A stretch of DNA of 64,000 bases from positions 62,001-126,000 of the forward strand of contig NZ_CAJHAR010000006.1 in assembly GCF_904846415.1 (NCBI RefSeq), in the 5' to 3' direction. The translations under genes were made by a program, and so were the position numbers. Below the pieces are notes generated by a model. The model did not search any database and was not told the DNA's origin. It saw only the letters and a program-made list of their open reading frames with translations. Origin of the DNA: Psychrobacter piscatorii (GTDB lineage: Bacteria; Pseudomonadota; Gammaproteobacteria; Pseudomonadales; Moraxellaceae). Shown piece by piece: positions 1-64,000 of the stretch. Every line of letters begins with the position of its first letter. Within the stretch, counting starts at the first letter, position 1.

Positions 1-107
1 AAGAAAATAATCAACGGGCCCGCATATGAGATGAGCACCGCCAAAAATCCTGCCACGGACGCCGAGAGTGACCAGTCTTCTTTTAAGGTTTGGATGACAG
101 AGGCCAT
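1..107 (-). CDS. benE: Benzoate/H+ symporter BenE, N-terminal part (runs off the window)
   Basis: The minus strand has an ATG at 107 preceded by AAGGAAG at good spacing. It stays open for 35 codons to the window edge. The start of the protein (MASVIQTLKEDWSL, then VAGFLAVLISYAGPLIIF) matches the family pattern of BenE transporters: a short hydrophilic lead with a conserved SxSAxVAGF-like motif, then the first membrane segment. BenE imports benzoate across the inner membrane. It lies 73 bp behind benD on the same strand, so it is probably the last or a late gene of the ben operon. Only the first membrane helix is visible; the family call rests on this segment plus context. Confidence 0.75.
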   Translation of the reverse strand, partial: MASVIQTLKEDWSLSASVAGFLAVLISYAGPLIIF

Positions 108-180
108 ATTGCTTCCTTGCAAATGAGCGGTAATCAAAGGGTAGTAACGATGAGTCAGTCTACAATACTGCTGAACGCTT

Positions 181-960
181 TTAGCCTGCGTCGCCGCCAC
201 CGACAGGAACCGTGCTGCCAGTGATATAGGAAGACTCATCTGACGCTAAAAACACAATGGCATTGACCTGCTCATCGATTGTGCCGTAGCGTTTCATAAA
301 AGTGCGATCAATGGTTTGATCAACGACTGCTTGCATCCATAGCTTTTCATCATCTGTTAAGGGCGTAGCATTTCGAGGGATTTTTCTGGGCGGCGCATCA
401 GTACCACCCGTGGCGACCGCATTGACACGGATGCCGTCATTGGCGTACTCAAAAGCGAGTGAAGCGGTCATGGCGTTGACACCGCCTTTCGCAGTAGAAT
501 AGGGGATACGGTTGATGCCACGTGTAGCGATGGAGGAGACGTTTACAATAGTGCCTGATTGCTGCTCGACCATGGCTGGTAATACCGCACGGCAACACCA
601 AAGTGTGGGAAATAATGAGCGACTGATTTCTTTTTGAATGTCCTCTTCTGAGAAGGTGATAAAGGGTTTCATCCATATCGCACCGCCAACATTATTCACG
701 AGTACATCGACACGACCATAAGTCTCTATGGCTTTATTGACCGTATCTTGTGCCCCTTGATAGGTTTCAAGATTGGCTTGAATCGTTATCGCATCGCCGC
801 CGTTTGTCGTGATTTCTGCTAACACGTCCTCCACCAACGGCGAGAAGTCTGCCATGACGACTTTTGCGCCCTCATTTGCAAGACGTATAGCAACGCCGCG
901 CCCGATACCTTGGGCGGCACCCGTTACGATACAGATTTTATTATCAAAGCGTTTATTCAT
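181..960 (-). CDS. benD: 1,6-dihydroxycyclohexa-2,4-diene-1-carboxylate dehydrogenase (benzoate diol dehydrogenase)
   Basis: This 259-residue short-chain dehydrogenase oxidises the cis-diol made by BenABC to catechol, with loss of CO2 and formation of NADH. The N-terminal Rossmann motif TGAAQGIG is at residues 13-20, the NNVGG motif near 89-93, the catalytic Ser at 142-143, and Tyr154 and Lys158 in YSTAK. The length is normal for BenD. It follows a KdgT-like permease gene instead of directly following benC, which is unusual. Other SDR functions are possible from sequence alone, but the position between benABC and benE makes BenD very likely. Confidence 0.93.
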   Translation of the reverse strand: MNKRFDNKICIVTGAAQGIGRGVAIRLANEGAKVVMADFSPLVEDVLAEITTNGGDAITIQANLETYQGAQDTVNKAIETYGRVDVLVNNVGGAIWMKPFITFSEEDIQKEISRSLFPTLWCCRAVLPAMVEQQSGTIVNVSSIATRGINRIPYSTAKGGVNAMTASLAFEYANDGIRVNAVATGGTDAPPRKIPRNATPLTDDEKLWMQAVVDQTIDRTFMKRYGTIDEQVNAIVFLASDESSYITGSTVPVGGGDAG

Positions 961-1031
961 TGCTATCTCCTATGAACCTATATTCGATTTATAATGTGAT
1001 GTATTAACGTCATTTCAAATAGCTGTCATTT

Positions 1032-2111
1032 TTAACTTTTTATATGTACTTCCGCTTTTAAAACATGTTCATGTCTTATACTTTTTTCTTCATAGAATCT
1101 ATCTTCGTTTTCAGGTGTAATTCCTTGTCGTTTTTGCCAAGCAGCTAACCAAGCGACGAAGAATGGCAGAATGAAAGCGGTGGTAACTACTGCAGCAGCA
1201 ATTTGCGCAGTGGCAGCCCCTTGTATAGCCAAATAGCTTGGGTCCAAGGCAGTGACCATAGCGGGAGTTGCAATCGCATTTCCTGCTACACTGGCTTCAG
1301 AGGCTGCTGCCACTAGATTTCTACAAGATTTGGGATGTCGACGTACCCTGTGCCAAAAATACAGAGCGAGCAGGGCAGTACCACCAGAGATTACTGCGGT
1401 AGCAGCTCCCAATAAGATGCCAACTGATCCTTGCCCTAGTAATACTTCTAGATTAATTCCAGCACCAATAGCAAAAGCGGCGAAAGGAATAATTAGTTTT
1501 TCTCCTGGAGCTAGAAATTTCCTAGCAATTGTGCTGCTGTTTCCAAGAATAAAACCAAATATCATTGGAAAAATAGCAGCGAAAAGCGCCAGTAAGGGAA
1601 ACGCAGCAAGTCCTGCTACACCAAGAGCGACCAGAGTAAGAAAAGGTCCATCATTAATAGAAAGTATCGAGATGGCTCCTTTGTCCGTTTTGTTCCCAAA
1701 TTGACTTGTTAGAGCGACATAAAGTGAACCATTTGAATTGGACATCGCTGCAATAATAGCTATAGGTAATAATCCAAAAAGCATGCCTTCGGGAGTAAAA
1801 AAAGCAACAGATAGTCCAAAAATGACAGCAATACCAAATTTTGCAAGCAGTAATACAACGCCTTTTTCTACAGATGGCAATGCAGTTTTAAAACTAATTT
1901 GAGAGCCTACTGCTAGAAAAAAAAGTCCAATTAAAACCGCAAGCCCGTTTTTAAAAAGAGCAGTAGTAAAGCTACCAATATCTAATATTTGTGGTGCAAA
2001 AGTATTGAACATAACTCCAAGAAAAAGGGGTACGATCATTAATGCACCAGGTATCTTGAGAATCTTCAGTAGAAGCCTGTCTAGACCTGTGTAACTATCC
2101 ATGTTTTCCAT
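1032..2111 (-). CDS. 2-keto-3-deoxygluconate permease (KdgT) family transporter inside the ben operon
   Basis: The protein has 359 residues if it starts at the ATG at 2111, which has AGGAG nine bases upstream; a GTG six bases earlier is the alternative. It has about ten hydrophobic segments. The N-terminal part (KIPGALMIVPLFLGVMFNTF) and the central NGSLYVAL and DGPFL motifs are typical of KdgT permeases. KdgT proteins import 2-keto-3-deoxygluconate with protons, but there are no pectin or ketodeoxygluconate genes here. It sits between benC and benD with gaps of 43 and 71 bp, so its real substrate may be benzoate, a substituted benzoate or a related acid. That is inference. A 6-bp inverted repeat (2114-2119/2131-2136) encloses its ribosome binding site. 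Confidence 0.85.
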   Translation of the reverse strand: MENMDSYTGLDRLLLKILKIPGALMIVPLFLGVMFNTFAPQILDIGSFTTALFKNGLAVLIGLFFLAVGSQISFKTALPSVEKGVVLLLAKFGIAVIFGLSVAFFTPEGMLFGLLPIAIIAAMSNSNGSLYVALTSQFGNKTDKGAISILSINDGPFLTLVALGVAGLAAFPLLALFAAIFPMIFGFILGNSSTIARKFLAPGEKLIIPFAAFAIGAGINLEVLLGQGSVGILLGAATAVISGGTALLALYFWHRVRRHPKSCRNLVAAASEASVAGNAIATPAMVTALDPSYLAIQGAATAQIAAAVVTTAFILPFFVAWLAAWQKRQGITPENEDRFYEEKSIRHEHVLKAEVHIKS

Positions 2112-2113
2112 TT

Positions 2114-2136
2114 TCACGTTCTCCTTTATGACGTGA
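2114..2136 (-). promoter_or_regulatory. Inverted repeat enclosing the Shine-Dalgarno of the KdgT-like gene
   Basis: TCACGT (2114-2119) and ACGTGA (2131-2136) are perfect complements and flank the AAAGGAG ribosome binding site of the permease gene. In the mRNA this would form a 6-bp hairpin with the SD in its loop, so it could tune translation. It may also be chance, given the short arms. Confidence 0.3.
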
Positions 2137-2160
2137 TCTTCCTAGTATGTTGCGATGCTA

Positions 2161-3177
2161 CTACTTTTCACTTGGCGTAAATTTCTCATAATAAAAATTG
2201 CTGGGCTTGAGCTGGCTGGCATCTAACCAATGACTGACCGCATCAACCATGGCTAAAGGGCCGCAAAGATACACGTCGACATCGCCGCCATTTAACCAGT
2301 CCTCTTCCACGTGACTTGTGACATAGCCCTTACGCTCGTGATTACTGTCTTCGCTTGCCACACAGGTACGATAATCAAACCAAGCATGGTTTTGTTTTAC
2401 CTCTTCTAGTTTTTCGATTTCTACCAAATCTGTATCATTGGTAACCCCATAAACCATCTTGACAGGGTGATGACCGCCACTCACTTCTAAGCTTTTTAGC
2501 ATCGATAAGAAAGGCGCAATTCCCGTTCCACCTGCCAAAAATAGAGTCGGGCGAACCAGCGGACGCAAATAAAAGCTACCAAAAGGCCCTTCAAAATCAA
2601 TGTCTTGACCAAGTTGCGCGATATCTGATAAAAAGGTGCTCATCTTGCCGTTAGGAATATTACGAACCACAAACTCAGCTTGCTTGGCATTGGGCACAGA
2701 GCTGAACGAGTAAGAGCGTGTCTCGTCAGAATCGGGAATATTGATATTGACGTATTGTCCGGGCAAAAATACCAATGCATCTGGATTTTCGATATCAATG
2801 CCAAAATGAATGGTCGATTCAGACAAGACATTGAGCTGTTGAAGCTTGCCTTTAAAAGTTGATTTACCGACTTTGCAAGCTTCAGAAGAGCTTGGTACTT
2901 TAATGACGCAATCGCTTTCAGGAATCATCTGACAGGTCAATACATAGCCTTCAGCCGCCTCAGCTTCTGTGAGGGCATCTTCGATATACATATCAGGGTG
3001 CATGTCATAGCTGCCCGATTCACAATGACAACGGCAAGTACCGCACGCGCCATCCAGACAATCTACTGGAATGTTAAATTTTTGACGATAAGCGGCTTCA
3101 GCAACCGTTTCATCTGCTTCACACTTGATGAATCCTGTGACGCCGTCTTCGAACTGTAGAGCAATACTGTATTCCAT
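2161..3177 (-). CDS. benC: Benzoate 1,2-dioxygenase electron transfer component (reductase)
   Basis: This 338-residue reductase passes electrons from NADH through FAD and a plant-type [2Fe-2S] cluster to the BenAB oxygenase. The ferredoxin domain is N-terminal, with cluster cysteines at 40, 45, 48 (CLDGACGTC) and 82. The FAD-binding motif RSYSFSS and the NAD-binding motif GGTGIAPF follow in the usual order. I chose the ATG at 3177 (MEYSIALQFEDG) because it matches the normal BenC start and has AAGGA upstream. An upstream in-frame start would add 13 residues not seen in the family. It follows benB on the same strand. Confidence 0.95.
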   Translation of the reverse strand: MEYSIALQFEDGVTGFIKCEADETVAEAAYRQKFNIPVDCLDGACGTCRCHCESGSYDMHPDMYIEDALTEAEAAEGYVLTCQMIPESDCVIKVPSSSEACKVGKSTFKGKLQQLNVLSESTIHFGIDIENPDALVFLPGQYVNINIPDSDETRSYSFSSVPNAKQAEFVVRNIPNGKMSTFLSDIAQLGQDIDFEGPFGSFYLRPLVRPTLFLAGGTGIAPFLSMLKSLEVSGGHHPVKMVYGVTNDTDLVEIEKLEEVKQNHAWFDYRTCVASEDSNHERKGYVTSHVEEDWLNGGDVDVYLCGPLAMVDAVSHWLDASQLKPSNFYYEKFTPSEK

Positions 3178-3270
3178 GAGAAATATCCTTTTTTCAACAC
3201 GTATTAAATGAAGCATTTACTAAATACTGATTAGATAGTGGATAATTAATAGCCAAATAATGAGTAAATG

Positions 3271-3768
3271 TTAGACGTGATAGACATCCATGATTTGATG
3301 TACATAGTCGTCTTTTAAGACCACATACTTATCCAAAATCTTTGGGCGGTCTTGAGTCATGTCTATTTTGTATTGAGAGTAACCCCAGTAGGTATTGGTC
3401 TCGTGATAGCGAAAAGATTTGTTTATCCAATTAAAGCGCACCGTCACGATACCGTCGTTATTTTCAAGTAACTCAATATTGGACAAGTTGTGGGCAGTAC
3501 GAGTATCGGGAATGGTTGCGGATGAGCGCTCTGTTTCGATACGGAAAATACGATCTTCAAGACCACGACGATCAGGGTAATAAATCAATGAGATCTCTCG
3601 TTGCGGGTCACTAATTAGCTCGCCATCATCATCCCAACTCGGCATCCAAAATGGACAGTCTTCGTCGTAACACGTGAGCCATTCTTCCCAGTTTTTTTCA
3701 TCCAATAAGCGTGCCTCACGGTATAAAAACTGCCGAATCTCTTCGATACTAACGCTTGTGTTTTTCAT
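3271..3768 (-). CDS. benB: Benzoate 1,2-dioxygenase small (beta) subunit
   Basis: The protein (165 residues) belongs to the ring-hydroxylating dioxygenase beta-subunit family, which has a cone-shaped NTF2-like fold and supports the alpha subunit in an a3b3 hexamer. Typical features are FLYREARLLDEKNWEEWL near the start, the middle segment EDRIFRIETERS, and a C-terminal KYVVLKDD. It lies directly downstream of benA. The ATG at 3768 has the better spacing to AAGGAT; the ATG six bases upstream is nearly on top of the SD. The chosen start therefore gives MKNTSVSIEEI. Confidence 0.94.
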   Translation of the reverse strand: MKNTSVSIEEIRQFLYREARLLDEKNWEEWLTCYDEDCPFWMPSWDDDGELISDPQREISLIYYPDRRGLEDRIFRIETERSSATIPDTRTAHNLSNIELLENNDGIVTVRFNWINKSFRYHETNTYWGYSQYKIDMTQDRPKILDKYVVLKDDYVHQIMDVYHV

Positions 3769-3832
3769 AATCATATCCTTATATATTGATTGGTCTTGCC
3801 ACCATCAGCCACTGACAGGCTGAGGTCGCCAG

Positions 3833-5206
3833 CTATACCGTGTCGTTGTTTTTTTGCGCCAAGGCTTTTTTCATCTCTTCATGCCAGTAGCGATGCTGTA
3901 CGGTATAGAGACCCTCATCTTCGGTCTTAACCCCACTCATCAAAGGTTTAAGATCAATGGCAGCCGCGCCTTCATCAGCCCCTTCGATCCAGTGCTCTGA
4001 GCCTCGGCACATATCGTTCCATTCCAGCTTAATTCCGTTGTAGCCTTCTTGACATGAGCGGAATTCTTCCAAATCGTCAGGCGTCGCCATGCCGGTGACA
4101 TTAAAGAAGTCTTCGTATTGACGAATGCGGCGCGTGCGTGATTCATCACTTTCGCCTTTTGGCGCGATACACCAGATGGTGACTTCGGTTTTATCGACGG
4201 CTAATGGACGAAGCACGCGGATTTGCGAGCCAAACTGATCCATGATGTAGACGTTTGGATACAGGCATAAGTTACGCGAACGCCCAATCATCCAGTCCGC
4301 CATCGCTTCGCCATATTTGGCTACATAGTCGTCACGGTAGGCATAGTTTGGACGGTCTTGTGGGTTTTCCCAATGTGTCCATAGCAGCATATGACCGTTT
4401 TCGAAAGAGTAAAACCCACCGCCTTGACGACCCCATTTCCCTGCATTCATGGCTTTGATGTTGTCAGCCTTTATTGCTTCTTGCTCTTTACGGCGCGCAG
4501 TCGTCGCCGCGTAGTTCCAATGTACGGCGGATACGTGGTAACCATCGGCACCATTTTCTGCTTGCAGTTTCCAGTTACCATCAAAGGTATAGGTTGAGGT
4601 GCCACGTAGGACTTCGAGACCTTCTGGAGATTGATTGACGATCATGTCAAGAATTTTGGTAGAGCCGCCTAACCATTCTTCGATAGGAGCAACGTCATCA
4701 TTTAGGCTGGCGAATAAAAAGCCTTTATAATTGGCAAGTTTGACCGGTTTGAGGTCGTGAGAGCCTTCTTTGTTAAAGCCTTCAGGGTAACCTGCATGTC
4801 TTGGGTCTTTTACTTTGAGTAGTTTGCCTGAGTTATTAAAAGTCCAGCCGTGGAAAGGGCAGGTGTACGTGGCCTTGTTGCCTTTTTTGTGACGGCATAA
4901 TTGTGCGCCGCGATGTGAGCACGCGTTGATCATGCAATGCAGCTCACCTTCTTTATTACGGGCAAGGATGACGGGCTGACGTCCAATGTATGAGGTGTAG
5001 TAATCATCATTGTTTGGCACCTGACTTTCATGCGCCAGATAGACCCAATTGCTTTCAAAGATATGTTTCATTTCAAGCTCAAATAGCTCTTGATTGGTGA
5101 AGGCACTACGATGCAAACGATAAATGCCTTCTTCTTTATTTTCTTCTAAAAAATCATCAATGGTAATATCTGATCCTTCAGGTACTAGATTGATACGCTC
5201 GCTCAT
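3833..5206 (-). CDS. benA: Benzoate 1,2-dioxygenase large (alpha) subunit
   Basis: This 457-residue Rieske non-haem iron oxygenase adds O2 to benzoate to give the cis-diol. The Rieske centre is formed by Cys96-x-His98 and Cys116-x2-His119. The mononuclear iron site is visible as His224 and His229 in [10 protein letters not shown], with Asp221 as the likely electron bridge to the neighbouring subunit. The length is normal for BenA. The gene is preceded by a 159-bp gap after catA that contains a perfect palindrome (5255-5287), so it may have its own regulated promoter as well as read-through from cat. Confidence 0.96.
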
Positions 5207-5254
5207 GGTGGCCTTCCTTGTATAATAACGGTGTAAAATAAGAGTAAGAGTCGA

Positions 5255-5287
5255 CGTTTGATACGTCAGCTATGGACGTATCAAACG
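5255..5287. promoter_or_regulatory. Perfect 13-bp inverted repeat with 7-nt centre between catA and benA
   Basis: The left arm CGTTTGATACGTC (5255-5267) and right arm GACGTATCAAACG (5275-5287) are exact complements around a 7-nt centre. The dyad contains the ATAC and GTAT half-sites known for BenM/CatM, but 13 bases apart instead of 7. No T-run follows on either strand, so a simple terminator is unlikely. It lies 49 bp upstream of the benA start and could be an operator, an mRNA stabiliser or a processing site. Confidence 0.5.
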
Positions 5288-5365
5288 CAAAATATGATGG
5301 TTTATTTATATTCAATAGTGAGTAGTCTTAAATACTTGCTATTGCATGACGCTATCAAGCAATCA

Positions 5366-6289
5366 TTAACCTTGGGCGCGTCGGCGTTCGACTTCGCTGC
5401 CTTGGATAGTTTGTTCGATGTCTTTAACAAGATAAAAATCAAAATCAATACTGGCATAAGGCTTATCAACTTCTTTTTCTTTTAGCTTGTCTGCATCTTC
5501 GACCATAATAACCTCTGGTACTAAACCTTCACGGCTTGCAAAAGCAAAGTCATCCCATAAGTATTCATCGCCATCGATATTGATTTGTGTGGTCAACTTG
5601 CGATAACCCTCTGCACTAGCAAAGAAATGAATGTGGGCAGGGCGATGACCATGACGTCCTAATGCCCCGAGTACTTTTTGTGTCATGCCATCTGGCGGTA
5701 CTGAATATCCAAGTGGCACGATGCTACGAAAAGCATACTTGCCGTTTTCGTCCGTGATGATACTGCGCCGTAGGTTGAAAGGTGTTTGTGATTCATCAAA
5801 GAACGAATAATTGCCCAAGCTATTGGCATGCCAGACCTCTACTTTGGCGTTTGGTAGTGGCTGATTGTCTTCACCATAAACCGTACCTTGCATAAATAAC
5901 ACGGTGCCAATATCAAGGTTTGTACCGTCATCTAGACGCGCAAAGCCTTTTTCTTCTGGGGCACCAGCGACATATAGTGGGCCTTCGATGGTACGAACCG
6001 TCCCACCATCCAGACCCGCTGCTTTTAAATCTTCTTCAATCATCAGATCCATGAAATGATCAAAGCCAAGACCGGGTGATAGTAATCCTGCTTCTTTGCC
6101 CAAATCACCGATGAACTCTACACCAGACCAGTATTCGTCGGCCGTGATTTTGAGATCATTGATGGCTTGCATAAGATCGGTGACGATACGCAATACAATC
6201 TCTTGTACGCGTGGATTGACCTGCTCAGGGAAGTCTATTTTGCCTTTGACAAACTGCGTGGCTAAAGATTCAATTTGGCTGCGTTCCAT
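5366..6289 (-). CDS. catA: Catechol 1,2-dioxygenase (intradiol)
   Basis: This enzyme (307 residues) cleaves catechol to cis,cis-muconate using Fe(III). The four iron ligands expected for the family can be placed: Tyr161 (GNYSFFD), Tyr195 (GYSVPPDG), His219 and His221 (RPAHIH). The N-terminal ~100 residues form the helical lipid-binding and dimer region typical of CatA. It lies between catC and benA on the same strand. The 225-bp gap upstream contains a small hairpin, so separate transcription is possible. Confidence 0.96.
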   Translation of the reverse strand: MERSQIESLATQFVKGKIDFPEQVNPRVQEIVLRIVTDLMQAINDLKITADEYWSGVEFIGDLGKEAGLLSPGLGFDHFMDLMIEEDLKAAGLDGGTVRTIEGPLYVAGAPEEKGFARLDDGTNLDIGTVLFMQGTVYGEDNQPLPNAKVEVWHANSLGNYSFFDESQTPFNLRRSIITDENGKYAFRSIVPLGYSVPPDGMTQKVLGALGRHGHRPAHIHFFASAEGYRKLTTQINIDGDEYLWDDFAFASREGLVPEVIMVEDADKLKEKEVDKPYASIDFDFYLVKDIEQTIQGSEVERRRAQG

Positions 6290-6330
6290 GTCTCTCTCCT
6301 TGTTGAGGACTGTTTAAAAGGTCAGGTTAT

Positions 6331-6346
6331 CGAGTATTCTTACTCG
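6331..6346. other. Small hairpin between catC and catA
   Basis: CGAGTA-TTCT-TACTCG is a perfect 6-bp stem with a 4-nt loop, in the 225-bp space upstream of catA. Its role is unknown; it could mark an mRNA processing or stabilising site within the operon. Confidence 0.3.
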
Positions 6347-6514
6347 AATTTTGTTTGTCTCATTGACTGTTTGAGCAAATTTTGGGTGATAAAGTACGCT
6401 TGGTCTCATATAGACCACGGCTGTTCAGTAATAAGAAATAAGGAGCTGTTAGTCAGTTGTGCTATTGAAGAGGTGTCTGGTTGTGATTACACCTATCGAT
6501 AGCATTAGCAGTTA

Positions 6515-6805
6515 TCAGCTATCGTCATCACGCACAGAGGATGGATGACGGAGTAATGGGGTGATCTCAACTTTCATATAAGGATAAAGTGGCAAAGACA
6601 TCATAATGTCATGTAACTCTTCATGACTCTCAACATCGAAGATGCTAAAGTTGGCGTATTCACCAGCCAAACGCCATATGTGACGCCATTTGCCTTGCTC
6701 TTGTAGTTTTTGCGACAGGGCTTTTTCGGTGGCTTTAAGCTCATTGACGACATCTGCATCCATATCGGTCGGTAGCAAAACATCCATTCTGACGTGATAT
6801 AACAT
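6515..6805 (-). CDS. catC: Muconolactone delta-isomerase
   Basis: This small enzyme (96 residues) converts muconolactone to beta-ketoadipate enol-lactone. The family signature is clear: MLYHVRMDVLLP at the start, the KATEKALSQKLQ helix, the WRHIWRLAGEYANFSIFDV centre and LPLYPYMKVEITPL near the end. CatC normally forms a decamer. It lies between catB and catA, giving the catB-catC-catA order common in Acinetobacter and Pseudomonas relatives. Confidence 0.95.
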   Translation of the reverse strand: MLYHVRMDVLLPTDMDADVVNELKATEKALSQKLQEQGKWRHIWRLAGEYANFSIFDVESHEELHDIMMSLPLYPYMKVEITPLLRHPSSVRDDDS

Positions 6806-6903
6806 AACTGTTTCCTTACATTTAATGAAGGGAGTGCGACTGATAATGGCTTTCTATCAGCCTTTATTGCTATAGGTATATTCTTATACCCAATAGTGCT
6901 CGG

Positions 6904-8073
6904 TTACACGGTCTCACTATAAGCGTTATTTGCATAATCTAACGATGGCGTTGTTAGCATGGCTGCGGCCTGCTTGGCATAGTGATAGACTTTGTCGCTG
7001 TCAACCTCGATGCCCAGACCTGCACCTGTAGGGACATTTAGGCCAAAGTCTTGATAATCTAATGGCTGCGCTAAAATATCTTCAGTCAATAAGAGTGGGC
7101 CGAACAGCTCTGTATCGAACCTTAAACTCGGATATGTTGAGAACACATGGGCTGATGCTGCTGTGCCAATAGGGCCCTCTAACATTGTACCGCCATAAAG
7201 CTCCACGCCCGCTAAATGCGCCATTTGTCCAATCAGACAGGCTGCTTTTAGGCCACCTGCTTGATTAATTTTTACCGCAAAAACATCTGCACAGTGGTCG
7301 GCTGCTAATTGAAAAGCATTTTGTGGGTCTTGAACCACTTCATCTGCCATGATCGGTACATCAAAGTGTTCAGTTAAGCGCTTCAGTGCTGACTTATTAC
7401 GCATCGAGACGGGTTGCTCGATAAGATCAACGCCGCCATTTTGTAATAGACTGATACCTTTCATTGCTTCAAGCTCTGTCCAAGCCTGATTGACATCGAC
7501 CGTGATGCGGCAGTTGGGTAAGGCTTGTTTGATTGCCAATACATGCGCCACGTCGTCAAGTATAGGACGACTGCCAATTTTTAATTTAAAAATGCGGTGT
7601 CTGTTTTGTGCAACCATTTGCTTGGCTTCATTGATATCGGTCGCGGTATTACCGCTGGCAAGTGTCCATGCCACTTCGATACGATCACGGACACGACCAC
7701 CGATGAGCTCGCTAACAGGCAGGTTCAGACGTTTACCTTCAATATCGAGTAACGCGGTTTCAATCGCACATTTTGCAAAACGGTTGCCATTGATATGAAT
7801 ATTCAGCAGTTGCATGGCTTTTGCTGCGTTGGTAGGCTGCTCTTTTAGTAATAATGGGGCAAAGTAGGTATCGATATTGGTTTTGATGCTGTGAGGACTT
7901 TCGTCAGCGTAGCTTAGACCACCAATCGTTGTCGCTTCGCCCCAGCCTTCATAGCCATCTTCTGTTTGGATGTGTACTAGTACGAGTACTTGTTCGTTCA
8001 TGACGGTACAAGCAAGCTTGTGTGCTCGGATAGTAGGTATTGGTACCAGCAAGGTATTAATTGAACGAATCAT
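6904..8073 (-). CDS. catB: Muconate cycloisomerase
   Basis: This enolase-superfamily enzyme (389 residues) converts cis,cis-muconate to muconolactone. The catalytic residues can be placed: the KxK pair Lys163/Lys165, metal ligands Asp193 (VDVNQAW), Glu219 (IEQPV) and Asp244 (MADE), and the second lysine Lys268 (VKINQAGG). It is the first gene of the cat-ben block and is divergent from the LysR gene at 8287. The 213-bp gap between them holds two LysR-type dyads. Muconate should act as both substrate product and inducer of the neighbouring regulator. Confidence 0.95.
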   Translation of the reverse strand: MIRSINTLLVPIPTIRAHKLACTVMNEQVLVLVHIQTEDGYEGWGEATTIGGLSYADESPHSIKTNIDTYFAPLLLKEQPTNAAKAMQLLNIHINGNRFAKCAIETALLDIEGKRLNLPVSELIGGRVRDRIEVAWTLASGNTATDINEAKQMVAQNRHRIFKLKIGSRPILDDVAHVLAIKQALPNCRITVDVNQAWTELEAMKGISLLQNGGVDLIEQPVSMRNKSALKRLTEHFDVPIMADEVVQDPQNAFQLAADHCADVFAVKINQAGGLKAACLIGQMAHLAGVELYGGTMLEGPIGTAASAHVFSTYPSLRFDTELFGPLLLTEDILAQPLDYQDFGLNVPTGAGLGIEVDSDKVYHYAKQAAAMLTTPSLDYANNAYSETV

Positions 8074-8147
8074 GACAGTCCCTAATTGATGAATAGTGCT
8101 TCCGTATGCTTAATAAGAACTATAAATGTTAGGTATCAGCATGTCTA

Positions 8148-8162
8148 AGACCTATTTGGTCT
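8148..8162. promoter_or_regulatory. LysR-type dyad 1 in the catB/regulator intergenic region
   Basis: AGACC-N5-GGTCT is a perfect inverted repeat. Its centre is 22 bp (two helical turns) from that of dyad 2, the arrangement expected for recognition and activation sites of a LysR tetramer. Confidence 0.55.
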
Positions 8163-8169
8163 ACTTTTA

Positions 8170-8184
8170 ATACCTTTTAGGTAT
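8170..8184. promoter_or_regulatory. BenM/CatM consensus operator (ATAC-N7-GTAT)
   Basis: The sequence ATACCTTTTAGGTAT fits the published ATAC-N7-GTAT binding consensus of BenM and CatM exactly. It lies roughly midway between the divergent catB and LysR genes, about 100 bp from each start codon. A further GGTAT half-site occurs near 8220. Confidence 0.75.
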
Positions 8185-8286
8185 TTTGATATTCATCTTG
8201 CCTCATGTTATGTTCTTTAGGTATAAAGACTATGACGTCTAATCTTACTCAGCTGGCATTGTTATCTATATCAAGGAAGAAAGAAG

Positions 8287-9204
8287 ATGGAACTGAGGCA
8301 TTTACGCTACTTTGTGGCAGTTGCAGAAGAAAAAAGCTTTAATAAAGCGGCAACCCGTCTGTATATTTCACAGCCGCCGCTTAGTAGACAGATTAAGCAG
8401 TTAGAGGATGAGGTAGGTGTCATGCTTATTGATCGAGAAAATCGTCCGCTTAAGCTGACTGAAGCAGGCGAATTTTTTTATGATCATGCCATTCAGATAT
8501 TAAAAAAGTCAGATGATCTGCGTGCGATGACTATTCGTAAAGGCAATTTTGATAATACGCTGTCTATCGGCTTTGTCTCATCGATTCTATACGGGCTCTT
8601 GCCAAAGGTGATTGCCCATTTCCGCGAGGCATATCCTAATATAGAGATTAAACTTTATGAGCTGAACTCTTGGCAACAAACGCAAGGGTTGGTAGACGGA
8701 AAAATAGACGTGGGGTTTGGTAGGCTATTATTCGAGGACGCTTCTATTAGGCGGATGGTGCTTCGAGAGGAGAGTTTGGTCGTTGCTGTTCCTATTGATC
8801 ATCCTTTAGTAAAAGAAGGTCGCACCAGTCTCAGACTAATTGATCTGACCAACGAAAATCTATTGTTATATCCAACCGCGCCGCGCCCTAGCTTTATAGA
8901 TTATGTATTGGAATTGTTTGTAGCACGGAAATTAAAAGCCAATTATTTTACAGAAGTGCGTGAGTTGCATGTGGCACTGGGACTGGTGGCAGCAGGTGAG
9001 GGCTTGACCATTGTGCCAAAAACGCTTGAGCATTTGCGTAATCAAGAAGTGACTTATATCCCTTTTGAAGATGGATTGATCACCTCCCCAATTGTGATGA
9101 GTGTCAGACATTTTGACAAATCGGAGCTGCTAAAAACATTACTAAACGTTACTTATCAAATCTACGATGCAGAAGGTTTTGACTATAGGCGTGAGAGGAT
9201 TTGA
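8287..9204 (+). CDS. LysR-family regulator of benzoate/catechol degradation (BenM/CatM type)
   Basis: The protein has 305 residues. The winged helix-turn-helix is at about residues 1-60 (MELRHLRYFVAVAEEKSF, QPPLSRQIKQLE) and the effector-binding domain follows. Segments such as ENRPLKLTEAGEFFYDHA and GFVSSILYGLLPKVI are close to BenM/CatM, which respond to muconate and benzoate. It is divergent from catB and shares the operator region with it. AGGAAGAAAGAAG lies just upstream of the ATG. Whether it is closer to BenM or CatM cannot be decided by eye. A paralog lies at 62670-63683. Confidence 0.9.
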   Translation: MELRHLRYFVAVAEEKSFNKAATRLYISQPPLSRQIKQLEDEVGVMLIDRENRPLKLTEAGEFFYDHAIQILKKSDDLRAMTIRKGNFDNTLSIGFVSSILYGLLPKVIAHFREAYPNIEIKLYELNSWQQTQGLVDGKIDVGFGRLLFEDASIRRMVLREESLVVAVPIDHPLVKEGRTSLRLIDLTNENLLLYPTAPRPSFIDYVLELFVARKLKANYFTEVRELHVALGLVAAGEGLTIVPKTLEHLRNQEVTYIPFEDGLITSPIVMSVRHFDKSELLKTLLNVTYQIYDAEGFDYRRERI

Positions 9205-10050
9205 AAATATCTTAACATTTAAACTTTTACCTAAATAAAAATATGCGAACGTTTAGCTTAGCAGTTATCTACAAGCTATATTTATCATCGCAGTTTGGTA
9301 AGTTCAGCATTTTTTAAAACACTATAAGTGACTAAAATGATGGATGAAATGCTGCTTTTTTCAAATTGTCTGACTCCGCTATCAAGTCCGTACAATCAAA
9401 CCTGAGATATTTTAGTTACGCGTCCTGACGGCAAAAGTCAAACCACACCTTTCTTGGCGATCTATAGACCGAACTCTTTTTAGTGATAGTCCCACTACAA
9501 GCATGGCTCTTGTCTTGCGTCAGGGCGAAACAGTGTTTCGTTTTATCCTTCAATATCTCTCATTTCTCTTCGACCATTTTAAGTTGACGTTTATTCTAAG
9601 ATGGTTATCTTCTTGACAGCCTTGGCTTTAAATTTGTCACTTTAGTTTCTGATTTTTTGTCATGGCAAACTTTGATTAAGACGCTTACTTTGCCAATTTT
9701 GATCGTACAGTTTCTTAAACGTAGCTCAAACAGCGTCTTTTCATACAAAACAATAATGACGCTTGGGCGCTTTCTCATGCGTTTTTTAATCTTTAATCAA
9801 AAGTTCCACTGTAATTTCAATTAAACAATTCCTTATATAATTAGCTTTATAGGTATTAGCTATTCTTATATTTAATATTAATTTATAACGTTTGACTGTG
9901 ACTTTTCAGCAACATATATTAGAGAAAAACAAGTAAAACCTATTAAATTTAGCTATATACCATAAGGTGTAGCCTAATATGCTTCGGTAAATATATTAGG
10001 ATTTTTAATACTATTTTTTTAAATGCTTTACAAACAAAGGAATGTTTAAA
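9205..10050. other. 846-bp gene-poor region with an IS remnant
   Basis: No convincing gene is present. The stretch holds a diverged IS3-family 3' end in reverse orientation (about 9391-9546) and a possible weak terminator for the LysR gene (stem 9305-9312/9347-9354 with a long loop, followed by T residues). A segment near 9710-9742 resembles one near 21773-21805. The last ~200 bp is AT-rich and probably carries the promoter of the next gene. Confidence 0.6.
9391..9546 (-). repeat. Diverged IS3-family 3'-end remnant, copy 1
   Basis: Read on the minus strand this matches the segments at about 17161-17295 and 21645-21750. Shared blocks include GCAAGACAAGAGC, CTATAGATCGCCAAG and TGTGGTTTGAC. In the copy at 21645 the block encodes the transposase C-terminus LNYRSPRQMWF, so this is a decayed insertion-sequence end. 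Confidence 0.65.
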
Positions 10051-11112
10051 ATGAAAATTTATAACCACGAAAATCAAATGCTTCATCATCCGAAAAGTTA
10101 TTTTTCTCGAGGGAAAATGCGTCAGCCGCAAGAAAAGCCTGAGCGTTTGACTGAGCTTTTAAAAGCACCAGAAGCTCTAAAATTGAAAATCACGATGGCT
10201 AAAGAGATAGGTATAGCACCGATTTTAGCAGTACACGATTTGGGGTACGTGAATTTTTTGAAGAACGCCTACAGTGAGTGGATAGCGGTAGACGAAGACA
10301 TGGGTGAAGAGGTCCAGACTACTATCTATATGCCAAATAATAATGATGGCTTGAGTATTTTGGCAAAAGCCGCTAAGTATCAAGCGGATGGCAGTGCCCC
10401 TATTGGTGAACATTCATGGACGTCTATTTACTGGTCGGCTCAAACGGCACTTAATGCAGCCGAGGCCTTATTAAACGATGGTGACAATCAAAATCTTAAT
10501 CAAAACAATGTGCAAATATGCCTGACCAGACCTGCAGGCCATCATGCTCGTAAGAGCGCAGCAGGTGGGTTTTGCTATCTAAATAATGCTGCCATCATCG
10601 CTGAACATCTACGTCAAAAATTTCAAAAAATCGCCATTATCGATACGGATATGCATCATGGTCAGGGTATTCAAGAAATATTCTACGACCGCAAAGATGT
10701 GTTATATACGTCTGTACATGGTAGTCCTATCAATTTTTATCCAGTCGTCGCCGGTCATGAGCACGAACGAGGTGAAGGCGTGGGCTATGGATATAACATC
10801 AATTTTCCGATGCCACACGGCACAGATGAATCTGGATTTTTTCATTACATCGATCAATCAATCGACGCTTTGAAACTCTTTGACCCAGACGTTATTGTTC
10901 ATGTTTTAGGGTTTGATGTTTATAAAGATGATCCACAAGCCAAATGTCATGTTAGCACTGAAGGCTTCAAAATTTTGGCAGAGAAAATCCAAGCAATAAA
11001 CAAACCGGTCATTGTGCTGGTCGAAGGAGGGTATTGCATAGAAAAGCTCAATGAAAATTTACAAGCTTTCCTCTCTGGGTTTACTGCGGAAAAGATCGTC
11101 AATAATGACTAG
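10051..11112 (+). CDS. Histone-deacetylase-fold amidohydrolase, acetylpolyamine amidohydrolase-like
   Basis: The protein (353 residues) has the arginase/HDAC fold. The zinc ligands are expected at Asp200 and His202 (DTDMHHGQG) and Asp289 (GFD); the active-site His pair is His164-His165 (RPAGHH), and an EGGY motif near the end supplies the transition-state Tyr. The N-terminal VHDLGYVNFLKNAYSEW resembles the Mycoplana acetylpolyamine amidohydrolase, so it may deacetylate acetylated polyamines or related amides in the cytoplasm. I chose the ATG at 10051 because AAAGGA is nine bases upstream; the ATG at 10042 lies against it. It starts a cluster with a carbamoylase-like hydrolase, a symporter and a ThDP enzyme. 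Confidence 0.85.
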   Translation: MKIYNHENQMLHHPKSYFSRGKMRQPQEKPERLTELLKAPEALKLKITMAKEIGIAPILAVHDLGYVNFLKNAYSEWIAVDEDMGEEVQTTIYMPNNNDGLSILAKAAKYQADGSAPIGEHSWTSIYWSAQTALNAAEALLNDGDNQNLNQNNVQICLTRPAGHHARKSAAGGFCYLNNAAIIAEHLRQKFQKIAIIDTDMHHGQGIQEIFYDRKDVLYTSVHGSPINFYPVVAGHEHERGEGVGYGYNINFPMPHGTDESGFFHYIDQSIDALKLFDPDVIVHVLGFDVYKDDPQAKCHVSTEGFKILAEKIQAINKPVIVLVEGGYCIEKLNENLQAFLSGFTAEKIVNND

Positions 11113-11184
11113 TTATAGTTAAGCTATTACTGATTGTTTATCGAGATATCTAACGAAATTAGAGCCTTTAGAGGTTGGACTAAA

Positions 11185-12432
11185 ATGATAAAAAATACTG
11201 AGATCACTGCCAATGAGAGTCGCTTATGGGCCTCTTTGATGGATATGGCCAAGGTTGGTCCAGGTATTGCTGGAGGCAGCAATAGACAGGCGCTAACAGA
11301 TGAAGATAGTGAAGGTCGTACTCTTTTCAAGAATTGGTGTGAAGCTGAAAGTATGGTGGTAAAAGTTGATGAGCTTGGCTCTATGTTCGCTTTTAGAGCG
11401 GGTACTGATCCAAGTGCACGACCCATCATGATAGGTTCTCATCTCGATACGCAGCCTACAGGCGGTAAATATGATGGTATTTTGGGCGTTTTGGCTGGCC
11501 TAGAAGTGGTGCGTTCACTTAATGAGCATAACATTAAAACTAAACACCCAATCGTTATCGCAAACTGGACAAATGAAGAAGGTTCACGCTTCGCACCCTC
11601 CATGATTGCATCAGGCGTCTATGCTGATAAATATGATCTCGAATATGCATATCATTGCAAAGATCCAGACGGCATTAGCATAAAAGATGAGTTGATACGC
11701 ACAGGTTGGCTCGGCGATATGCCCGTTGGGGAGCCTAAAATACAGGCTTATTACGAATACCATATTGAGCAAGGTCCCATCTTAGAAGCAGAAGATAAGT
11801 TAATAGGGGTGGTGACGCATGGTCAAGGCTTGGCTGCTCTTGAAGTGACATTGACAGGCAAGGCTGCTCATACTGGCTCGACACCAATGACGATGAGGTC
11901 AAACGCTTCTTTAACAATGGCCAAAATAATTCATGTTACCCATGATTTGATCATGGATAACCAACCCAATACCGCAGTGTCAGTGGGTAAGATTGATGTT
12001 TCTCCAAACTCTCGTAATGTGCTTCCGAGCAAAGTGGTATTCACCATAGATATCAGGGCAGCTGCGCAAGATAAATTTGATGAGTTATGTGATCAGATAA
12101 AAGCTAAAGTTCATCAAATATCATCTGCGCTGGATGTGAGTTGCTCAATTGAGGTAGTAGGGCACAAAAATCCTGTCGCTTTTGATACTAAATTAGTAGA
12201 CATCATTCGTGGTGCAACGAGTAAGTTGGGCTACTCGAATATTGATATTTGTTCTGGTGCTGGACATGATGCCTTTTGGATAGCAGATGTGGCACCTTCC
12301 GCAATGATTATGTGCCCTTGCGTGGATGGTATATCGCACAATGAAGATGAAGAGATTTTCTCTGAATGGGCGATTGCAGGCACTAATGTGTTGTTACATG
12401 CGGTGTTAGAAACAGCGATTATAGAAAACTGA
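11185..12432 (+). CDS. M20-family amidase: N-carbamoyl-L-amino acid hydrolase / allantoate amidohydrolase type
   Basis: The protein has 415 residues from the ATG at 11185, which has GAGG ten bases upstream. It is a metal-dependent M20 hydrolase: GSHLDTQPTGGKYDGILGV carries the metal-binding His and Asp, NEEGSRF the acidic residues, and YHIEQGP and SGAGHDA are typical of hydantoinase/carbamoylase family members. Such enzymes remove a carbamoyl group from N-carbamoyl amino acids, ureidoglycine or beta-ureidopropionate. It lies 72 bp after the HDAC-like gene and is probably co-transcribed with it. The exact substrate cannot be told from sequence. Confidence 0.88.
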   Translation: MIKNTEITANESRLWASLMDMAKVGPGIAGGSNRQALTDEDSEGRTLFKNWCEAESMVVKVDELGSMFAFRAGTDPSARPIMIGSHLDTQPTGGKYDGILGVLAGLEVVRSLNEHNIKTKHPIVIANWTNEEGSRFAPSMIASGVYADKYDLEYAYHCKDPDGISIKDELIRTGWLGDMPVGEPKIQAYYEYHIEQGPILEAEDKLIGVVTHGQGLAALEVTLTGKAAHTGSTPMTMRSNASLTMAKIIHVTHDLIMDNQPNTAVSVGKIDVSPNSRNVLPSKVVFTIDIRAAAQDKFDELCDQIKAKVHQISSALDVSCSIEVVGHKNPVAFDTKLVDIIRGATSKLGYSNIDICSGAGHDAFWIADVAPSAMIMCPCVDGISHNEDEEIFSEWAIAGTNVLLHAVLETAIIEN

Positions 12433-12665
12433 TAGGTACCATGGGCAGGGCATTTAATAGGTATTTCATGATCGTAAAGCATAGAAGCGCTCTATAAATC
12501 AGTAACGTTCCTATGCCCTACAGTATTCACAAAGCAAGTTTTTTTGATAATGACTCATTGTCGATGAATGCTTAAGGGTGAGCGATATAAAATTTATGAG
12601 GACAATTGCTCGACTTAATAATATAACAAGGATGTTCAATATAAGAACCTCCCTCCATTCTAAAA

Positions 12666-13934
12666 GTGGTCAGTTGTTTCGGTGTTGGTGGTGCGACGTT
12701 ATTAGGTTTTATGCAGAATGGCTTTTTATATGGGATGGGACAACAATGGCTAAATTTTGCGATTTTCATATCAGGCGTGCTGATGCTGGCGTTCTTTTTA
12801 AAGAAAATTCGGGCAATTGGCGAAAAGTATCAAATGGTGACCATTGCAGATTATACGGTTTTAAGGTTTGGCGAGGGCGCTAGAATTCCTACAGTTGTAA
12901 GTGTTTTAGTTGCAAACTGTGCGTTGACAGGAATGCAATTTGCAGCCATTGCCACCATACTTAATTTGACAATGGGATTAAATATAACAACTGGTATTTT
13001 AATCAGTTGGGTTTTACTGACGTTAAAAACCTATTACGGTGGAATGAAGTCCGTAATTTGGCAAGACGCCTTTCATGGAACAATACAGACAGTTGGTGTT
13101 TTTATCCTGTTTGTAACCGTAATCTTGGCGTCTGGTGGCTTGCAAGTAGTGTCTAAACAAGCCGAACTTGCTAATCAGAGTGAGTTTTTGAGTATACTTG
13201 GTATCTCACCTTCTGAAGTATTTGTTTATCTATTAACCATTGGGGCTTATCAGTTCCTTAGACAGGACTTATGGCAAAGATTTTGGGCTGCGGGCAGCGC
13301 TAAAATAGCCAGAAACGGATATTGGATAGCTGTTGTCTTAGGTGCTGTGACTGCCTTCATGATTATTGCTATCGGTGTTATGGCCCGCTTTGGATTGAAT
13401 CTAGGAGACATTGACTCTAGTCTCACTTATTACATAGTTATTGGAGACGTATTTAGTTTTCCGATGATTGTAGTGATGATTATTGCCCTACTTGCAACGG
13501 TCATATCAACAGCCGACTCTTTTTGTATGGCTGGCGCCTCCTCAATTATAAACGATATCATTAAACCAAGACTACAGGATAGCCCGGATCTTGATAGTCG
13601 CTTGTTAAAGTATAGTCGCCTTTCAGTTCTGATAGTTTCAATATTCTCTTTACTGCTAGCGCTATCTATCCCGAAATTGGTTGGTTTATGGGTGACAGGT
13701 GCCGCTATGTTAGTGTCAAGTTTGTTAGCGCCAGTGATTGCTGGTCTATTCTGGAAAAAAGCGACTCGATTGGGTGGCGTAGTGGCCATGTGGGTTGGTT
13801 TAATCGTTGCAGTAACTTGGCAAATACTTGGACATCCATTTGGTTTGCATCCGATATTTATTGGTTTCCCAGTCTCAGTCTTGTTAGTTATTGTTGTGTC
13901 GTTAATGACTAGTGATAACAGTAGTAATATTTGA
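12666..13934 (+). pseudogene. Sodium:solute symporter (SSS family), lacking its N-terminus
   Basis: The reading frame encodes 422 residues with about eleven membrane helices. It has the SSS features ATVISTADSFCMAG (the TM8 region that contributes to the Na2 site) and GGMKSVIWQDAFHG. It opens directly with VVSCFGVGGATLLG, which in full-length symporters belongs to the second membrane helix. About 60 residues, including TM1, are missing. An in-frame TAA lies at 12642-12644, no ATG with an SD is upstream, and the other frames do not encode a missing helix. It is therefore most likely a 5'-deleted gene. Its former substrate may be linked to the hydrolases before it. Confidence 0.75.
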
Positions 13935-14192
13935 TAACTGACGAGTTATGTACTCAACTATCGTTCTTTACTAAAAAATGATGATGGGAAGATCTCTTAT
14001 ATAAATTATTGTTAACCATTGATACACCATATTAGCAGAGGTCAATAAAACACTATTTTTGCAAGAAGTCTAATATTTAAAGTGGTTGTCCCTTCATTAT
14101 CCTAATAAAGGGATTTATGGGGTAATCAGATAACTTATCATTTAAATCATAGCGTCATAGTCAATATTTTCAAAGTAATGTGGAGATAAAAA

Positions 14193-15860
14193 ATGAGTAA
14201 TACAATCCATGGTGGTCAAGCAATCGTAGACAGTCTCCAATTACATGGGGTTAATCGTACCTATGTTGTTCCTGGTGAAAGTTATCTATCGGTATTAGAT
14301 GGATTATACAGTGCTGATATCCAAACAATCGTATGTCGACATGAGGCGGCCTGTACCTATATGGCAGACGCTCATGGTAAATTTACGGGTAAGCCTGGTA
14401 TCGCTATGGTGACTCGTGGACCGGGAGCGGCACAAGCTTATACTGGTATTCATACGGCATGGCAAGATGGTGTACCGCTTATATTGTTTATTGGACTTAT
14501 CCCTGTTTCTGACAGAGACCGAGAGTCGTTCCAAGAGTTTGACCCCAATCAGTGGTTTGGCAGTCAATGTAAGCGCGTATTAATATTAGATGAAGTGTCA
14601 AGAGCCTCTGAGATTGTCGCAAAAGCATTTCATGCAGCGTTAGAGGGGAGACCGGGTCCTGTGGTTGTCGGACTGCCTGAAGATATCATCAAACAGCAGT
14701 TCCATGGGCAATTGCATCCAGTGATTCCCATCGCTGAAGGTGCGGTAAGTGATGGCAAGCTTGATATAATAGTAGATGCATTATCGACTGCCAAAAAGCC
14801 GCTGATTTTTGCAGGAGGGCAAAATTGGACGACAGAGACTTCTACCCAGCTAACGAAGTTCGCCGAAGACAACGCCATTCCTGTTATTCATGATTGGCGT
14901 GCCTCAGACAGAGTAGCTTTTGACTCTCCTGCCCATGCAGGTTACCTAGGTTATGGGCGCTCGGATGACTGTGCCGCGTTAATTGAAGACGCCGATATAG
15001 TGCTGACGATAGGTACTGTATTAGGGGACGTGGCTAGTGATGGGTATAAGTTAAGACAGTCCTTTGAAAAGCCTAATTATATTGTTAATTTAGATACAAG
15101 CTTGCGCGGTCATAGTGGTTCAGTGACTGAGCATATCGTCGCTAGTCCTATTAGCTTTACCAAAGCAATTAGCCAAACGTCGCTGGCAAGTTCAGATTCT
15201 CGAAAAGCTTGGTTTAACTATTGTCATGAGCAGCAAAGAAAAGATTGTGTTTTTCCAGAAATACTCGTAACAACTGATAGTGCTGAGCAAACAAATACTG
15301 ATCAGACATACGCCAGCATGACCCAAGTTATCAAAGCGTTGACTGAACAGTTACCTGATGATGCTGTCTACAGTTTTGGCGCTGGCAATCATTGCCTATG
15401 GGCGCAGAAGTTTTTACCAACGAATATTTTTCCAAGTCAGTTGAGTAGTAGAAATGGGGCAATGGGCTATAGTGTGCCGGCAGGTATCGCAGCTGCATTA
15501 GAGTCGCCTGAACGTTTATCGATAGTGGTTACTGGTGATGGCGAGTTTATGATGAATGAGGCAGAGCTATCCACATCTACTCGTTATGATGCGCCTGTTT
15601 TAATTGTCTTAATGGACAATCAGCAATTTGGTACCATTCGCCAACATCAAGAAGCGCATTATCCTGATCGAGTGTCTGGCACTCAGTTGCAGAACCCAGA
15701 TTTTGCAGCACTCGCCAACGCTTTTGGGGCACATGGTATACGAATCGATAATAACAAAGATATCGCAACTAGTGTGACCGATGCGTTGAGAATCGTCACA
15801 AAAGAGCGCAAGACTGTATTGCTACATGTGATTACAGATCCTGATGAGCTAACACCTTAG
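14193..15860 (+). CDS. Thiamine-diphosphate-dependent enzyme, acetolactate synthase-like family
   Basis: The protein (555 residues) has the three-domain layout of acetolactate-synthase/decarboxylase-type ThDP enzymes. The cofactor-activating glutamate is Glu51 (CRHEAA). The central domain covers roughly 190-330. The ThDP/Mg motif GDG...N is at about 448-477 (GDGEFMMNEAEL, then DNQQFG). It has GGAGAT just before the ATG. It may decarboxylate or carboligate a 2-oxo acid formed from the amine or amino acid handled by the neighbouring hydrolases. There is no regulatory ilvN subunit nearby, so branched-chain biosynthesis is unlikely. Confidence 0.85.
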   Translation: MSNTIHGGQAIVDSLQLHGVNRTYVVPGESYLSVLDGLYSADIQTIVCRHEAACTYMADAHGKFTGKPGIAMVTRGPGAAQAYTGIHTAWQDGVPLILFIGLIPVSDRDRESFQEFDPNQWFGSQCKRVLILDEVSRASEIVAKAFHAALEGRPGPVVVGLPEDIIKQQFHGQLHPVIPIAEGAVSDGKLDIIVDALSTAKKPLIFAGGQNWTTETSTQLTKFAEDNAIPVIHDWRASDRVAFDSPAHAGYLGYGRSDDCAALIEDADIVLTIGTVLGDVASDGYKLRQSFEKPNYIVNLDTSLRGHSGSVTEHIVASPISFTKAISQTSLASSDSRKAWFNYCHEQQRKDCVFPEILVTTDSAEQTNTDQTYASMTQVIKALTEQLPDDAVYSFGAGNHCLWAQKFLPTNIFPSQLSSRNGAMGYSVPAGIAAALESPERLSIVVTGDGEFMMNEAELSTSTRYDAPVLIVLMDNQQFGTIRQHQEAHYPDRVSGTQLQNPDFAALANAFGAHGIRIDNNKDIATSVTDALRIVTKERKTVLLHVITDPDELTP

Positions 15861-16023
15861 CTATCCATTAGCTTGTCTTGACAAAACAGGGTCATGACAA
15901 GCCATACAATAAATAAGCATTTATACTGGCCCATTATCTCTAGCTGTATTGTATTATGGACTAAGGACAACAATGAAAGGCGCGCTGAAAATTTAGCGGT
16001 TAAATGCGTATCGCAAAGACTAA

Positions 16024-16045
16024 GCCTGCCATAGTTTTGGTAGGC
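16024..16045 (+). terminator. Possible terminator after the ThDP enzyme gene
   Basis: GCCTGCCA and TGGTAGGC form an 8-bp stem with one G-U pair around a 6-nt loop, followed by CCTTTC. The T-run is poor, so this is only a weak candidate. Confidence 0.35.
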
Positions 16046-16098
16046 CTTTCATATTAATTGGTTATCAATATATTTAGAATATAAGTGCTGAAATTACC

Positions 16099-17022
16099 AT
16101 GATACAACGGAAATTAGCAGACAATTTAAACTGGACATTACTGCACGTATTAATTGCTATATGTGAAGAGGGCAGTATTAGCGCGGCGGCTGATCGTCTC
16201 AATATTACCCAATCTGCCGTTAGCCAAAGTCTCAAAAAGCTTGAAGAGCAACTTGAAAGCCAGCTTGTGATTCGTAATACCAAGCCGCTGGAGCTTACAC
16301 CGATTGGTCGCTATTGCCTTCAAGTGGCTCAAACAATATTTACAGAGATTACGTCTATTGAAGCGATGAGAGGCAGTAATCTACACCTTTTAGAAGGTAA
16401 CATTAAACTATTGGTCGCTAGTCGCCTTCATAATCCTAAATATAATGATTTTTTAGTCTATTTCAAAAAGAAGTATCCAAACATTACGTTAGATTTGACG
16501 GTCAAATCAAGTATGGATATTTTAAATGATTTAAAGCAAAAAAATCCCGCTATTGGTATTTGTTTAGCAAAGCATACATCCGATACACTCAATCAAAAGA
16601 TGCTTTTTAATCAACGTTATTATCTATATTGTGGCTATCACCATCCTTTATTTTCGGTGAAGGAATTGAGTTTTAGTAATATATTAAAAGAAAATTTTAT
16701 TGCATTTAATAGCGAAGCGATTGGTGATGTGCTCTCGCCAATAACGTTATTTAAAGAAGCCCATGATTTTACTGGTCATGTTAGTGCCTACACAAATAAC
16801 TTAGATGAACTGGTTCGACTGATTTACACAGGATATGGCATAGGCGCTTTGCCAGATCAATTCGTTGCTGCGACTCATCTAGCATCTAAACTTAGACGTT
16901 TGCCCCCAAGTGATGGGATTGCGGACATACCTATATATATTTTTTGGCACAAGCATCGCGCTTTGTCTGCTATCGAAGCCAAATTTATCGAGGAAATTAT
17001 AGAGTTTGATGTTTCTCTTTGA
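16099..17022 (+). CDS. LysR-family transcriptional regulator
   Basis: The protein has 307 residues. The helix-turn-helix is near residues 15-75 (SISAAADRLNITQSAVSQSL, KLEEQL) and a LysR substrate-binding domain follows. It is clearly less like BenM than the regulator at 8287. It lies downstream of, and in the same direction as, the amidohydrolase/ThDP cluster and may control it, which is inferred from position only. A good terminator (17108-17148) follows. Confidence 0.88.
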   Translation: MIQRKLADNLNWTLLHVLIAICEEGSISAAADRLNITQSAVSQSLKKLEEQLESQLVIRNTKPLELTPIGRYCLQVAQTIFTEITSIEAMRGSNLHLLEGNIKLLVASRLHNPKYNDFLVYFKKKYPNITLDLTVKSSMDILNDLKQKNPAIGICLAKHTSDTLNQKMLFNQRYYLYCGYHHPLFSVKELSFSNILKENFIAFNSEAIGDVLSPITLFKEAHDFTGHVSAYTNNLDELVRLIYTGYGIGALPDQFVAATHLASKLRRLPPSDGIADIPIYIFWHKHRALSAIEAKFIEEIIEFDVSL

Positions 17023-17107
17023 TCGACATTCTGTAAAGGCTTTATTATCTAATTTGCAATGATCCAGAACTATTATAGTTTTTAGATAATACCTATGACA
17101 TCAACAA

Positions 17108-17148
17108 AGCCTGTCAAGCGATGAAATATAAAGCTTGGCAGGCTTTTT
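17108..17148 (+). terminator. Rho-independent terminator after the LysR gene
   Basis: AGCCTGTCAAGC (17108-17119) pairs with GCTTGGCAGGCT (17133-17144) with one mismatch, followed by TTTTT. Confidence 0.75.
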
Positions 17149-17160
17149 GGGTTTTGAGAA

Positions 17161-17295
17161 TACTGCTTTGCAGTGCTGCAAGACAAGAGCTGTGCTCACA
17201 GTGAAACGAGTATTAAAAAGGGTTTGAGCTATAGATAGCCAAGAAAGATGTGGCCTGACTTTTACCATCAGGCTGCGTAAGTAAAATATTTATTC
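17161..17295 (+). repeat. Diverged IS3-family 3'-end remnant, copy 2
   Basis: This segment is homologous to the reverse complement of 9391-9546 and to 21645-21750. It carries the same small insert (GCAAGACAAGAGC, AGTGAAACGAG) upstream of the transposase-end block GCTATAGATAGCCAAGAAAG. Here the frame is broken. It fills most of the 335-bp gap before the flavoprotein gene. Confidence 0.65.
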
Positions 17296-17358
17296 GCTTA
17301 TTTGTATCAGTACCAGTAAAATGCGAGACTGTTTTCTACACGAGTTTATGAGTAACCA

Positions 17359-18975
17359 ATGATACGTTTAACTGAAATTAAATTGCCATTAAATCATGCA
17401 CCTGAAGATCTAACGACTGCTATAACGACAAAACTTAAAATCTCTGCTGAGCAAATGGCGTCATTTGTGATGTTTAAACGTGGTTATGATGCTCGTAATA
17501 AAAGAAATATCCAATTAATTTATACGCTAGACATCATACTGACCGACTCAGATTTGGCCAATGATTTACTGGTTCAATTTGAGTCAGACAACCATATTAA
17601 ACCAACACCAGATACCAGCTACAAATATGTAGGTAAAGCACCTGAGAACTTAACTGAGCGCCCTGTGGTTATTGGTTTTGGACCTTGTGGTTTATTAGCA
17701 GGACTCACCCTTGCTCAAATGGGTTTTAAACCTATTATCATTGAACGTGGTAATGAAGTAAGACAGCGTACCAAAGATACCTTTGGCTTTTGGCGTCAGC
17801 GTAAATTAAACACAGAATCAAACGTACAATTCGGTGAAGGCGGCGCGGGTACGTTCTCCGACGGCAAACTATATAGCCAAGTGAAAGATCCAAATCATTA
17901 TGGCCGTAAAGTAATGACAGAATTTGTAAAAGCAGGCGCACCAGAGGAGATTTTGTTTGTTAGTAAACCGCACATAGGTACTTATAAATTAGTTAGTATG
18001 GTAGAAAAAATGCGTGCCCAGATCATAGAGCTTGGCGGTGAAATCCGTTTTGCTACTCGCGTAGACGACTTGCATATAACTGACTCAAAAGTAACTGGCG
18101 TGACGCTGAATAATGGCGAAACCTTGAAAACTAGCCATGTTGTTCTTGCTATTGGTCATAGCGCCCGTGATACCTTCCAAATGATCCATGATAAAGGCGT
18201 GTATGTTGAAGCAAAACCTTTCTCGATTGGCTTTAGGATTGAACACAAGCAGTCAACCATAGATAAAGCACGCTTTGGCGACAATGCTGGAAACGAAATA
18301 CTTGGCGCTGCGGATTATAAATTGGTTCATCACTGCAAAAATGGTCGTTCTGTTTATAGCTTCTGCATGTGTCCAGGCGGAACGGTTGTTGCCGCAGCAT
18401 CAGAAGAGGGCCGTGTTGTCACTAACGGCATGAGCCAATATTCAAGAAACGAGCGCAACGCCAACAGTGCTATTGTTGTAGGTATCGACCCAGAGCGAGA
18501 TTACCCAAGTCACCCTCTTGCCGGTATCGATTTGCAAAGACAACTAGAGACTTTAGCGTTTGAATTAGGCGGCAAAGACTACAGTGCACCAGCGCAAACC
18601 ATTGGCGATTTCTTAAAAGGTAAACCAAATTCAGAATTAGGCGATGTAAAACCCTCCTACACACCGGGCATTACCTTAACCGACTTAAGCAAAGCACTAC
18701 CAGACTTTGCCGTGGATGCCATACGTGAAGCCATTCCAGCGTTTAATAAAAAAATCCAAGGATTTTCATCTGATGACGGTTTACTCACTGGCGTAGAAAC
18801 CAGAACATCGTCACCGATAAGTATTAAACGCAATAAAGATTTTCAAAGCATTAATACCAAAGGCTTATTCCCTGCAGGCGAAGGCGCTGGTTACGCAGGT
18901 GGTATATTATCAGCAGGGATTGATGGCATTAAAGTGGCCGAAGCTGTGGCGAAATCGATATTGAACATAGAGTAA
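17359..18975 (+). CDS. NAD(P)/FAD-dependent oxidoreductase of the COG2509 type
   Basis: The protein (538 residues) has an N-terminal domain of about 90 residues followed by an FAD-binding Rossmann motif, VVIGFGPCGLLAGL, at about 103-116. GEGGAGTFSDGKLYS, GFRIEH and the C-terminal GEGAGYAGGILSAGIDG are typical of this widespread but uncharacterised flavoprotein family. Members are predicted soluble dehydrogenases; the substrate is unknown. It stands alone between an IS remnant and a strong terminator. Confidence 0.88.
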   Translation: MIRLTEIKLPLNHAPEDLTTAITTKLKISAEQMASFVMFKRGYDARNKRNIQLIYTLDIILTDSDLANDLLVQFESDNHIKPTPDTSYKYVGKAPENLTERPVVIGFGPCGLLAGLTLAQMGFKPIIIERGNEVRQRTKDTFGFWRQRKLNTESNVQFGEGGAGTFSDGKLYSQVKDPNHYGRKVMTEFVKAGAPEEILFVSKPHIGTYKLVSMVEKMRAQIIELGGEIRFATRVDDLHITDSKVTGVTLNNGETLKTSHVVLAIGHSARDTFQMIHDKGVYVEAKPFSIGFRIEHKQSTIDKARFGDNAGNEILGAADYKLVHHCKNGRSVYSFCMCPGGTVVAAASEEGRVVTNGMSQYSRNERNANSAIVVGIDPERDYPSHPLAGIDLQRQLETLAFELGGKDYSAPAQTIGDFLKGKPNSELGDVKPSYTPGITLTDLSKALPDFAVDAIREAIPAFNKKIQGFSSDDGLLTGVETRTSSPISIKRNKDFQSINTKGLFPAGEGAGYAGGILSAGIDGIKVAEAVAKSILNIE

Positions 18976-19040
18976 GAGCGGCTTTAGGCAAACCACAGTA
19001 TCAACTCTCTTACCTAGATAAAAATATGTGATCGAAAAAG

Positions 19041-19081
19041 CCTTTCAAGCTTTATACTTAATAGCTTGAAAGGATTTTTTT
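19041..19081 (+). terminator. Rho-independent terminator after the flavoprotein gene
   Basis: CCTTTCAAGCT (19041-19051) and AGCTTGAAAGG (19063-19073) form a perfect 11-bp stem, followed by a run of seven T. Confidence 0.9.
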
Positions 19082-19246
19082 ATTTTGAAGGTGGAGAATT
19101 ATTCTCATGCTTTCAATAAATTTGGACATCTTAAAAGCATGAGCTGATTGGGTTGATAAGCGATGCCGGATATTCTGTGTTTTGACAATATGCTAGATGA
19201 AAATACATCGTAAGTTATGCAATATTATGACGCGATAAGAAGTAAA

Positions 19247-19278
19247 AAAGCCCCATAATCAGAAGGTTGTGGGGCTTT
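19247..19278. terminator. Bidirectional terminator at the island border
   Basis: AAAGCCCCA and TGGGGCTTT flank a short loop, with A-runs before and T after, so it can act on either strand. It probably ends the hipA transcript on the minus strand. Confidence 0.7.
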
Positions 19279-19302
19279 AAAATAAGCTAAAAATACCATG
19301 AT

Positions 19303-19316
19303 TGGTGCGCCCACCA
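19303..19316. other. Putative attachment-site copy (tRNA-Arg 3' end)
   Basis: TGGTGCGCCCACCA is identical to the 3' terminal 14 bases, including CCA, of the tRNA-Arg at 25784-25859, in the same orientation. The ~6.5 kb between the copies holds toxin-antitoxin genes, broken transposases and an integrase start, so this is probably the far attachment site of an integrated element. Confidence 0.65.
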
Positions 19317-19408
19317 CGCAACGACTAACTTAGTATAATCCTTTATTATTAAGGGATAAGGTAGTTAAGTATTTATTTTTAACAACAAATTTAACAACTT
19401 CTTAAGGT

Positions 19409-20671
19409 CTATTGATTTGCCATCCGATTGAGATTGGCTTTTATATCATGAATAACCTGATTTGATAATTCTTTCTCAATGTTATGATCTTTAATAACAG
19501 TCAAAAAGTCCTCAGCAACTGATGCTACCTGATCAATAATAGCTTGTGCCTTGTTTCGCTTAATATCAGCTTGCTTCGCCAATTTTAGTAAGTGAGATCG
19601 GGTAGGGTATTGAGCTTCACCAGTTACATCCATTTGGTGATAACCATTCATACCTGAGTTATAAGCGAGATCATAGACGGGCGATAACGACCACCTGCCA
19701 GCCTCGTCCATCATAAAAGAGAAGTTTTTGCTATGATCGTCTTTATTATTAAAGATGACATTAAATACAGCATGTCTAAAACCCTCTTCTACAGCAACTT
19801 GCGATTGAGTCAACATACGCACGCAGCGCAAATACTGCAAATAATCTATTGAAGGAATGCGAAAGTCAATATCTAACAAACCCGCCAGTGTATGAGTATG
19901 AACGCGTTGATTGCCCATGCGGTCAAAACGCTCAACCCCAAAAGCAGCATGTTGTTTACCGATATCAAAATAATGATGCGCAGGCATGTTTAGGCCTGCT
20001 TGCTTAGCCATATCAGCATAAAGTGACTCTAATAGACAAACGCTTTTATGCTCAGATTGGGCAGGGAACTTAATCAGCCACGGCGTTGCGGATGGCTGTT
20101 CGCTTGTTAAGTCCGTAGCAATAAACTCGGTTGCTTCATCATATAGGACAAGTGCTTTTGGCCTTGCGCCTTGTGGTGAGCCACCAATGACGATGAGCTC
20201 AGCCAGTATGTCACTATCTTGTCCAGATAAAATCGATTGATTGGCAGCGGCTAGTTTAGATAAAGTAAAATCAGTGATATCTATATCAGCGCCTGACAGG
20301 TCTTGTTGTGGCTCAAAGCTAAGCGCACCCATTGCAGAATCACCAATATAAGCCAAACGATCCAAAACATTCACTTGTTGTGCAGAGCTGTCCATAAATT
20401 TGCGAAAAAACCTATCCATTAGTAGCATTCCCCAACCATCGGGTAAGCTGTCTGATAATAATCCGCATAAGTAATGGCTCGACGCATGAGTACCATAATA
20501 CGGTGCTGCTCGTAATGGCATCTCAATGGGTGACAGCTCCAGTCCATCAGCCAGCCACGCTGCATCATAGCCAAAGGTAGGGCGTCGCCCATCCATTGTT
20601 AATTTACCGATAAGACGTTTGTCCCCGAATCCCTGGTAGTAAATATTGACAATTGATATCGGTTGATACAC
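19409..20671 (-). CDS. HipA-family serine/threonine kinase toxin
   Basis: The protein (420 residues) has the HipA N-subdomain followed by the kinase fold. The phosphate-binding loop with the autophosphorylation serine is GGSPQGARPK (Ser165). The catalytic FNNKDDHSKNF (about 308-317) and metal-binding SPVYDLAYN (about 330-338) motifs are intact. E. coli HipA phosphorylates glutamyl-tRNA synthetase and causes growth arrest. It starts with GTG at 20671 (AAGG nine bases upstream), 18 bp after the stop of its HTH antitoxin gene. Some HipA-family kinases act on other targets, so the substrate is open. Confidence 0.9.
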   Translation of the reverse strand: MYQPISIVNIYYQGFGDKRLIGKLTMDGRRPTFGYDAAWLADGLELSPIEMPLRAAPYYGTHASSHYLCGLLSDSLPDGWGMLLMDRFFRKFMDSSAQQVNVLDRLAYIGDSAMGALSFEPQQDLSGADIDITDFTLSKLAAANQSILSGQDSDILAELIVIGGSPQGARPKALVLYDEATEFIATDLTSEQPSATPWLIKFPAQSEHKSVCLLESLYADMAKQAGLNMPAHHYFDIGKQHAAFGVERFDRMGNQRVHTHTLAGLLDIDFRIPSIDYLQYLRCVRMLTQSQVAVEEGFRHAVFNVIFNNKDDHSKNFSFMMDEAGRWSLSPVYDLAYNSGMNGYHQMDVTGEAQYPTRSHLLKLAKQADIKRNKAQAIIDQVASVAEDFLTVIKDHNIEKELSNQVIHDIKANLNRMANQ

Positions 20672-20689
20672 TGAATTGGTTACCTTATG

Positions 20690-20995
20690 TCAGCTTTTAT
20701 TTGAGGCACGCAAGCGCGAATTTTTCTTAGCGATAACCTCTTCTATGTTGGTAGGTACTATATCAAACAATTCAGCAAAGTGATGGACCATGCCAAGCCC
20801 CATAGCGAGCCTGATCACGTTATCTAATGTACCGCCTTGACCTGATTCAATGCGAGCTACAGTGCTGACGCCAATACCTGCCTTCTCTGCTAAGGCGGCT
20901 TGTGTTAAGTTTAATGCCAATCGCTGCGTTTTTAAGCGTTCACCTAAAATCTCGGCAATCTCACTTGGCGTATAAAAATCAAACCTTACATTCAT
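20690..20995 (-). CDS. HipB-family helix-turn-helix antitoxin
   Basis: The protein (101 residues) has an XRE-type helix-turn-helix: LKTQRLALNLTQAALAEKAG, then GVSTVARIESG, at about residues 17-55. HipB proteins bind the cognate HipA kinase and repress their own operon. It precedes hipA by 18 bp on the same strand, in the usual antitoxin-first order. I saw no clear operator palindrome in the AT-rich DNA upstream. Confidence 0.88.
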   Translation of the reverse strand: MNVRFDFYTPSEIAEILGERLKTQRLALNLTQAALAEKAGIGVSTVARIESGQGGTLDNVIRLAMGLGMVHHFAELFDIVPTNIEEVIAKKNSRLRASNKS

Positions 20996-21355
20996 AATTT
21001 AATCAATCATATAAGAGTGTTAAACCATTATTTTAGCACTTAGTCATTCAAATATGAATGCTTGTTTTTCTGAAATAAATAATTAGCAAAAAATATTTGT
21101 AATTAAACCCCGATATTAAAAAAGTCAGCTAAATAATTTTAAAGATAATAAATGTTTGGTAGGCTATAACATCAGCGGCTAGCGATGACTTTGCACTCAA
21201 GATTTTATCTCTTTATGCTGTTGAAAATATTCTATTGTTGATAATGTTGTACGCCAAAAATCTAAGACTGCGGCACCTGATAAAAGTATGACTATCAAAA
21301 AAATACTTGATTTCTTCAAGAGCGGCCATAGTGTTAGGGCAATATGTTTTCTTCA

Positions 21356-21406
21356 GCCTAGCCTAGCCTAGCCTAGCCTAGCCTAGCCTAGCCTAGCCTA
21401 GCCTAG
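21356..21406. repeat. (GCCTA)10 pentanucleotide tandem repeat
   Basis: Ten perfect copies of GCCTA plus one more G. It lies just upstream of an IS3 transposase remnant, with no open frame through it. A pentanucleotide tract can change length by slippage and would shift a frame, but no gene depends on it today. Confidence 0.95.
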
Positions 21407-21418
21407 TATTGTAGCTAA

Positions 21419-21715
21419 GCGTATCACATCATCAAGCAGCATCACTTTAACAGCTCAGTTAGTGGCAAAGGCAACTGCTTTGATAACGCACACATAGAAA
21501 GCTTTTCGGGTGAGGAGTACTGCTCCTCAAGTAAGAATGAGCTTATGTATCATCAAGACTTTGAAATAAGAACTGGAGCCATCAACGATATTATTAAGTA
21601 TGTTGAGCTTGATTATAATGAGGAGCGATTAGCAAAGCACTGCTTTGAAACGAGAATTAAAAAAGGTTTAAACTATAGATCGCCAAGGCAGATGTGGTTT
21701 GGTTATTATCGTTAG
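21419..21715 (+). pseudogene. IS3-family transposase (OrfB) C-terminal remnant
   Basis: An open frame of about 98 codons without a start encodes VSGKGNCFDNAHIESF, followed by KNELMYHQDF, INDIIKYVELDYN and LNYRSPRQMWF. These are the C-terminal half of an IS3-group DDE transposase, including the last catalytic Glu. Two small in-frame inserts are each palindromic: GAGGAGTACTGCTCCTC (about 21512) and CAAAGCACTGCTTTG (about 21634). The 5' part of the element is lost. The insert site is shared with copies 1 and 2. Confidence 0.8.
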
Positions 21716-21750
21716 GTTGCATAACTAAAGTGTCTCAAGTTTAATTATAT
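21645..21750 (+). repeat. Diverged IS3-family 3'-end remnant, copy 3
   Basis: This overlaps the end of the transposase remnant and is the copy whose coding frame can still be read. Homologous copies are at 9391-9546 (reverse) and 17161-17295. Confidence 0.65.
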
Positions 21751-21805
21751 GGATTTGAGGGCAGGGTTCACTACGGTTTCTTCAGCATAGCTCAAGCAGT
21801 GTGAC

Positions 21806-21835
21806 AGAGCCCATCCCGAATTCTGTTTAACTACC
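21806..21835. repeat. Solitary IS256-type terminal inverted repeat
   Basis: AGAGCCCATCCC, then ATTCTGTTTAACTACC, matches the sequence at 22835-22864 that flanks the IS256 transposase remnant, with four differences. It is an orphan end of the same or a related IS. Confidence 0.6.
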
Positions 21836-22149
21836 AAAAAAATGCACTGTGAAGTACACTACAATTATTTATATAACTCTAACCATTACTACCAATAGTC
21901 TACAGACCAAGATCCAAGTCCTCACTAGGGTACCGAATCAATGGAGGACTGATTGGTTAGCCATAGGTATACTCAATAAAATTCAGAGGAGCAATAGACG
22001 CTCTAAAAAACAGCGTACGTTCCTGCGTCATTTAGTGTTTTTAACTCTTTTACGCCTGCTGACTCCGACTGTAAATCCTCGATTTTGGATTGTCATTAGT
22101 AAAGTAAAAGCATAACTAATGGAGGCTAAAAGGGTATGTATCTAAACCA

Positions 22150-22374
22150 TCAAGGCTTAGGTGGGTTTATTATTTTAGAATAATGAGCATGTAACAGTTG
22201 TATTAATTCCTCATTGGTAGCAATTCGACCTTCCACAAAATCGTCAAAAAGGTGCTGAGTGTCAGGGTTTGCAGGTATATTGTCTACTGCAAAGCTACCT
22301 GCAGTAAATGCGTTGCTATGCCGGCGCTTCGCAATTTCGGCTTCACTTACAAGGATAGGGCGATCATCAGACAT
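22150..22374 (-). CDS. VbhA-like antitoxin, orphan
   Basis: The protein has 74 residues. The segment RRHSNAFTAGSFAVDN, then FDDFVEGRIATNEELIQLL, resembles the antitoxin VbhA domain, whose small helical proteins block Fic AMP-transferase toxins such as VbhT. The ATG at 22374 is preferred because GGAAAG lies seven bases upstream; the one at 22386 lacks an SD. No Fic gene follows, so the partner may be lost or elsewhere. Two strong palindromes lie directly upstream. The family call rests on pattern memory and is moderate. Confidence 0.6.
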   Translation of the reverse strand: MSDDRPILVSEAEIAKRRHSNAFTAGSFAVDNIPANPDTQHLFDDFVEGRIATNEELIQLLHAHYSKIINPPKP

Positions 22375-22400
22375 TTTTCTTTCCATTTCATAAATTAAAG

Positions 22401-22427
22401 CAGTTGTCGCAATTTTTGCGATAACTG
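22401..22427. promoter_or_regulatory. Operator-like palindrome 1 upstream of the VbhA-like gene
   Basis: Two 12-bp arms (CAGTTGTCGCAA and TTGCGATAACTG) are complementary except at one position around a 3-nt centre. The core TCGCAA-N3-TTGCGA is shared with palindrome 2, 44 bp away. Confidence 0.65.
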
Positions 22428-22445
22428 CATTTTAGAAAATGATGT

Positions 22446-22470
22446 AACTGTCGCAAAATTTGCGATAGTT
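22446..22470. promoter_or_regulatory. Operator-like palindrome 2 upstream of the VbhA-like gene
   Basis: Arms AACTGTCGCAAA and TTTGCGATAGTT are complementary except at one position around a single centre base. On the minus strand a TTGCGA within this dyad, 17 bases before AAAATG, could serve as a weak -35/-10 pair, so binding here would block transcription of the antitoxin gene. Confidence 0.6.
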
Positions 22471-22866
22471 GCCCATTAACCATTTCTCACTATTTTTTGG
22501 GCTCTCGATTTCTGCGTCATTTAGTGTGATAGCGTGCAAATGGTACTTAAACGTTAGATATATATGGAAAGCTCACAAGATTTTAGAAGTCATTGAACAG
22601 AATAAAATATAGCCGTGATCAAATTCCTACCAAACTGAGATTTTCCCAAACTTTGCGTAAATATTAGTGCCGTAGGTAAAGGTCTTCGATGAATTCTACA
22701 CGGTAAATATATGGCAGCAGTTACCAAATATACTAAAATCTAGAAGAGTAATACACGCTCTGAACCGTCCCGGGATTGTCGGAAACTTAAAGAATGAATA
22801 TTAATATTTTTAGTTATTTCGTCCCCTGCATAAGAGAGCCCATCCCAGATTCTGTGTAACTGCCCT

Positions 22867-23367
22867 TTAGATTAAATGCTTACTGATACGATCATCAAAC
22901 ATAATCATAAAACGATTAAGAGCAGCCGTCCAGTTACGAATTGGCAACGACCACTTTTTGGATACCTGCTGGGTGGCTAAGTACACCACCTTGAATGCGG
23001 CTTGATCAGATGGGAACACCTTACGCTTATTCACCGCCGTCCGAATGAGACTATTCAGTGATTCTATAGCATTGGTGGTATAAATGGCTGTTTTAATGTT
23101 TTTAGGATACTCAAAGAACACCGTTAAGCCCTCCCAGTTGCTGCGCCAAGACTTGACCACGTGCGGGTATTTATTATCCCACACCTTATCGAAATGCTCA
23201 AGATCGGCCTCTGCTATCTCAAGCGTATCAGCGCCGTAGATGGTCTTTAAATCAGCCCCTACTACTTTAGCGTTGGGATAGACGGTATTAATGTCATCAG
23301 GGAAGCCTCTTAAACCATCGACAAAGGCAATGAGGATACCTTGTACTCCACGGTTTTGTATTTGCAT
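22867..23367 (-). pseudogene. IS256-family (mutator) transposase, C-terminal remnant with internal deletion
   Basis: The frame encodes 166 residues: NRGVQGILIAFVDGLRGFPD with one catalytic Asp, then VVKSWRSNW, then TTNAIESLN and the C-terminal end. After INTVYPNAK it jumps directly to DLKTIYGA; the usual ~25-30 residues with the QLCIVHMVRNSL-type motif are missing. The 5' half is also gone. It can not be an active transposase. A terminal repeat lies directly after its stop (22835-22864). Confidence 0.85.
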
Positions 23368-23369
23368 CA

Positions 23370-23900
23370 GTGGTAGATGAATACTGTCTTGACGCGCTGA
23401 ACGATATTTTTAGCTATAGCGTACCGTGGCAGGGCAGTCAGTCTGTTGTCGAACGTTTTACCAAGCTAAATGGTTTGGTAGTGCTTAGACGTGATGATGA
23501 GGCCTTGTCAGACAGGCTGATACGGATTATCTATGCCAATTGGCAAGCGCTGGCAAGTGAGCGCGGGCTGGGATTTTTGCAGTTTGTTCTTGATATGCTA
23601 TACCCCAAACAAAATGAAATTGTGAGGCTTTGGCACTCTAAATCCTTAGCGCACAAATACCCCTCATATCTGACCGATACCGCGCGTATAGATAGATTTT
23701 TGACCAGTCGTATTCGTATTAAACTTGATGCAGTGGTAAATATCTGCGAGCTGTCAGAGCTTGCTCCTACATTATCACGGCTTGTGCTGTGGCAGGTTGT
23801 GCCAGAGATTGCGGTTAACCTACCATCAACTCAGAATATGGACGTCAAGGTTGCGGTGGCTGGCGAGGTTATCGCAGTAGCTGATTTTTCCCCTTTTTGA
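23370..23900 (+). pseudogene. Unidentified gene fragment, possibly prophage-derived
   Basis: The frame encodes about 176 residues but has only a GTG without SD at the 5' side, right at the border with the IS256 remnant, so it is probably a 3' fragment. I do not recognise the family with certainty. Its mix of segments (ERGLGFLQFVLDMLYPKQ, RLWHSKSLAHKYPSYLT) is reminiscent of phage structural proteins. It is placed between two mobile-DNA remnants in the island. Confidence 0.4.
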
Positions 23901-23917
23901 AATATTTAAGAATAAAT

Positions 23918-23946
23918 TTGACATCTCATAACCCTAGGGTTATATT
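23918..23946 (+). promoter_or_regulatory. hicAB promoter
   Basis: TTGACA (23918-23923) and TATATT (23941-23946) are separated by exactly 17 bases, a near-consensus sigma-70 promoter. The first operator palindrome fills the spacer. Confidence 0.85.
23928..23943. promoter_or_regulatory. hicAB operator 1
   Basis: ATAACCCTAGGGTTAT is a perfect 16-bp palindrome between the -35 and -10 elements. It is repeated without change at operator 2. It is probably bound by the ribbon-helix-helix domain of HicB. Confidence 0.8.
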
Positions 23947-23960
23947 GTACTTAATAATTT

Positions 23961-23976
23961 ATAACCCTAGGGTTAT
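23961..23976. promoter_or_regulatory. hicAB operator 2
   Basis: This is an exact second copy of the 16-bp palindrome, centred 33 bp (about three helical turns) from operator 1 and placed near the expected transcription start. Confidence 0.8.
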
Positions 23977-24018
23977 GGTTGTTATAATAAAAATGAATTT
24001 TGATTATAGGAGGTTTTT

Positions 24019-24186
24019 ATTAAGTCATCCGAGCTTATAGATATGCTCATAGCAGATGGATGGTATTGGGTCGCCGCTAAGGGTAGTCATTTTCAGTACA
24101 AGCATAAAACTAAAAAGGGCAGGGTTACTGTCCCACACCCTAAAAAAGACCTACCGAAAGGTACTGTTAATAGTATTTTCAAATAA
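24019..24186 (+). pseudogene. hicA: HicA mRNA interferase toxin, start codon and C-terminus damaged
   Basis: The frame encodes KSSELIDMLIADGWYW, KGSHFQYKH and TVPHPKKDLPKGTVNS, a clear HicA with the active-site His (GSHF). A perfect AGGAGG (24008-24013) precedes it by five bases, but the codon where ATG is expected is ATT. A TAA at 24184 replaces what looks like a Gln codon: after it the frame continues AGLK then TGA, the usual HicA end. Both look like point mutations, so the toxin is probably inactive or only weakly made (ATT can initiate rarely). HicA toxins cleave mRNA through a dsRBD-like fold. Confidence 0.8.
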
Positions 24187-24222
24187 GCTGGATTGAAATG
24201 ATCCAGTGGCTTTAGCAATAGT

Positions 24223-24251
24223 TAGCTTTGTTTGCAAACGAAGCTAACGTT
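24223..24251. other. Hairpin between hicA and hicB
   Basis: An almost perfect palindrome (GTTAGCTTTGTTTGC, then AAACGAAGCTAAC) lies in the 158-bp gap between hicA and hicB. The usual gap in hicAB is short, so this gap and hairpin are unusual; no T-run follows. Confidence 0.4.
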
Positions 24252-24344
24252 TGACTACAGCTAACTTGTAAATACTAATAAAAAATCTGTTTTGAAATAA
24301 TCTATACCGTTGAATTAATAAAACCTATATAAAGGAGTCTAGCC

Positions 24345-24755
24345 ATGTTTTATCCTATCGCAATCGAGAGAGGAGATAGTTATACAGCGCATGGTATCCG
24401 TGTACCTGATTTACCAGGATGCTTTTCTGCTGCTGATAACTATCAAGATGCTGTTGATATGGCGATTGAAGCTATCGAGCTGCATTTAGAAGGCTTGGTA
24501 GAAGACGGAGAACAAATTCCACTTCCTTCTGATATCGGTGCTTATATGGATAATCCAGAGTACGAAGGTGTAACTTGGGCTTTAGCGCCAGTCGATGTAA
24601 ATCGTTATCTCGGAAAAACTGAAAAAATCAATGTAACTTTACCAAGTCGTCTGATTCATATGATTGATGAGAAAGTTGCAAGCAATAAAGAACGTTATAA
24701 GAGTAGAAGTAATTTTATTGCATTATTAGCAGAAAAGAATTTTTTTGCACATTGA
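24345..24755 (+). CDS. hicB: HicB-family antitoxin
   Basis: The protein (136 residues) has the N-terminal RNase H-like HicB domain (FYPIAIERGDSYTAHG, PDLPGCFSAADNYQDAVDMA) and a C-terminal ribbon-helix-helix DNA-binding part (INVTLPSRLIHMIDE, SRSNFIALL). AAGGAG lies upstream of the ATG. It neutralises HicA and should bind the two 16-bp operators upstream of hicA. It appears intact although hicA is damaged. A terminator follows. Confidence 0.9.
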   Translation: MFYPIAIERGDSYTAHGIRVPDLPGCFSAADNYQDAVDMAIEAIELHLEGLVEDGEQIPLPSDIGAYMDNPEYEGVTWALAPVDVNRYLGKTEKINVTLPSRLIHMIDEKVASNKERYKSRSNFIALLAEKNFFAH

Positions 24756-24770
24756 TATTAGCTATTTAAT

Positions 24771-24798
24771 AAAAAGCCTCGCATTAGCGGGGCTTTTT
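24771..24798 (+). terminator. Rho-independent terminator after hicB
   Basis: AAAAAGCCTCGC and GCGGGGCTTTTT form the stem (one mismatch) with a short loop, and T follows. It can work in both directions. Confidence 0.8.
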
Positions 24799-24823
24799 AT
24801 TAATGGTAAAAAATACAAACATT

Positions 24824-25008
24824 TTATTTCAACCCTTTAAGTAGCATATTTCTTGCGTATTCTACGCCAGCAGCTTCTTGCATTTCTTGCCAGCTTTCGT
24901 AAGTAGTATTTTCTTGGATAAAGCTTTCCCACTTTTCGTCTGGAATAGCCTCAAAATCTTCGTTTGATTCAATCTTGAACCCAGAAGCATTAAATAATTC
25001 ATCAAGAT
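24824..25008 (-). pseudogene. C-terminal remnant of an unidentified gene
   Basis: On the minus strand a frame ending at TAA (24824-24826) encodes about 60 residues, including ESNEDFEAIPDEKWESFI and SWQEMQEAAGVEYARNML. Its 5' side ends where the IS3 fragment begins, so it was probably cut by it. The acidic, helical protein is not recognised. Confidence 0.45.
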
Positions 25009-25511
<503 letters not shown>

Positions 25512-25512
25512 C

Positions 25513-25609
25513 TGATCAATACACCACCATCAGTCAATTTGTATGGATTATCAGCAGGCTTGGCCTGTTTAACTTGCGAGTCGGTCAATGGTTTTATTAT
25601 TTTAGCCAT
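25513..25609 (-). pseudogene. P4-type tyrosine integrase, N-terminal remnant
   Basis: From the ATG at 25609 the minus strand encodes MAKIIKPLTDSQVK, then AKPADNPYKLTDGGVL, the well-known start of P4-like integrases (arm-type DNA-binding, DUF4102 domain). The frame stops after about 32 codons at the edge of the IS3 fragment. It reads away from the tRNA-Arg gene 175 bp upstream, the usual position of an island integrase. Confidence 0.8.
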
Positions 25610-25783
25610 TTTGACGGTATCCTATTTGGCGGTATCGATGGATACCGTCTATAATACCGTTATTATTGCCGCGTACAAGTAGCAGATACCGTTATTAATC
25701 GTAAGCTATCGTGTAATAGACAATAAAAAACCCTTGTAGCGCGTGGCATACAAGGGATTATCGGTAATTAAAATTATATTTGA

Positions 25784-25859
25784 TGGTGCGCCCACCAAGA
25801 CTCGAACTCGGATCGATCGCTTAGGAGGCAACTGCTCTATCCTGTTGAGCTATAGGCGC
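25784..25859 (-). tRNA. tRNA-Arg (anticodon CCU)
   Basis: The minus strand folds into a full cloverleaf: acceptor stem GCGCCTA/TGGGCGC with one G-U pair, D-arm GCTC/GAGC, anticodon loop CTCCTAA giving CCU, T-arm with TTCGAGT, and an encoded CCA end. It reads AGG codons. Its 3' end is the attachment site of the neighbouring island. Confidence 0.95.
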
Positions 25860-25929
25860 ATTATGGAGTGACATTGTAGGAAAAAGCCGCCATAAAAGCA
25901 ATCAACAAAAGACAAATAGGGATAATTTG

Positions 25930-26748
25930 TCATTTATCTCCATTGCTAAGAGCATCAGCGACATCTACTGGATTATCACCTGATGCCTTTTTTGCCCGTG
26001 ATGTTGGTTGAAACAAGTCGTTCACGCTATTCTCATAACCATTAATATTATAATAATCGTATTTTTCTAAAATACCTTGGCCCGTACTAGAGAGTAAGAA
26101 ATTGCGAAAACTAACGGCAACAGTACGGTCTGTCAAAACAACGCCTTCGAGCTCCTGCTTATCTTTCAAGGCATAATTAAAAGAGGTTAGTGTACGTGCC
26201 TCTTTATTATCGTTCTCGGTAGTTGCCTGCTCACTATCAGTATTTCCGCTATCGGTTTCATCCTCTGTAATAATTGTATTGGTGTTTTCCTTACTCTGGT
26301 TATCTTGGTGTTGAGACGCTGTCAGCTCTGCTTGTAACGGCGCGAGACGATCTGCCGATAGCCTATCATTTGCGATAATGACGTCTGTATTAAAAGCGGC
26401 GTCGCTGTCGTTGTTAGCAACGATATTATTGTTTGATAAGGTCAAAAGTGTGTTTGGCGGCACATAGTTTGCCAATACTTGAATATGAGGATAACGAGAT
26501 TCAAAACTGACAATAATATCGTCCAACGGCACTTGCAGATTCTCTGCTGCACGGACATACAGGACACTATCAGGCACAGTTTTGGCAGTCTCATCGCCTT
26601 TAGCAGTTACAGACTCATTCTCACTTGCCATGATAGGTAGCGGATCTATATTCTTACGATTGTGGGTCCACAACCACGTAATCAGAGCGATAAAAATTGC
26701 TAGCAGCAATAAAATTAGCCCAGCCAGTAGCAGCTTGTAGTCTTTCAT
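25930..26748 (-). CDS. Membrane-anchored protein with a substrate-binding-protein-like domain
   Basis: The protein (272 residues) has one N-terminal membrane helix (LLLAGLILLLLAIFIALI, about 5-25), so most of it should lie in the periplasm. The segments VLYVRAAENLQVPLDDIIVS and DVIIANDRLSADRL, and SFRNFLLSSTGQGILEKYDY near the end, resemble molybdate-type (ModA) solute-binding proteins, but the domain is short. A Gln/Asn/Asp/Glu-rich low-complexity stretch (about 145-185) interrupts it. No transporter genes are near. The function is unknown. Confidence 0.6.
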   Translation of the reverse strand: MKDYKLLLAGLILLLLAIFIALITWLWTHNRKNIDPLPIMASENESVTAKGDETAKTVPDSVLYVRAAENLQVPLDDIIVSFESRYPHIQVLANYVPPNTLLTLSNNNIVANNDSDAAFNTDVIIANDRLSADRLAPLQAELTASQHQDNQSKENTNTIITEDETDSGNTDSEQATTENDNKEARTLTSFNYALKDKQELEGVVLTDRTVAVSFRNFLLSSTGQGILEKYDYYNINGYENSVNDLFQPTSRAKKASGDNPVDVADALSNGDK

Positions 26749-26821
26749 ATATTACCGCTCTTTTATTAATAGATTCAGCTCAAAATTTACACAACACACT
26801 ATAGGTGATATATGGCTTGAG

Positions 26822-27322
26822 TCAAAGCTTTTGATCGAGTACTTCATTGGTTAACTCTGTCAACATCTCTGCAAACACATCCGTGTTCACAAAAAAAGGC
26901 ATAGAAGCTGGGGTTTTATTCTCAGTACGGTTATTACTAAGCGAGGCAGGCTGGCTATCAATCGCTTTTGCATAGGCTGTCGCTTGATGTGCAGCTAATG
27001 GCGACTGGCCGATCATGAGCTTGTCTTTTAGCCATTTAAACCCATGCGCCTCCCACCATGCTTCAAAACGCGATAAGGTGCTACCACGTACTGCAACAGG
27101 CAAATCTAATGTACGTAATTTTTGTGCCAATACAGGATCGCTAATGGCTTGGTGAATGCTCAGGTAAAGTGAACCACTGTCGTCAGTATAAGGACGTCTG
27201 TTTTGCCATGATTTATCATCGATTTTCATACGCGGTAATTGCCATAGCTCACCACGATAGTAAACAACGTATAAACGTTGTTTAGGATGAACAAAGATGG
27301 CATCAATAGGACGCAAAGGCAT
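26822..27322 (-). CDS. Conserved hypothetical protein
   Basis: The protein has 166 residues, no membrane helix and no known motif that I can recognise. It begins MPLRPIDAIFVHPKQRLYVV and has a WWEAHGFKWLKDKL segment in the middle. It precedes the SBP-like gene by 73 bp on the same strand, so both may be co-transcribed. The composition is like the surrounding genes. Confidence 0.6.
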   Translation of the reverse strand: MPLRPIDAIFVHPKQRLYVVYYRGELWQLPRMKIDDKSWQNRRPYTDDSGSLYLSIHQAISDPVLAQKLRTLDLPVAVRGSTLSRFEAWWEAHGFKWLKDKLMIGQSPLAAHQATAYAKAIDSQPASLSNNRTENKTPASMPFFVNTDVFAEMLTELTNEVLDQKL

Positions 27323-27727
27323 AATGTTAAATCATCTCGTGATAATGAAGGTTAGGTCGAAATAAGGTATAGAAAATAACTTAAAAGAGCGGCAATGTAT
27401 ATTTTATTATCATAATTATGAGCAGTGCTACAAAGCGACATTAGATGTCGCAAGATAGTATAATGCTGATATCTATACTGGTAAACATCGAATATCAGTG
27501 GCACACTGACAGAACATATACGCTATTTATGAAAGCGTATTGTACATCATATAATGCTAGCAGAAATGCATTACAGTGACGACTGCCAAAGATGTATTGA
27601 TGAGTATCAATTCAGGCTTCATTGCTACTTTCTATGGCACTTTTATTACAAGTGTAGTGACTGACAGGTTAGCTGTAACCAACAGTGGCTCTCAGCGCTT
27701 ACTCTTATTCCAATCAGATTATTGTCT
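27323..27727. other. Intergenic region upstream of recC
   Basis: It is the divergent promoter region for recC and the hypothetical gene. A small perfect hairpin, GCGACAT-TAG-ATGTCGC, lies at about 27436-27452. No gene is seen. Confidence 0.5.
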
Positions 27728-30700
27728 ATGTTTACTATCATTCAGTCACATCGTACCGAAAATCTCGTTGACCAGCTATTGGTGCAATATCAATCAAAGA
27801 GCCAGAACATTTTTGAACCCTTTATCGTTATTGTACCGTCAATGGTATTGGGCGATTGGTTGGATAAAACCATTGCTAGCCGTGCTGGCATCAGTACATT
27901 GGTACGTACCAAATTTTGGGGTCAGTATCAGTGGACACTCATGCAGGATGTGTTAACTCGCCATAATACCTATTTATTAGAGGTTAATCCTGACGCAGCA
28001 ACCTTAAACGTGCCCGAAGTTGCCGTGCTGTCGCCAACGGTGATGCAGTGGCGACTATTCGGATACCTAACTTACTATCAATCGTCGATTGTCAATGATG
28101 ACACGCATCCTGTGCACCCGTTGTTAGCATCTTTGATTGACGAGCCACAAGAAGGGGTTAAGCAAGATAAAGCGCAACAAGATGCCCGCATTTGGCAGCT
28201 GGCAAGCGATTTGGCAAGAGTATTTAACCGTTACTTGACTCACCGTGAGGATTGGCTGGCGCTATGGTCGCACAACAAACCGCTTGATGTGGATAAACTA
28301 ATCGCAGATAAAGATGCATTGTCCCTACGTTTTGATCAGTATGCGCGCGGTACGCCTGAGTGGTTGGTGGCGCACTATGTAGAGCTAGAGGTTGCACAGC
28401 GCTTTTTGTGGTCGCATTTATTTGCTGATGTACATCAGCACCGCGTGGCAATTGAGAATACCTTTTGGTCAGCGCTAGAAAATAATAAGGCAAATGAGCG
28501 TGCCAAGCTACCCAAAGTGCTGCGTATTTTTACCATTCAGCAATTGCCACAGACTGAGCTCGATTTTTTACAGCGCTTGTCAAAATATATGAACATCACG
28601 CTACTACACTACAATCCCTCAAAGCTGTTTTGGGCAGATATTGTCGATAAAGCGTGGCTACAGCGCCAACAGATCATTAATCCCCAAAGCGTGTTTTTAC
28701 GTGATTACGGGCACAGTTTGCTGTCACGTTTAGGCAAACAGTCTCGTGATACTTTTGCAATGCTCGCTAATTTGTCAGGTAATGAGCAATACCAAGAGGC
28801 GCTGGTGGAGTGGCAAGATAACTTTAGTGATAGGTTTGACGGCGAAACTGGTAGTGTCATTGAGGGCAGCACCAGTAATAGTGATGACGATGCTAGTTTG
28901 CAAGCAGCAGAACATAGCCCAAGTTTATTGCGCCGTTTGCAAAACGATGTGTTGATGCTTGATGAGCAATCAACTCAGAAAGCGACAGCGGCAAAAGTCT
29001 CAGAAGCCGTCAGCAATCAAATAGCATTGGATTTTGAGCAAGAAACGTCATGGTATGACGATGAGGTACTAGAGAATAAGCGTTTCGAAAAAGATCGCTT
29101 TTGGGCAATCTCTTCTCAAGACAATAGCCTAAGCATTCATTCTTGTCATAACCTACAGCGCCAACTTGAAGTACTGCGTATTATGATTGGTCGTTGGCTC
29201 AATGAGCCCATCAAGTCTGGTAAGAAAAAGCGCCATATATCAGACGTTGTGGTACTGCTACCTGATGTTGAGCGTCATCATGCGCTGATTGGCTCTATTT
29301 TTGTTAGTGGCAAAGGTCAAGATGGTTTGACTTTACCTGCTAAGGTGACTGGTGTTGTCGATGCTGATATTCGCCAGTTATGGGAAGCGATTATTGGGTT
29401 CTATAAGCTGCTTGGCAGTCATAGCGCCCGTTTTGAAGCGGCTGAGGTTTTAGACTGGTTGATGCTGCCGCCCTTATTTGAGAGTTTTGGTTTGACCCAT
29501 GAGCAGATGAGCCGTGGTTGTGACTTGTTGGTGGAGGCTGGATTTATCCGTGGGTTTGATGAGCGCCATCTGAAACAAACCTTAGATACTAATGACTATG
29601 ATTATCGCTTTAGCTTCGCACAAGCATTAGACAGACTGACTTTGGGATTAATCATGCCAGAGGCGAGTCTGAGCGACTGTCTGTATCCCTTAGCTCAGGA
29701 GGAATGGCCGAGTACGGCTATGCCTGAGATGAGTATACCGCTCGCGCAAGTCAGTCTAAATGATGCCATGATTGTAGAAGCGCTTTGCCGTATCTATACT
29801 GGCTTGGTAGCAAGGCGTGATGACCACACACAAAAAATGAAGGCGGAAGATTGGCTCGATCAGATTGAGAGCCAAGTGATTCATCGCTACTTTGGCGATG
29901 TCGATCAAACGCGTACGATGCGCGCCATCTATAATGCCATGAATGGTTTTAAATCGAGCTTACGTGCCAATCGTCACTATAGACAATACTCCAGTGGTGA
30001 TACTAATAGGGTAGAGGTGGAGCAAAAGCTGGCAGGCGTCGAGCAGTTACCGCTAAAGCTGAGTTTTATGCTAGACAGTATCGAAGCTGAGCTTGAAAGC
30101 CAGCAAGTCAGTGCGGAACCGACGGGGGTGATCACTTTTGGTCGATTTGGTGCGCTACGCAACGTACCATTTGAGTTGGTAGTGATGCTCAATATGGATC
30201 TCTCTGAGTTCCCAGGGCGTGATCGTGATAACCGATATGACTTGATTAAAGCGACCAATTCACGGCGCGGTGATAGAGTCAGTGAGGATGACGATAACGG
30301 GGCATTTTTGGATGCCCTACTATGTGCGCGTAGTGCGTGTTGGATATTCTACAATGGCCAAAGCTTGACCGACACCCATGAGCATCTACCAGCGAACCCA
30401 GTGAGTGAGCTGCTACAGTTTTTGCAAGGTGAGGTACAGTGGCAGGTCAACTCGCTTGATACTTTGCCTGAAAGTATTGATCCAACGACAGAAAGCCTTA
30501 AACGTTATTTACCAAAGCTCATCAAAGAGTGGCTGGTCACTGAGCATCCAGCACTACCTTTTCACAAGAGCTTGTTTGAAGTAGATATTGAAGGGGCTTC
30601 TGAGAAAAAGACTGATACGTCCAATGTCAATGCTGATCCAAGCAATACGTCTCATGATGTTAGCGATAGCAACCCTGATACTACTGTAGCCGATGAGCTA

Positions 30701-32218
30701 GATAGGTTGCTAAATAAAGCCATGCGCAAAACCAAGCTGGCTCAGAAAAAGCAATTCCCTCCGGCGCCGCTGTGGCAAGCGGTGTTTGAGACACTACAGA
30801 AAAGAAGATCTAGCGAGCATCCACAACTGATTGGTCTGCCCACAAAAATACAGTACGAAGCCATTGCTCAAATGCTGGGTCATCGCTTGGGTGGACTGGG
30901 GAACATAGATCATCAAATCGTGTCTACATTAGCCAATATGCTAGGGCTGGATACTTTTGTTGATGCTAATGATGTCAGTGATATGAACCAAGCGATGCGT
31001 GACGCTGTATTCAACATTGGGGAGATAGATGTCGAAGGTATGTTGGTGTATCAAGTGCGCCACCCTGCCAAAGCGTTTTTACGGTCTCAAAAAGTGCATG
31101 TGGTACAAGGTGAGGAAGCGATGGCGCATCAAGAGCCATTGTTTTTGGATCACCTGACAACCTATCAGATCAAAGATCATTTGATTAAAGAGCTGGCCAC
31201 CGATAAGCGTACGGATAACACGGCTCAGCAAGACAGCTCAACGTTGATGTATCAGAAAATCATACCAGCAGGGGTGGCGCGCCAAACCACGTTGCCCAAC
31301 CAACAACAAAAACTACAGCAGCAGTGTCTAGAATTTGAAGAACAGTTGATCGCTAATGGTTTTGGTGAGCGTGTTGTACCTAATATAGGTAGAACAGAGG
31401 GTATGGCAGATTTGCAGTTACTTACCCCGACCATAGAAAAACCCGTTGAATTGTCAGATTTGGCGGCTGTGCTCAATCATGTGAATAACGACCATGTGAA
31501 TAACGACCCAAACAGTCCGATAGACACAGACGCATGGCTTAAAATTCTACCTAAATCTATTAAGATAAAAGGCCCTGTACCAATATTAGCACCAGTATCG
31601 GCACAATCGGATGTTCATACTCAAGAAACAAGTGGCTATGCTGAGCAGTCACCCAAGCAGTGGTTAAATATACTGCCCAATTCTGCCAGTCCAAAACATC
31701 TACTCAAGTTTTGGTTGTCCCATCTATATTGGCAGGTTGCCAGACGCACCACGGCTGAGCAAGTGGCGTTAGATGATGGCGTGAGTATTTGGCGCTTTAA
31801 TAAATCCAGCTCAAAAGTAGATACCTACAAAAATTTCATTGCATTTAAACTCAGCCCAATCGTCTATGAAGATGCAGTGATAGAACTGATAAAGTGGGCG
31901 ATTTTTGGCAACCTAGCGGGTCAAACCCCCATCACATTACTGCCTGAGTATGCGCTCAATTATCTGGCTAAGTGCTCAAAATCTCAAGAAGATGATAATG
32001 AAAGTGGCAATTATTGGCCAAAACGAGCAGACTTCTCAGACTGGCTAAGACCTAATTATAACTCAGACATGGTATACGATACTTGCTCGCAGCATGCCAT
32101 TTGGCAATATGTACTGCGTGATCAAGATGCCTTTAGAGCCTTATCAGCGGCGTTAACCACCTTGGCGCAACCACTATATGAGCCAATGTTTACGGCACTA
32201 AAAGGATTGGATAGCTAG
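27728..32218 (+). CDS. recC: Exodeoxyribonuclease V subunit RecC
   Basis: RecC splits the DNA duplex, recognises Chi and holds RecB and RecD together. This protein has 1496 residues (from the ATG at 27728; the TTG two codons earlier is less likely), about 370 more than E. coli RecC. RecC-like features are FTIQQLPQTELDFLQ, LHYNPSKLFWADI and FGRFGALRNVPFELV, then FPGRDRDNRYDL. The excess lies partly in polar, low-complexity inserts near residues 370-450 and 955-1000. recB follows after 60 bp. Confidence 0.93.
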   Translation: MFTIIQSHRTENLVDQLLVQYQSKSQNIFEPFIVIVPSMVLGDWLDKTIASRAGISTLVRTKFWGQYQWTLMQDVLTRHNTYLLEVNPDAATLNVPEVAVLSPTVMQWRLFGYLTYYQSSIVNDDTHPVHPLLASLIDEPQEGVKQDKAQQDARIWQLASDLARVFNRYLTHREDWLALWSHNKPLDVDKLIADKDALSLRFDQYARGTPEWLVAHYVELEVAQRFLWSHLFADVHQHRVAIENTFWSALENNKANERAKLPKVLRIFTIQQLPQTELDFLQRLSKYMNITLLHYNPSKLFWADIVDKAWLQRQQIINPQSVFLRDYGHSLLSRLGKQSRDTFAMLANLSGNEQYQEALVEWQDNFSDRFDGETGSVIEGSTSNSDDDASLQAAEHSPSLLRRLQNDVLMLDEQSTQKATAAKVSEAVSNQIALDFEQETSWYDDEVLENKRFEKDRFWAISSQDNSLSIHSCHNLQRQLEVLRIMIGRWLNEPIKSGKKKRHISDVVVLLPDVERHHALIGSIFVSGKGQDGLTLPAKVTGVVDADIRQLWEAIIGFYKLLGSHSARFEAAEVLDWLMLPPLFESFGLTHEQMSRGCDLLVEAGFIRGFDERHLKQTLDTNDYDYRFSFAQALDRLTLGLIMPEASLSDCLYPLAQEEWPSTAMPEMSIPLAQVSLNDAMIVEALCRIYTGLVARRDDHTQKMKAEDWLDQIESQVIHRYFGDVDQTRTMRAIYNAMNGFKSSLRANRHYRQYSSGDTNRVEVEQKLAGVEQLPLKLSFMLDSIEAELESQQVSAEPTGVITFGRFGALRNVPFELVVMLNMDLSEFPGRDRDNRYDLIKATNSRRGDRVSEDDDNGAFLDALLCARSACWIFYNGQSLTDTHEHLPANPVSELLQFLQGEVQWQVNSLDTLPESIDPTTESLKRYLPKLIKEWLVTEHPALPFHKSLFEVDIEGASEKKTDTSNVNADPSNTSHDVSDSNPDTTVADELDRLLNKAMRKTKLAQKKQFPPAPLWQAVFETLQKRRSSEHPQLIGLPTKIQYEAIAQMLGHRLGGLGNIDHQIVSTLANMLGLDTFVDANDVSDMNQAMRDAVFNIGEIDVEGMLVYQVRHPAKAFLRSQKVHVVQGEEAMAHQEPLFLDHLTTYQIKDHLIKELATDKRTDNTAQQDSSTLMYQKIIPAGVARQTTLPNQQQKLQQQCLEFEEQLIANGFGERVVPNIGRTEGMADLQLLTPTIEKPVELSDLAAVLNHVNNDHVNNDPNSPIDTDAWLKILPKSIKIKGPVPILAPVSAQSDVHTQETSGYAEQSPKQWLNILPNSASPKHLLKFWLSHLYWQVARRTTAEQVALDDGVSIWRFNKSSSKVDTYKNFIAFKLSPIVYEDAVIELIKWAIFGNLAGQTPITLLPEYALNYLAKCSKSQEDDNESGNYWPKRADFSDWLRPNYNSDMVYDTCSQHAIWQYVLRDQDAFRALSAALTTLAQPLYEPMFTALKGLDS

Positions 32219-32278
32219 ACCTTAGTGTCCCTTTTATCCTTTTGATCTAATCGATAATAATTAAAAGTACACGCCTAT

Positions 32279-35200
32279 ATGACAGATTTTACTGACACAG
32301 CCAATAATATTGAAATTTCTACACAACCAAATTTATTTGATGAGCACTCAGATGCTACAGCTGAGCCCAAGGCAAAGGAAGAGGTGACCCCAGCGGTTGC
32401 TGTTGCATTAACGGGTCGTCATCTTATCGAAGCCTCAGCGGGTACAGGCAAGACTTGGACGCTGACTGGCATTGTGCTGCGTCTATTGATTGAAGCGCGG
32501 CGTGCGCCAGAGCAAATCATTGCCACCACTTTTACTCGAGCTGCCGCCGCCGAAATGCGTCAGCGCATCCACGACCGTCTGGTAGAGTTCTATCAGCTAT
32601 TACAATGGGTCAATAACCTAAGTGCTGATACCAATAATAAAGATAACTTATATCCCAGCATATTGCAGGTACTGCCTGACAGCGATGATAACAATAACAA
32701 TAAGAGTAAACCAAAAGACAGTGATTCCAGTACCGAATCAAGAGCTCAGATAGGCGTTGATGAGTTCAATCAAGATATTGACCATGATAAGCAGATGGCT
32801 AGAAAAAAGCGCGCGGACGTAAAAGAAGCGCGTGAAGATTGGTTAAAAGAGCAAGCCAAACATGCACGCTTAAACGCCATTATGGACGATCCCATTAACC
32901 TACATTTAGTCGGTTATCTATTAGATCATGTATACAGCTATCCAATGGCAGAGGCGATCCGGCGTACCGCATTAGTATTAACAACATTAGATAAACTGTT
33001 TGTGGGGACGCTGGATAGCTTGGCGCAAAAGTGGCTGAAAGAGTACAGTAGTGAAACCGGTCATCAGCAAGGCATGGCGATTATTGAAGACAGTAGTATC
33101 GAGCAGGTTACGGACAGTATTATTCATGATGAGCTGCGTCAGTTTCAAAGCCGTTTATATCACGAGCAGCCTAAACTGTATGCGCTCATGGATCAGCAAG
33201 GTAAGCTGACAGCAGTAGGTGATCAAAAAAAATTCGTTTCTCGCTCGCTGAATTTTGTTTCTGCGCCGATTGATGAGATAACACTAGAGCAAGGTTTTGA
33301 TTTTGATGCGTATGAAAAGCTGATTCATGAATTTGCCCAGTTAGATCTAGTAGATATTCAGCCCTATCTAAATCCTGATTACAGAAAATCTCAAGGATTT
33401 AATGGGCGTTCCAATCTATTTAAACAGTTCGATGCACTTGTTGATGTCCATCAAAAGGTAGCGCAATATCAGCTAGCATTTAACAGCCATTTGAATGAGC
33501 GTGACAATAAGATTCTGACCGCTTTACAAGACGCCAGATATCCAAATGAAGACGGCAAAATTAAGAATTTCAATAAAGATAGAGAAAAAGAGCACCAGAC
33601 CCTTTTTGAGTTAGAGACCATTAGTAAGTTGATGTCACTCTTAGATATGGTCGAAGGGTTAAATCAGCATATCCTATTAGTTTTAGCCAACCTTAATCGT
33701 CATATTGTACTTGCGGTACGTAATAGGTTGCCCGTTATCTTAGAAGAGCGAGGGGAGACCACCTTTAGTCTGCAAATGGTGCGCTTAAACCAAGCACTAA
33801 CGGGTCGGCAAGGCGATAAGCTGGCGCGTTATATACGTCACCATTATCCAATTGCATTAATTGATGAGTCGCAAGATATTAATGGCGAGCAAGCCATTAT
33901 GATCGAAAGTATTTACTTGCCAAAGAGTAAACGCAAACAGTCGGATAATGACAAGCAACCCACCACCAAAAAATCCAACCATGAGTTTTTGCTACTGGTT
34001 GGTGACCCAAAGCAGGCGATCTACGGGTTTCGTGGTGGGGATGTGACCAACTATAATTATATGAAAGCGCAGTTTGACAAAAGTACCATTTGGACACTTA
34101 ACACCAACCGGCGCTCCACCCTCAGTCTGGTTAATGCACTCAACTGCTGGTTTGGTATACCTACAGCAACGACTGCTGAAAACAAGCAAGCGCAGCTGGG
34201 CAGTGGTATTTATTATCAGCATAGCAAAGCCGCAAAAGAGCAGAGTAAATTATCTTGGTTTAAGAGTTCAGGAGCAAAAGATAGTAGTTTGGTGACAGAC
34301 GTTCTCTCTGCTCAGCCAGTGAGCCTCTTGCATTTGCCTAATAGTAAAGAGGCAGAGCTTGACTATGATGAGTATGAAATCACTGCCCGTCATATTGCTA
34401 TTTTGCTCAGTAGTGGTCAGACATTAAACGATCAGCCGATTCAGCCCAGTGACATTGGGGTGCTGGCACGTACCAAAAAAGACTTAAAGCAGGTCGAAGA
34501 CGAGCTGGTAAAACTGGGCGTACCCACCTTGACCACCAGTGATGTCAGCATCTTTGAAACGATTATGGCAGAGGATGTCGCAGCGCTACTTAGTGCTATG
34601 CTATACCCGTATCGTCATGACATGATTAATCGGGTATTAACCAGTCATCTATATGGACTGAGTATCAAAGATATTAAAGCCATGATGACGGATCATGAAT
34701 CAGGCGTGGCTGAGAGTGACGACAGACTTAATAGTATCAATCCAAATAGTAGCGATGTTCAAAATATAGAACATAAAAAGAGCTATCAAGATTTTATCAC
34801 CTATCTAAAAGAAGGCGCACAGCGCTGGCAGCATTTTGGTATTTTATCGGCGCTACATTACTTACTAGATAAAAGTCCTATACAGTCACAAGGCGTTTGG
34901 CAAGCACTAGCTGCTCATCCAGAAGGCGATCGACATATCATGGATTTGCGCCATGTGATGGACGTATTGGCACAGTATGGCCTAGGTATGGGTGAGCATG
35001 AGCTGTTAGCTTGGTTTAGGCAGCACATAGAGGCTGCACCCAACAGCGATTGGGCCAAGCAGTATCCGCTACCCACAGAGTCTGGCGTGCAGCTCATGAC
35101 CATTCATAAGTCAAAAGGGCTTGAGTTTCCGATAGTCTATGTACTGGGTATGGGAGATGCCAGTAGGAAATCAGGCAACAAAGAAGACTATGGACTGTAT

Positions 35201-36763
35201 CTATATAATGCTCAGCAAGCGCCTACAGCGCTAGTACAGCAATCCACAAAAGATCAATCCATAGGTAACCAGCGTCGTTTCTCACCATTGCAAGGCTCTG
35301 CTACGGTAGAGGACTATTATACTGATATCGAAACGAAAGAAGACTTTGATGAGCTGCGCCGACTTGGTTATGTGGCATTCACGCGGGCTAGCGAGCAGCT
35401 TTATGTGGTGTTGCGAGATCCTAGTAATAAGATAGGATTTGAGTTGAAGCCAGTATTTTATTGGTTTGACTCTCCAGACGCAAAATTTGAATTACCTGAT
35501 AGGCTAAAAGGCACGATAGGCATGCTTAGAGGGCATAATATTAATGAGTTCTATAATAGTCATTATGCTAAAACAGTAACGTCAACAGATACCAAGCTTA
35601 CCATCGAACCCACGACACAAGCGATTGAGTATGTTCCTTTTGCTGAGGTCATGAAAATGAACTATTTTTATGGTTGGGCTAAGACCAGCTTTACGGCTTT
35701 GGCCCGTCAGCTAGACGAATCAACGCAAGCAATGGCTATTGTTGATGAGCGTATTGATGATGCGATAGATATTGATATGGCAGACGCTGCAATGTCATTA
35801 GCGTCTTATCCTAATAGCAGCCTTGATAGTAATGCGTCTCTTGAAAAAATTGATGAGATAAGTCTCAAGTCAGAAGAGGATATTCGCTTTACCTTTGTGA
35901 AAGGCGCTAATGCAGGTACGTTTTTACATGAGATATTTGAAAAAATCGATTTTACCAATAAACTTCAGTGGTCTGGGGTGATCGATAGAGCGGTGAGTAG
36001 TTATCAATTGCCGCTGGTGTATAGCAGTGCTGAACATCAAAGCCGTAGGTCACAGGTAAAGGGGGAAGGAGATCGTGACTCATTTGACTCTGAGTCAATA
36101 GATACGATAAAGCATGAGGCCTTGATTACTTGGGTTGAAGAAGTGTTGCGTACTCCGCTATTGGCCTCCAATCAACCCTTATATGCTTTGGATGCAAATC
36201 AGCGATTTGCCGAATTAGAATTCAATATGGGATTGTCAGAGCGCTTTAAAGCAGAAGATATCAGTAAACTGTTTCAACAGCATCTACCGGATGAGACAGA
36301 CAAACATGTCCATCTTGTGCCGCAAAATAGCGCGCACTTGTATCGTTACTTGCGCGGTGAAATTGACTTGGTTTACGAGCATGCTGGCAAGTATTACGTC
36401 GTCGATTATAAGAGTAATTTTCTAGGAAATAGCCTAAGCAATTATAATGAAAATACCCTCAAAAAAGCCATGTCTAAAGCCGGATATTGGCTGCAGGCAG
36501 CAATTTATCAAGTAGCATTACATCGATTCCTTTCAATGAGAATCGCTGATTATGTCGGCAACGAAGCTAAGTATTTAGGGGCGGTAGAATATGTCTTTCT
36601 ACGAGGGGTATATAGCCCCAACGCTCAAGCAGCTGCTACCGTATCGCAAGATGTTAATAAAACTAGCGAATCACCACATAACGGCCGTTATGGACTCGTG
36701 ACTTGGGATATTCCAATCGATTTTATTAAGGGGTTGGATGCGCTATTTGGTGTACCTGATTAG
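32279..36763 (+). CDS. recB: Exodeoxyribonuclease V subunit RecB (helicase-nuclease)
   Basis: RecB is the 3'-5' helicase and the only nuclease of RecBCD and loads RecA after Chi. The protein has 1494 residues versus 1180 in E. coli. Walker A EASAGTGKT is at 51-59, motif Ia TTFTRAAAAEMRQR at about 83-96, motif II LIDESQDINGEQ near 526, and LMTIHKSKGLEFP in the 3' half. The nuclease site EIDLVYEH...VVDYKSN is at about 1360-1379, so both activities should be intact. Asn/Asp/Lys-rich inserts occur near 134-190 and 545-565. It lies between recC and recD in one operon. Confidence 0.95.
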   Translation: MTDFTDTANNIEISTQPNLFDEHSDATAEPKAKEEVTPAVAVALTGRHLIEASAGTGKTWTLTGIVLRLLIEARRAPEQIIATTFTRAAAAEMRQRIHDRLVEFYQLLQWVNNLSADTNNKDNLYPSILQVLPDSDDNNNNKSKPKDSDSSTESRAQIGVDEFNQDIDHDKQMARKKRADVKEAREDWLKEQAKHARLNAIMDDPINLHLVGYLLDHVYSYPMAEAIRRTALVLTTLDKLFVGTLDSLAQKWLKEYSSETGHQQGMAIIEDSSIEQVTDSIIHDELRQFQSRLYHEQPKLYALMDQQGKLTAVGDQKKFVSRSLNFVSAPIDEITLEQGFDFDAYEKLIHEFAQLDLVDIQPYLNPDYRKSQGFNGRSNLFKQFDALVDVHQKVAQYQLAFNSHLNERDNKILTALQDARYPNEDGKIKNFNKDREKEHQTLFELETISKLMSLLDMVEGLNQHILLVLANLNRHIVLAVRNRLPVILEERGETTFSLQMVRLNQALTGRQGDKLARYIRHHYPIALIDESQDINGEQAIMIESIYLPKSKRKQSDNDKQPTTKKSNHEFLLLVGDPKQAIYGFRGGDVTNYNYMKAQFDKSTIWTLNTNRRSTLSLVNALNCWFGIPTATTAENKQAQLGSGIYYQHSKAAKEQSKLSWFKSSGAKDSSLVTDVLSAQPVSLLHLPNSKEAELDYDEYEITARHIAILLSSGQTLNDQPIQPSDIGVLARTKKDLKQVEDELVKLGVPTLTTSDVSIFETIMAEDVAALLSAMLYPYRHDMINRVLTSHLYGLSIKDIKAMMTDHESGVAESDDRLNSINPNSSDVQNIEHKKSYQDFITYLKEGAQRWQHFGILSALHYLLDKSPIQSQGVWQALAAHPEGDRHIMDLRHVMDVLAQYGLGMGEHELLAWFRQHIEAAPNSDWAKQYPLPTESGVQLMTIHKSKGLEFPIVYVLGMGDASRKSGNKEDYGLYLYNAQQAPTALVQQSTKDQSIGNQRRFSPLQGSATVEDYYTDIETKEDFDELRRLGYVAFTRASEQLYVVLRDPSNKIGFELKPVFYWFDSPDAKFELPDRLKGTIGMLRGHNINEFYNSHYAKTVTSTDTKLTIEPTTQAIEYVPFAEVMKMNYFYGWAKTSFTALARQLDESTQAMAIVDERIDDAIDIDMADAAMSLASYPNSSLDSNASLEKIDEISLKSEEDIRFTFVKGANAGTFLHEIFEKIDFTNKLQWSGVIDRAVSSYQLPLVYSSAEHQSRRSQVKGEGDRDSFDSESIDTIKHEALITWVEEVLRTPLLASNQPLYALDANQRFAELEFNMGLSERFKAEDISKLFQQHLPDETDKHVHLVPQNSAHLYRYLRGEIDLVYEHAGKYYVVDYKSNFLGNSLSNYNENTLKKAMSKAGYWLQAAIYQVALHRFLSMRIADYVGNEAKYLGAVEYVFLRGVYSPNAQAAATVSQDVNKTSESPHNGRYGLVTWDIPIDFIKGLDALFGVPD

Positions 36764-36839
36764 CAGATCATACCTAACGACTATCATTAATTAAAGATTC
36801 TAAAAAGATCAAACAGATCAAAATAGAGACAAATATATC

Positions 36840-39032
36840 ATGAGCAATAATAATAAAAGCAGTGCAGCAATAGGCTTACAAGAAAGCTGGGCCAGTAATA
36901 TCAGTGATTATATTTTGCTACGCCGCGCGCAAACGCGTATAGCGTACGACGCGACGGATATAACGGCAAATCATGAGAGCAAACAGGCCGACAAGATAGA
37001 AGACAGTCATTTGTTTAACGCATTGTTCATGATGTTAGCGACGCATTTGGAAGAGGGGCATACCGTATTGACCATTGAGGCCTCTGAACATGAAGGGCTA
37101 TTGCAAGGTGAAATCAATAATGAGTCGGTTACACTATACGCTTGGCAGCAACAGTTATTAGAGATGCTAGCAATGCCAATCTTTGCGCTCATAGATACCA
37201 AATCAAATACTCAACCAGAAGATCAATCTACCGCCGAAACATCGATATTTGTATTGCTAAGCACATTATTTGATAAGCGGAATCAGTTATGGATGCAGTT
37301 GGCGCTGAGTAATCATGAAAAGGACATGCTAAACAAGCGTTTTGATACGATTGTGACGGTATTTCAGCTACTGAAAAATACCGATCTTACTTTTTTCATG
37401 AACCTAGTTAATAAGCATGCTTTATTTGCTGAGGTTAATGCTAACACCAATAGTAGCAGTGAAGAAAATAGCCTAAGCAATAATAGCCAACCTATCGTTT
37501 ATAAAGTAACTAACAATCTAAATGCAGCGGAATCCATTACTTTTTGGCTGCATCGTGCATGGCAGGCCGAATTTAATTTGGCAAAAAATATCAACAATAT
37601 TTTGAATCAAAAAGTAAGCCCTTTACCAATAGCGATACCTGAAAATCTTCATGACAATCAAATAAAGGCAATTAATGTCGCTAATAATAACGCGTTTAGT
37701 ATCATTACCGGTGGCCCAGGGACAGGTAAAACATACACCGTTGCTCAATTGGTTATTGCACTGCAACAAGCGACAGAGAGTAGGGGTGATAATTCTGAAA
37801 ATATTAGATTTAGTACGGATAGTGCGAGTCTAGCACTAGCAGCGCCGACTGGTAAGGCTGCACAGCGTATGCAAGAGTCTTTGCAAGCGGCTTTGGATAC
37901 AGCGGGTATCAATTTGCAGCTGCAAGAAGCCAAAACCATTCACCGTTTGCTAGGTATTGGGCGGACGGGCAGACCTCGTTACAATGCCGATAATCCACTT
38001 GGCGAAGATATTATCATTGTTGATGAAGCATCAATGCTAGGGGTTGAGTTGGCTAATTACTTGGTGAGTGCAGTAAAACCAGGGGCAAGACTTATATTGT
38101 TAGGAGACGCTAATCAGTTGGCAGCAGTCGATGCAGGCGCAGTATTGGCGGATTTATGCCGCATACCATCTCTACAACTCATTCATGCAGAGCTGACTGA
38201 GAGCCGTCGATTTGGCGCGGACTCAGGTATTGGTAAGCTGGCTATTCAAATCAATAGAGCAGAGACAAACCTTCAAGCTATTTGGCAGTTATTAAGGCAA
38301 GACGATGCCTTGAGTTTCCAATACGTTAATACGTTGCAAGCAGAATCTATGTCAGGTAATCAGATAGAAAATAGCCTAAGTAGAGAAAAAAATATCTCAA
38401 AAGTTTCCCGAAATTACCAATCATACTTAAAAAAGATTGAAAATTTACTAAGACATCCGATAGAAAAATCTATGCCAAAATCAATAAAAAATACTATTTC
38501 ATCATTAATGGAAATATTTAGTGAGTTCAGAGTATTAACTGCTGGCCATAATGGTGAGTGGGGCGATCATTACATTAATAATTATCTCACCCAGTGGCAT
38601 CTCACTAAACTAAAGCTGCCATTGGGTCAAAACACATGGTTTCATGGTCGCCCTATTATGATTTTGCAGAATAACTATGAATTAGGATTATTTAATGGTG
38701 ATATTGGTTTTTGCTTACAGACATCAGATGACAGAAGTCGATTGGAAGTGTTTTTTGAGAATAAGACACAAGGGATTGCGGTCAACCTACTAAACGAGGA
38801 GGTAGTTGCTACTGCATACGCCATGACGATTCATAAGTCGCAGGGGTCTGAATTTGATCATGTCGCGATTACGTTTGATGATAGTCATGCAAGGTTATTA
38901 AGCAAGGAGCTTATTTACACAGCGGTGACTCGTGCCAAAAAACGGGTAACAATATATAGTACAAAACACGCTTTTGAGAAAGCAGTCCAAACACCAACCG
39001 AAAGACATACAGGTTTAAGTTTGCAGTTTTAG
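36840..39032 (+). CDS. recD: Exodeoxyribonuclease V subunit RecD (5'-3' helicase)
   Basis: The protein has 730 residues (E. coli 608). Walker A ITGGPGTGKT is near residue 289, motif II IIIVDEASMLG near 390, and AYAMTIHKSQGSEFDHV near the end; all helicase motifs are intact. The extra length is in the N-terminal ~280 residues and in a Lys/Ser-rich stretch (about 500-560). It is the last gene of the recCBD block and is followed by a strong terminator. Confidence 0.94.
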   Translation: MSNNNKSSAAIGLQESWASNISDYILLRRAQTRIAYDATDITANHESKQADKIEDSHLFNALFMMLATHLEEGHTVLTIEASEHEGLLQGEINNESVTLYAWQQQLLEMLAMPIFALIDTKSNTQPEDQSTAETSIFVLLSTLFDKRNQLWMQLALSNHEKDMLNKRFDTIVTVFQLLKNTDLTFFMNLVNKHALFAEVNANTNSSSEENSLSNNSQPIVYKVTNNLNAAESITFWLHRAWQAEFNLAKNINNILNQKVSPLPIAIPENLHDNQIKAINVANNNAFSIITGGPGTGKTYTVAQLVIALQQATESRGDNSENIRFSTDSASLALAAPTGKAAQRMQESLQAALDTAGINLQLQEAKTIHRLLGIGRTGRPRYNADNPLGEDIIIVDEASMLGVELANYLVSAVKPGARLILLGDANQLAAVDAGAVLADLCRIPSLQLIHAELTESRRFGADSGIGKLAIQINRAETNLQAIWQLLRQDDALSFQYVNTLQAESMSGNQIENSLSREKNISKVSRNYQSYLKKIENLLRHPIEKSMPKSIKNTISSLMEIFSEFRVLTAGHNGEWGDHYINNYLTQWHLTKLKLPLGQNTWFHGRPIMILQNNYELGLFNGDIGFCLQTSDDRSRLEVFFENKTQGIAVNLLNEEVVATAYAMTIHKSQGSEFDHVAITFDDSHARLLSKELIYTAVTRAKKRVTIYSTKHAFEKAVQTPTERHTGLSLQF

Positions 39033-39057
39033 GATTTATGATTGTCATTTTACGCAC

Positions 39058-39088
39058 AAAAAAAGCATCCGATTTGGATGCTTTTTTT
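39058..39088. terminator. Bidirectional terminator between recD and hpt
   Basis: AAAAAAAGCATCC and GGATGCTTTTTTT form a perfect 13-bp stem (six of it G/C containing) with a 5-nt loop. It separates convergent recD and hpt. Confidence 0.92.
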
Positions 39089-39123
39089 GAACTTAGATAT
39101 TGTTAGTCACTTAGGGATAAGAC

Positions 39124-39687
39124 TTAAACTTTATCTTCTTTGATAGCATAGATACCCGGCAGGTGACGCAAGTAACCATGGAAATCCATACCACAACCAT
39201 AGACATAACGATCTGCGACATCAATACCGACGAAATCAACATCAAAATCGGCAACTTTGCGATCATGCTGCTTGTTTAGCAGCACACAAGATTCGAGAGA
39301 TAATGGTTTTTCTTTATTTAGCTCTTCGACAACAGCCTTTAGAGTGATGCCTTCATCAAAAATATCATCAATTAACAGCACGTGCTCACCTTCGATACTC
39401 ACATCAGGCTTGAATTTCCAATCAAGATCGTTAGTACCTTCATTGTCACGATAGCGTGTCGCATGGATATAATGCATACGATGATAGAAAGTAAGATGCG
39501 TCAATAGTTGACCAGCTGGAATTAATCCACCGTTCATAACAACCATCACAATTGGGTTCAGACCGGCGTAGTGTAGGTTGAGCTGAGCAGCCAAACGCTC
39601 ATAAGCAGCCGCTACTTCTATACTGCTGATCAGGCACTCTGAGTTACGTAATGTTTTTTCGATTTCTTGATTGCTGATTTGGGTCAT
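39124..39687 (-). CDS. Hypoxanthine(-guanine) phosphoribosyltransferase
   Basis: This purine salvage enzyme (187 residues from the ATG at 39687) makes IMP or GMP from the base and PRPP. The PRPP-binding loop is VLLIDDIFDEGIT in the middle, preceded by the MVVMNGGLIPAG region, and DRYVYGCGMDFHGYLRHLPG near the end fits the purine-specific HPRT branch. AAAGG lies eight bases upstream of the chosen ATG; a GTG nine bases earlier overlaps that SD. It stands alone, convergent with recD. Confidence 0.9.
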   Translation of the reverse strand: MTQISNQEIEKTLRNSECLISSIEVAAAYERLAAQLNLHYAGLNPIVMVVMNGGLIPAGQLLTHLTFYHRMHYIHATRYRDNEGTNDLDWKFKPDVSIEGEHVLLIDDIFDEGITLKAVVEELNKEKPLSLESCVLLNKQHDRKVADFDVDFVGIDVADRYVYGCGMDFHGYLRHLPGIYAIKEDKV

Positions 39688-39779
39688 CGGGCGCACCTTT
39701 GGTGAAAAATGCCAAGTATTTTAACAAGTTTTGCTAAATTTTCCCAATGTTATATGACCATTTGGTCAAAATTTAGCAA

Positions 39780-40448
39780 TTACTCTGGTTTTTCAATGAT
39801 AAATGGACGGTAATAATTCGCCAAACGATTGAGCGAGTCATTTGGTAGATCAGGTAGTAGCTTGTTAAGCGCCATATTCATCCCTTTATCAATCGCAGAT
39901 TTGGCAACTGGCACTGATTTGCGTTTGATCATACCTAATTTTAACGTTTCAGCGTAGCGGCTGACGAAGTGGGTTAGTGTCGCGTCGTTCATAGTTTCGA
40001 GCGCTGTTTTAAACTTGGCTCTATCTACATGCTCTGGTGTGATAGCAGCAAAGCCTTCGACGATAGTTCTAGCATCTGTTTCTGACAATTTAAAACCAAT
40101 ACGTTTGACACCTGCATTATCAATAAAAGTTGCCTGGTCTTTTAGAAAGTGAAAGCTTGGAAGCACTTCTTCGTTACTTTCTTTACCAAGTAAGATATTA
40201 AGCAGAGTATCGGTTGAGCGTTCTATCATGGTGACGATTTTACGCATCGCGGCTTGGCGTTCAGGATTGGGAATAATCTCGACCAAACCAACCAATAAAT
40301 TGTCCGTCAGATCACGAGCTGTCTGATGAGTGAGCGCATCTCGGTAAGGGTAATAATCTACTTGCTCATTTGAAGCAACGACTTGTTCGGCCTCGCTGAT
40401 TAATACTTTTAATTTATCTGAAGGTACGAATCCAAAATAATGTGCCAT
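39780..40448 (-). CDS. Conserved hypothetical protein
   Basis: The protein has 222 residues, is mostly helical and has no signal peptide or membrane helix. I do not recognise its family. Segments such as HYFGFVPSDKLKVLISEAEQ and GVKRIGFKLSETDARTIVEG are distinctive. It is 92 bp upstream of the phosphoribosyltransferase gene on the same strand and divergent from cstA. Confidence 0.65.
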   Translation of the reverse strand: MAHYFGFVPSDKLKVLISEAEQVVASNEQVDYYPYRDALTHQTARDLTDNLLVGLVEIIPNPERQAAMRKIVTMIERSTDTLLNILLGKESNEEVLPSFHFLKDQATFIDNAGVKRIGFKLSETDARTIVEGFAAITPEHVDRAKFKTALETMNDATLTHFVSRYAETLKLGMIKRKSVPVAKSAIDKGMNMALNKLLPDLPNDSLNRLANYYRPFIIEKPE

Positions 40449-40750
40449 TATGCTTCCTTTATTTGTTGTTTTTCATGTCTTACTTGCGTTACATTTGTCG
40501 TGAAATCGGTTACCATTTAACCAGAATTTGAAACAAAGATTCACCACGCTATATGCTAATTAGTGACGCACCATCATTGTGTAATGCGAAAATTTGTTGG
40601 CTAATATTCATCTCACATGATTTTCACAATTTATTCGGTGACGGGTTATATGAATGACTCGCTGCACACTAATTTAGCATATTTTTTATATTTTCATTTA
40701 AAAAGCTTGAACTTATAAGACTACCTACTACTTGTCTAGGGAGAGATAAG
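40449..40750. other. Divergent promoter region of cstA
   Basis: This 302-bp AT-rich region separates the hypothetical gene and cstA. I see no clear operator or riboswitch; GGGAGAG before the cstA ATG is the ribosome binding site. Confidence 0.5.
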
Positions 40751-42433
40751 ATGAATAGTGCTATTGTACTGATATTCGGCGTTGCTGCTATGCTTTGTGG
40801 CTACGTGTTTTACTCAAAATTCATTGCTACCAAAATTTTAGCATTGGATAACAGTCGTCCCACGCCAGCGCATACGATGAAAGATGGGGTCGATTACGTT
40901 CCTACCAATAAATATGTACTATGGGGACACCATTTTACTTCGGTGGCAGGCGCTGCACCGATTATTGGTCCCGCAATTGCGGTTATTTGGGGCTGGGTAC
41001 CTGCCATCATTTGGGTGGTGCTCGGTACGATTTTTATGGCTGGTGTACATGATATGTCGGCCATTTGGGCAAGTATGCGTAATAGAGGTCAATCGATTGG
41101 CTCTATTGCGGGTACGGTCATGGGCACACGTGTCCGCAGTTTGATGATGGTTGTGATTTTCTTATTACTATTGATGGTCAACGCGGTGTTTGGTGTTGCT
41201 ATTGCTAATATGATGATAAAAACGCCATCCGCTGTATTGCCTGTTTGGGGCGCCTTGGTGGTTGCCTTTATCATCGGTCAGTGTATTTATCGCTACAAGA
41301 TGAATTTGGTTTGGGTATCTATTATCGGGGTAAGCGCTTTGTACGGGCTGATCTATCTTGGCCCTATGTTCCCAATTGTGTTACCTGAGACTGTGATGGG
41401 CTTACCTGATAACGCTGTATGGATTCTTATTTTATTCGCCTATGCAGCGATTGCTTCGTTGTTGCCCGTATGGATGCTGCTTCAACCTCGCGATTATATT
41501 AATGGTTTGCAGTTGTTCGTTGGTTTAATTCTATTGTACGCAGCTATCTTTATCGGTACGCCGAATATTGTCGCGCCAGCAATAAACACAGCACTGCCGG
41601 TTGGCACGCCATCACTGATGCCGCTGTTGTTTGTGACGATTGCTTGTGGGGCTATATCAGGATTCCACGGATTGGTCGCGACAGGGACGACGTCTAAGCA
41701 GATTGACAAAGAAGAAGATGCGCGTTTCGTTGGTTATTTTGGTGCGCTAGGCGAAGGTATGCTAGCACTCGGCGCGATTCTAGCGGCAACCGCAGGTTTT
41801 GCTACTCTTGGTGATTGGCAAGCGGTTTATCAAAAATTTGGCGACGGTTCTATCGGTGCCTTCATTGACGGTGGTGCGACCATATTAAACGCAGGTGTTG
41901 GTATCGACATGGTACTATCCCAGACGATGCTTACGGTCATGGCTGCATTATTTGCAGGTACAACCATGGATACTGGTGTACGCCTGCAACGCTATATTTT
42001 CCAAGAGTTTGGTGAGTTTTATAACCTGCCAGTCCTGAATAAAAGCGTGGTTGCAACATTACTTGCTGTCGGCAGCTGCTTGCTATTAGCATTCGGTGCC
42101 GGTGGTATTGATGGTGCTGGTGGTATGATTATCTGGCCACTATTTGGTACGACTAACCAGCTAATGGCGGCGTTAACACTAATGATCGTAACGGTTATCT
42201 TGTTACGTAAAGGCAAACCAGTTTGGTACACTTTAGCGCCATTGACGTTCTTGCTGGTCATGACGGTATTTGCATTATTGATCCAGCTAAAAACCTTCTT
42301 CACTGATGGTAATTGGCTGCTTATCATTATGGATATCATTATCTTGATAGCAACCATCTTAGTAACGTTTGAGAGTCTGTCTGTATTACGCAAAGAGTGG
42401 TCGATACACAAAGGCAAAAGCGGTGACATTTAA
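40751..42433 (+). CDS. cstA: CstA-family carbon-starvation / peptide or pyruvate transporter
   Basis: The protein (560 residues) has about 14-16 membrane helices and CstA motifs: VPTNKYVLWGHHFTSVAGAAP, PAIIWVVLGTIFMAGVHDM, GFHGLVATGTTSKQI and AGTTMDTGVRLQRYI. It is the shorter CstA form. E. coli CstA and BtsT take up peptides or pyruvate under starvation. It is followed by a cory-CC-star gene and an ArsA-like ATPase gene on the same strand, a combination recurring in proteobacteria. A bulged terminator-like hairpin separates cstA from them. Confidence 0.92.
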   Translation: MNSAIVLIFGVAAMLCGYVFYSKFIATKILALDNSRPTPAHTMKDGVDYVPTNKYVLWGHHFTSVAGAAPIIGPAIAVIWGWVPAIIWVVLGTIFMAGVHDMSAIWASMRNRGQSIGSIAGTVMGTRVRSLMMVVIFLLLLMVNAVFGVAIANMMIKTPSAVLPVWGALVVAFIIGQCIYRYKMNLVWVSIIGVSALYGLIYLGPMFPIVLPETVMGLPDNAVWILILFAYAAIASLLPVWMLLQPRDYINGLQLFVGLILLYAAIFIGTPNIVAPAINTALPVGTPSLMPLLFVTIACGAISGFHGLVATGTTSKQIDKEEDARFVGYFGALGEGMLALGAILAATAGFATLGDWQAVYQKFGDGSIGAFIDGGATILNAGVGIDMVLSQTMLTVMAALFAGTTMDTGVRLQRYIFQEFGEFYNLPVLNKSVVATLLAVGSCLLLAFGAGGIDGAGGMIIWPLFGTTNQLMAALTLMIVTVILLRKGKPVWYTLAPLTFLLVMTVFALLIQLKTFFTDGNWLLIIMDIIILIATILVTFESLSVLRKEWSIHKGKSGDI

Positions 42434-42467
42434 ACGCTAAACCATACTAAATATTTATCAACTCAAA

Positions 42468-42496
42468 AACGCTGGCAGCAATTGCTGGCGTTTTTT
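42468..42496 (+). terminator. Terminator or attenuator between cstA and the cory-CC-star gene
   Basis: AACGC-CAGCAA pairs with TTGCTGGCGTT if three bases (TGG) are bulged, followed by six T. Partial read-through into the next genes is plausible. Confidence 0.6.
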
Positions 42497-42548
42497 GTAT
42501 CATATAGGCATGATAGATAAGAAAAACAGGAAGAGGGATGAGTAAATT

Positions 42549-42851
42549 ATGGACAATAATGGTACGTCAAACGAGCGAGAATTAACTGAAAACGTCCAAC
42601 CATGGTGGCAACGGTTTGTGGCTGGGTTAAATGAGTTTTATCATGCACCTTATCGCCAAACGATGGCACGTGCTGCCCGTGATGAAGAAGATTTTTTTAT
42701 GCTGCTTATGTTTGCTGAAAGCTTAGGCATTGATAATCCTGCCAGCTTTTATACCTTAGAGTTGCAACCATTATTTTTAGAAAACTTCCACGAATGGCAC
42801 ACACGCATGGGTATGGATAGATGTCCGTTTGACCATGTTGGCTGCTGCTAA
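42549..42851 (+). CDS. Cory-CC-star protein
   Basis: The protein has 100 residues and ends in MDRCPFDHVGCC, the Cys-Cys tail for which this small family is named. The middle has EFYHAPYRQTMARAARDEED and the PASFYTLELQPLFLENFHEWH motif of the family. These proteins are usually found next to CstA and an ArsA-type ATPase, as here. The function is unknown; the Cys residues may bind metal or the C-terminal tail may be handled by the ATPase. It lies 52 bp before the ATPase gene. Confidence 0.8.
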   Translation: MDNNGTSNERELTENVQPWWQRFVAGLNEFYHAPYRQTMARAARDEEDFFMLLMFAESLGIDNPASFYTLELQPLFLENFHEWHTRMGMDRCPFDHVGCC

Positions 42852-42903
42852 TCGTTTGTTTATGATGGAAAAATAAGAATAATATAAGAAATGAGATAAA
42901 AAT

Positions 42904-43929
42904 ATGGCATTACATCCTCTACATACATTAGTAGAACAACTAAAAGCACAACCGATTATATTTATCGGCGGTAAGGGCGGTGTGGGGAAAACCACCACTG
43001 CCGCCGCACTTGCCAGCTATTACGCAAGCCAGCAGCAAAAGACGCTGATTGTCTCAACGGATCCAGCACACAGCTTGGGCGACGTATTAAATACCCAGCT
43101 TAATAACGCAAAAACAGCAATCTCACCTTATCTAGATGCTATTGAGCTAAATCCTGATGTAATCGTTGACGAGCATTTTGCTCAAGTTGAGCGTACGATT
43201 AAATCCTATGCCAATCCAGATATGATGCCCAAAATTCGTGAGCACCTGAGGCTATCAAAATCAGCGCCTGGCGCCCAAGAAGCGGCGATGCTCGAATCTA
43301 TGTGTCAGCATTTGGTCGAAGCAGCAGATGCAGGCTATGAGCATATTATCTTTGACACGGCACCGACAGGGCATACGCTACGGTTACTAGTACTACCAGA
43401 GATGATGGGCGCGTGGACAGATGGATTACTTGCTCAGCAGCGACGGCAAGCCAAGCTACGCTCAGTAGCGACGCATTTGGACAGTCACAATCAAAAAAGC
43501 AGTCAAACGGATAGCGCTCAAAAGAACGATGTCGCCAATCCGTTTGCCGCAAAAAAGTCTGATCGCTGGGAGCAAGCAGTATCCGTACTAGAAAAGCGTA
43601 AAGAGCTGTTTCGCCAAGCAGGACTATTGTTGCATGATCGTACACAAACAGCGATTGTGCTAGTCATGACGGCTGACGTGTTGCCGCTGGCTGAGACTAC
43701 ACGAGCTATCGAGCAGCTAGAAAACAGCAAGCTCACGCCAGCAGCAATAGTCATCAATCAGTTGATAACACCGACTCAGTCAGATGAGTTTTGGCGCCGC
43801 CGTGCTGAGCGCCAGCAGCAATTGATGCAAGATATTGAAGAGAACTTTTTCAAATATCCCTTGTATCCAATTTATCTGCAGCAAACAGACGTGCGTGGCA
43901 CGGAGGCATTAAGCGCGCTGCTAGAATAA
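42904..43929 (+). CDS. ArsA/Get3-family ATPase
   Basis: The protein (341 residues) is a deviant-Walker P-loop ATPase: FIGGKGGVGKTTTAAALASY near residues 18-37 and LIVSTDPAHSLGDV, the Switch/ADP-binding motif TAPTGHTLRLL. It is a single-unit ArsA, as in Get3/TRC40, not the double arsenite pump. No arsenic genes are near. Together with cstA and the cory-CC-star gene it probably acts on the transporter or the small Cys protein. It ends 15 bp before a convergent gene. Confidence 0.88.
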   Translation: MALHPLHTLVEQLKAQPIIFIGGKGGVGKTTTAAALASYYASQQQKTLIVSTDPAHSLGDVLNTQLNNAKTAISPYLDAIELNPDVIVDEHFAQVERTIKSYANPDMMPKIREHLRLSKSAPGAQEAAMLESMCQHLVEAADAGYEHIIFDTAPTGHTLRLLVLPEMMGAWTDGLLAQQRRQAKLRSVATHLDSHNQKSSQTDSAQKNDVANPFAAKKSDRWEQAVSVLEKRKELFRQAGLLLHDRTQTAIVLVMTADVLPLAETTRAIEQLENSKLTPAAIVINQLITPTQSDEFWRRRAERQQQLMQDIEENFFKYPLYPIYLQQTDVRGTEALSALLE

Positions 43930-43944
43930 ATGTATAGTAAATAA

Positions 43945-45627
43945 TTAAGACTCACGCTTGTAGGACTGTAATTTGCCCGACAGCGACCATGCCATATCTG
44001 CACGCAGCAGCTGTGCCTGTTCAGACTTACCACTACTAAGTGATGACCACTGCGGTTTGCCGCGAGCCTTTTTTAGCTCACTGGGTAATTTATGCGCAGG
44101 CCATACGGTAATTGGATGGTTCTCTTCATCGGCATTGTTATTGCTATGGTCACTGCCATCATTTGACAATGTCTCAAGGCTATTTTTTTCGCCTCTGTAT
44201 AATAGTTGAGTGGCGTCTGTCGCAGCATGACCGCGATGGCGTAGGGCAGTGAGTAAGTCGATCGCTCGTGTTGCTAGCAATGTCAACGTCGCAGGATCGA
44301 TATACAAGCGTTTTACCCCAGTAATCCTATCTGCAATACTACTGGTATTAGATAGTAACCCGCCTGCGATACCACCTATTGCGGCGCCCAATCCCAATGT
44401 CGTACCTAGCGCTGCTGCATCAATACCCAACCCTAACAGCGCGCCTGCTGCTGCACCAGAAGTGGTGCGGATACCGTAACTTTTGAGTAGTTCAGGATCA
44501 AACGGGTCTTGCTGATAGGCTTGTAATTCAAGCGGGGTGACTGCGACTGCATTATCATAGAACTTATATAAATTAAGTAAATTGTGCTGCATCGCACGCT
44601 CACTTTGTCTAACCGCTTCCTGCATTTGCGCTAATACAGGCATCGGGTCGTCATCTTCATTAATCTCGCGTACAAAAGAAGCAACATTCAATAAAAAGTC
44701 AGCAATGATAATATTAGCTTCATCATACAACTGCGCCCAATCTTCAGTCCGGCGCTGCATCAATTGCTCAAGCATCTCAGAATGAGTGAGCATGGTCGCT
44801 AAGTTTTGCCAAAGATGCATCTCATCTTCAAATTCAAAAGCAACGGAATCAAAGCGTGTGGAAATATGTAGATTGCGTCTTGCCAGCATGGTTTGCCAAT
44901 CATCAATATTGGCATTCTGACTGTCGGTAAAATTAAATACAGGCATCACCGGAATGGCTGCCCACGATAAAATCGCTAGCTCATCTTTATACTTGCCCAA
45001 TACTGGCTCACGAGCGTCTACCACATAGATGGCCATATCGCTTGCCAGCAGCTGACGAATCACTTTTGCTTCTTGGCTATAATCATAGCTGTCTAAAACA
45101 CCGCTATCTGCACCTTGAGCGACATCTGCCGCCAAAAACTGCTGCAAGCGTTCAATACCATCACGGCGACTGGCGGTGTTGTCCTCAAGCCAATCCATGA
45201 GTCCTGATGCGTCCTCCAATCCTGGTGTGTCGTATAGAGCTACTAGCACCTCGCCAGTTTGACTGTCTGTCAGCTGTGCTTGCTCGACATGACGTGTGGT
45301 CGCCGCTTCGTTTTTGACTTCACCAAAATAGACATCCCTCAATAAGGTGCGCAATATAGAGGTCTTACCAGTATTGGTGTGACCCACGACGGCCAATTTG
45401 AGCGCCTCACCACTGGCGATGGTTTTTTTTGTCACATTTGCGCTGGTGGCTGGCGGTACTGATTCAGTTGATATAGATTGATTATCATGAGTCACCTTAG
45501 ACTGAGAGGCCGTTGTTGATTGCGAGGTATTGGCGTTATTATTTGAATCACTGGGCAACGCCTTGTCTGCAAAAAGACCAACAGGCTTATTATTCTCGTA
45601 ATTTTCTTTTTTATTGTCATTATTCAT
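43945..45627 (-). CDS. DUF3482-type GTPase
   Basis: The protein (560 residues) starts with ~70 polar, low-complexity residues, followed by a GTPase domain: P-loop VVGHTNTGKTS, the Switch motif LYDTPGLED, and a NFTD motif that could serve as N/TKxD. A Gly/Ala-rich hydrophobic region (about 390-430; GALLGLGIDAAALGTTLGLG) probably inserts into the membrane. Such GTPases normally follow a DUF2868 membrane protein gene. Here a sterol-desaturase-like gene lies between. The function is unknown. Confidence 0.8.
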   Translation of the reverse strand: MNNDNKKENYENNKPVGLFADKALPSDSNNNANTSQSTTASQSKVTHDNQSISTESVPPATSANVTKKTIASGEALKLAVVGHTNTGKTSILRTLLRDVYFGEVKNEAATTRHVEQAQLTDSQTGEVLVALYDTPGLEDASGLMDWLEDNTASRRDGIERLQQFLAADVAQGADSGVLDSYDYSQEAKVIRQLLASDMAIYVVDAREPVLGKYKDELAILSWAAIPVMPVFNFTDSQNANIDDWQTMLARRNLHISTRFDSVAFEFEDEMHLWQNLATMLTHSEMLEQLMQRRTEDWAQLYDEANIIIADFLLNVASFVREINEDDDPMPVLAQMQEAVRQSERAMQHNLLNLYKFYDNAVAVTPLELQAYQQDPFDPELLKSYGIRTTSGAAAGALLGLGIDAAALGTTLGLGAAIGGIAGGLLSNTSSIADRITGVKRLYIDPATLTLLATRAIDLLTALRHRGHAATDATQLLYRGEKNSLETLSNDGSDHSNNNADEENHPITVWPAHKLPSELKKARGKPQWSSLSSGKSEQAQLLRADMAWSLSGKLQSYKRES

Positions 45628-45755
45628 AGTTGCGTCTTATTGTTATTGATGATCAAATTACTGTAGCCATGTATTGTAAAACAAATCTGGTCGCGTGTTG
45701 GTTATGGATGCGTAGTGTTCATATCGTAAACCATGTTTTACGTATCCATGATACG

Positions 45756-46730
45756 CTATGAGATTGCCGTAGGTGGGCGCAGCAGTACCTTAATTTTTTT
45801 CTTAAACCCCTTGGCACGAAAAAATCGTTGCCACATACGGTAAAAAACGCCGAATATCAGGCTGATGATATTGTCATGGCTGGCTTCACCAACCGCACCG
45901 TATTTAACGGGGTTATTGACCGTGTCTTCTTCTACATAAGTGCCAAACCAACGATCAAAAATAATGAGAACACCGCCATAATTTTGGTCAATATATTCAC
46001 TATTGGTACCATGATGGGCGCGGTGGTTGGATGGGGTGTCAAAGATATACTCAACCCATTTTGGAAATTTCCCCACCGTCTCGGTATGGATAAAGAACTG
46101 GTAAATCAAATCTAAGGCATAAAAGAAAAACACCCAGACAGGATGCACACCCAGCAGCATTAATGGGACAAAGAACAACCACCAGCCTGTCACCGAGTAC
46201 AGCAGACTTTGGCGCATCGCGGTGGATAGATTCATCTTATCATCTGAATGGTGCACGACATGCGCTGACCAAAACCAATTCATGCGGTGTGAGGCACGAT
46301 GGAACCAGTAATAGCTGAACTCAACGGCGACAAATATGGGTATGGCCGTCAGCCATGTCACCTCAATAGTGAATAGTCGGTATTGATATAGCCATAAGCA
46401 AATAGGCAGCACAATAAGTGCTTGGACAATCAATTCAAACCCGAGATAAGAGCCTCCCAAGCTAAAATTGGTCATCGCACGGCGCCAGCTAAAGCTTTCA
46501 TTTTTCCCACGCTTAGACTGATAGAACCACTCTGCCAAAAATAATAAGAAAAATGGGCCACCAGCCAGCGGTAACAGCCATTCTTGCCAGTGAGCAGGTA
46601 AGATACTTGCCAGCATTGGCTGCCATGACTCGGGTGCAGCGGTTAATATACTTTGGTTTAATGCTTCTTTGTAATTATCCAATATCTGATCATACTCACC
46701 TGATGTTAAGAGGGTGTTGTCTGTTGACAT
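45756..46730 (-). CDS. Sterol desaturase / fatty acid hydroxylase-family protein
   Basis: The protein (324 residues) is a membrane di-iron enzyme. The histidine motifs are HRASH and HVVHHSD in the middle and SNHRAHHGTNSEY later; hydrophobic helices surround them. Family members hydroxylate or desaturate lipids, sterols or carotenoids. It lies between the DUF2868 and DUF3482 genes on the same strand, with gaps of about 125 bp on both sides. The substrate is not predictable. Confidence 0.88.
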   Translation of the reverse strand: MSTDNTLLTSGEYDQILDNYKEALNQSILTAAPESWQPMLASILPAHWQEWLLPLAGGPFFLLFLAEWFYQSKRGKNESFSWRRAMTNFSLGGSYLGFELIVQALIVLPICLWLYQYRLFTIEVTWLTAIPIFVAVEFSYYWFHRASHRMNWFWSAHVVHHSDDKMNLSTAMRQSLLYSVTGWWLFFVPLMLLGVHPVWVFFFYALDLIYQFFIHTETVGKFPKWVEYIFDTPSNHRAHHGTNSEYIDQNYGGVLIIFDRWFGTYVEEDTVNNPVKYGAVGEASHDNIISLIFGVFYRMWQRFFRAKGFKKKIKVLLRPPTAIS

Positions 46731-46852
46731 ATTTGGCTCCTAGCCACTATAAAACATCCTTGTTATCCAAGAGATAACTATTTTTCTATATTACTGGTTT
46801 ATTTTGTCCTTTTTATAAAAATAATTATTATTAAGTATCGCATTCGAAAATT

Positions 46853-48253
46853 TTAATAATCAATATCCACCAAGCCAATTTTTCGCGCAGAGAGCGCTGT
46901 TTGCCACTGCTGATAGCGAACGGCTTGTTTATCTACTGGTTCATCATCCGTACGAGCGTCAGTCAAGCCAGCAGAAGGGGTGGTATCACTGAGCAGCTGT
47001 ACAATAAGACCATTTTTTGCATGAGCGGCGATTTGATCAAGTTTGCGTAGCGTACCGCGGTCAGGCAGTGCTTTGCTATGAATACCTAATAGGACTTGTA
47101 CAGGGTGCTCATCTAAGTAGTTTTTGAGCCGTGCCATGTCCTCACGGTCATCGATAATACCAAAATTCTCAACCTCACTTGATTGTTGAAAACCATGATG
47201 ACTGCCATCAAGCCCTGACTGCCACCATTTATCCTGATTTGAAGGATATTCAAGCAAGGCGACCAGTTTTTTACCGGCGCTAACGGTCGCTTTGGGCGCG
47301 ACAGGTGCGGGCGCTTCCGTAAAGTCATCTGCATCGACCACATGGCGCTGCCAAAAGTTTATTATCTTCTGATAATATGGTTGCTTGATATCTAATCGCA
47401 TCTTTTTGCGGCGGAACATCAAGGCACAAAATACCCACGCTATCGCGCGCGGGACAATACCGTACATCAGCAAGCTACCGACTAGCAATCCTGCCCACTG
47501 CCGAGCGACAGACAGTGGCATCGTTTCTGTTACCAGCCTGCTTTGTGCAATCGCTGTACTATCCGGCACATCAAAACCAACCATGCTTGGTAGCCAGCCG
47601 AGTATTTGCGTTAAGCTCACAAGTGCTTGATCAGAGAGTAGGGTCGACTCCCAGCTAAAGCTATACTGACGTACGATCAATAAAAATATAATGGCAAGCA
47701 GCATACCGGTCAATGTCGCAAGCCATAACTGATGGCTAAATCTGCCTAAATACCAACGCATACCGCTATGCTGTAATTGGCGCTCATACAGATCGACGGC
47801 CGCCTTGGTCACATCGTCTTTACCACGTATCAGGTAACTTGGACTGACAAAGCTCGCAAACCAACTAGGCGCTTGCTGGTCTCGATTGATAAGTGTCATC
47901 ACCAGCCAACCGCCAAGCATAATAGTATGAAAACCAAGCAAGCAGACCAACACATAAAAGAAGTTCACCACATTAGACTGCAATAGCGTAAACAATCCCA
48001 AAAATCCCGAAATACACCACACCACGCTCATGACAATCATGATGCCTTTGATGCGACCGTCTATTTTGCCCAGTACCCGCGCAAGTGCACCATTGCTATC
48101 TATCCGTGAGGCCCGTCGATGTAGCTTTTGGATAGGCGTGCCATCCTCACTCTGTAGCTTTTCCGTGATTAGTAACGGGTCAGTGGCAAAGATGTGCTGA
48201 TCGGTCTCTAAAGCACGTACCAGCTCGGTCAGTTGGTCTTGGGGTGATAGCAT
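46853..48253 (-). CDS. DUF2868-domain membrane protein
   Basis: The protein has 466 residues from the ATG at 48253 (a TTG at 48283 would add ten). It has four to five membrane helices, in two groups: around residues 65-135 and 185-275. A soluble C-terminal part (about 300-466) resembles the cytoplasmic tail of the DUF2868 family, which is usually encoded directly before a DUF3482 GTPase. The function is unknown; a membrane-stress or envelope role for the pair is a guess. Confidence 0.8.
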   Translation of the reverse strand: MLSPQDQLTELVRALETDQHIFATDPLLITEKLQSEDGTPIQKLHRRASRIDSNGALARVLGKIDGRIKGIMIVMSVVWCISGFLGLFTLLQSNVVNFFYVLVCLLGFHTIMLGGWLVMTLINRDQQAPSWFASFVSPSYLIRGKDDVTKAAVDLYERQLQHSGMRWYLGRFSHQLWLATLTGMLLAIIFLLIVRQYSFSWESTLLSDQALVSLTQILGWLPSMVGFDVPDSTAIAQSRLVTETMPLSVARQWAGLLVGSLLMYGIVPRAIAWVFCALMFRRKKMRLDIKQPYYQKIINFWQRHVVDADDFTEAPAPVAPKATVSAGKKLVALLEYPSNQDKWWQSGLDGSHHGFQQSSEVENFGIIDDREDMARLKNYLDEHPVQVLLGIHSKALPDRGTLRKLDQIAAHAKNGLIVQLLSDTTPSAGLTDARTDDEPVDKQAVRYQQWQTALSARKIGLVDIDY

Positions 48254-48457
48254 AAGGCGCTGATATCCGTATAAGAACGTCAATAGAAGTAATGGAAAGC
48301 AAAAAACGCGGGTTTAATCGCTAAAAATTATTGTAGCGTATATGGAATGAGAATAATGTCTATTATTTTTATCATAGCAAACGCTCGTAAAATCAGCCAA
48401 AATGAATAAACAAACCAACACGAGCTAAGAGCTGTATAAAAAAAGGGAAGGTGGCAT

Positions 48458-49249
48458 ATGAACAACGACATGAATAATAAAACCTATCTTATCATCGGCG
48501 GAACGGGCGGTATTGGTCAGGCTATGGTCAAGCAGCTGGTACAAGAGTTAGCTGCCGATCAAACTGACGGCGCATCTGCTAAAAGTCATAGCACACAAGT
48601 ATTCGCCACTTATCATCGCAGTGAGCCGAACTTTGAATCAGAAAACCTACACTGGTTGCCCATGAATATCAGTGCTGAGGACAGCATCAAAAAAGCGGTC
48701 GACACCATCAAGCAGACAGTGGATCATGTAGATTGGATGATCAACTGCGTAGGATTACTACATACAGAGGCTGCGCAACCAGAGAAGGCGTTGCGGCAGA
48801 TTGAAACGGAGTTCTTTTTACAGAATATGCAAATCAATGCACTAGCAAGCTTGCTCATAGCCAAGCATATCAAACCTTTGCTCGCCAAAGCTGAGCGTAG
48901 CGCTGAACATCCAGCAATTTTTGCGACCATATCAGCCCGAGTCGGTAGCATCACGGACAACCAACTAGGCGGCTGGTATAGCTATAGAATGAGTAAGGCG
49001 GCGCTCAATATGGGGATGAAAAACTTGAGTATAGAATGGGGCCGATCACTCAAAGACGTGTGCGTAGTCGTCATGCAACCGGGCACCGTGAATACCCAAT
49101 TGTCCGCGCCTTTTCAAGGCAATGTCGCTGAAGGACATCTATTCTCGCCAGCGTATAGCGCTAAATGTTTATTGGAAGTGCTATCAGGGATGACGGCTGC
49201 CCAATCAGGTAGTTTTGTCGATTGGGCAGGAGAGTCGATACCTTGGTAG
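48458..49249 (+). CDS. Short-chain dehydrogenase/reductase
   Basis: The protein (263 residues) has the Rossmann motif LIIGGTGGIGQAMV near residues 11-24, the NCVG motif in the middle, and the catalytic SYRMSK Tyr-x3-Lys. The GGWYSYRMSKAALNM region and the MQPGTVNTQL end resemble the C-factor (CsgA)-like SDR branch. GGGAAGG precedes the ATG. It stands between divergent DUF2868 and convergent prpD. The substrate is unknown. Confidence 0.88.
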   Translation: MNNDMNNKTYLIIGGTGGIGQAMVKQLVQELAADQTDGASAKSHSTQVFATYHRSEPNFESENLHWLPMNISAEDSIKKAVDTIKQTVDHVDWMINCVGLLHTEAAQPEKALRQIETEFFLQNMQINALASLLIAKHIKPLLAKAERSAEHPAIFATISARVGSITDNQLGGWYSYRMSKAALNMGMKNLSIEWGRSLKDVCVVVMQPGTVNTQLSAPFQGNVAEGHLFSPAYSAKCLLEVLSGMTAAQSGSFVDWAGESIPW

Positions 49250-49273
49250 TAAATATATCAACAGAATGAGACG

Positions 49274-50815
49274 TTAGTAAGCCATAAATAAGTCCATAAA
49301 CTCGTTCACTGGCGTTTGCTCCAATTTTTCTTGATCGTCACACAGCTCGATGATCTGCTGACAACGACTTTCGATAAATCGGGTGGCCAGACTGGCACGG
49401 AACTTTGCCTCAAGTATGGGAATGCCTTCGGCGCGGCGGCGTTTATGACCGATAGGATATTCAATGGCAACTTTTTCTGTGCTACTGCCATCTGTAAAGA
49501 ATACCTGAATAGCATTGGCAATAGAGCGCTTACTGGGGTCATGGTAGTCTTTTGAATACTGCGCGTTTTCTTCTACTACCATTTTTTCGCGTAGCTCATC
49601 GATTGATAAATGCTCTTCGTGATAATCATCTTCATAGTTCTCCGCCATCAGATCGCCTGTCAATAAGGGAACAGCCACCATATATTGTAAGCAGTGATCT
49701 CGATCGGCGGGATTGGCAAGCGCGCCTTCCTTTGAGATGATACGAATCGCTGAATCATGGGTGGTTAGGACAATTTTTTCAATATCATCAATTCGACCTT
49801 TCACATGTGGGTGCAAAATAACCGCCGCTTCACAAGCAGTCTGCGCATGAAACTCAGCAGGAAAGCTTATTTTAAATAAGATGTTTTCCATCACATAGCT
49901 ACCGAAATCTCGCTGGAATTTAAAGCGACGATCGTCTTCAGACTTTGTGGCGAGATCTTTATTGGTATGGCTAAACAGCACATCATAGAATCCCCACTGC
50001 GGTGCAGTTAATGCGCCAGGGATACCCATTTCACCACGCGCGGTGATATCTACCAGACGTACCGCACGACTGGTTGCATCACCTGCCGCCCATGATTTTC
50101 GGCTGCCCGCGTTGGGTGCATGACGATAGGTGCGCAGTGCCTGACCATCAACGATGGCTTGTGAGATAGCTGCCATGATGCGCTCGCGTGGCAGCTGATA
50201 CAGCTTGGCGACGACCGCAGTTGAGGCTAATTTGACCAAAAACACATGATCAAGACCCACACGGTTAAATGAGTTTTCAAGCGCCATCACACCTTGAATC
50301 TCATGAGCCATGATCATCGCCTCGAGCACGGCCTTCATGGTCAGAGGTGCTTGCCCTTGGCTGATATTTTTTTGACTGATATAGTCGGCGACCGCCAAGA
50401 TGCCGCCCAAGTTATCAGACGGATGACCCCACTCAGCAGCGAGCCACGTATCATTATAGTCAAGCCAGCGCACCATACAGCCGATGTCAAAAGCGGCTTT
50501 GATGGGGTCTAGTCTATAGGATGTGCCAGGGACGCGAGCGCCATGCGGCGTTATTTGATCAGGGCAATCAGGCCCTAAGTGCTTGGTACACTCAGGGAAG
50601 CGCAATGCCAGTAGTCCACAGCCGATGGTATCCATGAGACAGTGGCGCGCAGTATTCCATGCATCAGTGGGATTTGGTGACTCGTTATCTATGGAATAAT
50701 TGAGCACATAATCGGCGATATTTTGGATTTCATCGTCATATTCTGGACGGATATTGCTCTCTACCGTTGCCTCATTCGTATTTGAATGAGCTGTATCTGA
50801 ATTGGTATTTGACAT
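49274..50815 (-). CDS. prpD: 2-methylcitrate dehydratase PrpD (MmgE/PrpD family)
   Basis: The protein (513 residues) has PrpD signatures: [54 protein letters not shown] and [16 protein letters not shown]. PrpD dehydrates 2-methylcitrate. The acnD/prpF pair in the same cluster can also do this, so PrpD may be redundant or process another stereoisomer. It has GAGGAAAC before the ATG. It is the last gene of the prp block, after the ABC and GNAT genes. Confidence 0.92.
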
Positions 50816-50967
50816 GGTTGTTTCCTCTTCCTTGAGTGTGCTAACTTTTCGCTTTTTTGACCCATGCTCGCAGTCATCCTTTTAAAGCGGTTATCATTCA
50901 AAAGTAGCATACTCAATATGGAACAACCAGACTGAATTGTGTTAAGAAATAAAACTTTGTAGTCCAT

Positions 50968-51594
50968 TTAAATCATCAAATACAACAGACCTAAAATGAA
51001 CAGCGCTGCTATAATAAACAGCAGGAAGCTTAAAACTTTGGTCGTGGTTGACGCAGTATCCACACTTTCTTTTCTTACTTTGTTTTTCTTAGCAACGTAT
51101 AGCACCATCTTCACATGCTCGATATTGTCTTCAAGATAATGCTCACCTTCAGGTACAAAACCCAAAGACTCATAAAAACTAAGCAGGTAAGCCTGTGCCG
51201 AGATAATAATCGGACGCTTTTTACCGTATTTTTTGCGGCAATGAGCAATAGCCTGAGTCATTATTTGGCGTGCTAGGCCGTCACCTCTGTGCTCTGATAG
51301 CACAAGCACTCTACCGATGGCAGGCATGGCAGTGTGGTTGGTCTTGATCGTAGGGTCGGCGACCGACAGATTGGATTTTAGCTTATTGAATTCGGGCGGG
51401 ACAATGCGGCAATAGCCCACTAACGCTGCGTTTTGATGAGCAATCAAGTGCAAGCAATCAAAATCGACCTCATCCATATCTTGATAGGCACAGTTTTGTT
51501 CGACGACGAACACTTGCGAGCGTGCTTTTAGAATATGGTAAAGGTCAACTGAGGTCAGCTCGTTAAAGGTTTTAATAGAAAATTCACAATTCAT
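50968..51594 (-). CDS. ElaA-type GNAT acetyltransferase with a C-terminal membrane anchor
   Basis: The protein has 208 residues. The first ~150 match ElaA: LKARSQVFVVEQNCAYQDMDE, then GYCRIVPP, GRVLVLSEHRGDGLARQIM with the acetyl-CoA loop, and SFYESLGFVPEGEHYLED. A charged linker leads to a single hydrophobic helix at the very end (about 186-208; VLSFLLFIIAALFILGLLYL). This makes it a tail-anchored protein, which is not normal for ElaA. The substrate is unknown. It lies between prpD and the ABC exporter gene. Confidence 0.85.
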   Translation of the reverse strand: MNCEFSIKTFNELTSVDLYHILKARSQVFVVEQNCAYQDMDEVDFDCLHLIAHQNAALVGYCRIVPPEFNKLKSNLSVADPTIKTNHTAMPAIGRVLVLSEHRGDGLARQIMTQAIAHCRKKYGKKRPIIISAQAYLLSFYESLGFVPEGEHYLEDNIEHVKMVLYVAKKNKVRKESVDTASTTTKVLSFLLFIIAALFILGLLYLMI

Positions 51595-51665
51595 AATGGT
51601 CTAGCTTCTGGCAATAGGCGGTAAAATAGGGGCATTATAACGATTTAGGCAGTCATTAACCATGA

Positions 51666-53519
51666 CTAACCCTTTAGCGTTTGGCTGATTTTGTCTAAGT
51701 TTAAGCTATCAGACATGGCACTAAAGATCTCAAAGTATTTGCCGCGCTGGGCATATAGTACCTCGTGAGTACCTGTCTCAACCACTTCGCCATTCTCTAT
51801 CACCACAAGATCGTCGGCATCAATGATTTGAGCAATATTGTGCGAGACCATAATGACGGTGCGGTCTTTTTTGATCAGATCGAGGCTTCTTTTGACCTGC
51901 TGACTGGCAATAGCATCGAGGCTAGCGGTCGGCTCATCCAAAAACACAATCGGCGGATCTTTTAAAAACATCCTTGCCAGCGCGATACGCTGCTGCTGCC
52001 CACCTGATAACGACTTGGCAGTACTCTCATAACCATCTGTCAAGGAGACGATCTGTTCATGTATCGAAGCTTTTTTTGCCGCTACAATGATGTCATCAAT
52101 GCTAGCATTCATATCGCCATAGCGGATATTTTCACTGATCGTACCTGAAAAAATATGATTACTTTGTAGTACCAACCCAATGCGCTGACGCAGCTCGTGG
52201 GTATCACAGTCTGCCAAATCATGCCCATCTAGGCAGATCGTGCCAGCGTCTGGCGCATAGAACTTGACCAATAGATTGATGATGGTGCTCTTGCCAGCGC
52301 CTGAAAGGCCAACCAACGCGGTGATACGATTAGGCTTGATGGTAAAGCTGACGTCTATGAGCGCTTGTGTGCCATTTGGATAAGTAAAGTCGACATTTTT
52401 AAGCTCAATATGACCTTTTAGGTTGTCGCTACTAATACCAGCGATGTTTTCAACTTGTTTGTCATCTTCTAAAATATCAAAAAAACCTTCGGCATAAGTG
52501 AGCGCATTATTTATTTGATCATAGATACGGTGCAATTGACGGATAGGGGCGGCGACGTTTTGAAACAGCATGACATGAAACAAAATCATGCCAATGGTCA
52601 TCTCGCCTTGTAGGACAAAATAAGCGGTGAGAAGGATGATAACCACCACACCAATCTGCTCAATAAAAGTTTTGATGGCATCATAAACAAAACCAATACT
52701 GCGAATACGCAGCTGATTGTCGGTCATCTCTTTTTGAATGGTTAGGTGCTTTTCAGCTTCGATAGATTCACGGACAAAGGACTTCACCACGCTGATCGAA
52801 TTGATCAAAGAGATCACCAAACCGCTTTTGGCCTCGCGAAACCCGCGCATCTGCCGCCGAAATCCTTGCAGTCGCTTTGCCTGTTTTTGGCTGATAAAAA
52901 AGTAAATGGGTATGATGACAAGACCGACCATACCCACCCAAAAATTGGTCGAAAACATGATAATAAGTGCCACAATTGCGTTGGCAAACAGCGGTAGCAT
53001 ATCGATAAAGAAGTTTTGCACGAGGCTGGTCAAACTGCTGACCCCATAATCAATACGGGTTTGCAATTTACCACTGTCGTTTTCACTGCTGGTATAAAAT
53101 GCCATGCGATAAGTGAGAATGCGCTCAATGATGCGCTGTGACAAATCGCGTGACAGATTAATACGTATTTTTTCACCAAAGAAACGCTGACCAAAAGAGA
53201 TAAATATCGACAGGATCTCTTTAGTTAGCAAGACCGCACTGATAATCATCAGCATACGTATGCCAGCTTCCCAAGGCTCGGCAAGCGTGGCAATTTCGGT
53301 CAACGTATCAACAGTATAACGCAGCACAAACGCATTGACCTGCGCGGTAAAGGAACCTAGGGCAGTCAGTGCTAAGGTGGCGATGATCAATAGGCGGTAA
53401 GGCGCGGCAAATACCGCCAGTTTTTTGAGGATATCCCACAGCAGGGCTCGCCGTTCTTTCTTTTCGACGGGAGGTTTTTTGTCTAATTGTACGCGGCGGG
53501 GTTGGGGAGATGTCGGCAT
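51666..53519 (-). CDS. ABC transporter, fused permease and ATP-binding protein
   Basis: The protein (617 residues) is a half-size ABC exporter: six membrane helices in the first ~330 residues, then a nucleotide-binding domain with Walker A GLSGAGKST, signature SLSGGQQQRIALAR, Walker B IVFLDEPTAS and the H-loop VSHN. This MsbA/MdlB-like type works as a dimer and exports lipids, peptides or drugs. The substrate is unknown. It lies 38 bp after prpF and so may be transcribed with the prp genes. Confidence 0.92.
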   Translation of the reverse strand: MPTSPQPRRVQLDKKPPVEKKERRALLWDILKKLAVFAAPYRLLIIATLALTALGSFTAQVNAFVLRYTVDTLTEIATLAEPWEAGIRMLMIISAVLLTKEILSIFISFGQRFFGEKIRINLSRDLSQRIIERILTYRMAFYTSSENDSGKLQTRIDYGVSSLTSLVQNFFIDMLPLFANAIVALIIMFSTNFWVGMVGLVIIPIYFFISQKQAKRLQGFRRQMRGFREAKSGLVISLINSISVVKSFVRESIEAEKHLTIQKEMTDNQLRIRSIGFVYDAIKTFIEQIGVVVIILLTAYFVLQGEMTIGMILFHVMLFQNVAAPIRQLHRIYDQINNALTYAEGFFDILEDDKQVENIAGISSDNLKGHIELKNVDFTYPNGTQALIDVSFTIKPNRITALVGLSGAGKSTIINLLVKFYAPDAGTICLDGHDLADCDTHELRQRIGLVLQSNHIFSGTISENIRYGDMNASIDDIIVAAKKASIHEQIVSLTDGYESTAKSLSGGQQQRIALARMFLKDPPIVFLDEPTASLDAIASQQVKRSLDLIKKDRTVIMVSHNIAQIIDADDLVVIENGEVVETGTHEVLYAQRGKYFEIFSAMSDSLNLDKISQTLKG

Positions 53520-53557
53520 AACACTCTATCAAAAATTAAAATAAGCCATGACTACGC

Positions 53558-54811
53558 TTAAAACGCATCCGCTGGCACAAAAACCTCACCGACCATAATA
53601 CGCCTTGCTGAGCGACTCATCGACACTTTTTTGGCTTGCCAGCGTCCATCGACCTGTTCAGTCTTACCACCGACCAGCAATGTACCTGATGGATGACCAA
53701 AACGTACCTCTGTCAGCTCACCACCGCCAGCAGCCTCGTTAACGAGTGTGCCTTGAGTGGTTGCTGCTGCAGCAATGGCTACTGCTGCTGTGCCCATCAT
53801 GGCATGGTGCAATTGACCCATACTCATGGCACGTACCACTAAGTCAATCTCACCTGCATCGACCGACTTACCACTAGAGGACGTATAGCTCTGTGCTGCG
53901 CTAACCCAAGCGACTTTAGGGATGTGTTGACTGGTTTGCGCCTCAGAGACATCTTTAAACACGCCCATCGCCACACCGCCTGTAGCGCGGATTTTTTCAA
54001 GCTTGGCAAGTAGCGCGCTGTTACTATTGATGTCGCCTTGTAATTCAGTACCAGTAAAACCTAAATCTTCAGCTTTCATAAAGATGGTTGGGATACCTGC
54101 GCTGATAAAGGTGGCTTTGACGCTATCAGTATCAAGACCGCAGCCGGTCACATCGAAATCATCGACCAAGTTACCAGTAGGGAACATGTCGCTTGTGGCA
54201 TCAACCGGATCGATAAACTCAATTTTAACTTCAGCTGCTGGGAAGGTCACACCATCTAACTCAAAGTCGCCCGTCTCTTGAACTTGTACTTTATCATTCG
54301 CGTCTTTATAGACTGGCACGTGCGCAATAATCGTTTTACCGATATTTTCTTGCCAAATGCGTACTTCACAAATACCGCTATCTACATTGTCATCGATGCT
54401 ATTAGCAATCTTGTCGGTATCAACCAAACCCATATTAATAGCACAGGCACCGACGGCTGCGGTTAAGTTGCCACAGTTACCTGCCCAGTCAATCATAGGC
54501 TTGGCGATATTGACTTGTCCGAACAAGTAGTTTACATCATGGTCTGGTCTGTCAGAGGCCGATAAAATTACCGTCTTTGAGGTACTAGAGCTACCATTGC
54601 CAAGACCGTCGATTTGCTTGCCGTAAGGATCTGGGCTGCCGATGACACGTAATAGGAAGTTATCCCGCGCAGAGCCTGCGACTTGGCAACGCTCAGGTAA
54701 GTCAGACAATTTAAAGAAAGTGCCTTTTGAGGTGCCGCCGCGCATATAGGTAGCAGGGACAGATAGTTGCGGGGCGAAAGAAGCTTTTGATTTAGTATTG
54801 GTTTGGGCCAC
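53558..54811 (-). CDS. prpF: 2-methylaconitate cis-trans isomerase PrpF
   Basis: The protein (417 residues; GTG start at 54811 with AAGGA nine bases upstream) has the PrpF motifs PATYMRGGTSKGTFFKL, DGLGNGSSSTSKTVIL, NYLFGQV and CGNLTAAVGACAI. PrpF isomerises trans- to cis-2-methylaconitate and is required when AcnD is the dehydratase. A yefM-yoeB pair separates it from acnD, an unusual arrangement. Confidence 0.95.
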   Translation of the reverse strand: MAQTNTKSKASFAPQLSVPATYMRGGTSKGTFFKLSDLPERCQVAGSARDNFLLRVIGSPDPYGKQIDGLGNGSSSTSKTVILSASDRPDHDVNYLFGQVNIAKPMIDWAGNCGNLTAAVGACAINMGLVDTDKIANSIDDNVDSGICEVRIWQENIGKTIIAHVPVYKDANDKVQVQETGDFELDGVTFPAAEVKIEFIDPVDATSDMFPTGNLVDDFDVTGCGLDTDSVKATFISAGIPTIFMKAEDLGFTGTELQGDINSNSALLAKLEKIRATGGVAMGVFKDVSEAQTSQHIPKVAWVSAAQSYTSSSGKSVDAGEIDLVVRAMSMGQLHHAMMGTAAVAIAAAATTQGTLVNEAAGGGELTEVRFGHPSGTLLVGGKTEQVDGRWQAKKVSMSRSARRIMVGEVFVPADAF

Positions 54812-54891
54812 TGTATTAAGTCCTTTTTATATTGTTATAAGATTGGGTATGGCGTCATCAGCAAGTAAACACGAACGACTAAGAACGCTCA

Positions 54892-55152
54892 TTAATAATG
54901 ATAACGACAGGAGATAATCGTGAGGTAGTTATCATCGACGGCATATACCAACCGATTGGCGTCATCGATGCGTCTTGACCAAAATCCAGATAGATTTTCT
55001 TTTAGGGGTTCAGGTTTGCCAATGCCTTCAAATGGATTACGCTTACATTCGGTGATGAGTTTATTAATACGTTTGAGTGTTTTTTTGTCTTGCGTTTGCC
55101 AGTACAGATAGTCTTTCCACGCAGCGTCTGTCCATGCTAGTTGTTCACTCAT
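54892..55152 (-). CDS. yoeB: YoeB-family toxin (mRNA interferase)
   Basis: The protein has 86 residues from the ATG at 55152, which has AAAGG upstream. It is a RelE-fold ribosome-dependent RNase: TDAAWKDYLYWQTQDKK, NPFEGIGKPEPLKENLSGFW and SRRIDDANRLVY, ending SCRYHY with the active-site His and Tyr. All key residues expected for YoeB seem present. It overlaps the yefM region and is transcribed with it, within the prp gene block. Confidence 0.93.
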   Translation of the reverse strand: MSEQLAWTDAAWKDYLYWQTQDKKTLKRINKLITECKRNPFEGIGKPEPLKENLSGFWSRRIDDANRLVYAVDDNYLTIISCRYHY

Positions 55153-55187
55153 TGTTAGACCCTTTGGATTGATTGAAGCCTTTGAGT

Positions 55188-55475
55188 TCAAGCATTCTCA
55201 GCGTTGATATCATTATTTTCTGCCGTATCAATTAGCTCACGCGTAACAGTCTTGCCAGCTTTATATTGGGCAATAGAGTCCGCTAAGTGCGCTGCATTGG
55301 CAGGAGATTTTAGCAGATAGACGGTTTCCATCAGGCTATTGTAATAATCAAGCGACATCACAACGGCATCATCAGCGTCACGGCGGGTCACGATAGTGGC
55401 ATTGGCATCATCGTTTACCGTGTCTAGGACAGATTTTAGGTGCTTTCTTGCTTCTGAAAAACTAACGACTCTCAT
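55188..55475 (-). CDS. yefM: YefM/Phd-family antitoxin
   Basis: The protein (95 residues) has the Phd/YefM DNA-binding N-terminus (MRVVSFSEARKHLKSVLDTV) and a flexible C-terminal part that should wrap YoeB. AAAGGAG precedes the ATG. A TGTACA-type motif, the core of known yefM operators, lies 33 bp upstream. The pair is compact and probably autoregulated. Confidence 0.93.
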   Translation of the reverse strand: MRVVSFSEARKHLKSVLDTVNDDANATIVTRRDADDAVVMSLDYYNSLMETVYLLKSPANAAHLADSIAQYKAGKTVTRELIDTAENNDINAENA

Positions 55476-55505
55476 GGCTTACTCCTTTCATGACATTCTG
55501 CATTA

Positions 55506-55526
55506 CTTGTACAATATATAGTACAT
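55506..55526. promoter_or_regulatory. Putative YefM operator
   Basis: TTGTACA and AGTACA, about 14 bp apart in the AT-rich TTGTACAATATATAGTACAT region, match the TGTACA core recognised by YefM in E. coli. It lies upstream of yefM and downstream of acnD. Confidence 0.6.
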
Positions 55527-55706
55527 ATTACGCCATTGGTTAAATAAACTCAATGTTTAGCTGCTATCTAGTACTTAGGAGTAAGTGACAAAACTCAGTG
55601 TATAGAACGTAAAAGCAAATAAAAGCCGATGTCATATAAATAGGTTATACAACATCGGCAACTTTCATACTTTGCTGCTTATCACGCTAAAACCTGCAGG
55701 ATAGCC

Positions 55707-58364
55707 TTAGACGATATCAAGCGTGCCTTCGATAAACTCTTTAGCAAAGCGTTGTAGCATACCGCCAGCGTTGTACATTTTGACTTCATCAGCCGTATCT
55801 AAGCGGCAGATAATAGGTGTCTCAGCGGTACTGCCATCGGCACGATGAACCACTAAGGTCATCAACCCGCCAGCCGAGACTTCACCTGTGACATCAAAGG
55901 TTTCTGTACCATCGATATTTAGCGTATGGCGAGTCGTACCTTCCTCGAACTGTAAAGGCAGCGCGCCCATGCCCACTAAATTTTGACGATGAATACGCTC
56001 AAAGTCTTCAGCGACGACGGCTTCTACGCCAGCGAGACGGACGCCTTTGGCCGCCCAGTCACGGCTTGAGCCTTGACCATAGCCATCACCTGCGATGATG
56101 ATCAGCGGCTGCTCACGGTTCATGTAGGTCTCAATCGCTTCCCACATGCGCATGACTTGACCTTCTGGTTCAACGCGCGCCAATGAGCCTTGGATAACTT
56201 CGCCATCTTCATCGCGTACCATTTCGTTCAATAGCTTAGGGTTGGCAAAGGTCGCACGTTGCGCGGTTAAATGGTCGCCGCGATGGGTTGCGTATGAGTT
56301 ATAGTCTTCAGCAGGCAAGCCCATAGTGTCCAAATACTCGCCAGCGGCAGATGTGCCCAAAATAGCATTTGATGGCGACATATGATCGGTTGTGATGTTA
56401 TCACCCAATACTGCTAATGGACGCATACCTTTTAGTTTGTTCATCGCTGCCATTTGACCTTCCCAATACGGCGGACGGCGAATATACGTGGTCATTTCAC
56501 GCCAGTCGTACAATGGGCTTAACGCTTTGCCCGTGTCTTTTTTGGCTTCATCAAACATTGGGATATATACGGCATTAAACTGCTCAGGCTTCACGGCAGC
56601 AGCAACAATGGCATCCACTTCTTCATCATCAAACCAGATGTCTTTTAGATAGACGTCATTGCCGTCTTGATCTTTACCCAATGAGTCTTTTTCGATATCA
56701 AAACGGATGTTACCAGCGATGGCATAAGCAATAACGAGCGGTGGCGACGCTAAAAATGCTTGCTTAGCGTACGGATGGATACGGCCGTCAAAGTTACGGT
56801 TACCGGATAGCACTGCCGTAGTGAACAAATCATTGTCGATGATTTCTTGCTCGATATCAGGGTCTAGCGCGCCGCTCATACCATTACACGTCGTACAGGC
56901 AAAGCCAACCACGTCAAAGCCAATCTCTTGCAACTCTGGCATCAGGCCTGCTTCTTCTAAGTACATCTTGACCGTTTTTGAGCCAGGTGCTAGTGATGAT
57001 TTCACCCAAGGTTTACGCAATAATCCTTTGGCATTCGCGTTACGAGCAACTAAGCCTGCTGCCACCATGTTGCGTGGGTTTGAGGTATTGGTACAGCTGG
57101 TAATCGCCGCGATAATCACTGCGCCATCTGGCATGAGACCATCTTTTGGTTCAGGTAGCTTTTGATCAGGCGCGTGGGCGATACCTTTGGCCACCAAATC
57201 GTCGGTTGATACGCGGGCATGAGGACGTGATGGGCCAGCCATGTTACGACCTACTGATGACAGATCAAATTCAAGGACGCGTGCGTATTCGGCTTTTTCC
57301 ATACCGTCAGCCCACAAGCCAGTTTGCTTAGCATACTGCTCAACCAATTTGATCTGAGGCTCAGAACGACCAGTCAGACGTAGATAGTCAATGGTTTGCT
57401 CATCGATATAGAACATCGCAGCAGTTGCACCATATTCAGGCGTCATATTGGAGATAGAGGCACGGTCACCAACCGTAAGCTGGCGTGCGCCGTCACCGAA
57501 GAATTCGATATAGGTAGAGACCACACCTGCGTCGCGTAAGAACTCAGTCATCGCCAGTACGAGATCCGTACCAGTAATGCCTTTTTGCAATTTTCCTGTT
57601 AATTTGACGCCAACGTAATCAGGTAGGCGCATATATGATGGATTACCTAGCATGACGCTTTCCGCTTCTAGACCGCCCACACCGATTGAGATCACACCTA
57701 GCGCATCAACCATCGGCGTGTGGCTATCAGTACCAACCAACGTATCAGCGAATGCGACTTCTTCACCGGCTTTACTGTGTACGACCTGTACGACAGGTGA
57801 CATTTTCTCTAGGTTAATCTGATGCATGATGCCGTTACCAGGCGGTACGACGTTGACATTGTCAAAGGCATACTGGCACCAGTTAATAAAGTGAAAACGG
57901 TCATCGTTACGGCGCTCTTCAATCGCGCGGTTTTTCTCAAACGCGTCGTCTTCAAATCCTGCGTGCTCAACGGCCAATGAATGGTCAACGATCAGCTGAG
58001 TTGGCACGATAGGGTTTACCTTAGACGGATCACCACCTTGTTCAGCAATGGCATCACGCAAGCCTGCCAAATCAACAAAAGCCGTCTGACCCAAGATATC
58101 ATGACACACCACGCGGGCAGGGTACCAAGGAAAATCTAGATCTTGCTTGCCTTCGATATGCTGTTTTAGCGCATCGGTTAGCTCTTCTGGTGGGCAACGG
58201 CGTACTAGGTTTTCACACAATACTTTTGAGCAGAACGGTAGTTTGTCATAAGCACCTGCTTCGATATTCTCAACAGCTTCGCGGGTGTCGAAGTAGTAAA
58301 GGTCAGTATCGGGAAGTGGCTTTTTGAATTCATTGTTCATTGGTTGTACTAGGGCGTTGTCCAT
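55707..58364 (-). CDS. acnD: 2-methylcitrate dehydratase (Fe/S-dependent) AcnD
   Basis: The protein (885 residues) belongs to the aconitase superfamily, AcnD branch: FDTREAVENIEAGAYDKLPF at the start, FPWYPARVVCHDILGQTAFV and SLAVEHAGF. The [4Fe-4S] ligands are Cys in TSCTNTSNP and the two in CTTCNG. With PrpF it converts 2-methylcitrate to 2-methylisocitrate-forming intermediate. It is encoded between prpC and the toxin-antitoxin pair. Confidence 0.95.
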   Translation of the reverse strand: MDNALVQPMNNEFKKPLPDTDLYYFDTREAVENIEAGAYDKLPFCSKVLCENLVRRCPPEELTDALKQHIEGKQDLDFPWYPARVVCHDILGQTAFVDLAGLRDAIAEQGGDPSKVNPIVPTQLIVDHSLAVEHAGFEDDAFEKNRAIEERRNDDRFHFINWCQYAFDNVNVVPPGNGIMHQINLEKMSPVVQVVHSKAGEEVAFADTLVGTDSHTPMVDALGVISIGVGGLEAESVMLGNPSYMRLPDYVGVKLTGKLQKGITGTDLVLAMTEFLRDAGVVSTYIEFFGDGARQLTVGDRASISNMTPEYGATAAMFYIDEQTIDYLRLTGRSEPQIKLVEQYAKQTGLWADGMEKAEYARVLEFDLSSVGRNMAGPSRPHARVSTDDLVAKGIAHAPDQKLPEPKDGLMPDGAVIIAAITSCTNTSNPRNMVAAGLVARNANAKGLLRKPWVKSSLAPGSKTVKMYLEEAGLMPELQEIGFDVVGFACTTCNGMSGALDPDIEQEIIDNDLFTTAVLSGNRNFDGRIHPYAKQAFLASPPLVIAYAIAGNIRFDIEKDSLGKDQDGNDVYLKDIWFDDEEVDAIVAAAVKPEQFNAVYIPMFDEAKKDTGKALSPLYDWREMTTYIRRPPYWEGQMAAMNKLKGMRPLAVLGDNITTDHMSPSNAILGTSAAGEYLDTMGLPAEDYNSYATHRGDHLTAQRATFANPKLLNEMVRDEDGEVIQGSLARVEPEGQVMRMWEAIETYMNREQPLIIIAGDGYGQGSSRDWAAKGVRLAGVEAVVAEDFERIHRQNLVGMGALPLQFEEGTTRHTLNIDGTETFDVTGEVSAGGLMTLVVHRADGSTAETPIICRLDTADEVKMYNAGGMLQRFAKEFIEGTLDIV

Positions 58365-58636
58365 AAGTCACCTTTGGCGGTTGGCTAATTTTAATAAATA
58401 ATTAAGCGTTGATATTGGGTAAAAATTCATTCCTTTAGCAAAATCATCGTTTGCTTTTGTAGGCTTTGCTAAAGAAGCGATATTGAAATTAAAAGGGCAT
58501 AGTCTATAAAAAAGATAGTGTATGACGATTAAACCTGAAAAACTCATAGCAAGGCTCAATCATCATACCTGTCTCAGCTAGCACTGCCGCTAGCTGATAG
58601 TAAGTACGTAACAATAGCTATTTAAAAGGAATCAAC

Positions 58637-59764
58637 TCAACGAGCACTCATCTCTGGTACTGGGCGTAGATCTTCACCCGTATATTCTGCACTTGGGCGA
58701 ATGATACGGTTATTGGCACGTTGCTCAAACACATGAGCTGCCCAACCAGTCAGACGTGAGCAGACAAAGATAGGTGTGAACAGTTTGGTTGGAATACCCA
58801 TGAAGTGATAGGCTGACGCATGGAAAAAATCAGCATTGGCAAACAATTTTTTCTCGCGCCACATGACTTCTTCAACACGCACAGAAACAGGGTAGAGCAC
58901 ATCGTCACCAACATCAGCGGCCAGTTTTTTAGACCATTGTTTGATGACGACGTTACGTGGATCTGATTCGCTATAGATGGCATGACCAAAGCCCATGATT
59001 TTGTCTTTACGTGCCAGCATTGCCATCATCTCTGTCTCGGCTTCATCAGCTGAACTAAAGCCCTCAATCATATCCATCGCGGCTTCATTCGCGCCGCCAT
59101 GCAATGGACCACGTAGTGAACCGATTGCACCAGTGATACAAGAATGGATATCAGATAAAGTAGACGCACAGACACGCGCAGTAAAGGTCGATGCGTTGAA
59201 CTCATGCTCTGCATAGAGGATAAGCGACACGTTCATGACTTTTTCGTGTAGCTCGTTTGGCTTTTCGCCTTTAAGTAGATGCAAGAAATGACCGCCAATG
59301 GTGGCATCATCCGTGTCAGTCTCGATACGCACATTGTCATGGCTAAAGCGGTACCAGTAGTTGATGATTGAGGGGAATGCGGCCAGCATACGATCGGTTT
59401 TATCGTTTTGCTCAGCGAAATCCGTTTCGGTCTCAAGGTTGCCCAACATCGAGCAGCCAGTACGTAGCACATCCATTGGATGCGCGTTGGCTGGGATGCG
59501 CTCAAGCACGTCTTTTAATGCTTGCGGTAGGCCACGCAAGTTTTTTAGCTTGGCTTGATAATCCTCAAGCTCGCTTTGCGTAGGTAAATTACCATATAGC
59601 AGTAAATACGCGACTTCTTCAAAAATACATTTATCTGCCAATTCTGATACGTCATAGCCGCGATAGGTCAGACCAGAGCCCGATTTGCCAACGGTCGATA
59701 ATGCCGTCTTGCCTGCCACTTGTCCGCGAAGTCCTGCGCCTGAAAGTTCTTTTTGTGCTGCCAT
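58637..59764 (-). CDS. prpC: 2-methylcitrate synthase
   Basis: The protein (375 residues) condenses propionyl-CoA and oxaloacetate. Citrate-synthase-type active-site parts are seen: LILYAEHEFNASTFTARVC with the His, SLRGPLHGGANEAAMDM with the second His, and GFGHAIYSESDPRNVVIK. It has the short length of PrpC, not of the hexameric GltA. It lies 62 bp behind prpB and is followed by acnD. Confidence 0.95.
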   Translation of the reverse strand: MAAQKELSGAGLRGQVAGKTALSTVGKSGSGLTYRGYDVSELADKCIFEEVAYLLLYGNLPTQSELEDYQAKLKNLRGLPQALKDVLERIPANAHPMDVLRTGCSMLGNLETETDFAEQNDKTDRMLAAFPSIINYWYRFSHDNVRIETDTDDATIGGHFLHLLKGEKPNELHEKVMNVSLILYAEHEFNASTFTARVCASTLSDIHSCITGAIGSLRGPLHGGANEAAMDMIEGFSSADEAETEMMAMLARKDKIMGFGHAIYSESDPRNVVIKQWSKKLAADVGDDVLYPVSVRVEEVMWREKKLFANADFFHASAYHFMGIPTKLFTPIFVCSRLTGWAAHVFEQRANNRIIRPSAEYTGEDLRPVPEMSAR

Positions 59765-59826
59765 GTTTACATTCCTTTTGTGGGTAGCTTTTTATATTGT
59801 TAAGTGAAAAATGCTGCTTTTTATGA

Positions 59827-60720
59827 TTATTTATTGTCTGCGAACAGCTTATCTAAGGTTTGCTCAAACTCGTGATAGTTTAAGAAATCATAGAGCTCCA
59901 TGCGTGTCTGCATGGTATCGACGACTTTTTCTTGTGTACCGTCATCTAATAGATGTTGATAAACGTTCAATGCGGCCTTATTCATTGCGCGGAAAGCGGA
60001 TAGTGGGTACAGCACCATATCGACGCCCACACCATACAACTGATCAGTGGTATATAGATCGGTCTGACCAAACTCGGTCATGTTGGCGAGGACAGGAATG
60101 TCGAGTACATCGGTAAATTTACGATACATCTCGATATCAGTCAGCGCTTCTGCAAAGATCATGTCTGCACCAGCTTCTTGAAAAGCAACGGCACGTTCAA
60201 CAGCAGCGTCTAAGCCCTCGACTGATAACGCATCAGTACGAGCCATCACCACAAAATCAGGATCCGTTTTGGCATCCAATGCCGCTTTTAGACGATCAAC
60301 CATCTCAGAGATACTGACGATTTCTTTATTTGGGCGGTGACCACAACGCTTTTGCGCGACTTGGTCTTCGATATGCACCGCTGCCACGCCTGCCTTTTCC
60401 ATTTTTCTGATGGTTTGGGCAATGTTAAACGCACCGCCAAAACCTGTATCGATATCGACAAGTAGCGGAGTATCGACGGCATCAGTGATACGGCGAGCAT
60501 CTTCTAGCACATTATCAAGGCTGGTCATGCCAAGATCAGGCAAACCAAATGACGCGTTTGCCACACCGCCACCAGAGAGATACAGTGCTTGATGACCGAC
60601 TTGGGTCGCCATCATCGCGGTATAGGCATTGATCGCGCCTGCAATTTGTAGTGGCTGGTTATTATCATTTTTTTGTTTAAGCGCACTGCGAAAGCGTGCA
60701 CCTGCTGAGAGTGAGGTCAT
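59827..60720 (-). CDS. prpB: 2-methylisocitrate lyase
   Basis: The protein (297 residues) splits 2-methylisocitrate into pyruvate and succinate. It is an isocitrate-lyase-superfamily TIM barrel: [37 protein letters not shown], the catalytic [13 protein letters not shown] loop with Cys, and [20 protein letters not shown] lies upstream of the ATG. It is the first gene of the prp block; no GntR or PrpR regulator gene is adjacent. Confidence 0.95.
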
Positions 60721-61079
60721 ATGAGTATCCTTTCATGGGCTTGTATGGATAGAAAATAATCTTGTTGTTGTCACTGATTATACCCAATTATCCATGTCTG
60801 CAAAGGTTAGCTTATAGATTATTATTTATTATTTATAATAACTAATTGTAGTTAATTTAATATTATTCATAAAACAAATAGCATTATGTATTTTTTAACG
60901 TTTGGCTATAGTAAGTATTCATATTACCCAAATATTCAAATATTAAGATGTTTTATAATTTACATTTAGTTACAATTATAATAGGTGTATTACTCTTTAA
61001 ATTGCCCTTTTCCCACCAAAAAGCCCTAACAGCTAAGCTATTAGGGCTTTATTTATCATGAGCTTAAAAAAGACTAAGT
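60721..61079. other. Intergenic region upstream of prpB
   Basis: This very AT-rich region contains the prp promoter on the minus strand, and the terminator of the next minus-strand gene (61019-61050). No gene or clear operator is seen. Confidence 0.5.
61019..61050 (-). terminator. Terminator after the Nramp-like gene
   Basis: AAGCCCTAA and TTAGGGCTT flank a loop; on the minus strand the stem is followed by TTTTT. It separates the transporter gene from prpB. Confidence 0.8.
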
Positions 61080-62366
61080 TTAAGCAAATAAACCTGCCAA
61101 ATTGGCTAAGAACAATAAGGCAAATCCTGCCAAGAATACCAAGCCTGCGATAGACAGAGCGTTCATACCTGCTGACAGTTTTTTATGTTTCTTGACCAAT
61201 GAGTAGTTTAACCAACCAAAAATAGGCGCAGAAACAAACGCGGATATCATGGCAAACTTAAGCATCGCGCCCAACTGTCCCGTGAAGAACGTAATAATCA
61301 CAAGCCCGCCACCGATAGCGTATGTCGTCCAAAAAGCGATTTGCTTTTTATTGATTTCGCTTTCGCCTTTAAGCAAACGCCAGCACTCAGCATTGGCACG
61401 GCCGTAGCCGTCGGCACAAGTAATCGTGGTGCCAAACATACACATGAAGGCGACGAAGGCCACCAGCAATCGTGACCATTCACCGATGGTTGCCGTATAC
61501 ATATTGATTAGCTGGTTGATATAAGCACCGCCGACCAACTCAATCTCTTGCCCTGAACCATACTGGACAAACACACCAAGCGATAAGAAAAACAAGGCCA
61601 GAATCGCTGAAACGGCATAACCGACGTTGAAGTCGAGCAATCCCTGCTTGTGCGTGGTGTGATCGGCTTTGACTTTGGCAGAGGTCCACATAGAAGTAAT
61701 CGCGGCAAACTCAAGCGGTGCTGGCATCCAGCCCATGAGTGCGACGATAAACCCTAAAGTTGCAAGGTTCCAAGGGGATACGGCTATAAAGTCTGCTGCC
61801 ATAACTGTGGGCTTGCCAGCGGCAATCACGACCGCGGCAACGGTGGCTGCCGTCAAGGCAATCATAATCCACTTAGTCACGCCATCGAGCAATTTATAAT
61901 GACCAGCTATCAAAAAGAACCAAGAGACGGCCACGATGATCATAGACAGCACCATCGTCGATAACTCAAGAGAGGCGGGTAGCATAAAGCCCAAAATCAC
62001 CGCTGCAATCAGCGAGACCGCACCCGTACTGATGACCGCTGATAAGATAGAGAGGATAAAATATACCCAAAGATACACCTTTGAGCGTTTGGCATAGCCT
62101 GCAATCAAACTCTCGCCTGTGTCATAGACGTAATCGGTGGCAAAGCGAAAAAACGGATATTTAAAAACGTTGGCTAAAACAATCATAATCGCCAACTGCC
62201 AGCCATATATAGCACCAGCCTGCGTCGATGAAATCAAATGCGAGCCACCGATTGCAGCGGTCGCCATCAAAATACCTGGGCCAAAGATACGCCAACTAAA
62301 GCCTTCTTGCTGTTCAGTAACGATATCGTCAGTGGTACTTGGGTTATTGAGTGGTTGTGTGGACAT
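61080..62366 (-). CDS. Nramp-fold transporter without the canonical metal motif
   Basis: The protein has 428 residues from the ATG at 62366 (GAGGT upstream), which is better than an in-frame start 36 bases earlier. It has about eleven membrane helices. The TM1 region GPGILMATAAIGGSHLISST aligns with the Nramp GPGFLVAV...DPGN region but has GGSH instead of DPGN. In TM6 the MPH motif is MPAP. The residues that bind Mn2+/Fe2+ in Nramp are thus replaced, so the substrate may be Mg2+ (as in NRMT) or not a metal at all. Its neighbours are a BenM-like LysR gene and the prp genes. Confidence 0.82.
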   Translation of the reverse strand: MSTQPLNNPSTTDDIVTEQQEGFSWRIFGPGILMATAAIGGSHLISSTQAGAIYGWQLAIMIVLANVFKYPFFRFATDYVYDTGESLIAGYAKRSKVYLWVYFILSILSAVISTGAVSLIAAVILGFMLPASLELSTMVLSMIIVAVSWFFLIAGHYKLLDGVTKWIMIALTAATVAAVVIAAGKPTVMAADFIAVSPWNLATLGFIVALMGWMPAPLEFAAITSMWTSAKVKADHTTHKQGLLDFNVGYAVSAILALFFLSLGVFVQYGSGQEIELVGGAYINQLINMYTATIGEWSRLLVAFVAFMCMFGTTITCADGYGRANAECWRLLKGESEINKKQIAFWTTYAIGGGLVIITFFTGQLGAMLKFAMISAFVSAPIFGWLNYSLVKKHKKLSAGMNALSIAGLVFLAGFALLFLANLAGLFA

Positions 62367-62669
62367 GAATACCTCGAAATGGTTAAAACGGCAAATCATC
62401 ACTTACCTGTGTCAGTTTGCCAGTGATCATTAGATAACCGCTTTATACATGTTTATACATGCTTTTTTATAAAACGATTAATCTTGTATCGACTTTAGCA
62501 CACCAATACGATTCAGGAGAATGATTATTCTAGTTATTATTACTATTTGTTTGCATTGCCATTCTTTTTGGTTAGCATAATAATCTGATAACATCAAGTA
62601 TTAATGCAGATTATTTTTGGCGTTTCTTTATAACACAATATCCACGCAATAGCTGGTCATTTAAGGACG
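62367..62669. other. Intergenic region between LysR and the Nramp-like gene
   Basis: 303 bp, AT-rich, with no gene that I can support. It holds the promoter of the transporter gene on the minus strand. Confidence 0.5.
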
Positions 62670-63683
62670 TTACACAAATTTTTGTCGCCGGTAGGTAATG
62701 CCTCGCTCTTCATAGACCTGATAGATAGCATTCAATAACTCAGAGATACTTGGATGCACAAAATCTTTGAGAGTATGCAAATAAATAGGAGAGGTGACGT
62801 TTTCGTGTACCAAACGCTGGTAGCTGATTTGTTCTGTACGTACCGTGGTTAAGCTGGCAGGTACAAGCGTGATACCTTCGCCCGCAGCGACTAAGCCTAG
62901 AGCTACTTGCAAGTCACTCACCGTGGTAATCATAAATGGTGAGATACCGTATTGTGCAAACAAATGTAGCAACGGCTCCGTAATCGGCTCACTATGTGCA
63001 GATTTTTCATTGGTGACACGTCTGGTTTTTGTATTAGCTTCCTGCTTTGCGCCAACTGACTCCGATGTCGGCAGTGTGGTGGCAATCGGTAAATGCGTTT
63101 GATGGTACAAAATCAAGCGATTATTTGCTAAGTCTATTAATCGCTGCTCTTTTACATAAGCGAGAGGATGCGACTTTGGTAAGGCCACCACGTAGCGCTC
63201 ATGCCGTAGTAATATTTGTTGAATCCAGGGATCTTGATGGGCAAAACGCCCAAAACCGATATCAATCTCACCAGATTTGAGTGCCTCCATTTGCTGGTAA
63301 GAGCTGATATCTTTGAGGTTGACCTCTATATCAGGATTGGATTGCTTGAGCATGGCGATAATTTCAGGAAGTAACCCATATAATACTGATGGCACAAAGC
63401 CGATGTTTAACGCACTACTTGGCGCTGATAAGCGCTGGGTCATACTCGTGACGGTCTCAATTTCTGTCAGTATGGTGCTTATCTTATCGTAAAAAAATTC
63501 GCCTGCTTCAGTCAGATGTAATGGCCTGTGGTAACGATCGATAAGCACGACATCCATCTCGGTCTCGAGCTGTTTAAGCAGGCGGCTCAAACTTGGCTGT
63601 GACAGTCCTGTCTTTGCTGCGGCTGCACTAAAGCTGCGTAAATTTGCGACAGCAATAAATGCATTGAGCTGTTTTAAATCCAT
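62670..63683 (-). CDS. LysR-family regulator, BenM-like paralog
   Basis: The protein (337 residues) is closely similar in pattern to the regulator at 8287: LSQPSLSRLLKQLE in the HTH, RPLHLTEAGEFFYDKI, GFVPSVLYGLLPEII and LQVALGLVAAGEGITLVP. It has about 32 extra residues (near 205-237, Gln/Lys/Thr/Ser-rich) in the effector domain. It lies upstream of the Nramp-like gene on the same strand and may control it. A GTATA-N9-TATAC dyad lies just upstream of its start (about 63702-63720). Confidence 0.88.
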   Translation of the reverse strand: MDLKQLNAFIAVANLRSFSAAAAKTGLSQPSLSRLLKQLETEMDVVLIDRYHRPLHLTEAGEFFYDKISTILTEIETVTSMTQRLSAPSSALNIGFVPSVLYGLLPEIIAMLKQSNPDIEVNLKDISSYQQMEALKSGEIDIGFGRFAHQDPWIQQILLRHERYVVALPKSHPLAYVKEQRLIDLANNRLILYHQTHLPIATTLPTSESVGAKQEANTKTRRVTNEKSAHSEPITEPLLHLFAQYGISPFMITTVSDLQVALGLVAAGEGITLVPASLTTVRTEQISYQRLVHENVTSPIYLHTLKDFVHPSISELLNAIYQVYEERGITYRRQKFV

Positions 63684-63924
63684 GTTATTAAGCCTGTTAT
63701 GGTATATGTTGTCCCTATACGCGCTACTTTTGATAATAATTCATCCCATTATTTAAGATGAGTCTTACAAATGTTAGCGGCCTCAAATAAATTGTGCTTG
63801 AAGATAGGGGTATGAGCAACTATATTGGGGACTAGCGATACTGTTACAGTTTAGCAATAAAAATCACAACTTCATTTTATCAGTCATTTACTGCCAGTAG
63901 CATAAACTGGCTTGGTGTTATTTT

Positions 63925-64000
63925 ATGAACGACGAAAAAAAAGACATCGGTACTGATTTTGACGAAGAGTTGTCTCAACTCGTTCATAAAAAATCGCGTA
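63925..64000 (+). CDS. Start of an unidentified protein (runs off the window)
   Basis: An ATG at 63925 opens a frame of 25 codons (MNDEKKDIGTDFDEEL, then SQLVHKKSR) to the window edge. The start is polar and acidic. No SD is clear. The family cannot be told from this part. Confidence 0.45.
   Translation, partial: MNDEKKDIGTDFDEELSQLVHKKSR

Follow-up and report, generated by a model that had tools for sequence, protein, structure and literature searches.

Within the stretch of DNA analysed here, which is 64 kb long and is called the window below, a HicAB toxin–antitoxin operon carries what its sequence indicates to be a new twist on a known system. The toxin gene hicA appears to start with AUU throughout one Psychrobacter clade, pointing to control at the start codon as in infC and sigR, and in the window strain the gene bears a private truncation in addition. 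The reading that we favour, with reasonable although far from complete confidence, is a HicAB operon with an AUU-initiated toxin that is held at a low level, probably repressed by IF3, with HicB in excess and with the toxin of this particular strain probably crippled by a stop codon.

The hicAB operon, its promoter, and its stem-loop

The locus is a real type II HicAB toxin–antitoxin operon with the toxin gene first, and its parts are listed in Table 1. HicA matched the Pfam profile PF07927 (2.3e-19) over positions 2–54 of 58, and the domain was further supported by phmmer matches of a relative's full-length protein to the solved HicA proteins 6g26 and 4c26. The match of HicB to PF15919 (1.2e-44) covered positions 1–123 of 123, indicating that the adjacent antitoxin gene is intact; this gene lies outside the stretch to which the sequence-only reading referred (23918–24186). 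A search of NCBIfam returned no family for either HicA or HicB. When the whole window genome (3.5 Mb in 120 contigs) was searched with both window proteins, a single HicB match and a single HicA match were obtained. Judged by HicB, its nearest named relatives were Psychrobacter. The window genome is designated L001 and the loci of relatives are labelled from L002 onward, each locus being turned to the hicB strand.

Table 1. Annotated features of the hicAB locus (positions in the window)
Feature	Position	Strand	Support
Promoter P1: TTGACA, 17 bp, TATATT	23918..23946	+	11/12 consensus; kept in L002–L006
Operator 1, exact 16-bp palindrome within the P1 spacer	23928..23943	.	Sequence scan; putative
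Operator 2, identical palindrome, 33 bp downstream of operator 1	23961..23976	.	33-bp spacing kept in L031–L035 and L111; putative
TATAAT, possible second -10 element	23983..23988	+	By eye; no good -35; TACAAT in L002, L004, and L006
Shine-Dalgarno AGGAGG of hicA	24008..24013	+	Anti-SD pairing -10.9 kcal/mol
ATT, inferred hicA start codon	24019..24021	+	ATT in 6/6 clade genomes
hicA toxin gene, 55 codons + TAA (five relatives: 59 or 60 codons)	24019..24186	+	PF07927 2.3e-19
Remnant of the original hicA 3' end (A G L K stop), lying past the premature stop	24187..24201	+	
Stem-loop between hicA and hicB	24207..24263	+	z -4.4; L005 counterpart z -5.6; 5/23 pairs changed on both sides
Shine-Dalgarno AAGGAG of hicB	24332..24337	+	-8.2 kcal/mol
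hicB antitoxin gene, ATG start, 136 aa	24345..24755	+	PF15919 1.2e-44; phmmer to solved HicB 6g1n and 4p78

Remains of mobile elements were observed around hicAB, namely a piece of a Mutator-family transposase (22867–23364, minus strand) and an integrase-core piece (25021–25419, plus strand). A gene at 23370–23900 (plus strand), which matches phrog_4620 (unknown function), is part of the same patch. The DNA from 23405 through hicAB is common to the window and L031, L032, L033, and L035. Elsewhere in the window, a hipBA-like pair was found on the minus strand (19412–20995), consisting of a HipA protein (PF07804 and PF13657) and an HTH_3 protein encoded before it.

The sequence-only reading had described a near-consensus promoter with two exact 16-bp palindromes about three helical turns apart, one of them inside the spacer, and our analysis agreed on both points. 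TTGACA (23918–23923) and TATATT (23941–23946), separated by 17 bp, match the consensus at 11 of 12 positions; as a scan of the stretch called two promoter-like sites where 2.0 were expected, the promoter match alone is little proof. The palindrome ATAACCCTAGGGTTAT occurs at 23928–23943 and 23961–23976, and these are its only two copies in the 64-kb window. The two copies are spaced by 33 bp, about 3.1 helical turns, and the first overlaps the -10 element by 3 bp.

The operators were compared in 11 loci (L031–L039, L044, and L111), and in every one of them the palindrome was found at least once when up to three mismatches were allowed. The operator ran into TATATT or TATAAT in nine of these loci, with poorer -10 matches in L039 and L044. 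Two operators exactly 33 bp apart were present in six loci (L031–L035 and L111) and a single operator in the rest, and in L034 both operators were altered in sequence with their spacing unchanged. One of these loci, L111, is an IMG/VR provirus contig with a hicAB pair of its own, comprising a HicB that is 78% identical and an ATG-started hicA. The kept sequence and spacing support the view that the palindromes would be a real operator pair. We infer that HicB, whose DNA binding we take to be of the ribbon-helix-helix type, would bind both of these predicted operators and thereby shut P1.

Between hicA and hicB, a long hairpin is predicted in a 71-nt stretch, for which one of 200 shuffles was as good. 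The corresponding intergenic region of L005 has a different sequence and a similar shape; of the 23 pairs in the window hairpin, three are broken in L005 besides those changed on both sides (Table 1). Four of five covariation measures beat all 500 shuffles and the fifth (further pair types) did not (419/500), all of the change coming from one lineage. In L007, the stem-loop was not seen by eye. A dispersed repeat was considered; the genome holds one full copy, and two further pieces of 15 and 19 bases are at chance level. A terminator was considered as well, with no plus-strand site called between the genes and a weak minus-strand site at 24206–24188. A role of the stem-loop in mRNA processing or in favouring hicB is speculation.

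The start codon of hicA

According to the sequence-only reading, hicA is doubly damaged, the first damage being an ATT in place of ATG five bases after a perfect AGGAGG. Both elements are present (Table 1). HicB was searched in 195 genomes ranging from genus to order and was matched in 51 of them, and six of the 195, including that of the window, had HicB at 97–100% identity. At the position of the hicA start, each of them has ATT: the window, Psychrobacter sp. 1044 (L002/L032), an uncultured isolate (L003/L033), P. aquimaris DSM 16329 (L004/L031), Psychrobacter sp. bablab_jr014 (L005/L034), and P. immobilis Liston1000 (L006/L035). In the HicB tree, the six proteins formed one clade with support of 100/99, and the loci closest to them outside the clade, L007 and L111 (the provirus contig), had hicA with ATG. 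The sequences thus indicate that ATT is ancestral to the clade, held by descent rather than through recent damage, and a strain-specific lesion is ruled out by its presence in six of six clade genomes. Comparing hicA in related strains, as had been suggested earlier, gave a different outcome for the two changes, as all five relatives share the ATT start and none has the stop, which is private. When viral contigs were scanned by exact pattern for further members with ATT, no match was obtained. In plasmids, tblastn gave 691 records, one at 60–80% identity and 690 below 60%, with none at 97% or more as in the clade.

To describe selection on the gene, L004 and L005 were compared, both of which have ATT and which are the most diverged such pair. 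Across hicA codons 2–60, 25 of 177 sites differed, 14 synonymously and 11 nonsynonymously (dS 0.52, dN 0.08, and dN/dS 0.16). With 140 nonsynonymous and 37 synonymous sites, the binomial probability of 11 or fewer nonsynonymous differences among 25 was 1.3e-4. In a simple neutral model run 5000 times with the synonymous divergence set to the observed value, a stop arose in 4494 runs, and no run showed so small a number of differences. For HicB of the same pair, dN/dS was 0.02. Codons 2–8 of hicA alone contained two synonymous and three nonsynonymous differences, too few to show selection there. The test is of one diverged pair; L001–L004 and L006 are almost identical to one another, and a recent exchange of the locus among them may have taken place. 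These results show that purifying selection maintained the open frame of hicA in the ATT pair; provided that ATT had a single origin, in the clade's ancestor, it was the ATT-started gene on which selection acted. The description of hicA as doubly damaged therefore lacks support, since ATT is common to all six Psychrobacter genomes in which this hicAB was found and the most diverged ATT pair is under purifying selection.

The surroundings of the ATT codon were then considered. An in-frame TAG at 24007–24009, 12 nt upstream of ATT, closes the upstream frame, and the next in-frame ATG downstream is at 24043, which is codon 9. Ahead of codon 9, five of the six clade genomes lack any ATG, GTG, or TTG in frame; the sixth, L034, has one such codon, a GTG that precedes ATT by two codons and falls within the Shine-Dalgarno sequence itself. 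Anti-SD pairing before ATT amounted to -10.9 kcal/mol in L001–L004, -11.5 in L005, and -11.7 in L006, and that before the codon-9 ATG to between -1.9 and -2.2 kcal/mol. Among relatives with an ATG-started hicA, the pairing was weak in L008 (-4.1), L009 (-2.4), and L011 (-4.2) and strong in L007 (-12.7) and L012 (-10.0). The folding of the RNA around the hicA start was not unusual (z +1.18). At AUU, ribosomes would be expected to initiate HicA synthesis only infrequently. The earlier suggestion that the toxin is made at a very low level from ATT is the better supported of the two readings then offered, given that ATT is clade-wide and that the most diverged pair of ATT genes shows purifying selection.

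Two other accounts of the ATT codon have to be weighed. If hicA were a decaying pseudogene in the whole clade, both changes would be lesions and ATT the first hit, in line with the stop in the window gene and with loci of other species where hicB is intact and its hicA partner defective or absent (among 80, three with the domain start out of frame and seven with no HicA found). We consider this quite improbable, because five of the six ATT genes have an uninterrupted frame as far as the normal end and retain, like the sixth, the strong Shine-Dalgarno sequence, and because a dN/dS of 0.16 (P 1.3e-4) was almost never resembled in neutral simulations. Alternatively, translation might begin at the ATG at 24043, perhaps by re-initiation after a short upstream frame (23993–24040), giving a HicA without its first eight residues. 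That frame, from ATG 23993 to TAG 24038–24040, does end 2 nt before ATG 24043, and the ATG at codon 9 is found in six of six clade genomes. However, pairing there is weak, whereas AGGAGG stands five bases before ATT; the ATG of the upstream frame is missing in L005; the Pfam HicA profile is matched from residue 3 on; and L007 has the codon-9 ATG together with an ATG start, so that the former is not special to the ATT clade. A start at codon 9 is hence given a small probability, and initiation at AUU remains the reading that we prefer.

The start codons of relatives were counted in two sets of loci. In the 70 alignable of 80 HicB-linked loci from related genomes (L031–L110), hicA started with GTG in 41, ATG in 22, ATT in five, ATA in one, and TTG in one, whereas hicB started with ATG in 79 of the same 80 and, by eye, with GTG in the remaining one. 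In the order-wide set of 90 HicA loci, 38 were dropped as the profile match began after position 2 and one gave no hit; the 51 alignable loci comprised ATG 21, GTG 15, ATT five, TTG two, and other codons eight. Three of these five ATT loci belong to the window clade (one being the window), and the other two, L257 and L266, have ATG three codons upstream. Seven of the eight loci with other codons have a standard codon further upstream, and for L238 none was seen in the scanned stretch. In the dropped rows L253, L295, and L299, no standard codon was seen, L299 having by eye a GTG one base out of register. The 51 alignable order-wide loci thus contained no clear near-cognate hicA start outside the clade, with no clear assignment for L238 among them or for L253 and L295 among the dropped rows. 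Near-cognate starts as a general habit of HicA were rejected by the counts in the 70 and the 51 loci. These counts are descriptive, as they refer to sets of mutually related loci rather than to a genome-wide baseline of start codons. They suggest that, in this subfamily, the toxin gene frequently begins with a weaker codon than its antitoxin gene does, ATT being the extreme. The single ATA is that of P. urativorans (L010/L038), on a branch apart from the ATT clade. Its pairing with the Shine-Dalgarno sequence is weak (-2.9) and TTG and ATG codons follow shortly after, and this ATA may be a lesion or a misplaced start.

The premature stop in the window strain

The second damage named by the sequence-only reading, a stop in place of a Gln codon five residues from the end, was found as described: TAA is at 24184–24186, where the five relatives encode Gln and continue for another five residues. 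Their hicA frames comprise 59 or 60 codons, and the premature stop occurs in the window genome alone. The window HicA ends four residues before the conserved AGL end and five before the end of its relatives, so that the complete C-terminus is absent in the window strain and present in five relatives. None of 68 surveyed HicA tails ends before AGL (of 70 alignable; L069 and L074 lack the domain end in frame), and the two best solved HicA relatives end exactly at AGL.

We infer from this comparison that the truncated HicA would be weakened or dead. In the window strain only, the nonsense mutation would remove the last five residues and leave an autoregulated antitoxin with a probably weak or inactive toxin. 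The earlier proposal that the cell keeps antitoxin and control while disarming the toxin is therefore plausible for the window strain alone, because the stop is private and none of the 68 tails is as short; it does not extend to the clade. It could be argued that the 55-residue HicA is still an active toxin and the system a working, merely shortened one, in that the tail alone is lost and the core is intact with its GSH stretch, the histidine of which serves as the catalytic residue of HicA. Against this, all 10 other HicA proteins compared carry QAG[IL] after the truncation point, no surveyed tail ends as early, and both solved relatives reach AGL. We regard continued activity as unlikely, if a contingency to be reckoned with, and a crippled toxin in this strain is the reading carried forward.

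An intact hicB with a hicA that is frame-shifted, stopped, or not found upstream was observed in L045, L049, L050, L051, L053, L063, L064, L070, L072, and L077. In terms of the profile, 10 of the 80 loci had a HicA start in a different frame (three) or no HicA (seven), and C-terminal remnants were recovered by tblastn in L049 and L070. As the loci were collected by a HicB search, this count covers hicA beside hicB, and hicA without hicB is outside its scope. Where hicB is retained, its neighbour hicA seems to have degenerated repeatedly. In P. glacincola (L036), an internal stretch of HicA is altered. A passage in PMC12654330 places orphan HicB among the prevalent orphan antitoxins of marine genomes.

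Comparison with known systems

The gene infC, which encodes IF3, is the classical AUU gene, and IF3 discriminates against such codons. All 40 Psychrobacter genomes searched contained infC. Its start was ATT behind AGGAG in all 30 read by script (31 examined, L305 giving no clear call), and in none of these 30 did the open frame include a standard start codon further upstream. Set beside IF3-controlled near-cognate genes, hicA keeps its codon in six of six clade genomes and, in five of these, is free of any standard start ahead of codon 9. If the analogy applies, the AUU start would keep the level of HicA lower than that of HicB: discrimination by IF3 against AUU would repress HicA further, ATG-started HicB would stay in excess, and a drop in IF3 activity would allow more toxin synthesis. 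More tentatively, and with slightly less than even expectation, we suggest that hicA may use an infC-type AUU switch, in which IF3 would set toxin synthesis and a lower level of IF3 relative to ribosomes would free the toxin, leaving the ATG-started antitoxin unaffected.

We know of no toxin gene shown to be under AUU/IF3 control. Among the papers listed in a literature search on toxin–antitoxin systems with AUU, non-canonical, or GUG starts and on Psychrobacter hicA, none concerned a near-cognate toxin start. If true, a conserved AUU-started toxin gene would be a simple way of holding a toxin below its antitoxin, and it would predict a link between the fidelity of translation initiation and toxin release. 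A gene caller that accepts only ATG, GTG, and TTG might overlook such toxins or truncate them, and the antitoxin might then be labelled an orphan.

Like other type II HicAB systems, the locus has the toxin first and the antitoxin second, both Pfam profiles, and palindromic putative operators at the promoter. Unlike them, it has an ATT toxin start, an intergenic spacer that measures 143–191 nt in the clade and includes a predicted stem-loop, and, in the window, a toxin five residues short. PMC4245954 contains a description of E. coli infC and pcnB with an AUU start. hicA resembles these genes in its predicted AUU start behind a good Shine-Dalgarno sequence, with infC starting at ATT in the same genus, and it differs in that its product is the toxin of a two-gene operon and its link to IF3 is by analogy. 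In the Streptomyces pair sigR–rsrA, as outlined in a part of PMC5472188, the GTC start of sigR is repressed by IF3 and the inhibitor is thereby in excess; the same part states that experimental characterisation exists for very few near-cognate starts. In both pairs the potentially harmful partner would have the near-cognate start and the inhibitor not. Unlike hicAB, sigR–rsrA is a sigma/antisigma pair with GTC, shown by experiment, and the two have no sequence relation. For E. coli hicAB, a section of PMC5535158 reports that the toxin is translated less than the antitoxin and, citing Turnbull and Gerdes 2017, that a second promoter yields a transcript with a weakened ribosome-binding site of the toxin. 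Thus, E. coli hicAB lowers its toxin via a second promoter, and hicAB of the Psychrobacter clade would, by analogy, do so via the start codon.
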